Shown: positions 1-32,352 of the stretch, piece by piece
Layout: every line of letters starts with the position of its first letter
How positions within the stretch are numbered: position 1 is the first letter of the stretch
Source of the DNA: a virus
IMG/VR virus record: IMGVR_UViG_3300044814_000105
Span: 1-32,352 of that record
Reading direction: 5' to 3' (one strand)
Length of the DNA: 32,352 nucleotides
Program-made: the position numbers and the translations under genes
The notes under the pieces: model-generated
What the model was told of the DNA's origin: nothing
The model's input: the letters and a program-made list of their open reading frames with translations, nothing else
Database searches by the model: none

Positions 1-65
1 AAATAAGCATCGCGGAAAAGGTCGATATCGGTTTTTGGGTCGAGTGCGCGTAAGGTTAGGTTCAC
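1..65 (-). CDS. Partial CDS at the left edge, possibly acetyltransferase-like
   Basis: Only the first 21 codons lie in the window. A GTG at 65-63 overlaps the TGA of the upstream gene (GTGA), the coupling seen elsewhere in this operon. The frame is open to base 1 and reads V-N-L-T-L-R-A-L-D-P-K-T-D-I-D-L-F-R-D-A. The pattern 'LTLRALDPKTDIDLFRDAY' resembles the N-termini of GNAT acetyltransferases, where such a strand-helix start is common. That family call is inference from a few residues. It could equally be the start of another tail-associated protein. Confidence 0.45.
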   Translation of the reverse strand, partial: MNLTLRALDPKTDIDLFRDAY

Positions 66-454
66 GGGTGGATGATCCCAGCAGTTCGCAGGGCTCCGAG
101 TAGTTCGTTTAGCTTGTCAATGACCGCCTGAAAATCAGCTTGGACGTATGCCACGCCCGCCACGATTGCAGAGTTAACCACCGCCGCCGATTGATTGTGA
201 GTAACGATTGAGCCAAATCCGCTCATATCGAATGTCACAGATCCCGCGCCTCCGGTAAAGGTCGCGGTGATTCCGGCTGGCACCGTTCCTGTAACTATCG
301 CCACATTGCCGGTCTGATTGTTGAGTGACCCAACGAAAGACGTTGTCGGTACAGACGTATCCTGAATCCCTTGAGCGGCCGCTGACTGCTGTGCAGCCAA
401 TCGCGCAAGATCGGGATTGAGTTCAAACGATTGACCTGTATTTTCGTTTTGCAT
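62..454 (-). CDS. Putative tail-associated structural protein (130 aa)
   Basis: No family is recognised. The N-terminal third (about residues 1-35) is polar and Ala/Gln-rich. The middle (about 38-85) is rich in Thr, Gly and Val with alternating hydrophobic residues, as in beta-structured phage tail proteins (for example GNVAIVTGTVPAGITATF). The C-terminal 40 residues are likely helical (QADFQAVIDKLNELLGALRTAG). It lies directly after the 691-aa protein: its ATG (454) falls on the last base of that gene. The end of this gene overlaps the next one by GTGA. Position and composition suggest a minor tail or fibre-attachment protein. This is an inference from context. Confidence 0.7.
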   Translation of the reverse strand: MQNENTGQSFELNPDLARLAAQQSAAAQGIQDTSVPTTSFVGSLNNQTGNVAIVTGTVPAGITATFTGGAGSVTFDMSGFGSIVTHNQSAAVVNSAIVAGVAYVQADFQAVIDKLNELLGALRTAGIIHP

Positions 455-2529
455 TATCTGCGATTGCCAGTCGGCATCCCGGCCATATATCCCTTGTCTA
501 CGCGGTCAACATCACCAGTGCCGTCCCATGTCCCGCTAACCCTAAGAATTGCCAGCCCGCAATTAGGGGCATTGAAGCGCTCCCGAAACTTTCTTACTAC
601 TCCGGTCGTGTTGGTCATCGGAAGATCGATCAGCGCCCCGGTCCCGTTCTCAATTAGCGAGTAGTCAATTTCAACTTCCTCATCAAATCCGAATATCTGC
701 AAAAGACCGTTAGTAAATTTCCCTATAGCACTTGTGGCGCGAATAGAAAGGTTCTGAGAAGGAGCCGAAACCCCTTGCCAAGCTGCGTACCAGGGAACGC
801 TCTCACCTGTTGCGGTATTAAACTGGAAGGTATCAACTTGAATGCTCGAACTCAGTCTGCCGCCGGCTAAAAACTGAAGATGCTCATTTACCGTTGCCAC
901 CCCACAGACACACATGTCTCGCGTGCTGCTGGAAATATAAACATCCCCGATCCACCCTTGTTGTTTGATTCCCCAGATCAATACGCGAGTACGCCAAAAG
1001 CCGCTACCGTTCTTGGAGTCCGCTGAATGAAAAAAACAAATCGCTCGCAGTTGGGGATCGTAGCCAACGAATACATGGGCACCAATCCAGTCCTTTGTTA
1101 TCTCTGCAATGTACTCGCCAAAGAACTGCTCTGAAACCGTTTCAACATCAGCGGTCGATCTCGTTGGCCCCGCGTGAGGGTAGCCGTACAAATCTCCTAG
1201 CACAAAGGCAAGCTGATTTTCGTGCGCAAACCCCACATGCCAATAAGGTCTCATGCTTACTGATGGGACTATCTGAAAAGGATCGGACGATCCCAGGTAG
1301 ACGCCTTGCTGTAAGGATGCCGGGCTGGGGAAGTAGAGCCTTGCCAATGACGTTGTCACGCCAAGAATATTCTGGGGCGGAGTTGACCTAACGTCCCAAT
1401 CGGCAGGTGCTGCCTCGATGTTCTGAGGTTTACCCGGTCGGATCGATGGCCCGAAAGTATCGGATAACTTGCCGCGACAGCTTATCCAGACGGGCTCACC
1501 CTCAAGGAACGCAACGTACCCGCACGACGGTGGAGTATCGTTGTTAAAATCCAGTAAGCCGTTGCGGTTGATCTCAGAGTTTGAATATTCGATGTAGAAG
1601 AAGTTCGGGCCTGCCGTGATCTCGGCTTGAGTGACGGTTCGAACAAAGTTCCACGGCCCTTGGACGTTCACCGGAATGCTATTGATGTTTTCAGTCGCGT
1701 ACACGTCCCACTCGTTTTGACCATGCGCGGTGTCCATTGCGGGGTTGGCCGAAACATCAACCTTCGCCTTGTTGGTCGCCGCCGCGATCGTGAACGCAAC
1801 TTGTGGCCCCGGATTCCCATAGCCATTCGTGGCCGTGCGGGACGGAACCAATCGCAAGGAATAATTTCCCGCCTGCATATTGTGCGTTCCGCCCGCAACA
1901 CTGGTAATGACTGGACTAGTCGTAGGGGGAGTCAATCCCAAGGCGTAGGTTGTGTATGTGTTTGCGGTGTTGTCGAAAATCGCAATCTTAGGACTTCCAC
2001 TCAGAACCATCGATCCCGATCCGCCTGGTAGCACGCTTCCGTTGATCCGAACCGTTCCAAACCCGGCTCCGAGAATCGTTCCCTTATCTGACTCGACAGC
2101 GTTCCCCGCTATTTGCGTCCCTCGTTGATTTTGGATCTCATACAACACTGGGAGCCTCTGCACGGTTGCCGCTGACACGATTGCATCTACCGCTTTGTAG
2201 AGAGTCAGGTGAGTGTCATCGGTGATCTTATCGACAACCATAAACTGCGCGCCTACAAACAACCTTTGTCCTGAGCGTAATTCAGATTTGAATGCGGTCC
2301 CTGTTCCTACAACAGATTTTGAGCCGTTGGCGATACTCACAGTTCCCGTTAGTGCGAGCGTAGGAATTGTTTCACTGAGATTAAGAGTGCCGGCATAACA
2401 TTGAAGGTAAATGTCGTGGCCCAACCCTGTGAGAATCATATTCCCGAGTCGCAACATTGTAGGCGGAGTTTCACCCGTGCGCGGACTTGTTGGAATGTAA
2501 ATATTGGCGCTGAAATTTCGCTCAAGCAT
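454..2529 (-). CDS. Large tail structural protein (691 aa)
   Basis: This is a long, beta-rich protein low in Lys, with many Gly/Thr/Ser-Val alternations. Around residues 60-112 it has a motif common in phage tail proteins, an 'x-G-T-V-S-I-A-N-G-S-K-S-V-V-G-T-G-T-A-F' stretch followed by 'L-x-x-G-x-x-L-F-V-G', as in small beta-barrel repeats that start with a valine-rich strand and end in T-x-L-T-L. No catalytic motif is visible. The start is coupled to the preceding gene by TAATG. Its position after connector-like genes and before the last tail genes fits a tail tube, hub or tail-needle-type component of a short tail. I cannot assign the exact role. Confidence 0.8.
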   Translation of the reverse strand: MLERNFSANIYIPTSPRTGETPPTMLRLGNMILTGLGHDIYLQCYAGTLNLSETIPTLALTGTVSIANGSKSVVGTGTAFKSELRSGQRLFVGAQFMVVDKITDDTHLTLYKAVDAIVSAATVQRLPVLYEIQNQRGTQIAGNAVESDKGTILGAGFGTVRINGSVLPGGSGSMVLSGSPKIAIFDNTANTYTTYALGLTPPTTSPVITSVAGGTHNMQAGNYSLRLVPSRTATNGYGNPGPQVAFTIAAATNKAKVDVSANPAMDTAHGQNEWDVYATENINSIPVNVQGPWNFVRTVTQAEITAGPNFFYIEYSNSEINRNGLLDFNNDTPPSCGYVAFLEGEPVWISCRGKLSDTFGPSIRPGKPQNIEAAPADWDVRSTPPQNILGVTTSLARLYFPSPASLQQGVYLGSSDPFQIVPSVSMRPYWHVGFAHENQLAFVLGDLYGYPHAGPTRSTADVETVSEQFFGEYIAEITKDWIGAHVFVGYDPQLRAICFFHSADSKNGSGFWRTRVLIWGIKQQGWIGDVYISSSTRDMCVCGVATVNEHLQFLAGGRLSSSIQVDTFQFNTATGESVPWYAAWQGVSAPSQNLSIRATSAIGKFTNGLLQIFGFDEEVEIDYSLIENGTGALIDLPMTNTTGVVRKFRERFNAPNCGLAILRVSGTWDGTGDVDRVDKGYMAGMPTGNRR

Positions 2530-3101
2530 TAAGCAGCCTCAGCAGATTGATTCATCGTCTTACCAGAGAGAATCCAGTCAATGAAAGTGTCGATGAAGTC
2601 AGGAACATAGTCCGCTGGAGCTACAAACTCATCGCCTTCTGCCGTAGGAATATCAGGTGAGCAGATACAGATGAATGATGCGGCCCCAGCGAGCCCGGTT
2701 GATCCACTCCCCGACGTTGCGGGGGTGTTCGCGTAGATCGTGTTTCCATTCGCTGACCAGATGCCAAGTCTCGAATCGCCGCCCCGTAAGAAATCGTCGT
2801 ACTCAGGGCGATAGCCGTAATACTGCGGCGGACTGACATCAACGATCAGCGTGCAATCCTTGAGATAGTCTTTGAGCAGGCCATTAGGGAAAGAAGCCGC
2901 GCCGGTCGTGAACGTTAGCGGCTTGATCGCTCGTAGTGAGGAGCGTTTATTTTCATCCTCCGCATAGACCTCGGCTACCTGATTATTGATCTGGGGAAAG
3001 GCGGCATCAATGACTGCGCGCAAACGATTAAGCGACACGGGGCCAGTTGCCTTGCGCGTTACTCCAAAGATTATCCGGTCACGAATTTCGCCATAGTTCA
3101 T
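2529..3101 (-). CDS. Putative head-tail connector or adaptor protein (190 aa)
   Basis: The N-terminal 50 residues look helical (YGEIRDRIIFGVTRKATG then NRLRAVIDAAFPQINNQVAE). A mixed alpha/beta middle follows, with aromatic residues (PPQYYGYRPEYDDFLRG), and the C-terminus ends in a helix (DFIDTFIDWILSGKTMNQ). Size and helix-rich start resemble adaptor or tail-completion proteins of podoviruses, but no family signature is decisive. The start codon overlaps the previous gene's stop (ATGA) and its stop overlaps the next start (TAATG), so it is translated within the structural operon. No Cys cluster or membrane segment is present. Confidence 0.65.
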   Translation of the reverse strand: MNYGEIRDRIIFGVTRKATGPVSLNRLRAVIDAAFPQINNQVAEVYAEDENKRSSLRAIKPLTFTTGAASFPNGLLKDYLKDCTLIVDVSPPQYYGYRPEYDDFLRGGDSRLGIWSANGNTIYANTPATSGSGSTGLAGAASFICICSPDIPTAEGDEFVAPADYVPDFIDTFIDWILSGKTMNQSAEAA

Positions 3102-3376
3102 AGCGACTTAAACCCTCCCTTGCTGCCAGGTATTCCTCCACTTTTGGGGGCAACGTCTCCACCGGGCCAAGTTGTCGGCGCGCCACCACCAGCATCGCCT
3201 TGCGGCATACTGCCCGGCCGACCCATCAGCCTTTGCTTGAACGCGCTTCCAATCGCGCCGACGTTTGGGGCAGCTTGCTGATTTTGCCCATCATCCATTT
3301 GCACCCAATCAGGAAGAGCCTGTTGAGGCGGTTGTATGTCGGGGTAGTAGCGATTCGTGGCTCTATCGAAGGGCAT
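3098..3376 (-). CDS. Small Pro/Gly-rich virion-associated protein with an FKQRL motif (92 aa)
   Basis: This is a low-complexity protein rich in Pro, Gly and Gln and probably disordered. Its only recognisable element is A-F-K-Q-R-L at residues 45-50, the same short motif seen three times in the 478-aa protein and twice at the C-terminus of the 2496-aa protein. The last residues are G-G-F-K-S-L, a partial copy. The start has a clear Shine-Dalgarno sequence (GGAG, 7 bases before ATG). It is the first gene after the plus-strand cargo gene and overlaps the connector-like gene by ATGA. A small scaffold, linker or docking peptide is plausible, but no function can be assigned. Confidence 0.7.
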   Translation of the reverse strand: MPFDRATNRYYPDIQPPQQALPDWVQMDDGQNQQAAPNVGAIGSAFKQRLMGRPGSMPQGDAGGGAPTTWPGGDVAPKSGGIPGSKGGFKSL

Positions 3377-3439
3377 TTATTTCTCCGTTTCTCTTAATCA
3401 GCGTAGCCGATTTTCATTGTTTAGATTGACGCGGAATCC

Positions 3440-3468
3440 TTGACGGCTTAACAGAAGCGGGCATAGAC
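3440..3468 (+). promoter_or_regulatory. Candidate promoter of the plus-strand secreted-protein gene
   Basis: TTGACG at 3440-3445 is followed after 17 bases by ATAGAC (3463-3468), or after 16 by CATAGA. The -35 is good and the -10 poor. The ATG lies at 3480, 11 bases past the -10 box, so a transcript from here would be leaderless or nearly so. No Shine-Dalgarno sequence precedes the ATG, which fits. Spacing matches the promoter-like site before the other plus-strand cargo gene. Confidence 0.35.
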
Positions 3469-3479
3469 TCTGCCGCACT

Positions 3480-3944
3480 ATGAAAACCTTACTCTGCATC
3501 TTGCTGCTTTCGTGCTCCATATCTGCCCAAGAACCTATGGCCTATGGTCAACCTTCCGATCTCAAGGGTCTCAAGAAAATCTTTGTCGATACCGGCACCG
3601 ACATGAAAAGCCGGGCAACGATTCTCGACGCACTACAAAAGTCGAAACTCGACTTTGAAATAGTTGACGATGCTGACAGTGCCGAAATCGTTCTAGGCTT
3701 CGGTGCGAGCAAAGTTTCACGCCGCACCATTGCTAACACAACGCGAACTGAAACCGGATCGTCAACGGCTGTTTATGACATCCAGCGTCGAGCAGGCGCG
3801 GGACTTGTTATGGCCCATGCTCGCGGAAAAGATCGTCTGGTTTACTCTTTCACTGACGTTCAAAAAAACATCTTCGAGGGCAAGCCCGTGAACAACTTCG
3901 TCAAAGAATTTATTAAGCTTTACAAGAAAGCGAACGGCATCTAA
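3480..3944 (+). CDS. Secreted or lipid-anchored cargo protein (154 aa, moron-like)
   Basis: It begins with a typical export signal: Met-Lys-Thr, a Leu/Ile/Cys-rich core (residues 4-12), then S-I-S-A before Q17, which could be a signal peptidase I site. L-L-S-C at 9-12 is a weak lipobox alternative. The mature part starts with a pattern (LKGLKKIFVDTGTD, then a helix, then FEIVDDADSAEIVLGFG) that I associate with small exported proteins of unknown function in Acidobacteria and relatives; this is from memory and unverified. It is on the opposite strand to every neighbouring structural gene. Its TAA shares four bases (CTAA) with the stop region of the giant gene. It probably acts on the host envelope or is lysogeny cargo rather than a virion part. 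Confidence 0.75.
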   Translation: MKTLLCILLLSCSISAQEPMAYGQPSDLKGLKKIFVDTGTDMKSRATILDALQKSKLDFEIVDDADSAEIVLGFGASKVSRRTIANTTRTETGSSTAVYDIQRRAGAGLVMAHARGKDRLVYSFTDVQKNIFEGKPVNNFVKEFIKLYKKANGI

Positions 3945-6900
3945 GGCGCAGACTGCATCAGTCTCGTCTTAAACGGACTCTTCGGAGCCCCGGCTGCAAA
4001 GCGTGATTTGAATCCCTGCTTAGGCGCCGCCCCAGACGGAATTGGGAACTCTCTCTTTTCAGGCTTCTCTGGTTTTTCAGGTTCGTTATCTTGCCCTTCC
4101 TGAGCAGCGGCGTTCCTGACCTGTTTCAGCCACTCGATCTTATCCGCATCGCTGGCCTTGTCGTACTCAGGCATTGCCACGGTTTGTTCCAGTGCGCGTT
4201 TGATGTAAGGGTTCACCCGAGATTCGCGGGCCTTAAATTCCTCCCTCGATTCGTCTGGTTGCTTGACCGCTCCCTTGATGTCAACCTTAAGTCTCTGGGC
4301 CTCATCACTCGCCTTAGTAGCCTGCGAACCAAAGACGGAATTGATTGGCACGTTCTCTCTTAGTTTAGGGATGCCGAGTTCAATCGTTTGCCCGAGACGT
4401 TGAGAGAATGTTCCGTCGGCCGCACGTTTGACAGGTTGGCCCGTCGGTCCTTTGTCCAGTGCTTGCGCGCCCTCTTGAATGAAGCCGGGAACCATCCCAC
4501 GAACTTGTTGACCGGCCATCTCTGCGGCTCCGCGAGACCCCTCTTTTCCAGTGAAGAACCTTGCCGGTGTTTCGTAGAACGGCACACTTTCGGCCAGTCC
4601 TTTACCAGCCGCGATCCCGCCTTCCAAGCTGGCATCGAATGCACCCATGTCACGCTTCGCATCAATCACCCTTCGGATGGTCGCGCCAAGCTGCGCGGCC
4701 TCGAGTATTGGAACGTGTCCGGCCCATTTTGGAATTCTTACCCCAAACCACTTCTGCTCACCGGGTCCAGGCTCGCCTTCCTTTCTCTTTTCATGTTTCT
4801 GGTAGTAGCCGCCAAACTTGTCAGGATTAAAGAAGCCCAACATCATCATGCCGAGACCCACGCCACCCTTTTTCCATGAGCGCATGATCGAATCAGCTTG
4901 TTGAGGCGTCAGATTTTCGAACCCATTCCGATACGCTTTCGCTGTAAGGAAGGCAGCGCGAGGCAGCCCAAGAGTGTAATTTGCCGTCTCGCTCCCGATG
5001 TTTACCGGGACTTTAGTAATCGGGAAAAAAAACTTGCCAACGTGCGCCCCGGTCTTAGCGATCCCCGATCCTTTTTCCCATTTCCGCATCACATCATTGA
5101 ATCCATCTGACAAGGCATTAGGTTGCTGGAAGATTGCCCGATTGGAATCAACGTAAGCCTCGCCATAAAGAGCCAGTTGTACATTCGGATCAGATATATC
5201 AACTCCATTTTTGGCGGCGTGAGTCAGTCGCTTTTCAAACGCTCTGGTCTGCTCAACCTGTCGTGCGGGCTCTTTGAACGATCCGTGTACGCGACCAGGG
5301 AGACTTAGGAATTCCATGTCGCCCTTTTTGCCGCCGTACATGATGTCTTCAGATGTCCTACCAGCACTCAGTTTTCTCCAGGTCTCTTTCCAAACGTCGC
5401 TCTTAAAGAGTTCACTGATCGCCCTGACTTCCGCGCCGATGTTCAGGTTAGCTTCACGCGGAGCGCGTCTCGCCAGTTCAGGAAATATCTTTGATGGGAC
5501 TACGCCCCAAATCTCTTCCACGGGCGTTACCACGACTCGTCCCGTGGCCGCGCTGGTTAGTTTCCCAAGCGTTGAGGTGTACATGAGTTTCGCTGCGCGA
5601 CTCCACCCAACGGTGTAGCGAGCGAGCATGTCCCACTTGTTCACCTTGCGCAGACTTTCGATCTTCTTGTCTCGGCGTTCACGCAGATCGGCCAACCGAT
5701 TCTGAAGATCTTTTGTCTCGCGGTCAGGCAATAGATTAGGACGTTCGGGTTTTGAAAAGTCGCCTCGATTGATCTGGTCTTCGAGTTTTAAGACAGACCC
5801 CGCCAACCGCTTCTTGGTTGTGGCCAGTGGATCGCGTGGCTGTTTACGAAGATCGCGCAAGACACCGTTAAGCGTGTCGCGTTCAGCTTTCAACTGCGCG
5901 GTTTTTTCATTGTCTGCTGCTGTGGGCTTACGCTCTTTTGCGGCAAGTTCATTCTTTGCGATTCGAGACTCTAAATCAGCGACCTGTTTTGTCAGTTGCT
6001 TTTCACGTTTAGCTAAAATCTTGTCCTTATCTCCGGCGAGAACGTCTCGAATATCATCCTTGCTCAACTCTCGAGCGTAGTCTTTCAGAGTTGAGTGGAT
6101 CTCGTCGACCAGCCCTGCGGAGGTATTAATCCCGGCCCGGACTCTGTTCTTGGCAATCTTCCCGATGAGTACAACCATCTCAGGATCAAGGCCCATGTGC
6201 GCCCGATTTGCCAGTCGCCCAAACTGTGCAGAGAGTTCCTTGTATTCACTGTCGAGATCGTCCTTAGTTAGTGCTCGTTTATCGCGTCGCGCCTCCCGCG
6301 CAACCTCATCTTGAATCCGGCGGATAACCGGATCGGCTGACCGTTCAGGTTTCGCGGCGAGCTTCTTTTTCAGAGACTCGATTTCTTTAGTCATCTCTGA
6401 TAGTTGGCGCTGCACGTCGGGAGAGATTTCACCACCCTTTGCTGCCCTTGCGTTCCGTATCACCGTGACTAAAGCATCCTCACGATCCACCAGAGCCTTA
6501 CGCGCATTCAGGGCCGCTGAGTTATCTCGGCCAGAACGCTCCAAAGCGGAGTCCAATACATCCCGCTGTTGATCTAAATCCTTTTCGCGGAGACGCCACT
6601 CAGCCAAAGACTTCGGATCGTTCTTGCTGATTGCTTCCTCAGTCTTCCCGAGCGCAGATTCTTGTTCCCGCACAAGGTTGGCTTTATAGACTGCGAGCGC
6701 TCCGGTTTCTTCAGCGGTTAGTGCTCTTGGGTGCCTGGCTCTCTCTTCAGCAAGGCTGCGTGGATCGATCCGTCCCTCCTCGATGGCCTTCTTGCCCTTG
6801 AGGACGGCATCGCCTACTCCGTCGTACATCTGTTTTTCGATTGGATCGAGGCCGCGAGATTCGCGTTCGGCTTCAGTGATAGCGTTCTTGATTCCTACCC

Positions 6901-9900
6901 TGTCAGACGCAGGACGTTCGACACCGGGGAGATCGGATTGTCGCTGAGAGGTTTGCTCGCTTCCTGAGAGTTGAGCCCAAACGCTTCTTAGGTGCTCGTT
7001 CGCTTGAGGACCAAATTCTTCGCGTAGCTTGCGCGACCATTCTTGGAAGGTAGGTTTAACTTTCTGATCGTAAAGTTCCCATCCACGGACGATTAGTGAA
7101 TCGACGAGTTCATAAGGATCGGCCCCGGCATGTCGGTATTCAATTCCTTGTTGTTTTTCTGCGGCCCGTTTAGCAGATCGCTCGCGGGCGGCGCGGACGA
7201 TTGAAGGCTCTGCCGGTGCGCTTGTCGTATCAGTTGCCGAAAGTGGTTGACGTGCTGAGGATTCAGCTTTAGTCCCTTGATTCTCGGCGGCGAATAGACC
7301 AGTCTGCCTTTGTGAGTCATTGATTGCCTCTCTTACTGCGGCGTCAAATAATTCTTCCTTACGCGGCGCTTCCTTGTCAAAAAAACTTTCCTGCTTCGGA
7401 CTGCCAGCGGCCTCAGCACCCTTAGCGTAATTGTCGAGAATGGCGCTGATCGCTTTGCCGCTGCGTTTGTATTCATCGAACGCCCAGAGTGCTTGCTTCT
7501 GAAGCGGTGTTAGGTCTTCTTCGAATAACGTCTTCTGATTCAGATAATCCGCAACCGTCGTGTTCTGCTCACGTAGCGACGACAGCTTACTTAGTGCCCT
7601 TGAAAGATCACTTGTAACATCGAGTGGATACCGTTCACCCTTGGCAATCCCTTCCTTCAATGACGCAAACTGTCCAGCTCGCTGAAGAAGTGCCGTGGTT
7701 ATGCTGCGGACGTTATTATCCGGCGATTCCGACAACTTCTCAAGGGCGCGAAGTCCTTCAGGCGAATCCCCATAGGCCCGCGCAAAGATCGCATTGCGAA
7801 TCCTGGTCAATCCTTCTTGCGAGACTTCGCCTTTACTTCCAACGTAACGGCCGAGTTCATTTGGCCCAACCACATCGCGCATGAACGCTCGAATGAAGTT
7901 TGTATTCTGTGCGGTATTGATCTCGCCTGACTCCGAAGGGGAGAAAGTAGAAAGTAGATCGCCGGTGATTTTCTGCCCGTCACTCTTTGCCTGCTCTGGC
8001 GCGGACATACTAGCGATGCCAGATTCGTTCGCTTCTTTCACGAACCGAGGACGATCAACTTCAGACTGCCGGACGCGAACCAAAACAGGTTCTTTTGCGC
8101 CTTCGATGGCCTTCGGGTCGATCCCAAACGTCTCTGCATTGTCGAGTAGGTATTGACGGTAGCTATTCGCCTTTCCTGATTCAAAGGCTTTACGTAGACC
8201 GAGTACCCGGCCGTTACCCGATTCAACGACGCCATCAGGCCCGACAATCGGAGCGCCCTCACTGGCTTTCGGTGACTCGCCAAGATACTCAGGGCGAAGG
8301 TTCTGCGCGATGCGATTTATCTGCTCCGCACTCGCCGCACGTCCGCGCTCGCGTGGCTGCAATTCGGCAGGGAAGTCTGGGTTTTGGTTGAGTAGCGTGT
8401 CGTGCGACGTAGACAGGTCTTTCGCTTCAACAATCGCGTACTTCGTGGCTACTTCAGTTCCGCGTTCGGTGCTGGCTTTTGATTCGCGGCCTTCAGAGAT
8501 GACATTGAGAGGCGTCGCCGTCTCAGGTTGTGGTACGGCCTCTTTAGGTTGGGGAGACACGGGCGCCGAGGCGGGCTCTAACTCGCCACGCAATGAGCTG
8601 ATTTTGAATCGAAGGTCGTGCGCCTCTGCCTTGTTTCGCGCAAGGCTATCTTCCTGAATTTTACGAATCGCCAGATCGGATGCTAGCGAAATCCTTTCGG
8701 CTTTTCTTATTTGATCGTTCAAGTCCAGTGCCCGTTGCGTTACCGTATCAAGCTCTGCTTGCACCTGTGCCCGTGGCCGCGAAGGACGGGAATCGAGTTC
8801 AGTAGGTTGATCGTAGACGTTTGACTTTACGGGCGAAGGCGGAAGCGTTGGTGGTAATTCACCCTCAACGTAAGGAATGCCAAACGAGGTTCCTGTATTG
8901 CCTTCTCGCGCCCGCATTTCATTATCAAGCGTTGCCGCGATAGCCTGTCGCTCCGTGGGCGTCGCTGCGTTTATTTGAGAGTCAACGGTATGGACTTCCC
9001 CGTCTTGATCTTTAACGTAATCAAGTGTGCCGATCGGCTGGCCTTGAGCATCGTGAGTTGTGAGACGGAAGAACTTAAGAGACGAATCCGGCACTGACAA
9101 CGGTTCGCCAATGGTCGTATTGGATCGATTCTCAGGTATGGAGGCGACCTGTGCCGCCCCTTGGGGTGTGACTGAAGGCAGATCACTAGCAGGTTGAGCG
9201 AGAGCGCTACTCTCGCTTGCGGGTTGTGATGCTTGCTCAAGAATCTCCCGAGCTTTGGAAGGAGGCATTCGGTAAATCTCTGCCTCAGAAAATCCGCGAT
9301 CAGCCAAATCTGCTCGCATTTGCGGAGTGATAAAGGGCGTTGCTTGTTCTACTTTGGGGCTTCGTACTATCGCCGCATCTCGATTGCCTTGAGTACGCGG
9401 ATTCTGTACTACTGAAACCCCACCTTCGTTATTCTGAACCTTTAGCTTTCCGTCTCCCGTTCGTCCAACGACTTCGCCTCCGTCGATGCGGGGATCGGAG
9501 TGGCGGATGATTGGTTTCAGTTGAGGTTCTGTGTCCTTAATCGATTCCGCAGCGCTGGGCGTATCTTGTCGTATATTCGTATCAGCCGGCGCAGTTGTGA
9601 CTCGCTCGCCCTGAATCGCGTCTGCTGCCACTGCTGGGTTTGTTCCTCCGTTTGGCAGTACTGCGTCAGTTCGTCGGCCCAGTCCTGCTCGGTTCGATGC
9701 TTCATCAAGTCCTTCATTTCCACCTCCCTTTGTTTCACCTTTTCCATGCAAAAACGGCAGCGCCGCAAACGGAAGATTTTCGGTGATAGCTTGTACGGGC
9801 GACTCTCCGCGCTGCCATGCTTCCACGGCAGGCTGAGCCACCATTGCAGTGCTCGTAGCCGCCTTTCCGGTGATAGGCAATCCTGCTTCATCAAACGCCG

Positions 9901-11431
9901 CTGGTGCGCCACCCAAGACCGCCTGAGCCGCCGCTCCTTGTAGCCCACCTCGTATGCGCTCTTGTGGTGTTGAGCCTTCCAAAATGCCCAAAGCCGCCAA
10001 CTGTGCTGGCCCTAACTTGTGAGTTGCGATCAGCATCGCCGCCGTGGGGATAAGTCCGCCAATTCCGGCTTTAATTCGATCTTCGGTGTTAGTTAGCGGC
10101 GCGTCTTTATCAACCTGTTCGCTTGCCGCTTTTTCGACTGCTGCCTGTCTCTCAAATTCGTTTCCTACTGAACCGGGAAGGACAGAGCCAAAAGCCTGTG
10201 CGGCCCCTGCTGTGCCACGAATCATCCCGCGGAGTACAGGAGAGTCTTTCGCTGTTTGTTGTGCGGCCTTCGCTTCTGCAACGTCCGGCTTCGATTCTGT
10301 GAAAGCTTTGTTCTCGGCAGCAACGTGCTCATCGACTTGTCGTTGGGCTTCGGCCATCGCCTTGCTGAGATCGCCACCCGACTGAACATAGGTGTTAATG
10401 AAATCGACGGCACCCTTTGACGGTCGCACGTAATAGCGTCCCTGCTCGTCTTGCTTCAGTGCGCCACCGCCGAGTGTCAGGATGCTATGACCTGTCTGTG
10501 ACTTGTATTGCTCGCCCGCTTTCACGTACTCAGGGCCAAGCGTAGAGAGATAGCCATTTACAACCTCATCTTCGGAAGGCGTTACGTGCGGAGAAATTGG
10601 AAGAGTGACTCGATCACCTAATTGCCGGGACTCGGGCGACTCGTACTTCTTGGCTTGCAGCCCCGCGACACCGCGAACGGAAGTGTCAGGTTTGCTCAAT
10701 TCGTTATAGACGTTCTCAACCGGGTTCAGGGAGACGGAATTCTCTGGCGCAACCGTACCTTGTCTAAACGCGATCGGCTTCGCAGTGATCGGTTCGGCTG
10801 AGGGTAGTTCGATATTGCTATCCGGCTCGCGCACTGAAGAAGTGACTTGCGGGGTTTTTGCTTCACCCTTCCATGCGGCTAGCAAATCAGGATCAAGATC
10901 CGTTGTCGGCGGGGTATCAACAGGACTTGGCTGGGACTCGTCACCACGCCAGGCCCTTAGTAATTCAGGATCAACCGTTGGCGTTGATTGCCCTTTGACC
11001 TGTGCTCCCACTGAAAACTTCTGCCCGGTTTTGCTAGACGGATAGCCAAGATGCATGTGCGCCCCCGTAGCAACTCCCGGCACGGCGCGATCGAAGGAAA
11101 GAAAGGGTGAGTTATTCTGCTTGAGATACCCGCTTAACCACTGGCCCTCTGCGCTTGTGGGACTCAGGCTTACATCGGCACTATTGCGATGATCGTATCC
11201 CCATCGATTGTGAATACTGCCCTGACCCTTGTTTGCCAAAGGCAGAGGCTTTCCAAACTGAGTTTGATAATCTTTTTGGATTTGCGGGAGTCTATCGAGC
11301 GACCACGATGCTTCACCAGGCTGGAACTTCTCAAACGCACGAGACTGCCTTCGCTGCGGGACAGAACCATCCTTGAACGCCGCGAGTAGATCGGGGTCGA
11401 TTTGAGGTTGCAGTTGATCCTGTGGCGTCAT
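3941..11431 (-). CDS. Giant polyvalent virion protein with M15-like peptidase and ddrB-ParB-like domains (2496 aa)
   Basis: It is probably an internal (ejection) protein delivered with the DNA. In order: a zinc peptidase-like domain (about 60-145; H74, D80, H81, D86, then G-A-H-M-H-L-G with H125 and H127) resembling M15/LAS peptidoglycan peptidases; flanking 'D-P-[DE]-L-L-x-A-[FW]' repeats at 11-22, 153-164 and 179-190; hydrophobic Gly/Ala segments (about 420-540); a ddrB-like ParB domain (about 997-1160; GAPIVGPDGVVESGNGR ending near 1075); a segment near 1440 (Y-E-L-V-D-S-L-I-V-R-G-W) common in polyvalent proteins; long coiled coils (about 1500-1930); and a C-terminal third with hydrophobic stretches (near 2133 and 2200). 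Two F-K-x-R-[LF] motifs end the protein (2474-2478, 2487-2491). The ATG at 11431 lacks a strong ribosome site. Family calls are from motif recognition, and no frameshift is seen. Confidence 0.85.
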   Translation of the reverse strand: MTPQDQLQPQIDPDLLAAFKDGSVPQRRQSRAFEKFQPGEASWSLDRLPQIQKDYQTQFGKPLPLANKGQGSIHNRWGYDHRNSADVSLSPTSAEGQWLSGYLKQNNSPFLSFDRAVPGVATGAHMHLGYPSSKTGQKFSVGAQVKGQSTPTVDPELLRAWRGDESQPSPVDTPPTTDLDPDLLAAWKGEAKTPQVTSSVREPDSNIELPSAEPITAKPIAFRQGTVAPENSVSLNPVENVYNELSKPDTSVRGVAGLQAKKYESPESRQLGDRVTLPISPHVTPSEDEVVNGYLSTLGPEYVKAGEQYKSQTGHSILTLGGGALKQDEQGRYYVRPSKGAVDFINTYVQSGGDLSKAMAEAQRQVDEHVAAENKAFTESKPDVAEAKAAQQTAKDSPVLRGMIRGTAGAAQAFGSVLPGSVGNEFERQAAVEKAASEQVDKDAPLTNTEDRIKAGIGGLIPTAAMLIATHKLGPAQLAALGILEGSTPQERIRGGLQGAAAQAVLGGAPAAFDEAGLPITGKAATSTAMVAQPAVEAWQRGESPVQAITENLPFAALPFLHGKGETKGGGNEGLDEASNRAGLGRRTDAVLPNGGTNPAVAADAIQGERVTTAPADTNIRQDTPSAAESIKDTEPQLKPIIRHSDPRIDGGEVVGRTGDGKLKVQNNEGGVSVVQNPRTQGNRDAAIVRSPKVEQATPFITPQMRADLADRGFSEAEIYRMPPSKAREILEQASQPASESSALAQPASDLPSVTPQGAAQVASIPENRSNTTIGEPLSVPDSSLKFFRLTTHDAQGQPIGTLDYVKDQDGEVHTVDSQINAATPTERQAIAATLDNEMRAREGNTGTSFGIPYVEGELPPTLPPSPVKSNVYDQPTELDSRPSRPRAQVQAELDTVTQRALDLNDQIRKAERISLASDLAIRKIQEDSLARNKAEAHDLRFKISSLRGELEPASAPVSPQPKEAVPQPETATPLNVISEGRESKASTERGTEVATKYAIVEAKDLSTSHDTLLNQNPDFPAELQPRERGRAASAEQINRIAQNLRPEYLGESPKASEGAPIVGPDGVVESGNGRVLGLRKAFESGKANSYRQYLLDNAETFGIDPKAIEGAKEPVLVRVRQSEVDRPRFVKEANESGIASMSAPEQAKSDGQKITGDLLSTFSPSESGEINTAQNTNFIRAFMRDVVGPNELGRYVGSKGEVSQEGLTRIRNAIFARAYGDSPEGLRALEKLSESPDNNVRSITTALLQRAGQFASLKEGIAKGERYPLDVTSDLSRALSKLSSLREQNTTVADYLNQKTLFEEDLTPLQKQALWAFDEYKRSGKAISAILDNYAKGAEAAGSPKQESFFDKEAPRKEELFDAAVREAINDSQRQTGLFAAENQGTKAESSARQPLSATDTTSAPAEPSIVRAARERSAKRAAEKQQGIEYRHAGADPYELVDSLIVRGWELYDQKVKPTFQEWSRKLREEFGPQANEHLRSVWAQLSGSEQTSQRQSDLPGVERPASDRVGIKNAITEAERESRGLDPIEKQMYDGVGDAVLKGKKAIEEGRIDPRSLAEERARHPRALTAEETGALAVYKANLVREQESALGKTEEAISKNDPKSLAEWRLREKDLDQQRDVLDSALERSGRDNSAALNARKALVDREDALVTVIRNARAAKGGEISPDVQRQLSEMTKEIESLKKKLAAKPERSADPVIRRIQDEVAREARRDKRALTKDDLDSEYKELSAQFGRLANRAHMGLDPEMVVLIGKIAKNRVRAGINTSAGLVDEIHSTLKDYARELSKDDIRDVLAGDKDKILAKREKQLTKQVADLESRIAKNELAAKERKPTAADNEKTAQLKAERDTLNGVLRDLRKQPRDPLATTKKRLAGSVLKLEDQINRGDFSKPERPNLLPDRETKDLQNRLADLRERRDKKIESLRKVNKWDMLARYTVGWSRAAKLMYTSTLGKLTSAATGRVVVTPVEEIWGVVPSKIFPELARRAPREANLNIGAEVRAISELFKSDVWKETWRKLSAGRTSEDIMYGGKKGDMEFLSLPGRVHGSFKEPARQVEQTRAFEKRLTHAAKNGVDISDPNVQLALYGEAYVDSNRAIFQQPNALSDGFNDVMRKWEKGSGIAKTGAHVGKFFFPITKVPVNIGSETANYTLGLPRAAFLTAKAYRNGFENLTPQQADSIMRSWKKGGVGLGMMMLGFFNPDKFGGYYQKHEKRKEGEPGPGEQKWFGVRIPKWAGHVPILEAAQLGATIRRVIDAKRDMGAFDASLEGGIAAGKGLAESVPFYETPARFFTGKEGSRGAAEMAGQQVRGMVPGFIQEGAQALDKGPTGQPVKRAADGTFSQRLGQTIELGIPKLRENVPINSVFGSQATKASDEAQRLKVDIKGAVKQPDESREEFKARESRVNPYIKRALEQTVAMPEYDKASDADKIEWLKQVRNAAAQEGQDNEPEKPEKPEKREFPIPSGAAPKQGFKSRFAAGAPKSPFKTRLMQSAP

Positions 11432-11459
11432 TGATCCGGCTTTGCTTTGATGATATAAG
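11431..11459 (+). promoter_or_regulatory. Candidate promoter of the plus-strand membrane-protein gene
   Basis: TTGATC (11431-11436), exactly 17 bases, then TATAAG (11454-11459; 5 of 6 match the -10 consensus). The ATG at 11470 is 10 bases beyond the -10 box, so the mRNA would have almost no leader, and no Shine-Dalgarno sequence is present. The -35 box abuts the start codon of the oppositely transcribed giant gene (ATG at 11431-11429), so the two transcripts diverge from the same few bases. Confidence 0.5.
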
Positions 11460-11469
11460 TCCGCGCCGT

Positions 11470-11679
11470 ATGGTCGGTCGCATCATTTACAAAATCGGCT
11501 ACGGACTATTCATGGTTGCGACTCTCTACCTTGTAATCGCCATCGCCACCTTAGTCCCCTATGGCATCTATCTCGTTCTCTCTGTCTTCTGGCATGAATC
11601 CCATGGGTTCTTCGCTCTTACCGTCGCGATAGCTGCCTACTGGATTTGGTTTAACCGCTCGTACAACCAAGAGACTTAA
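11470..11679 (+). CDS. Small two-helix membrane protein (69 aa, moron-like)
   Basis: The protein starts MVGRIIYKIGYGLFMVAT and has two hydrophobic segments (about residues 8-42, possibly a hairpin or one long helix, and about 50-62, FFALTVAIAAYWIWF), with a polar tail NRSYNQET. I chose ATG 11470 because it lies just downstream of a good -10 box. The longer reading from GTG 11422 would overlap the start of the giant gene and add a non-hydrophobic, poorly supported N-terminus. Its TAA abuts the TTA (stop) of the 478-aa gene with no base between. It is the second plus-strand gene inside the minus-strand structural operon. Holin-like, superinfection-exclusion or other membrane cargo roles are all possible, and none is shown. 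Confidence 0.6.
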   Translation: MVGRIIYKIGYGLFMVATLYLVIAIATLVPYGIYLVLSVFWHESHGFFALTVAIAAYWIWFNRSYNQET

Positions 11680-13116
11680 TTACCGCTGTGCAGCCTTTGC
11701 GTAAGCGTCAATCTCAGTCTGAGTAGGCGCGCGTCCGTGTTTATTCTTAAACGCTTTCAGGAATCCTGGTGGAGCTTGTGCGTGAGTGGCGTTAGGCTGC
11801 ACGTTACTCTGCGCGCCCTTCGCCTTCGCAATCGCTTCCGATAGGCCCGCTGCGTGAAGTCGATATTGCGTGGCCTCTCCCTGAAGCTTTGCCATCCGCT
11901 GCTTACCACCAGGAGTTTTATCGTCAGCAAGTTCTTGGGCCTCCTGATCCTTTTCAGCAGCGTAGGTTTCGAGCATTCCGCGAGTCTTATCCAGTTCAGG
12001 GACATCACCCAACTTCGCAGCGCCGGATTGAGCGATAAGTCTAGTGCGCTCCATTGCATCAGCCGCGTTCTTATCTCGACGGGTATTACGTCCCGTCTCG
12101 GCGGTTACGTTCCACGATGTAATCCCGGTATCTGTCTTCTGTCCAGTTCTCTTGTTGTAGGCTTGAATTTGCCCTGCGTCGTCTGCCTGCAAAGCCACTT
12201 CGCCGGAGACAAACTTCGGCTGTAAGTCCTTCGGAAGATCAAGGGCACTGGAAATCGCGGCAAGTGTTTCAGGATCATTCGCACCGCCGGAGTTGTAGAC
12301 ACGAAGCGCATCCTGAACTCGCTCGTGTTTGCCCATTTGCGCCCACCGATCTTTATGAGCCTGCGCCGCCGCCATTCTCTGCTCCCTGTTAAATCCCTGC
12401 TCTTGATTCCGACTGGCAATAGTCGCAACATTCTTCGCGGGCGTTTTTGTCCACGTACCATCGGGAAGCTGAATCGGAACCATCTCCGATAGGTCTCGCT
12501 GGCTTTGCTCTTTTTGGATCGCAAGGTCTTGTCCGAGTTGGCCCATCGCGCCCGCTTCTTCTCTCTGGCGACCTGTCTGCAATGGCTTGCCGCCCAAACT
12601 AAGAGCAACGGACTGTGATGCCATGCCTAACTTGTCCTTGAGCGAGAGAGGTTTGCTTTGAACGTCTCGCAGGAACTGGCTATCGTCCGAAACGTAATCA
12701 CGTGGTTGCGTGCGCCGATCACGAGCCGCCATAAACGGCTCGCCGCTCGATCCAAACGACGTGGGGGCTTGGGCTTGCAGCAATCGCTGCTTAAACGTAT
12801 TCATCGCCGGAGGCGCACCTGTCTGACTCAGATTGCTTTGCTGAACAACTTCTTCAGGTGGCGGAGGATTGACCATGCGCGGACGCTCTTGAGGTTGCTG
12901 GGGAACTTCAGGTGGAGGCGCATCACCCATCATGCTCGGTTGAGGAAGTGGTTTCTGCTGGCCCTGCTGTTGTTGCCCTTCAAGGAATCGCTGCTGAAAT
13001 GCACTCGCTGGAGGCTGTTGATTCTGCTGTTGACGAATCAATTCATCTTCCAGAGTTCCGCCGGCGTATCCGGGAATGTCTTGTGCCGTCAGTCGGCGTT
13101 TGAATGCGTTTGCCAT
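11680..13116 (-). CDS. Gln/Pro-rich internal virion protein with three F-[KQ]-x-R-[LF] motifs (478 aa)
   Basis: The N-terminal 120 residues are disordered and Gln/Pro-rich. They carry three copies of a short motif: F5-K-R-R-L9, F40-Q-Q-R-F44 and F108-K-Q-R-L112. The rest is mostly helical and charged, with coiled-coil character near 370-425 (ETYAAEKDQEAQELADDK). The C-terminal end has F-L-K-A-F-K-N-K-H-G-R-A-P-T-Q-T-E-I-D-A-Y, a helix pair seen at the ends of phage internal proteins as I recall them. Its ATG overlaps the portal stop (TAATG). Position between the portal and the giant protein suggests an ejected core protein or a chaperone-like partner of the giant protein. No enzymatic motif is seen. 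Confidence 0.75.
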   Translation of the reverse strand: MANAFKRRLTAQDIPGYAGGTLEDELIRQQQNQQPPASAFQQRFLEGQQQQGQQKPLPQPSMMGDAPPPEVPQQPQERPRMVNPPPPEEVVQQSNLSQTGAPPAMNTFKQRLLQAQAPTSFGSSGEPFMAARDRRTQPRDYVSDDSQFLRDVQSKPLSLKDKLGMASQSVALSLGGKPLQTGRQREEAGAMGQLGQDLAIQKEQSQRDLSEMVPIQLPDGTWTKTPAKNVATIASRNQEQGFNREQRMAAAQAHKDRWAQMGKHERVQDALRVYNSGGANDPETLAAISSALDLPKDLQPKFVSGEVALQADDAGQIQAYNKRTGQKTDTGITSWNVTAETGRNTRRDKNAADAMERTRLIAQSGAAKLGDVPELDKTRGMLETYAAEKDQEAQELADDKTPGGKQRMAKLQGEATQYRLHAAGLSEAIAKAKGAQSNVQPNATHAQAPPGFLKAFKNKHGRAPTQTEIDAYAKAAQR

Positions 13117-15728
13117 TATGCCGCCGCCTTTACTGGTTTGGGTTTCGCTTTAGCAGCACGTACAGCGTTATCGCCCGCGACCTTCGCGGTCTCGATAGCG
13201 TTCTGCCCCTGCTCATGCGTCACAGCCAACTGTCCTTGAAGTTCCATTGCTTTCAGTTTCGCTTCATGGTCTTGATCCGCCGCTTTATGGACATCGGCCT
13301 GCTGCCGATCTTGTGCGGCCTGATCCGCTTCGTGTTGTTGTTGTGCGCCTTGATTCGGATCGCCACCGCCCTGAAGCATCTGTTGACCCAATGCGCTCGG
13401 TGCTTGGGCTGCCGCCATTCCCGCTCCCTGTACTAATCCAGCGTTCACTGATTGAGGCAGATCGATTTGAGTCTGATAATTTTGATGAACCCAATACATT
13501 CCTTCGCCCGCCATGCGAATCGGCATCGGCGCACTCATCCCTGTGTCCAGGTCCAGCCAGTTGCGCCACCATTCAGCTTTCTCTTTTTGTTTCGGCTCTA
13601 CCTTGCTCACCGGAGGCCGCAGACTCTGAATTAACATCTGCGGATCGTCAACACCCGCCTCTAAGTTCGATTCCATCTGCTCTAACCTTGTCAGGCAAAT
13701 AGTTGAAATCACGTCACTATCTTCAGCCTCGATCTTGACGTTAAAGGGCGCGACAATCTGTTTGAATAGTGCGGGGTCTTTCTCTTTCAACATCAGGAAC
13801 ATTTCAACACCTTGCGTCGCTTCAAACAGTGCTCTGATTTCATTCTGTTGGCTGTAAGGTGTAACGGGCATCTCTGAGTTTTGAGTTAACTCATAGATGA
13901 TCTTTCCCTTCAGATCTGAACCTGAAACATTCCGCCCTTTCGCCAGTCCTTTACCGGGAAAATATCTCGACACCTTTCCATAGGTTGCTTCAAGTCGAAC
14001 GAGAATCTTTGCGATCCTGACTCGTGATTCACCTTTAGTCAGGAGCATTGGGGCAAACAGGGAATTAGCCAGTCCAGCGGTTATCTGCGCTCCAGTAGCA
14101 GTCCGATTATCAATCGACATGAAATCAGAGAACTCGGTCACCATCGACGAGACTTGAAACATATCTCTTAGAAAAACAGAACCGTACTGGATGTATTGCT
14201 GGTTCACGTTTCCCGGCGCCAACTGAAACACTGCGTCTTTCAATCCGAGACCCGGAGGGAGCATAGAAAGATTCACGTCAACAGTTGCGTTTGGACGGTT
14301 GAGGTTCTTTGATTGATCCTCTTTTAGTAGCCGCGTGTCGGTCATCCACGCCGGCGTGGCCGATCCCGCGAGTCCCTGGTATATCTGTCCGTCAACCGCA
14401 TTGAATCTCTTTTGAACCGCCGCAGTGTCCTGCATTCCCCGGCCAGCACCGGAGTCAGACTCGATGAACCATTGACCTGTGACCACTTCGTCCTTGTGAG
14501 TTTCGTTCGCATAGACTCCGAGGATCAAAGACATGTCATTGACACCGACAAAGCAGACTGGCCCTTTGAATGAATCGCTCATTCGACCCTTCGGAAGCCT
14601 TACTCCCGATACAGTCATGCTCTCTTCGATCTCAATCTCGGCAAGGTCTTCTTGCGACATCCAGAATTCTGCAATGGTAGGTCTCGTGTCGTTATCACGG
14701 CGATTGGTGTCCCCAATTCCCGCGCCGCCAAAAGGCTGGCCTGCATAGGCGTTTGAATGGAGCACGTCAAGGCTTCGATCATCGGAACTTGTGGTATCAG
14801 GAATGATCGCATTTCCGAGCATCAGCTTTAATGCGCCCGGAGTGATTCTCTGGCGATAGATAGCCCATGAAGACTCTTCTAATTCCTTTGAGAGATCCCA
14901 GCGCCAGCCGGGAAGGGGGGTTTGAACGATTTCAGGCTCACCAACAGGCGTTGACGCCCCAATGGATACTTGAGGCAGATTCAAGGGTTGGGGTTTTTGA
15001 ACATCAACCGCGGCACTCCCACAATTCATGCACTGATGGCCAAATTGCGTTTCCTGGAAATCTCGTGCAGTGCCTTGATGTTGACACTCGTAGCACTCTC
15101 CCGATCCATCATCGAGTTGTACGCTTTGTTCGCTCACATCTCTCGATTGGGCCATCCATTCACCCTTAAACGGGTTCCAACGGACACGATGGATGAACAT
15201 TCCATTCGTCGCCGCATACAAGGATTCCCGTCGGCTGAACTTCGCGGTATAGAACTGGCTCTCCCAATAGTCAACTACCGGGCGAGCGGCTTGTGCGGTC
15301 GCAATGTCGATTGGCTGATCCCCTCCCGGCCTAATCGTTACGTTCGGGTTGGAGGCCATCATCTTCGTCTCGCAGCACTGGTAATAGAACCGCATCAGAT
15401 TCATTGCTGTTTGACGGTAGGTATCATCCGTAGCTAAAGGGCGAACGTAATAACCGGGGCCGTAGGGTCTGCGCTGAAGAATTTGATTGCCGTTGATGAA
15501 CATGGAGACTAGTTGCCCCATTGAGACAATCTCGTCCCACTCCTTCTGCATGTAAGACATGTAGGCGGAGTATTTCTTTTTTACGGCTTCGTGAAACTTA
15601 TCCGGGGTTGCGGGTGGTTTGCCTTCCTGAAAGGCACGAACTATCGGATCGCGGGGAGCGAGGTTTTGTCCGTTACGGCTTAGAGCAACGGAAAGTGCGG
15701 TAAAGTTGTTTGCGGGGGTCACACTCAT
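13116..15728 (-). CDS. Portal protein with an inserted zinc ribbon (870 aa)
   Basis: This is probably the dodecameric DNA-entry channel of the head. Features supporting it: large size, position downstream of the large terminase, a helical N-terminus, the portal-like start of the core (QILQRRPYGPGYYVRPLATD, then RQTAMNLMRFYYQCCETKMM), and a Gln/Ala/Lys-rich coiled-coil C-terminus (about 780-870) typical of podovirus portals. Four cysteines in C212-x2-C215 and C233-x2-C236 make a zinc ribbon, an unusual insertion in the wing or stem region. ATG 15728 lies 6 bases after the upstream stop. There is no strong Shine-Dalgarno site, so coupling is likely. Length is above the 500-750 aa common for portals. 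Confidence 0.82.
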   Translation of the reverse strand: MSVTPANNFTALSVALSRNGQNLAPRDPIVRAFQEGKPPATPDKFHEAVKKKYSAYMSYMQKEWDEIVSMGQLVSMFINGNQILQRRPYGPGYYVRPLATDDTYRQTAMNLMRFYYQCCETKMMASNPNVTIRPGGDQPIDIATAQAARPVVDYWESQFYTAKFSRRESLYAATNGMFIHRVRWNPFKGEWMAQSRDVSEQSVQLDDGSGECYECQHQGTARDFQETQFGHQCMNCGSAAVDVQKPQPLNLPQVSIGASTPVGEPEIVQTPLPGWRWDLSKELEESSWAIYRQRITPGALKLMLGNAIIPDTTSSDDRSLDVLHSNAYAGQPFGGAGIGDTNRRDNDTRPTIAEFWMSQEDLAEIEIEESMTVSGVRLPKGRMSDSFKGPVCFVGVNDMSLILGVYANETHKDEVVTGQWFIESDSGAGRGMQDTAAVQKRFNAVDGQIYQGLAGSATPAWMTDTRLLKEDQSKNLNRPNATVDVNLSMLPPGLGLKDAVFQLAPGNVNQQYIQYGSVFLRDMFQVSSMVTEFSDFMSIDNRTATGAQITAGLANSLFAPMLLTKGESRVRIAKILVRLEATYGKVSRYFPGKGLAKGRNVSGSDLKGKIIYELTQNSEMPVTPYSQQNEIRALFEATQGVEMFLMLKEKDPALFKQIVAPFNVKIEAEDSDVISTICLTRLEQMESNLEAGVDDPQMLIQSLRPPVSKVEPKQKEKAEWWRNWLDLDTGMSAPMPIRMAGEGMYWVHQNYQTQIDLPQSVNAGLVQGAGMAAAQAPSALGQQMLQGGGDPNQGAQQQHEADQAAQDRQQADVHKAADQDHEAKLKAMELQGQLAVTHEQGQNAIETAKVAGDNAVRAAKAKPKPVKAAA

Positions 15729-15734
15729 TCACGA

Positions 15735-16118
15735 TTACATAACCGATTCACTGCCGAGGTTTCTTCGCTGAACCATAAGCACAAAATCACGCTTGGCCTG
15801 GTCGATTGGAATGCCATTCGTCTTCGCCGCCTCAAGCCATTGTGTCTGAAATTCCATCTTGTCCATCGCGCTCAGAGACTCAAAGGGATCGGCGGTTTGC
15901 AATAGTCGCGTGGGCTGGCTCGCGACGCCCGCTGGGGCGCTTCTGGGTGTCATGCCGAACATTCCCATTGCCCTCATTGGAACGGTCGCCAACGTGTCTT
16001 CGCGTTCTCGATTGCGCCACGTTTCCGCTTCAAGCCGAGCCTCGGCCTTCAGCGCTCTCATGCGCCAGTATTCGGACTCGCCAAGTTTGCGGAACCAACC
16101 CAGAAGACGATGAATCAT
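15735..16118 (-). CDS. Small protein of unknown function (127 aa)
   Basis: No family is recognised. The N-terminus is amphipathic and aromatic (MIHRLLGWFRKLGESEYWRM), followed by a charged helix rich in Arg and Glu. A Met-rich linker (MRAMGMFGM) precedes a C-terminal helix pair (DPFESLSAMDKMEFQTQWLEAAK and QAKRDFVLMVQRRNL). The ATG overlaps the stop of a 29-codon microgene (ATGA) and its stop lies 6 bases before the portal ATG. Because it is placed immediately before the portal, it may help portal assembly or head nucleation, but that is inference from position only. Confidence 0.7.
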   Translation of the reverse strand: MIHRLLGWFRKLGESEYWRMRALKAEARLEAETWRNREREDTLATVPMRAMGMFGMTPRSAPAGVASQPTRLLQTADPFESLSAMDKMEFQTQWLEAAKTNGIPIDQAKRDFVLMVQRRNLGSESVM

Positions 16119-16204
16119 TTTTGCACCGTAAACGCCCGTACCGTGACGACCGCATCCTCAGCGACCGTCACGGAAATAAAAATGTCATTCTCAGAGAAGA
16201 ACAT
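16115..16204 (-). CDS. 29-residue microprotein gene, overlapping both neighbours
   Basis: It reads MFFSENDIFISVTVAEDAVV followed by TVRAFTVQK and a TGA. Its ATG lies in a TAATG overlap with the stop of the 115-aa gene, and its TGA lies in an ATGA overlap with the start of the 127-aa gene. Without it there would be an 85-base gap in an operon that is otherwise gapless. The sequence alternates hydrophobic residues and could form a two-stranded beta hairpin. The upstream gene has a strong ribosome site, so re-initiation could express it. No homologue is recalled, and the function is unknown. Confidence 0.65.
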   Translation of the reverse strand: MFFSENDIFISVTVAEDAVVTVRAFTVQK

Positions 16205-16551
16205 TACGGCACAAGGTTCGTTCCGAGGTGTGAAGCGTCCGCGTCGCCACTCACCCACGTGAGATTCGCCAACTCCGTGACAGTGGTACACGGCTGGATG
16301 CGGGCATCCGACAAGTCGCCAAGCGATCCGCCCTCTTTCAAGGCGCGAGCAATGCTGTTGCGCTGAGAATCAGCTTCGGCGCCAGGACTGACGATAGCGC
16401 TGTTCACGTCATCGATGAGATCCTGCACAGTTGTCGCGGCTACAACCTGGGCATTCGTGAGATAGCCTTGCGCGCCAGCTTGGCGGATTGCATAGCCAAC
16501 AAGCGCGGATGTTTGCTGGTTTTCTTCGCGGTACGTTAAAAGTCCTGACAT
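16204..16551 (-). CDS. Small head-region protein (115 aa)
   Basis: The start was set at 16551 because a strong Shine-Dalgarno sequence (AGGAGGAG) precedes this ATG by 8 bases. A longer in-frame reading to 16812 would run antisense-frame through the terminase gene and is rich in Arg/Ser, a shadow signature. The protein reads MSGLLTYREENQQTSALVGY then helices with Ala/Val/Asp, and ends GDADASHLGTNLVP. The mix of Ala-rich helices resembles small head or decoration proteins, but no family is recognised. It sits between the large terminase and the 29-residue microgene and probably has high expression, judged from the ribosome site. Confidence 0.72.
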   Translation of the reverse strand: MSGLLTYREENQQTSALVGYAIRQAGAQGYLTNAQVVAATTVQDLIDDVNSAIVSPGAEADSQRNSIARALKEGGSLGDLSDARIQPCTTVTELANLTWVSGDADASHLGTNLVP

Positions 16552-16609
16552 AGAGTCTTCTCCTCCTGAAGTAATGGCATTAACTGAAAGTATTACCACT
16601 TTCCGTGAT

Positions 16610-18658
16610 TTAACTTTTGTAGGCCTGTCCCCACGGGTCAAGCTCAATCTGTTTATTGATCGCGTTGAATTTCTTTTTCGCCAACCATCCCGCAACCTCG
16701 CTGGTGAATTGCTTCTGAAACGAATCGAGATCCGACCGCTGCTGGAGTTCTTCTCGGTGGTAGCCTTCGGGAATAATCGCCGCGATTTTCTGTGCCTGCG
16801 TCGCTCGAGCATCGGCGGGACCGAAGGCCGTTCCTGCCGTCAAGGCCCGCGTCGAATCGCAGGAATCCTCGTTCGCCTTCATCGGCTGCTCGATTGTCAT
16901 GCCAGATTTGGTTTCTTCAACCTTCCGCATCTTCCAGCCGTAGGCTTGATCCCTGTGCGTCTTCAGCCCCCGATCGTCTCGTGGTGCTATGAGTTGATCG
17001 TCGTCAACAATATCGAACCATGACGGCTTCCCGAGTTTCCATAGACCATCGGGCATTTTCTCGTCCCGATGAAACGGATGAGGCTTTGTTCTGTCGGTAA
17101 CAAGATAATGTCGCCATTGAGCGATCCCAGCGGTCTTGGCTGACTCGCATGGCTGAAAGTGCCAGTCATATTTGGAGTTCAGAACCATGCGTTCGCCTAA
17201 CTTCTCATGGCTCATAAACTCGCGCTCGATTTTCTCGTCTGGCCACATATCACGCCGCACCGCGACCGCTTGTTCGTCTATTCCGATCCCGGTAAACGTC
17301 CGCCCACGATAGCGCATGATTGCGCCGCCCAAATCCAGCCACGACGGAACCTTCGTCAAGAACGTCCACGCGCTCTTGTGCCCCGTTGTGTAACCAATAT
17401 CCAACCCGGCGTCACAGGGCCAGTCAGACGGAATTCTTCGGTGGCCGTACTTCGCCTCAAACTGCGACCATGTAATCACATGAAGCCTTAGTGTCCGATC
17501 GTCGTATTCCGGTAGGACGCGATCATTCTGTTCGCCTGAAAAGTCGTGTTGATACTCCGCAAGGAAAGCGTCTTTGCCTGAGCGATCAAGGAACGACTGG
17601 CACTCTGCCATGTCGATGTGGGGCCACGTTGGGACACCTTTGCTTATCTTCCATCGTGGGCCTGTCGGTAATTGCTCTTGCGTGATCTCGATTTCATCAA
17701 ACGCCTTGACCGGAACATCGCCCTTACGTAACGCGAGAATGTCTGTCTGGCGGGTATGGATTCGATTAAGAACCGAATTTGAGTGAATGAGGTTTTGAGC
17801 AAAGACTACTTTCGTCCTCGCTGTGCCCATTGGAAGAATCTTTTTGGCGATGCGCCTTTCTTTTTTGGCGATCACCTCTGGACTGTCATCGTCATCATCA
17901 ATGTCATCGAAAATAATAAGCGAGACGCGATTGTCGCCACGCTTCCAACCACGGATCGCCTTGTCCAATCCAACCGGACGAATCGCCCAACCGTTTGCGG
18001 TCATCAAGTAATCTTGCCGCCACCCGTATTGTTTATGCTCACCTACAAAGCTACCCTTCTTGTTCCCAGAGCCTCCCGGCTTGCGCATACCTGGATATGC
18101 CACGTACAACGCGTCTTCAGCCTCCAGACGATCACGGATGGCCTCAACGTGAGCATCGGCCTGTTCCTGAGTGCCGGAGACGTACAAGACGAAGCCTTTA
18201 CCGACAAGGCACCCTTCAGCGATTGCCAGCCATTCGGCGTTAGAGCTTTTCCCTAAACCGCGTCCCCAGATAGCAAGATAGGTAATATCCTCGAGATCAA
18301 CCTTCCCGCCGGCTCGCTGTTTTAAGGTAGTGGGCCAGTACCAGTCCCATTCGTCTTTATGGAACCATGAGAAGTCTCCAGTGAAGGTATGCGGCCCGAG
18401 CGTCTGAAGCCACTTTTCATACCCCTGATACTCAAGGAGCATTCCTTTGTTCTGGGCAGCGTATTGATTGAGGCGCGCAAAGCTCGTGGGGTCAAATTCT
18501 TTAACGAGATCAAGAAGCGTGTTCCACGCCTTAGCCTTGAGCGGATCGCCTAACTTGCCCACGAAAGACGCGGCCCACTCTTCCGTCACTCCGCTGATAT
18601 TCGCGAGTTCTAGGTCCCGCAGAAGTTGCGCTGATTCTTGAGGATTGAGTTGAGGCAT
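16610..18658 (-). CDS. terL: Terminase large subunit (682 aa)
   Basis: This is the ATP-driven DNA-packaging motor and headful or site-specific nuclease. Walker A-like G132-R-G-L-G-K-S138 and Walker B-like S-L-I-I-F-D-D ending at residue 252 are clear, preceded by R-G-W-K-R-G-D-N-R-V, a spacing typical of large terminases. The Walker B is followed by an unusual run of Asp (DDIDDDDD). A nuclease-domain start is seen at D417-A-G-L-D420-I-G-Y with later acidic patches (D-D-D-Q-L-I-A-P-R-D-D). The ATG abuts the upstream stop (TAAATG). It is separated from the likely small subunit by head genes, which is uncommon. The length is normal to slightly long for the family. Confidence 0.92.
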   Translation of the reverse strand: MPQLNPQESAQLLRDLELANISGVTEEWAASFVGKLGDPLKAKAWNTLLDLVKEFDPTSFARLNQYAAQNKGMLLEYQGYEKWLQTLGPHTFTGDFSWFHKDEWDWYWPTTLKQRAGGKVDLEDITYLAIWGRGLGKSSNAEWLAIAEGCLVGKGFVLYVSGTQEQADAHVEAIRDRLEAEDALYVAYPGMRKPGGSGNKKGSFVGEHKQYGWRQDYLMTANGWAIRPVGLDKAIRGWKRGDNRVSLIIFDDIDDDDDSPEVIAKKERRIAKKILPMGTARTKVVFAQNLIHSNSVLNRIHTRQTDILALRKGDVPVKAFDEIEITQEQLPTGPRWKISKGVPTWPHIDMAECQSFLDRSGKDAFLAEYQHDFSGEQNDRVLPEYDDRTLRLHVITWSQFEAKYGHRRIPSDWPCDAGLDIGYTTGHKSAWTFLTKVPSWLDLGGAIMRYRGRTFTGIGIDEQAVAVRRDMWPDEKIEREFMSHEKLGERMVLNSKYDWHFQPCESAKTAGIAQWRHYLVTDRTKPHPFHRDEKMPDGLWKLGKPSWFDIVDDDQLIAPRDDRGLKTHRDQAYGWKMRKVEETKSGMTIEQPMKANEDSCDSTRALTAGTAFGPADARATQAQKIAAIIPEGYHREELQQRSDLDSFQKQFTSEVAGWLAKKKFNAINKQIELDPWGQAYKS

Positions 18659-19357
18659 TTACCCGCCCGCCTCGACTGTTACATTCCGATTAGCCTGCTG
18701 TGCAGCCAGCCACTCGGCATAGGGCTTTTCAAACCCGTCGGATAGTCTGGTTAGAGTCGCGTCTTCATTCTTCAATGTACTCATTAGGCCGTCGAAGTAG
18801 GCGGCTTCAGCCATCGGAAATAGCAACGCCCCGTTCGCGTCGATCGCTGTCTGTCTAGCGTCATAATCGTAGACACAGCAATCGATCGAAAGGTTTGTAA
18901 CGGTCGCGTAGATTCGCGGAGGTCTCAGGGCGTAAGCAAAGAAACTGGAAATGAACAGCGTGGGGTTATCTTCGATGATCCTGATTTCCTCTTCGCGCAA
19001 AGCTGGCACGAGTAGCTTCCCTGAATCGGCATCTCTTACCTGTCCCCACTCACCGATTATCTTGGCGGTACTCGAAGACGATCCGAACGCGGGAATTAGC
19101 CCTCCCGCCGTGGCTAAAACCGTGTCTGCGATATTTGCTCTCAGAACATTGTTCTGATTCATCGAAACGGCTTGGGCCATCTCCTGCTCAGTCATTACCA
19201 GAGCGTCGTGCATGGACTGAATCGGGAATACTTCGGTCTCGAAAGTGGTGAACCCAGAGTTGGCGTAGTTCGTGACGATTTCAGACGGAATGCCCTTGTA
19301 CGCTCCGATGCGGAGCATTGCCTGCTGAATAATCTTGTAGGGTAAGAGTGACGCCAT
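18659..19357 (-). CDS. Structural or connector protein of unknown family (232 aa)
   Basis: There is no decisive motif. The first 30 residues suggest a helical start (LPYKIIQQAMLRIGAYKGIP). A hydrophobic Gly/Ser linker follows (ADTVLATAGGLIPAFGSSSS). Later parts contain mixed strands and helices (FISSFFAYALRPPRIYATVT, then an aromatic-rich helix MAEAAYFDGLMSTLKNED). Its start overlaps the upstream stop (TAATG) and its stop abuts the large terminase start. Position between head and terminase genes suggests a head-completion or connector role, by inference. No Cys cluster, signal peptide or clear membrane segment is seen. Confidence 0.65.
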   Translation of the reverse strand: MASLLPYKIIQQAMLRIGAYKGIPSEIVTNYANSGFTTFETEVFPIQSMHDALVMTEQEMAQAVSMNQNNVLRANIADTVLATAGGLIPAFGSSSSTAKIIGEWGQVRDADSGKLLVPALREEEIRIIEDNPTLFISSFFAYALRPPRIYATVTNLSIDCCVYDYDARQTAIDANGALLFPMAEAAYFDGLMSTLKNEDATLTRLSDGFEKPYAEWLAAQQANRNVTVEAGG

Positions 19358-20112
19358 TAGACTGTCGTAAAATCATTGCGCTGATGGATTCTTGGGCCAG
19401 TTGTGATTAGCTGCGCTGCGTCGAATTGCTGTTTCGCCAGGCTCTCGTCGTCTCTCAATGTGACGAGAAGTTCCTTGCGCTTATCCGAGTTGTACCGTTG
19501 CCCTTCGATTGAATCAGGGGCCATCCATTCAGTGTTTGAGAGAAGGCTTTTCGATGCGCGAATCTCAATAAGGTCAGCGTCCGCGTCCTCTACAGGCTCC
19601 TGAGTCAGTGCCATGTCCTGAACGCCGTTTGCATTCATTAAATAGCGGATCTGATATTGCGCAGGCGCGAGTTGAGGGATTGGATTGAACTGTACATACG
19701 CCTGACTATTTTTCCAGAAGAACGCACAGCGAACAGCGGAACAGTTTGAACCATCTGGCGAGATGTAATACGCCCCTACGTTGTTTGGCTGGCCCCAATC
19801 AAAATAAAGGTTCTGAGGCTCGCAGATTTCAATCAATCGAACGATGTGACTTGGGTTGCTTACATCTCGCGTCAGAACGGCCAGAGGCGTTCCGAAGTCT
19901 GCCTTGTTGATTAAGTAAGTATCTTCCTGCGGAGTGATGTCGATCAGCGCGTCAGAGAAGTTCCAAACGTTCCCTGAGTTCTGTTTTTGACGTAAGAGGT
20001 TCCGCGTGTGGGAACAGATTTGTTGTAAGAGCAGCGCATCGCCCGGTCTTGAGGCTCGGGGATCTCCAAGTCTCAGCCGGACATTGCTCATCATTTCATA
20101 GATTGTTGGCAC
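19357..20112 (-). CDS. Putative head-tail connector or head-completion protein (251 aa)
   Basis: The start codon is GTG at 20112. The N-terminus is strongly helical with a conserved-looking L-R-L-G-D-P-R (residues 12-18), as in adaptor-like phage proteins that begin with helices. The middle has beta-type aromatic stretches (AYYISPDGSNCSAVRCAFFW), and a C-terminal helix (KRKELLVTLRDDESLAKQQF) follows. No catalytic motif is present. It is coupled to the 232-aa gene by TAATG. The helical start plus the location support a connector role, but the family is not certain. Confidence 0.65.
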   Translation of the reverse strand: MPTIYEMMSNVRLRLGDPRASRPGDALLLQQICSHTRNLLRQKQNSGNVWNFSDALIDITPQEDTYLINKADFGTPLAVLTRDVSNPSHIVRLIEICEPQNLYFDWGQPNNVGAYYISPDGSNCSAVRCAFFWKNSQAYVQFNPIPQLAPAQYQIRYLMNANGVQDMALTQEPVEDADADLIEIRASKSLLSNTEWMAPDSIEGQRYNSDKRKELLVTLRDDESLAKQQFDAAQLITTGPRIHQRNDFTTV

Positions 20113-20121
20113 GAATCACTC

Positions 20122-21303
20122 TTACTTGGTTATGATCGACTTGCGACGCGCACGCTTCTGGGGTTCCTCTTCTTCGCCTTCTTGCTCCTGCGTGTCGGCC
20201 ATCGCTTCCGCGATCTGCTCCGCACCTTCCGAGGTCTCGTTTGTGATCGGATTGGCCACCATCGTGGTTTCGCCAATCGGAGGTTCAATCACTGGCGGCC
20301 GCTCGGCGGCCGGCTCCGAAGCGGCCGGCGCGACCGCGCCGCCCTTGAAAGCGTCGATGATCATGCGCAGTTCTTCACGGCTGGTGTCGCGGAAAGTCTG
20401 CATCAGTTCTTTCAATTCAGACGCGTTGAGCCCACCCAGCTGTTGAGTCTGTCCCGTCATGTGCGCCAACTGCTGAAACTCTCGGTCTCTGCGCTGCATT
20501 CCCAACTGCTCAAGCAGTACCAGATCCACAGGTGTGTATTTCACCGCATAACCCACCGAAGTGGCCACGGAGTTCATGTTCGTGTGCGCCTGCTCAATCG
20601 TGATCCGCGCATAGTCTTCAAACTGCTGGGATGACACTTGCCAGTCCTCAACTATTTCTCGCAGGTAGGTATGCTCCCACGCTGCATCGAGTAGTTCCCG
20701 GACCCTGAAGATCGAAACAGGGACGATTGGAAAATCAGGGAAGATTGCCTTTTGAATTCTCCAAATCTCTGCGTCGATGTAGAGACCGTCGCCCACTGGG
20801 ACGGGGTTGTAAGACATGCCCTTAAGTGATCGGAGTTCAACAACTCCGCGGGGCGTCATCTGGTGAATATTTGCTGAGCCGCTGAGAATCTGATTGATCT
20901 GCTCACCCGGTAAGGCGCGTTTCTGCATTAAGGCAGACGGCCCCATGTGCGGCTGCGTCGGCCACGGCGCGACGTAGCCCGGAGGTACGGGGATGTCATA
21001 GAAAGACTTGTCCTGCGGATCGACCGTCTCGCGCGGTACGGGAGAGTGAGTATCTTCCAGCAACGGAGTGATACGACACTTGCGGACAAAGCCTTTGACG
21101 TATCGGAGACATGGATTGCTGATCTCCATGCCGCCCGCCTTCAAGTACACCCTGTTGCGAGTGGATTCCGGTTCGACAATATTGCCGACGAAGCCGATAT
21201 AGCGCGGCATCTCCGCGTCTCGCGTATCGACTGGGCGTTGGTACAAGCGGCCATCGTGAATTGGAACATATCCCGGTTGGCTAATTGATTCTTCTCTTTG
21301 CAT
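20122..21303 (-). CDS. Structural protein of unknown family with an acidic/Pro C-terminus (393 aa)
   Basis: The gene starts with a clear Shine-Dalgarno sequence (AGGAG). The first 240 residues look folded with aromatic residues (GFVGNIVEPES, IWRIQKAIFPDFPIVPVSIF). The last 100 or so are low-complexity: Ala/Pro/Glu-rich, then E-E-E-E and a basic tail (RARRKSIITK), so the C-terminus is probably disordered. The motif D-A-F-K-G-G near residue 318 resembles the F-K element of other virion proteins only loosely. It lies between the Cys-rich 257-aa gene and the connector-like genes. No function is assigned. Confidence 0.65.
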   Translation of the reverse strand: MQREESISQPGYVPIHDGRLYQRPVDTRDAEMPRYIGFVGNIVEPESTRNRVYLKAGGMEISNPCLRYVKGFVRKCRITPLLEDTHSPVPRETVDPQDKSFYDIPVPPGYVAPWPTQPHMGPSALMQKRALPGEQINQILSGSANIHQMTPRGVVELRSLKGMSYNPVPVGDGLYIDAEIWRIQKAIFPDFPIVPVSIFRVRELLDAAWEHTYLREIVEDWQVSSQQFEDYARITIEQAHTNMNSVATSVGYAVKYTPVDLVLLEQLGMQRRDREFQQLAHMTGQTQQLGGLNASELKELMQTFRDTSREELRMIIDAFKGGAVAPAASEPAAERPPVIEPPIGETTMVANPITNETSEGAEQIAEAMADTQEQEGEEEEPQKRARRKSIITK

Positions 21304-21311
21304 TCGTTCTC

Positions 21312-22085
21312 CTAAAGTAAATCACTGGAAACTATCAATCCTGATTGTGTTTTAGACATCCCTGGAGGTAAGAAACTCACGGGCGATGCCTCAATGTAAT
21401 GGCGATCATCTTCTTGCATTTGTCGCCGTTGGGTATTTTCGGTTTCTTCCTGGTTCACAATCTTGCTTCGCAATTCGCGCTGAGCATTTGGAGATTCAAA
21501 ATACCTTCCGTCTCTGGTTGGCTGAACATCTGAATCATCCTTAGTAATTTCCCGCCAGCGTCCGATCCTCTCAAGAAGATCGTCATTCGGCGCGGCGTAG
21601 AGGCCCCAACAATCTTTATCGCAACTACACTCAGCACCGCGACAAGGGCAACAGTTCCCGTCGTGCTCGCAATGCCGCCAGAGTTCGGTGTATCGCTCCG
21701 AAGGGCACGGGCCCTTGGCATCCCACGGCACCCCTTTAATGCTCATGTACCGCTGTCGTTCCCACGTTGGCCCATACTGCTCAGGTTCCGCCTTTTCAAG
21801 TAGCACCCATCGTGGGGCGGCGACTTCATCCCTGTTCTGGTCGTAGCCGTAGATGAAGATGGGAAACGTGTAGCCAGTCGGATCATCAATCAGCTTATGC
21901 GGACGCCAGCGTAGTTCACTGGGAGCCCACGCGAGCTTGATAATCGACTTTCCCTGAGACGTGCCTATCCGACTGTCAATGAGCTTCTGATAACGAACTA
22001 CATCATTAGTGGAAAGGCTCAAGGGTGGCCGCATGTGTGGCGACCACCCTGAAGCCTCATTATAAACGTCATCAAGTCCTGCCAT
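21312..22085 (-). CDS. Cys-rich protein with a probable zinc cluster (257 aa)
   Basis: Eight cysteines are packed in residues 127-159 (C127, C139, C145, C146, C148, C153, C155, C159) with H138 and H141 close by. This strongly suggests a zinc- or metal-binding module. The pattern includes C-E-H-D-G-N-C-C-P-C and C-S-C-D-K-D-C-W. The rest has aromatic-rich folded segments (FPIFIYGYDQNRD) and a polar C-terminus. It overlaps the upstream 90-aa gene by TAATG, which places its expression with the head genes. A virion-associated or morphogenesis role is likely from position; the family is not recognised. Confidence 0.7.
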   Translation of the reverse strand: MAGLDDVYNEASGWSPHMRPPLSLSTNDVVRYQKLIDSRIGTSQGKSIIKLAWAPSELRWRPHKLIDDPTGYTFPIFIYGYDQNRDEVAAPRWVLLEKAEPEQYGPTWERQRYMSIKGVPWDAKGPCPSERYTELWRHCEHDGNCCPCRGAECSCDKDCWGLYAAPNDDLLERIGRWREITKDDSDVQPTRDGRYFESPNAQRELRSKIVNQEETENTQRRQMQEDDRHYIEASPVSFLPPGMSKTQSGLIVSSDLL

Positions 22086-22357
22086 TACGCAAGTCCGATG
22101 ATCCTTGCTCCCACAACACCTGCCCCAATGTTGCTAAGAGCGGTTAAGGTCACGTTCCTTCCACTGATCGTGTAAGAGAATGGGCCTTCGACGTATTCAG
22201 GCCGGGGAACAAACTGCGATTCCCATACGAGCTGATCGCCTGCTACTGCGTCACCGTCTCCGGTAACGACGATGTTCTCGCAGATACGACCATCGTCAGC
22301 GGGTGATGCTCCAACTTCACCGCTACGGAGAGCGGCCGCTAGATTTGCAACTGCCAT
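22085..22357 (-). CDS. Small head or decoration protein (90 aa)
   Basis: A near-perfect ribosome site (AAAGGAGG) lies 6 bases before the ATG, the strongest in the window, and the gene directly follows the capsid gene, as small decoration or cement proteins often do. The sequence is mainly beta: ICENIVVTGDGDAVAGDQLV followed by WESQFVPRPEYVEG and a Gly/Ile/Val C-terminus (LSNIGAGVVGARIIGLA). No membrane segment is likely. The decoration role is inferred from location, size and expression signal, not from a recognised family. Confidence 0.7.
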   Translation of the reverse strand: MAVANLAAALRSGEVGASPADDGRICENIVVTGDGDAVAGDQLVWESQFVPRPEYVEGPFSYTISGRNVTLTALSNIGAGVVGARIIGLA

Positions 22358-22369
22358 TTTCGCCCTCCT

Positions 22370-23668
22370 TTAGTTTCCGGCGCCAACTACCGTTTGCGTA
22401 GTAAGACCCGAAGTGCTCGCTCGCTTGATCGTTGCTCCGGCGAGTGAATTTGTTAAGACCAGGGTCCAACTCGTTCCCCACCACTTCCCGTTCAAAAGCG
22501 ATCCGGTTTGGTTTGCGCCGAGAAGGTTTCTCCACGCGAGGCCATCAGGATTCACTTCACCAAACGGAATTTCGGTGTGCTTTTGGATCGTGTTGGATTT
22601 GAAGAACGCGTGACGGTCTTCATCCCAGTCCACGGATTCCATCATCTTCGTACCATCGACATCCTTGTAGACCTTCGTGATATCGGCGGCGGGATCGTCA
22701 ACGGCCGCGCGCCGGAAACCGTATTGCTGTTTCCGCAGATCGCTCATTAGGCCGGGAGTCGTCAAACATACCTGTCCGGTGCGTGCGCCATCTTCTGCGT
22801 TCAAGACAACTTCCATCGTCTTGATCGTCTCTCGATCCGAAACAGTCATGCGAGTGTTCGCCAGGTCAAGAGTTGGCACGTTAAAGATCGTGTCAACCGA
22901 AGTATCACGGCCCTGAAGGATTCGGCTGGTGTCGTCAAGCAGGCCAGTGAAACCCATCGGGGCCTTCCCGTAGCCGCCTACGTCGCAAAGCGGGTTTCCC
23001 GAAGTGACTACCCCAGAAACCAGGGTCACAGTCGCCTGGGTCTTGTTGTTCTGCGAAGTAACCAGGATCGTGCCTTCTGGCAGTCCCGTGGTCGTATCGA
23101 ACGACTGGTAATACTGGTTCTTCTTGAGACGGACAGCGCCCTTCGTATGGCCAGGGCCGGGGTCTGCTGAGGTATCGCAGGTCAACGTCTGTCCGGCGCC
23201 GGGAACGGTCAGCGTGGCCGAGGAATAGGCCAAAACACCGTAGCCGTTACCGCAAACAAAGAACTCCTGATGCTTGGCGGCTGCTTTGGTGTACTGCATA
23301 AGCAGATCGGACATCTTGAACATGGCCTGAGCTTTCTTCGGGCCATTATTTCCGCCGGCATCGTTAAGCAGGTGAATGTCGATGACGATGGGAATGCCGT
23401 ACATCATCGGCTTGGCCCATCCAGAATCGGACTGCGGGGCTTTTGTGCGGTTCAAGTCTGGTTGCGAAAGGGTCGGCAGGGTATGCCCACCGGCTTCTTC
23501 TGACCAAAAGTAAGTGCGGACGCCGCGCTGGGAAACCTCGAGACCTTCGGTGATCTCGTCGATGTTGCTCCAGAGGGTCGCCTTGAGATTGAAGAGGTCA
23601 GCGCAATGAACTAATTGCTGCTGATAAAAGTCGAGTGTGTTTTGTACGTTTACGAAATCAACTGGCAT
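22370..23668 (-). CDS. Major capsid protein (432 aa)
   Basis: The identification rests on position after the scaffold-like gene, size, a strong ribosome site (AAGGAG) and composition. It has an N-terminal helical segment (VNVQNTLDFYQQQLVHCADL), a Gly/Thr/Val-rich beta domain in the middle (TLTVPGAGQTLTCDTSADPG), and the P-domain-like helices (TRMTVSDRETIKTMEVVLNA) and a final part (WGTSWTLVLTNSLAGATIKR) seen in HK97-fold capsids. No protease is recognised next to it. The HK97-fold statement is inference from known family organisation. Coat expression should be high, consistent with the ribosome site. Confidence 0.8.
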   Translation of the reverse strand: MPVDFVNVQNTLDFYQQQLVHCADLFNLKATLWSNIDEITEGLEVSQRGVRTYFWSEEAGGHTLPTLSQPDLNRTKAPQSDSGWAKPMMYGIPIVIDIHLLNDAGGNNGPKKAQAMFKMSDLLMQYTKAAAKHQEFFVCGNGYGVLAYSSATLTVPGAGQTLTCDTSADPGPGHTKGAVRLKKNQYYQSFDTTTGLPEGTILVTSQNNKTQATVTLVSGVVTSGNPLCDVGGYGKAPMGFTGLLDDTSRILQGRDTSVDTIFNVPTLDLANTRMTVSDRETIKTMEVVLNAEDGARTGQVCLTTPGLMSDLRKQQYGFRRAAVDDPAADITKVYKDVDGTKMMESVDWDEDRHAFFKSNTIQKHTEIPFGEVNPDGLAWRNLLGANQTGSLLNGKWWGTSWTLVLTNSLAGATIKRASTSGLTTQTVVGAGN

Positions 23669-23684
23669 GGATTCTCCTTATCGC

Positions 23685-25244
23685 CTATCTGTTGGCGATT
23701 GCTTGCGCGCCCTCCCGCATTCGTTGGCGAATCTCTGCCTCGGTGGTAGCAGGGGGACGTTGGGTGACTTGGGTAGGATCGTAACCGCTTCCTGCGATTG
23801 CCGGTCTTGCCTGAGTCGCGCCGTTCAAGGTGGAATTGTGAGACTGGGCCTGAAGGGAAAACAGTTCGCTTAGCATACCCATCAAGGGTTCCGCTACAGC
23901 CTTCGCGTTGATGGTCAAAGCTCGTCGCGCCCGTTGCGCATTGCTCTCAAGCATTTGAACATCTTGGGGAAGATTTGGGTTCCCGTTTTGCCCGAGTCCG
24001 GCCCTAAAACGCTGATTCGCAAAGTTGCGATTATTGGAAGCAAACTCAACCCGAGCCGCGTCCATTTTCTGCAATACTTCGGCTGGTAGCCCGAGATCCG
24101 CAGCAATGTCTTTGATTAGAAATGCCACGTCTGGAACTGCCGCCGCCGCTGCCACGAGACTGACCATGAGACCAGCGCCGCGGTTAATTTTTTGAATCTG
24201 TGCGTTTGTTTGCGCCACCTGCTCCGGCCCCATCTGCTGCGCTTCAGGGGAATTTGGATCGAGTGGCTTTATGGGCTGGAACTTCTCACAAATGTTTTGT
24301 GCGAAACCTGAAAAACCTTCCTTGAACTGCTGCTCGACAAGTTGATTGCCCGCGTTTTCAGCTTCCCTTTGGATGTACTGTTCACGCTGTTGGGCGACTT
24401 GGCGATCTCGCTGCTCTCTCTGCGCTTCGCGCTCCCGAGTGTCGATCTTGAACTTCTGGTCTTCCAGATATTCATTGATGAACTCAGGATCGTTTAGCTT
24501 GAGAGATTCGCGTTTGTCGTAAGGGAGCTTTTTGTAGACATCCTGAAGCTCTGGCTTGACGACTTGCAGTTCTTCGGCTGTAGGTTGCCAGGTTGGCGCT
24601 ATCGAAACCTGCTCAACCAATCCAAGAATGCTCGCAGCCTTTGCTTTCCTCGCCGGATCTGATGCAATGGCCTCCAAAGCGAGATCGAGTCTGGTCATTT
24701 GGCGTCCCGTTTCCGGGTCTCGCGTCATGCCATTCAACAAATCTGCGCTCAGAAAGTCAGCACGTTCAGGTGCCGTTTCGGTAAGCTGCTGCACTAAAGA
24801 CTGCGTGGAGGGGATTAGCTGACCTGTTTGCGGATCATTCTCCCAGCCGTACAGTTTTTCTCGGAAATCAACGATTTCCTGAAGCTGTTCAGGCTTTTCA
24901 AACCGTTCCAGATGTTGCTGGAAGGGCTCGACAGCCTGATATTTCGTCTGGATTTCGCTGAATTGTGGTTTGAGCGCGTCGTAAGCGCTTTTGATTCGAG
25001 CGGCCTGCTCAGCAAACGGAGAGCGATTCGCTACCGCTGCCTGTAACTCTTCGTCGCTAGGAAAACCCGCGAGCGGATCTTCTTGGGCTGGAGTTTGAGT
25101 GGACTGCTCGCCTTGAACGGGCTGTTGCAAGTTTACGTCTGCCGACGAGGTGCCCGTGTCCTGAGTTGGAGTCGGTGATGCTCCCGCTATGATTGCGCCG
25201 GCGTCAGGACTAGAACCGCCAGTTACACCTGTTAGGTCTTCCAT
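23685..25244 (-). CDS. Probable scaffolding protein (519 aa)
   Basis: The composition is typical: a disordered Thr/Ser/Pro/Gln N-terminus (to about residue 60), then long charged helices with Gln/Glu/Lys/Arg (QREQRDRQVAQQREQYIQRE near 280-300) and Ala-rich helices, and a charged helical C-terminus (ATTEAEIRQRMREGAQAIAN). It lies immediately upstream of the capsid gene, as scaffolds usually do, with 16 bases between. The ATG (25244) has no clear Shine-Dalgarno sequence but an AT-rich stretch lies just upstream. It could include a minor core role because it is longer than typical scaffolds (about 300 aa). No protease motif is recognised. Confidence 0.78.
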   Translation of the reverse strand: MEDLTGVTGGSSPDAGAIIAGASPTPTQDTGTSSADVNLQQPVQGEQSTQTPAQEDPLAGFPSDEELQAAVANRSPFAEQAARIKSAYDALKPQFSEIQTKYQAVEPFQQHLERFEKPEQLQEIVDFREKLYGWENDPQTGQLIPSTQSLVQQLTETAPERADFLSADLLNGMTRDPETGRQMTRLDLALEAIASDPARKAKAASILGLVEQVSIAPTWQPTAEELQVVKPELQDVYKKLPYDKRESLKLNDPEFINEYLEDQKFKIDTREREAQREQRDRQVAQQREQYIQREAENAGNQLVEQQFKEGFSGFAQNICEKFQPIKPLDPNSPEAQQMGPEQVAQTNAQIQKINRGAGLMVSLVAAAAAVPDVAFLIKDIAADLGLPAEVLQKMDAARVEFASNNRNFANQRFRAGLGQNGNPNLPQDVQMLESNAQRARRALTINAKAVAEPLMGMLSELFSLQAQSHNSTLNGATQARPAIAGSGYDPTQVTQRPPATTEAEIRQRMREGAQAIANR

Positions 25245-25325
25245 CGGTCAGAAATCTAACCGAGAAAGTAATTTTATTTATTTGTGCGCGGATTTTCTGC
25301 GGGAGAAGGAGGCGGAAAGTCGCTG
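25245..25325 (-). promoter_or_regulatory. AT-rich leader before the scaffold gene, weak promoter candidate
   Basis: This 81-base gap contains an AT-rich run. On the minus strand TAAAAT (25276-25271; 5 of 6 matches to -10) lies 26 bases before the scaffold ATG. No good -35 is found 16-18 bases upstream (CAGAAA-like), so this is a weak candidate. An internal promoter here would boost scaffold and capsid expression. I rate it low. Confidence 0.22.
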
Positions 25326-25511
25326 CTAGAACGTAGGCGGCTTGGGTGGTTTCGGTTCAAACTGCTTAAGAGCGCAAGCCCACGCAAGATCATCCTGATT
25401 CATCTCAATTACAGGCATTCCGGTGCGCGGATCTGCGACCAATCTTGCGCGCACCGCACGACCCGCGAGAGGCCGCTCGCCCCAACCGTCGCTTGAAACT
25501 TGTTTGCTCAC
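25326..25511 (-). CDS. Small protein of unknown function (61 aa)
   Basis: It starts with GTG at 25511, preceded by GGAG with a 6-base gap and overlapping the stop of a 16-codon ORF (GTGA). The sequence has basic and Pro-rich parts: GERPLAGRAVRARLVADPRT in the middle and KQFEPKPPKPPTF at the C-terminus. It may bind nucleic acid or a protein partner, but no family is recognised. It lies between a possible DNA-binding protein gene and the scaffold gene. The overlap suggests translational coupling or possibly a frameshift product with the upstream ORF. Confidence 0.55.
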   Translation of the reverse strand: MSKQVSSDGWGERPLAGRAVRARLVADPRTGMPVIEMNQDDLAWACALKQFEPKPPKPPTF

Positions 25512-25558
25512 TTCGTCTCCGCAAGGCGGTTTCGTGCTGCGTCGGTTAGTTCACTCAT
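25508..25558 (-). CDS. 16-codon ORF coupled to both neighbours
   Basis: It reads MSELTDAARNRLAETK. The ATG (25558-25556) overlaps the upstream stop by ATGA and its TGA (25510-25508) overlaps the downstream GTG start by GTGA. The peptide is a predicted amphipathic helix. It could be a true microprotein, a coupling ORF, or the N-terminus of the 61-aa protein joined by a -1 frameshift at AAG-TGA. The sequence alone does not decide. It is too short for most gene finders. Confidence 0.4.
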   Translation of the reverse strand: MSELTDAARNRLAETK

Positions 25559-26031
25559 CGCTTACTCCCCTTCGGCCTTGGCCCTCGCCGCCAACTCTGA
25601 ACGGTCGCCTTGCCCCGTCCAATCGATCCTTCCGGCGCATCAAGTATCGGCATCTCGTCCAAATCATCAGCCACAGGATTGTTCGGAAACACAGCCAGCA
25701 TCGATTCCCGCGAGACCCTCTTCGTGTAAACTGGCAATAACGCCTCTGGCAATGACTCACGCTTCGCTTTCGGAGCCCGCGTCGTGGCCCGATCCAGCAT
25801 CACCAGATCAATCGGCTCAGTTCGCCCGATCTCCTCATCTTCCCTAAGAGGACTATCCGCAAACGCCCCAACCATCCCCGCAATCGCATCGTCAATAACC
25901 TCACCCTGACTCAGCCCCAGCATCGCCGCCAACCGCTTCACCGCATCCTTCGTCAAAGGCGAAACCATCGGCCCAATCAGCACTCTCTTCACCTCTAGTG
26001 GTTTGCTTGGCATCAACCCGGATTCTACCAT
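25555..26031 (-). CDS. Possible ribbon-helix-helix-type DNA-binding protein (158 aa)
   Basis: Residues about 23-55 (VSPLTKDAVKRLAAMLGLSQ then GEVIDDAIAGMV) show the 'treat-as-sheet then two helices' look of ribbon-helix-helix repressors, with a Gly turn and a polar-hydrophobic second helix. The rest is acidic (REDEEIGRTEPIDLVMLDRA) and then basic Pro/Gly/Arg-rich at the C-terminus (RRGPRPKGSKR). The ATG at 26031 has AGAGGT only one base away; an alternative ATG at residue 7 exists. Repeats with a CTAG core lie exactly at the start. It may be an autoregulated regulator of the late operon. The fold call is inference. Confidence 0.5.
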   Translation of the reverse strand: MVESGLMPSKPLEVKRVLIGPMVSPLTKDAVKRLAAMLGLSQGEVIDDAIAGMVGAFADSPLREDEEIGRTEPIDLVMLDRATTRAPKAKRESLPEALLPVYTKRVSRESMLAVFPNNPVADDLDEMPILDAPEGSIGRGKATVQSWRRGPRPKGSKR

Positions 26032-26045
26032 ACCTCTAGCGGTTT
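25991..26045. promoter_or_regulatory. Tandem operator-like repeats at the start of the 158-aa gene
   Basis: ACCTCTAG(T)GGTTT at 25991-26004 and ACCTCTAG(C)GGTTT at 26032-26045 differ at one of 14 positions and start 41 bases apart (about four helical turns). Each has a near-palindromic core CC-x-CTAG-x-GG. One overlaps the ribosome site of the first ATG, the other lies 14 codons into the gene. This layout suits autoregulation by a small DNA-binding protein. It is only a prediction. Confidence 0.4.
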
Positions 26046-26262
26046 CATTCTCAAAAGGGGAACCCCCTCAGATTTCTTCGTCCTCCGCGCTTTAGCGCAA
26101 CTCGCCATCCGTACTCTCGAACGCGAAAGGCCGGGGGCGGGGCGGGCGCCTTATCTGTGAAATAAAAGAAGCCGGGGGAGGGGCTCGCCGCTCAGCCTGC
26201 GAGCACACGATCACCCAATGAATACGCGTTAAACGCTCAATGACGATGCGCTGATTACCTGG
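26032..26262. other. Non-coding block with G-runs and dyads; possible packaging or regulatory region
   Basis: No convincing gene is found on either strand in these 231 bases. On the plus strand there are G-runs (GGGGG, GGGG, GGG near 26132-26148 and GGGGG, GGGG near 26173-26183), dyads GGGGaaCCCC (about 26057-26066) and GCGCTttAGCGC (26087-26098), and short inverted sequences near 26227-26235. Minus-strand reading gives a weak terminator-like element with GAGCC...GGCTTC followed by TTTTATTT (about 26186-26160). It lies just downstream of the small terminase, so a packaging (pac/cos) site, or a leader of the late operon, is possible; neither is proven. Confidence 0.45.
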
Positions 26263-26400
26263 TCATGCGACCACTACATCTTGTGCAATTTCACCGACAG
26301 GACAGGAGGGAGCGGCGAGGGCTAATAGAATCAGCCACTTGCGGGCATAACTGCGTCTGATAATAGCTAGTATGTTCGGGGATCGTGTTAAACGTGCCAT
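26263..26400 (-). CDS. Small putative membrane or signal-bearing protein (45 aa)
   Basis: The ORF starts 12 bases after the small terminase stop. It begins MARLTRSPNILAIIRRSYAR with a positively charged N-region, continues with a hydrophobic stretch (WLILLALAA) and ends PSCPVGEIAQDVVVA. This looks like a signal peptide, a lipid-anchor precursor or a single-span protein. The Cys at residue 33 follows 'A-P-S', a poor lipobox. A weak AAGG lies about 10 bases upstream. If real, it may be a small lysis or envelope-acting protein. It could be a chance ORF, because it is short and lacks a strong start signal. Confidence 0.4.
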   Translation of the reverse strand: MARLTRSPNILAIIRRSYARKWLILLALAAPSCPVGEIAQDVVVA

Positions 26401-26412
26401 CGCTGCAACGCC

Positions 26413-26874
26413 TTACTCCTCAGCGCTTTCCGGCGTAACATCAATCGCGCTCAGGCCGGCAGACAGTGCGCCCTGGAGGATCACAACCAACTCCTGGCGA
26501 TCCACGTTGGCCTGAATCGCGGTCGGCTGGCCCCGCAATAGCTGCAGCTTGTCGAAAACAACGCCAAATGCTGTGGATTTCGCTGCAAGCGTCGCGGTCT
26601 CAAGGTCGTGCTCCTCAATGGAATCAATAAGCTTATGAACCGTTCGATTGAGCTTTGTGTCTAGTTCTGCGTGGGTTTTGTTCTGTAAACTGGAAAATCG
26701 CTCAGGAGTTTCGAGCCACAGCCTAATCGTTTGATGAGGTATTCCGGTTTCCCTGGCGGTTTGTAGAACATTGCCAGCATTTGCTTGGACCAAGGCAAGC
26801 ACTTCAGCCTTTCTCTCGACTGAATAGTCCTGATAGGGGCGCACCGCTCGAGGTTGTTCTACTGCTTCGATCAT
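26413..26874 (-). CDS. Probable terminase small subunit (HTH protein, 153 aa)
   Basis: The N-terminal part (about 20-60) is a helix-turn-helix: YSVERKAEVLALVQANAGNV then TARETGIPHQTIRLWLE, a pattern typical of phage small terminases that recognise the packaging site. The middle (80-120) forms helices (HKLIDSIEEHDLETATLAAK) and the C-terminus is acidic (DVTPESAEE). A ribosome site AAGGT lies about 8 bases before ATG. It faces a divergent plus-strand gene and heads the late operon in location. The large subunit lies almost 7.8 kb downstream. A general transcription regulator is the alternative, so I rate it probable. Confidence 0.62.
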   Translation of the reverse strand: MIEAVEQPRAVRPYQDYSVERKAEVLALVQANAGNVLQTARETGIPHQTIRLWLETPERFSSLQNKTHAELDTKLNRTVHKLIDSIEEHDLETATLAAKSTAFGVVFDKLQLLRGQPTAIQANVDRQELVVILQGALSAGLSAIDVTPESAEE

Positions 26875-26961
26875 TGTTCTACCTTATCACTCCTATGCAC
26901 GAAATGGGTTAAGGTTATTTCACCTTACCCTATTGACAAGTCCATATAGTAAGAGTATTGT
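26875..26961. promoter_or_regulatory. Divergent promoter region with an inverted repeat
   Basis: Plus strand: TTGACA (26933-26938, perfect -35), 17 bases, TATTGT (26956-26961). Minus strand: TTGTCA (26939-26934) overlaps it and could drive the small terminase gene, with a weak -10 (TAACCT). Just upstream of the plus -35 lies an imperfect inverted repeat, GGGTTAAGGT (26906-26915) and ACCTTACCC (26922-26930), a likely operator. The plus promoter is the best in the window. Confidence 0.7.
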
Positions 26962-26976
26962 GCATGTATTGAAAGC

Positions 26977-27009
26977 GGGAAGCCCGAAGGTGTCAACTTC
27001 AGACTTCCC
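26977..27009 (+). other. Nested hairpin in the 5' leader of the 291-aa gene
   Basis: In the leader (transcription start near 26968), GGGAAG (26977-26982) pairs with CTTCCC (27004-27009) and inside it GAAG (26986-26989) pairs with CTTC (26997-27000), with a 7-base loop. The two internal loops are three bases each (ccc and aga). This precedes the Shine-Dalgarno AAGGAG (about 27035). It may stabilise or control translation of the transcript. This is a fold prediction by eye. Confidence 0.5.
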
Positions 27010-27047
27010 TAAACCACAACCGATCCGCTGCTTAAGGAGAATCGATT

Positions 27048-27923
27048 ATGATCAGTTCCAATTCTAACCCAAACACCCCGCAACCCGGCAAGGTTTATCA
27101 GTTCACGCGTAACGGGTTTCAGCCGTTAACCTCTCAAGGCTTAATCATTGGTCAGCGCGTCCGGCAGGACCACAAGGGCGATGTTGGTGTTATCTGCGAA
27201 GAAGAATCAATAGGTTATTTGGTCATCTATCCTGATGGGTCTTCATCAAGCAGCCAGCGTTTAGACCAACGATCACCGTTTACGCGAATCACCCTGGTTG
27301 ACGGCATTGTCAGCCGCGAAGAAGTCAAAACCCTCAAGCAACTCCGCACTGCCAAGCGCGCAGCCGATAAGATCGCGGCGCAACAGGCCAAGAATCAGCA
27401 CGCTCTCGACATTGAGCAGTTTGTCAAAGAACTTCGCACACAGTACCCGTGGGCCAAGGCTAACCGGGCGTCCGCAAACCTTAAGAAAGAGCTTTCGTTG
27501 GTCTTTCCCGGTATCAAGTTCTCGGTCGTCAACCGTCACGGCACTTCACTTGATATTAGATGGACGAACGGCCCCACATCGAAACAGGTTGAAGCAATCA
27601 GCGACAAATACGAAGACGGCCACTTTAACGGCATGGAAGACATTCACGAATATGACCATTCAGCCTTTGGCGAAGCCGTTGATATCGTTCTGGGCCGGAC
27701 GCGTTACGTCTTCCCAAGCCGCTCATTTTCGCCGCGCTTCCTGCGTGATGTAGCGATCGAGGTTTGTTTCGAGTATGGCCACGAAACCATCCCAATGGTT
27801 GAGGTCTGCAAGGATGGCACCGCGTGGATTCCAGAGGATCACAAGGTCCCATATTGTAATGGCGCCCACGATAGCCTTGCGCGGAAGATAACCCAAACGG
27901 CCTACGAGACGAGCTGCGTCTAG
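27048..27923 (+). CDS. LPD29-like protein (291 aa)
   Basis: It starts with ATG 27048, a strong Shine-Dalgarno (AAGGAG) and a good upstream promoter. The N-terminal domain (about 25-85) looks like a small beta fold (GQRVRQDHKGDVGVICEEES). The centre (about 120-200) matches, as I recall, the 'large polyvalent protein-associated domain 29' type: SANLKKELSLVFPGIKFSVV, D-I-R-W-T-N-G-P-T-S-K-Q-V-E-A-I, then a YEDGHFNGMEDIHEY segment. Such domains occur inside giant phage proteins but also alone, as here. The gene is one of few plus-strand genes and is divergent from the late operon. Its function in the infected cell is unknown; early takeover or anti-host roles are speculation. Confidence 0.75.
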   Translation: MISSNSNPNTPQPGKVYQFTRNGFQPLTSQGLIIGQRVRQDHKGDVGVICEEESIGYLVIYPDGSSSSSQRLDQRSPFTRITLVDGIVSREEVKTLKQLRTAKRAADKIAAQQAKNQHALDIEQFVKELRTQYPWAKANRASANLKKELSLVFPGIKFSVVNRHGTSLDIRWTNGPTSKQVEAISDKYEDGHFNGMEDIHEYDHSAFGEAVDIVLGRTRYVFPSRSFSPRFLRDVAIEVCFEYGHETIPMVEVCKDGTAWIPEDHKVPYCNGAHDSLARKITQTAYETSCV

Positions 27924-27941
27924 ACTTTCAGGTCCGCTTCT

Positions 27942-27981
27942 CCCGCCCTTCGGGGCGACGAGTGATTAGCACTCGGGCGGG
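27942..27981 (+). other. Mutually exclusive RNA hairpins between the LPD29-like and zinc-ribbon genes
   Basis: Two local hairpins are possible: CGCCC-TTCG-GGGCG (27944-27957, a stable UUCG loop) and CGAGTG-ATTAG-CACTCG (27959-27975). Alternatively CCCGCCC (27942-27948) pairs perfectly with GGGCGGG (27975-27981), which excludes the first. No U-tract follows, so this is not a standard terminator. It may stop ribosome or exonuclease passage, or switch translation of the 55-aa gene 28 bases further on. Confidence 0.55.
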
Positions 27982-28009
27982 CTCCCAAACTTTCAGTTAT
28001 CAAAGAACC

Positions 28010-28177
28010 ATGAGCACCAAAACCATCAAAGCCACTCAATGCACCTGCGAACGCTGCGGCCACGTTTGGACTATCCGCGGCACCGACCTGCCAAAGTATT
28101 GCGCTCGGTGTAATTCACCTTATTGGAACCGGCCCAGAAGGGGATCAAAGGAGCCAACGTCTAAGCCGCAGGATTAG
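28010..28177 (+). CDS. Small C4 zinc-ribbon protein (55 aa)
   Basis: The start was chosen at ATG 28010 because the 16 residues of the longer reading are encoded by the structured intergenic sequence. The protein is MSTKTIKATQCTCERCGHVW, then TIRGTDLPKYCARCNSPYWN and a basic tail. C-x2-C (C13/C16 region) and C-x2-C before S-P-Y-W-N make a rubredoxin-like zinc ribbon. Such ribbons are common in bacterial small proteins and transposon-linked genes; they mediate protein or nucleic-acid contacts. There is no strong ribosome site. It converges with the lysis-type operon, 17 bases apart. Function is unknown. Confidence 0.75.
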   Translation: MSTKTIKATQCTCERCGHVWTIRGTDLPKYCARCNSPYWNRPRRGSKEPTSKPQD

Positions 28178-28194
28178 GCCCTGTCCCGCCCTTT

Positions 28195-28629
28195 TCAGCA
28201 GTCAGGCCCAGGAAACTCAATCCCCGCCAACCTCAACCTCGCGGCCATTCGTTCATTCATTAGCGAAAGATTCGTGTTTGCAATGTGCTGCGCTTCGATC
28301 CGCTTTTCTAGATCCGGAACCCTGTTTGCTACTAATTTCACGTTATCCAGTTCGTATCTCGTCCTGTCGAATCTTTCCTCGAGACCTGAAATTGAATCCT
28401 TCGCTTCTTTTAGTTGCACCGAAATAGAATGTAGAGTCTGCGCTACTGTCTGTGTTGCCTGCGCCCTCGCTAGCTCTGTTCGTGCCTCCGATTCATGTAT
28501 CTCCTGAACTGGCTTCTTTCTGTTCTTCCAGACGTTGTACCAGGTCGCACTGCTCGCTCCAAGACCACTTGCTAACAGAAGCCAGAGCCAGTCCAGAGGC
28601 GTGTGAGGGATACTGGATGGAGTCTGCAT
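28195..28629 (-). CDS. Membrane-anchored coiled-coil protein, spanin-like (144 aa)
   Basis: One N-terminal hydrophobic segment (about 12-32, LDWLWLLLASGLGASSATWY) is followed by a basic cluster (NRKKPV) and a long heptad-like helix (about 40-125: QLKEAKDSISGLEERFDRTR and neighbours) and ends LAGIEFPGPDC. This is the plan of an inner-membrane spanin (Rz-like), where the periplasmic coiled coil meets an outer-membrane lipoprotein. The partner could be the 164-aa lipoprotein in the same operon, but no Rz1-like short lipoprotein is certain. Alternatives are a membrane tether with another role. It is the last gene of the lysis-type operon. Confidence 0.6.
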   Translation of the reverse strand: MQTPSSIPHTPLDWLWLLLASGLGASSATWYNVWKNRKKPVQEIHESEARTELARAQATQTVAQTLHSISVQLKEAKDSISGLEERFDRTRYELDNVKLVANRVPDLEKRIEAQHIANTNLSLMNERMAARLRLAGIEFPGPDC

Positions 28630-28633
28630 CGCA

Positions 28634-29119
28634 TCAGATTCGGGCTTTCAGGGTGCTAAGGCTTTGGGTTATCTCTGTTGCTTGCTCTTGGATCGCATCT
28701 ATCACGGTACGTCTTACGGTGTCGTGTGGCTGGCAGAGCTGCTGACTGTGCGGGCATACCACTGTGCCTTGCCTTAGCTTTGCCACCCGCTTGTAAGCGT
28801 CGTCTGCGTCCGATAGAGGGAACCTGACTCCATCCAAGGTGCAAGTATTTGCAGGCAAGCTCACGTTCACCGGAAGGCGATGATAAAACCAGTTCGATCC
28901 GCCGGCCGCAACGATAGCCTTGGCAATAGCCTCCGTGTCACAGATCGCCTGCTTCTCCTCGCCGTCAGCCGTTTGCCAGTCCAGAATGAAATACGTTATC
29001 TGAGCTAGCCACTGCTTCCACTTCGGGAGCGCGGCAAGCGGGCGACGTTGTAGTACTACCCACTGAAACCTGACGGCTTCGTGAATCTGAATCCCAGCGT
29101 TGGTTGCGGGAAATCCCAT
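28634..29119 (-). CDS. Protein of unknown function (161 aa)
   Basis: No family is recognised. The N-terminal part includes aromatic-rich segments (RFQWVVLQRRPLAALPKWKQ, then WLAQITYFILDWQTADG). The middle has beta-like residues (NWFYHRLPVNVSLP). A short Cys/His element C-x4-Q-L-C-x2-H (near 122-132) could bind a metal, but it is weak. The C-terminus is helical (TVIDAIQEQATEITQSLSTL). It is preceded by a small acidic Pro-rich gene and followed after 4 bases by the spanin-like gene. Operon context suggests a late role, perhaps in lysis or virion release. Confidence 0.6.
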   Translation of the reverse strand: MGFPATNAGIQIHEAVRFQWVVLQRRPLAALPKWKQWLAQITYFILDWQTADGEEKQAICDTEAIAKAIVAAGGSNWFYHRLPVNVSLPANTCTLDGVRFPLSDADDAYKRVAKLRQGTVVCPHSQQLCQPHDTVRRTVIDAIQEQATEITQSLSTLKARI

Positions 29120-29122
29120 AAA

Positions 29123-29284
29123 TCAGCGTCCTGGGCCCGAAGTCTCTCCCGGAGGCGGAGGCTCTGGAACCGGATCTAACGGGGCGGGGGCGGGAACGCC
29201 TCCTCCTGGTGTTTCTCCAAAAGGCTTAACTGGCTCCTGCTCGTCTGTATCGTGCTCTTCTTGGTTGTCTTTTTCTTCCTTCAT
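29123..29284 (-). CDS. Small acidic, Pro-rich protein (53 aa)
   Basis: It begins with MKEEKDNQEEHDTDEQEPVK and continues into a Pro/Gly stretch (about 27-53), so it is intrinsically disordered. A clear Shine-Dalgarno (AGGGAG) lies 7 bases before the ATG, and the TGA ends 3 bases before the next ATG. The gene fills an otherwise empty 193-base gap. Composition resembles small linker or decoy peptides but gives no function. It is not similar in sequence to other proteins in the window. Confidence 0.7.
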   Translation of the reverse strand: MKEEKDNQEEHDTDEQEPVKPFGETPGGGVPAPAPLDPVPEPPPPGETSGPGR

Positions 29285-29312
29285 GTTCTTGCTCCCTTTT
29301 ATCGGCTCAAAC

Positions 29313-29726
29313 TCACGATCTGTTTTTCTCTTCCAACGTTCTCACCCTGCTGGGAATATCGTCCAGCTTCTTGTCCGTCTCGGCGTTCGCTTTGGCATTG
29401 GCCTTCGCTTCAGCAAATAGCTGCACAATGTCTGCCATCATCCGCTGCGTTCTGTCGTCCGAGCGCCCGGTCATCGCCAACATCTTTTCAGCTAATTCAG
29501 GCCGCGTTATCGATGCCCCAACGATCAGCAGGGCCGCATCAAGCTTAACCTCCAGCTTCGAGATCTCCGCTTTCCTTTCGGCATCCAGAGTATGGATAAC
29601 CGCATCAAGCTTTGTCAGGTCAGGCTTATCAGCCTTCCCTTGAACCCAGCGCGCGAGACCGATTAACACGGCCACAATAAGGGCCGCAAGTATCGTGTTG
29701 ATAAGCTGGAGAGTTGCCGGGTTCAT
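29313..29726 (-). CDS. Membrane-anchored coiled-coil protein (137 aa), holin- or spanin-like
   Basis: An N-terminal hydrophobic segment (about 8-29: INTILAALIVAVLIGLARWV) is followed by a charged helix rich in Asp, Lys and Glu (about 35-135), with heptad-like patterns (ERKAEISKLEVKLDAALLIV, KANAKANAETDKKLDDIPSR). Topology N-in with a long cytoplasmic or periplasmic coiled coil is possible. The ATG is preceded by GTAATGA, with no strong ribosome site. It resembles short membrane proteins in phage lysis regions. Exact class (holin, pinholin, spanin) is not decidable. Confidence 0.6.
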   Translation of the reverse strand: MNPATLQLINTILAALIVAVLIGLARWVQGKADKPDLTKLDAVIHTLDAERKAEISKLEVKLDAALLIVGASITRPELAEKMLAMTGRSDDRTQRMMADIVQLFAEAKANAKANAETDKKLDDIPSRVRTLEEKNRS

Positions 29727-29785
29727 TCATTACGTCTCAATTCGTCGGGGCGGTATCTTTGCTCGGATTCGCCCCTTCAATTCTA

Positions 29786-29819
29786 CAAGCTGAGGCTTTA
29801 GTCCTTTCCTTTCAGCTTG
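29786..29819 (-). other. Inverted repeat after the 230-aa gene
   Basis: CAAGCTGA (29786-29793) and TCAGCTTG (29812-29819) form a perfect 8-base-pair stem with an 18-base loop around the stop codon of the 230-aa gene. No U-tract follows on the minus strand. It may stabilise the mRNA or reduce coupling to the next gene, since an 85-base gap follows. A chance repeat is possible. Confidence 0.35.
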
Positions 29820-30504
29820 CGGAAGTTAAATCCGATGTGCGCGTCGGGTGTCTGAAGCTGTGCTTGTCATACCCGTGCATTGCGATGCGGTATTCATCTG
29901 CAATCGTGTCCGGCTCGTCACGTCTTACGAGTTCGTTGCCCAGATACATTGACACCTGCTGAAAGGCGTTGAACGGATCGACGGCTTTAGCAAATTCAAA
30001 CGGTTTTAGCATCGCGTTTGCGACAATCTCGACTTCATTGAAGCGTCTGTTCCGAGCAATCTGCGCCACAAAGATCGGTGCATCAATCTCCAAGAATAAG
30101 GCGTCAAGCCGAAAGCGGTTAGCCAGAAACAATGCCCGTTCGCGCTGTGTTTTGCGATATGCCCGCACCCAGCCCTCCCCCATGCGGCCCCATGACGGAG
30201 CCTTAAAGGGAAACACGACATCTAGTCGCTCAGGTGAATAAAGATTCTCAATATCGCGTTCGCCCCGCAGTCGCCTAATACACGGGTACACCGTTCCGCA
30301 AAATCCAATCAAAACTCGCTCGACACCAAAACGCCTTTCATCGGGAGGCGAATAACGAACCTTTGAAAGCGTGTCTGCGGGCAATTTGGTTTTTAGCTCA
30401 CTCGGGCAGAACCAGCGTTGTTTGCGGTTGTAGTGCAGCAAGGGATCGGCGCCAACGCTCAGGCCGATGTCGTAATAGTCTCGAAAGTCACTGTGGATTT
30501 TCAT
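29812..30504 (-). CDS. Conserved-type phage protein of unknown function (230 aa)
   Basis: The start MKIHSDFRDYYDIGLSVGAD resembles a family of uncharacterised phage proteins that I recall beginning with 'S-D-F-[RK]-D-Y-Y-D'. The sequence is basic (RRLRGERDIENLY, RAYRKTQRERALFLANRF) with a motif V-L-I-G-F-C-G-T-V-Y-P and a final G-Y-D-K-H-S-F-R-H. No known catalytic motif is evident. It lies downstream of a string of tiny overlapping genes, four bases after the 40-aa gene. A DNA- or nucleotide-related role in infection is possible but only guessed. The C-terminal end overlaps an inverted repeat. Confidence 0.65.
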   Translation of the reverse strand: MKIHSDFRDYYDIGLSVGADPLLHYNRKQRWFCPSELKTKLPADTLSKVRYSPPDERRFGVERVLIGFCGTVYPCIRRLRGERDIENLYSPERLDVVFPFKAPSWGRMGEGWVRAYRKTQRERALFLANRFRLDALFLEIDAPIFVAQIARNRRFNEVEIVANAMLKPFEFAKAVDPFNAFQQVSMYLGNELVRRDEPDTIADEYRIAMHGYDKHSFRHPTRTSDLTSAS

Positions 30505-30507
30505 CTC

Positions 30508-30630
30508 TTAACTCACTCTCGTCGGCTTACATGGAATCCACGAATATATCCACGCTGCCAATATAGGGATCGCAAATAGAATCCCTGTGGCCAACTCTAT
30601 CGGGCCTAGCTTTTTGGGGTGGATGATCAT
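30508..30630 (-). CDS. Small single-span membrane protein (40 aa)
   Basis: Sequence MIIHPKKLGPIELATGILFA, then IPILAAWIYSWIPCKPTRVS. One hydrophobic segment covers about residues 10-32 with a basic N-terminus and a C-terminal basic tail. The ATG (30630) overlaps the stop of the 57-aa gene (ATGA). It is not visible to gene finders with a 60-residue minimum. A small holin-associated or envelope protein is plausible. The function is unknown. Confidence 0.65.
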   Translation of the reverse strand: MIIHPKKLGPIELATGILFAIPILAAWIYSWIPCKPTRVS

Positions 30631-30800
30631 TCTTTCGCCGGTTTCTCTTCCTCGATAAACGAGTCACAATCGCAGCCGTAATGGGTACATTCTCCGTGAT
30701 CGCTGGCCTCGCTCTGATGCACCCCACGATTGTGCCAACATCTCTGGCACTCCCGCATTAGGTTCTCCAGTGCCGCCAGCGTTTCTCCTGTCGTGACCAT
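30627..30800 (-). CDS. Small Cys/His-rich protein, zinc-binding (57 aa)
   Basis: It begins MVTTGETLAALENLMRECQR and has C18-x2-C21, then H23, H28 and a second cluster C38, C43, C45 with H36 and H40, so a zinc-binding fold is likely. The C-terminus is acidic (SFIEEEKPAKE). The ATG overlaps the upstream stop (TGATG) and the stop overlaps the downstream ATG (ATGA). No family is recognised. Similar tiny zinc proteins occur repeatedly in this genome (see the 38-aa and 55-aa genes). Confidence 0.7.
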   Translation of the reverse strand: MVTTGETLAALENLMRECQRCWHNRGVHQSEASDHGECTHYGCDCDSFIEEEKPAKE

Positions 30801-31006
30801 CACTCTTTATCCAGCCACCGCTCGATTGCCGCCTGAAACTCCGTAAGATGCTCACTTGTCGAAGTCTCAGGCACCTGTCCGCTGTTGATCGCGGCTTCGT
30901 TTTCTACCGCTGCGGAGTAGGCCAGATAGTGCAGCAAAGCGTTTTGGTTTGCTCCGCAGAAGCCGAGTAATGCGCGCCGTATTTCGTGCTCAGTGAATTC
31001 TTTCAC
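30800..31006 (-). CDS. Small helical protein (68 aa)
   Basis: The start is GTG at 31006, overlapping the upstream stop (GTGA) and preceded by GGGAG about 7 bases away. An upstream TTG (31030) would add 8 residues but ignores both signals. The protein reads MKEFTEHEIRRALLGFCGAN, then QNALLHYLAYSAAVENEAAI, and ends in a helix (EFQAAIERWLDKE). It is all-helical. It shares its first four residues and 11 bases of DNA with the start of the preceding 38-aa gene. Function is unknown. Confidence 0.7.
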   Translation of the reverse strand: MKEFTEHEIRRALLGFCGANQNALLHYLAYSAAVENEAAINSGQVPETSTSEHLTEFQAAIERWLDKE

Positions 31007-31119
31007 GGCTCTCTCCCGGTTCCGTGGCAACGCCCACAGCGAATGTAGTCAACCATGAATCCATTCCACCAATGCCAGCCCCCGCGGCCAACGCACCTGC
31101 AACAGAATTCTTTCATCAT
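31003..31119 (-). CDS. Tiny zinc-binding protein with DnaJ-like CxxCxGxG element (38 aa)
   Basis: It reads MMKEFCCRCVGRGGWHWWNG, then FMVDYIRCGRCHGTGREP. C6-C7-x-C9 with V-G-R-G and C28-x2-C31-H-G-T-G are the two halves of a zinc finger of the DnaJ Cys-rich type, as often found in tiny phage proteins. ATG 31119 or 31116 could start it; the first overlaps the stop of an 8-codon ORF. It is coupled to the 68-aa gene by GTGA. Binding RNA, DNA or a host protein is possible. No family is identified. Confidence 0.72.
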   Translation of the reverse strand: MMKEFCCRCVGRGGWHWWNGFMVDYIRCGRCHGTGREP

Positions 31120-31142
31120 TGTCCCCGCGCTTTCTTGCTCAT
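31116..31142 (-). other. 8-codon ORF between two small genes
   Basis: ATG (31142-31140) overlaps the stop of the 49-aa gene (ATGA) and its TGA (31118-31116) overlaps the ATG of the 38-aa gene. It reads MSKKARGQ. The lysine-rich core repeats the end of the 31-aa protein (N-K-K-A-R-G) and the DNA is a 15-base repeat. It may be a ribosome relay rather than a functional peptide. Confidence 0.3.
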
Positions 31143-31305
31143 TGATTCCTTCGTCGTAACTCGCGCTCAAACTCTAGCCGTGTTCGTTCCTTAAACCCCG
31201 AGTCACTGAAAAACCGCCTCACGGCGTAGTTGTAGCGCCCAAACTTCCTACAGCGGCCTAGAATCTTTTTCACGCATCCCCGAATCACAATCCCCGCGCT
31301 TTCTT
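31122..31305. repeat. 15-base direct repeat flanking the 49-aa gene
   Basis: TCCCCGCGCTTTCTT occurs at 31122-31136 and again at 31291-31305, 169 bases apart. The 49-aa gene (31139-31288) lies between the copies. The repeats encode K-K-A-R-G at the end of the 31-aa gene and inside the 8-codon ORF. This is the expected footprint of a duplication or of insertion or loss of the intervening gene by recombination. Confidence 0.6.
31139..31288 (-). CDS. Small basic protein (49 aa)
   Basis: It reads MIRGCVKKILGRCRKFGRYN, then YAVRRFFSDSGFKERTRLEF, and ends ERELRRRNQ. The start is GTG 31288, overlapping the stop of the 31-aa gene (GTGA). About 17 of 49 residues are Arg or Lys, so nucleic-acid binding is likely. 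Another in-frame GTG at codon 6 could start it. It is enclosed by the 15-base direct repeat. No family is recognised and the gene is too short for usual gene finding. Confidence 0.55.
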   Translation of the reverse strand: MIRGCVKKILGRCRKFGRYNYAVRRFFSDSGFKERTRLEFERELRRRNQ

Positions 31306-31380
31306 ATTCAACCAAGGAATAAACACTACTAAGAAGTAGAACCAGAGAACCCCGATGATTATCAGAAGGGCTAAACTCAC
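31285..31380 (-). CDS. Tiny single-span membrane protein (31 aa)
   Basis: It reads MSLALLIIIGVLWFYFLVVF, then IPWLNKKARGL. It starts with GTG at 31380, overlapping the stop of the lipoprotein gene (GTGA), and ends at a TGA overlapping the next GTG. Almost the whole N-terminal 23 residues are hydrophobic with a basic tail, giving N-out or hairpin topology. It could assist holin timing or anchor at the inner membrane. Its lysine-rich end is part of the direct repeat. Confidence 0.6.
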   Translation of the reverse strand: MSLALLIIIGVLWFYFLVVFIPWLNKKARGL

Positions 31381-31871
31381 GGACGCATAGCCGCTTTCAG
31401 ATCCTTGAGCTGCGCTTTTAGATCCGCTTCAGTAACCACAGGCGCAGGGCCAAGAGAGGGGCCATTTGCTATCACGCCGGCGCTGGTCCCGCCGTAATAG
31501 ATGCGCGCCGATGCTATGATGCCCTTGAGTATCCCTTCGACTGTTTGCAGCTTCGGATGAAGCCCGAAATGCCCGCGAGCATCAACGATCTCAAACTCAG
31601 ATTCGAACTTTGAGACTGCATTCAGCTTGCAAGGTTTTGAGGCCCCACAAGTATTAAACTCGTCAGCCATCGTCGAGGCATCGCCAGCCAACTCGCTGAA
31701 GTCAGCTACTACCGCGGCTTTCTTGTTGCCCAGCGGAAGGGAATTAACGAGAGGCCCGGAAGCTGCCAGCACGAGACGGAAGTCACGCGCAAAGTTAACC
31801 GCACACCCCTGAAATAGCAGTACCAGGGCAAGTGTCGGTGCTAGTGCTATTGAATGATATTTAGTTTTCAT
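31377..31871 (-). CDS. Lipoprotein (164 aa)
   Basis: It starts MKTKYHSIALAPTLALVLLF with Q-G-C23, a lipobox-like end (F-Q-G-C; the -3 residue is normally Leu), so it is probably a membrane-anchored lipoprotein. The mature part has helices (FARDFRLVLAASGPLVNSLP) and two further cysteines (near 75-82, CGASKPC). A Shine-Dalgarno AGGGAG precedes the ATG by 7 bases. In the lysis-type operon, it may be an outer-membrane spanin subunit, although it is larger than Rz1. Another envelope role is possible. Confidence 0.7.
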   Translation of the reverse strand: MKTKYHSIALAPTLALVLLFQGCAVNFARDFRLVLAASGPLVNSLPLGNKKAAVVADFSELAGDASTMADEFNTCGASKPCKLNAVSKFESEFEIVDARGHFGLHPKLQTVEGILKGIIASARIYYGGTSAGVIANGPSLGPAPVVTEADLKAQLKDLKAAMRP

Positions 31872-31880
31872 GGAATCTCC

Positions 31881-32174
31881 CTACTGAGGCGGCGTATTCA
31901 ACTCTGCGGCCATCTGTTCGATTGCCTTATTTGCCTTTGGGGTGCTTTGATCAGGATTCCGCGCCGATGCCGCAACAGCTTCAATCTTTGCCGCTTCTTT
32001 GCCCGCATCCGCGACGCTCTGACCACCGATGTAGACCGCAACAAGGCCCACGATCTCGCCAACGGTCGTTGCGTCCAGGTTGATTTTGAACACCTTCAGA
32101 GCAACGATCCCGATGATGCCTGTGAGCATCGCCAGAAACTTCTTAGAGCCAAAAAGTGACTTTATTAGCAGCAT
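31881..32174 (-). CDS. Putative holin-like membrane protein (97 aa)
   Basis: The start at ATG 32174 (MLLIKSLFGSKKFLAMLTGI) has a good ribosome site (AGGGA). A longer in-frame reading to 32276 runs into the upstream gene with a Cys/Gly-rich, improbable N-terminus. Two hydrophobic segments (about 13-27 and 36-52, EIVGLVAVYIGGQSVADAGK) are followed by a charged helix (EAAKIEAVAASARNPD). The pattern 'S-K-K-F-x(3)-L... Y-x-G-Q-x-x-A-D-x-G-K-E' is common in phage holin-type small proteins as I recall. Adjacent to another small membrane protein and a lipoprotein, a holin role is reasonable. Confidence 0.6.
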   Translation of the reverse strand: MLLIKSLFGSKKFLAMLTGIIGIVALKVFKINLDATTVGEIVGLVAVYIGGQSVADAGKEAAKIEAVAASARNPDQSTPKANKAIEQMAAELNTPPQ

Positions 32175-32185
32175 ATTTTTCCCTT

Positions 32186-32347
32186 TTACGTAAGCCGCGC
32201 CAGTGCCAAAGCCCCAATCAATCCCAACACCATCGCAGGAGTCAGGTGGGCACCAAGAACAGCCAACACAATGCACAAAATGAATACGATCAAGGCGATA
32301 AGCCAGCCAAACCCGAAACGAGGCGCGAAGTATTCAGAGATTGTCAT
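32186..32347 (-). CDS. Small two-helix membrane protein (53 aa), holin-like
   Basis: It reads MTISEYFAPRFGFGWLIALI, then VFILCIVLAVLGAHLTPAMV and ends LGLIGALALARLT. Two hydrophobic segments (about 13-33 and 37-50) are joined by a short polar turn (GAHLTP). The TAA is 11 bases before the next gene, and the start lies 5 bases from the window edge, so the full upstream context is not seen. The short, two-span design suits small holins or antiholins. It probably works with the 97-aa protein. Confidence 0.65.
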   Translation of the reverse strand: MTISEYFAPRFGFGWLIALIVFILCIVLAVLGAHLTPAMVLGLIGALALARLT

Positions 32348-32352
32348 GCCCT

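Follow-up and report, generated by a model that had tools for sequence, protein, structure and literature searches.

Why should three different proteins of one virus carry the same short peptide? The question is raised by a 32-kb record of an uncultivated bacteriophage (32,352 nucleotides, hereafter the window), in which a first-pass annotation had reported six sites of the form F-[K/Q]-x-R-[L/F] in three proteins whose genes are read from the minus strand: a 478-aa protein, a 2496-aa protein (the giant protein) and a 92-aa protein. All six were found at the reported residues (Table 1), as was the GGFKSL end of the 92-aa protein, and no further site was found elsewhere in the window's predicted proteins (9,208 aa counted). 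Shuffling in 40-residue blocks gave an expectation of 0.20 copies in all proteins and 0.07 in the three carriers, with 0/5,000 shuffles reaching six copies; when just the three low-complexity regions (287 aa) were shuffled, the mean was 0.013 and the maximum 2 in 200,000. Six copies seen against 0.07 expected is not the frequency of shuffled low-complexity sequence.

The conserved arginine is encoded by CGA (three times), CGC, AGA and AGG, as had been claimed, and identical motif residues are mostly written in different codons, the exception being the F40/F108 pair, with 13/15 DNA identity. That pair excepted, the differing codons uphold a likeness at the protein level and indicate that most copies did not arise by recent DNA duplication. 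The reported disorder of the surrounding sequence held for residues 34-143 of the 478-aa protein (AlphaFold pLDDT below 50) and for the last 60 residues of the giant protein (FoldIndex -0.20), and was borderline for the 92-aa protein (FoldIndex 0.01).

Table 1. Coordinates of the motif copies, their carriers and the other features discussed in the text.
Feature	Record	Location	Strand	Remarks
Motif copy 1, F5-K-R-R-L	window	13090..13104	-	N-terminus of 478-aa protein
Motif copy 2, F40-Q-Q-R-F	window	12985..12999	-	478-aa protein
Motif copy 3, F108-K-Q-R-L	window	12781..12795	-	478-aa protein
Motif copy 4, F2474-K-S-R-F	window	3998..4012	-	near C-terminus of 2496-aa protein
Motif copy 5, F2487-K-T-R-L	window	3959..3973	-	2496-aa protein; ends 5 residues before C-terminus
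Motif copy 6, F46-K-Q-R-L	window	3227..3241	-	92-aa protein
C-terminal G-F-K-S-L	window	3101..3115	-	92-aa protein; S-L end kept in most orthologues (alignment)
478-aa protein	window	11680..13116	-	motif-bearing disordered N-terminal third; directly after presumed portal gene
2496-aa giant protein	window	3941..11431	-	ejection-type (polyvalent); DdrB-ParB domain, motif-bearing C-terminal tail
92-aa small protein	window	3098..3376	-	one motif copy
870-aa presumed portal	window	13116..15728	-	assigned by gene order and size only; marker for finding relatives
Acidic repeat copy 1, DPDLLAAFK	window	11372..11398	-	residues 12-20 of 2496-aa protein
Acidic repeat copy 2, DPELLRAWR	window	10946..10972	-	residues 154-162
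Acidic repeat copy 3, DPDLLAAWK	window	10868..10894	-	residues 180-188
Acidic repeat locus	window	10868-11398	-	
Acidic repeat locus	L005	from 2669		
Acidic repeat locus	L011	from 14659		
Acidic repeat locus	L013	from 13963		hydrolase and acidic repeats, differing between G005 and G006: 13963-14500
Acidic repeat locus	L014	from 14018		hydrolase and acidic repeats, differing between G005 and G006: 14018-14650
Acidic repeat locus	L016	from 14247		
Scaffold gene	window	23685-25244	-	
Scaffold gene	L008	11997-13523		
Scaffold gene	L011	285-1868		
Scaffold gene	L014	412-1968		
Scaffold gene	L037	6685-8223		
Scaffold gene	L039	213-1766		
154-aa protein	window	3480-3944	+	signal-peptide-like start
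Terminase large subunit	L002	4574-6904		apparent intein inside Walker A motif
Terminase large subunit	L016	5119-9153		apparent intein; protein of 1344 aa
Glycosyltransferase-like repeats	L005	14074-19899		very large protein
Glycosyltransferase-like repeats	L002	161-3043		very large protein
Collagen-like S-G-Y-S-G repeats	L005	8397-9104		virion-region protein
Collagen-like S-G-Y-S-G repeats	L013	1911-3140		virion-region protein
Collagen-like S-G-Y-S-G repeats	L014	4292-5527		virion-region protein

Relatives were reached in IMG/VR by a terminase search and then by profiles from growing alignments. Six carry the presumed portal, which is 51-57% identical to that of the window: five records of 72-75 kb (G001, G003, G005, G006 and G007) and a 10-kb fragment (G004). 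Searching an annotated phage collection with the portal, the capsid, the 478-aa protein and the C-terminus of the giant protein gave zero relatives, and genome contigs searched with the presumed portal gave none. The window and its relatives have a common gene order, in which scaffold, capsid, small genes, terminase and presumed portal are followed by the 478-aa family, the giant protein, the 92-aa family and tail genes. The presumed portal had no informative family match, and its AlphaFold model (pLDDT 37) was too poor to use; profiles of the portal and capsid matched none of the solved structures searched, and the major capsid protein matched a PHROG major head family weakly (3/5 members, best E 4e-4).

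Several other features of these genomes were observed. Two Cys-x2-Cys pairs at about residues 212-236 of the presumed portal are zinc-ribbon-like and kept in relatives. The 154-aa gene lies between the giant and 92-aa genes on the opposite strand and has the appearance of a moron inserted there; a search of genome contigs gave no match. In the clade, two terminase large subunits are apparently interrupted by inteins, some very large proteins contain repeated glycosyltransferase-like sequence (recognised by reading only), and collagen-like repeats occur in proteins of the virion region.

The first-pass annotation had called the three carriers structural proteins, a description that gene position and homologues suggest. 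They look ejection-type and would be packaged and ejected. The giant protein, whose gene sits among head and tail genes, contains at residues 990-1121 a DdrB-ParB domain (PF18763, E 4e-40) typical of phage polyvalent proteins, a group presumed to enter the virion and then to be injected (PMC5512222). In relatives the N-terminal 150 residues of this protein are exchangeable peptidoglycan hydrolases (a VanY-like domain, scoring below the curated cut-off, in G001; an SLT domain in both G003 and G005; a transglycosylase-like one in G006), the layout of ejection proteins such as T7 gp16; in the window's giant protein itself Pfam detected no hydrolase domain. With several unrelated domains in one giant late-gene protein, DdrB-ParB here and the hydrolases in orthologues, it qualifies as a phage polyvalent protein. 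The 478-aa protein matched no Pfam or PHROG family. In its AlphaFold model, of low overall confidence, the N-terminal third is disordered apart from isolated helices that span residues 3-12, 22-32 and 107-114; copies 1 and 3 fall in the first and the third of these.

In orthologues the motif was neither absent nor randomly placed: it recurred at the same places in relatives, though degenerate or lost in some. N-termini of the 478-aa family read MANAFKRRL in the window, MAFTDRL in G005 and G006, MAFRDRL in G007, MAFLDAF in G003 and MASLRDLL in G001. The copy-3 stretch reads NTFKQRL in the window, SPFIDRL in G003, RSFKDAL in G005 and G006, and SMRDMI in G001; G007 has an internal copy, PNFKNRL, and SFRELM was recognised by eye in the stretch of the G001 orthologue matching copy 2. 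The giant protein ends in SPFKTRLMQSAP in the window, SPFSRRFLSAP in G003, AFKNRFKG in G007 and TLRQQLMAQ in G001, and has no clear C-terminal copy in G005 and G006 (RVQRQFQ and YQFQR); copy 4 aligns in G001 to the non-motif GFESTYPAD, with about 60 more residues after it. In the 92-aa family the site reads AFKQRLM in the window, ALKSRFA in G003, GLKERMQ in G005 and G006, and FLKKKMG in G007, and is not clear in G001; the C-terminal ends of this family include GMKSL, GKSSL, GASL and GGSL in the alignment, and the protein also has a conserved P-[DE]-W-type element. The motif is looser than F-[K/Q]-x-R-[L/F], some copies are degenerate or missing, and its recurrence in relatives is partly plain orthology.

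A motif profile built from the window's six sites alone was run over the proteome of each relative. In G003 (23,161 residues) ranks 1, 3 and 4 were divided among the end of the giant protein, the member of the 92-aa family and the 478-aa orthologue. A predicted site was rank 1 in G007, the C-terminus of the giant protein was rank 5 in G001, and G005 and G006 had no predicted site among the top 18. With the near-duplicate G006 left out, the combined p was about 6e-9 when random segments of the proteome served as background and 2e-7 when shuffles did. Three copies recognised by eye in the 478-aa orthologue of G001 received no support from the profile (p 0.78). When the three proteins were searched blindly for their best common 6-mer, the motif emerged in the window only and in no relative; the match in G001 (3 of 300) was a different, Q/P-rich string.

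Hand-listed copies in different proteins of the same genome had a mean BLOSUM score of 11.7, against 9.8 for orthologous and 7.6 for non-orthologous copies between genomes (permutation p 0.0005 for within- versus between-genome pairs, from a list chosen by eye), and this greater likeness within genomes suggests that the copies have changed in step with a common partner. G005 and G006, which retain the motif mainly in the 478-aa protein, share the same motif sequences in the 478-aa and 92-aa families; neither MAFTDRLRKRISSP nor SFKDALSRP differs from one genome to the other, while the linker that joins these two stretches has indels.

We consider it reasonably, though not strongly, probable that a short linear motif docks the three ejection-type carriers at a common procapsid site, most likely the scaffold-portal core. 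Each Phi-x-x-R-Phi would form an amphipathic helical turn of about six residues, hydrophobic at its first and fifth positions and set in the disordered tails of three co-encoded ejection-type virion proteins, and the copies would bind one common groove during head assembly. The 478-aa protein would dock multivalently through its three copies and the giant protein through its C-terminal copies, and the 92-aa protein would likewise be gathered. A docking function had been proposed in the first-pass annotation; enrichment, codon divergence, recurrence in orthologues as ranked by the profile, the greater likeness of copies within a genome, their constancy between G005 and G006 and the short predicted helices argue for it. 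Against it weigh the blind search, the want of a clear C-terminal copy in the giant proteins of G005 and G006, the copies in the G001 478-aa orthologue that the profile does not support, and the share of plain orthology in the recurrence; the motif is also looser than first reported, and is missing from one protein in some orthologues. That the three carriers have one partner in common is what we infer, and the scaffold or portal core is the leading candidate by analogy with the T4 capsid-targeting sequence, the encapsulin cargo-loading peptide and the P22 ejection proteins.

The T4 capsid-targeting sequence is a short peptide that directs internal, ejected proteins and Alt to the prohead core (PMC5694885). 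The six copies of the present motif lie in three different proteins encoded near one another, which would resemble T4 if these putatively head-internal carriers do lie inside the head. The T4 sequence is a protease-removed propeptide of 10-20 residues in a single N-terminal position, whereas the motif described here is N-terminal, internal and C-terminal, occurs in several copies per protein and differs in sequence; no S77, S78 or Clp-type prohead protease was found with it in six possibly incomplete records. The encapsulin cargo-loading peptide, short, terminal and borne by co-operonic cargo, docks inside an HK97-fold shell (PMC7355545); unlike it, the present motif is viral and has multiple internal copies, and the shell is only a candidate docking surface. 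The part of the P22 source drawn on here (PMC12005531) describes ejection proteins that co-assemble with the scaffold in the procapsid and whose proposed docking site is the scaffold column's inner end, and in that part no shared short motif is described; no sequence relation to the carriers was seen. In T7 gp14-gp15-gp16, smaller partners accompany one large protein whose N-terminus is a transglycosylase (PMC8954989), a similar large-plus-small plan, again with no sequence relation seen; the giant protein differs in bearing a DdrB-ParB domain as well. No paper combining short linear motif, bacteriophage and procapsid was found in the open library searched.

Imitation of the scaffold C-terminus by the motif was considered and dropped. 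In the relatives the scaffold C-terminus follows a conserved pattern of its own, T-[RK]-x-[ED]-[IL]-x-x-x-[FY]-[GS], from which the window's scaffold end, EIRQRMREGAQAIANR, differs; just the window scaffold's EIRQRMREG resembles the motif, yet it lies outside the top 18 profile hits.

Each copy might instead be a terminal helix, or a low-complexity habit, conserved independently in its own protein; the copies would then have no partner in common, and their likeness in the window would be partly accidental. The failure of the blind three-protein search in five of six genomes and the degeneracy of the motif in G001, G005 and G006 fit such independent copies, which we nevertheless judge unlikely in view of the excess of exact matches in the window and the return of the same three unrelated proteins at the top of the G003 profile scan. 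The main rival mechanism is that the motifs act after ejection, as contact peptides assembling the three proteins into an envelope-spanning conduit. It draws on the T7 gp16-like plan of the giant orthologues with their N-terminal hydrolase, on the modelling of the N-terminal 'molecular tape' of T7 gp16 as stitching gp15 (PMC8954989) and on the closeness of the carrier genes; copies at the extreme termini of unrelated proteins suit recruitment at least equally, and we regard a conduit as distinctly unlikely. Cleavage of head proteins at short motifs is known from T4 and giant phages (PMC5694885), but recognition sites for a prohead maturation protease are very improbable here, because copies come to within 5-9 residues of a protein end and no S78, S77 or Clp-type prohead protease, the types sought, was found in the window or the five longer relatives, six records that are possibly incomplete. 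Chance in biased sequence, for a motif spotted after the fact in carriers rich in Q, P, G and K, is scarcely credible when composition-preserving shuffles give at most two copies and the motif is recovered independently in relatives.

Besides Phi-x-x-R-Phi, a blind repeat search identified an acidic nine-residue repeat, an addition to the first-pass annotation, that falls inside residues 1-190 of the giant protein in each of the six genomes tested; its score was reached by at most 1/300 shuffles per genome and by 0/300 in the window. Window copies 3 and 1 are identical at 8/9 residues, six of those eight in a different codon, and two of the G007 copies (DDLLSGIIE, DDLATGIVS, DDLLSGIVN) share seven residues, all seven in different codons. 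The repeats of the other relatives are DYGDVISAA, DYADVIGAA and SYDEVVAAA in G001, DDYDVLLDS and DQYDQLLDS in G003, PDLTDLFDK and PDLSDLFDK in G005, and DEYDVLLDS, DAYDDLLDE and DEYDKLLDE in G006. Mean BLOSUM scores were 33 within a genome and 9 between genomes, G003 and G006 being alike. The hydrolase region is bracketed by the repeat: one copy precedes it, at residues 3-12, and one or two follow, at 142-180.

The presumed portal, scaffold and capsid of G005 and G006 are 95-99% identical, in contrast to their hydrolases and acidic repeats, which differ, whereas the Phi-x-x-R-Phi copies of the 478-aa and 92-aa families do not; sequence identity restarts immediately past the last acidic repeat. 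Near-identical head genes beside a swapped hydrolase and swapped repeats indicate that repeat, hydrolase and repeat appear to move together as a cassette, and that it is not the head proteins which determine the acidic repeat. No acidic, enzyme-bracketing repeat was found in the N-termini of DdrB-ParB giants from eight unrelated phages (60 shuffles each): the repeat of Piluca (0/60 shuffles) is a pair of glycine-rich 8-mers, and those of PunY3's neighbour proteins and, borderline, of Bacteroides BS-TP4 (1-2/60) are likewise of another kind. The acidic, cassette-linked repeat is the stronger and more testable companion to the Phi-x-x-R-Phi motif. It is tentatively possible that the clade has two peptide codes, Phi-x-x-R-Phi following the head lineage and the acidic repeat travelling with the swapped hydrolase cassette.

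In only a few systems is it understood in detail how a phage chooses the proteins that it packages and ejects. A peptide code common to several ejection proteins would be open to direct test and would help to spot such proteins in the many phage genomes that lack homologues. If the clade does have two codes, three ejection proteins would be gathered at one head site by Phi-x-x-R-Phi, and lytic modules would be exchangeable in plug-in fashion on a constant virion.
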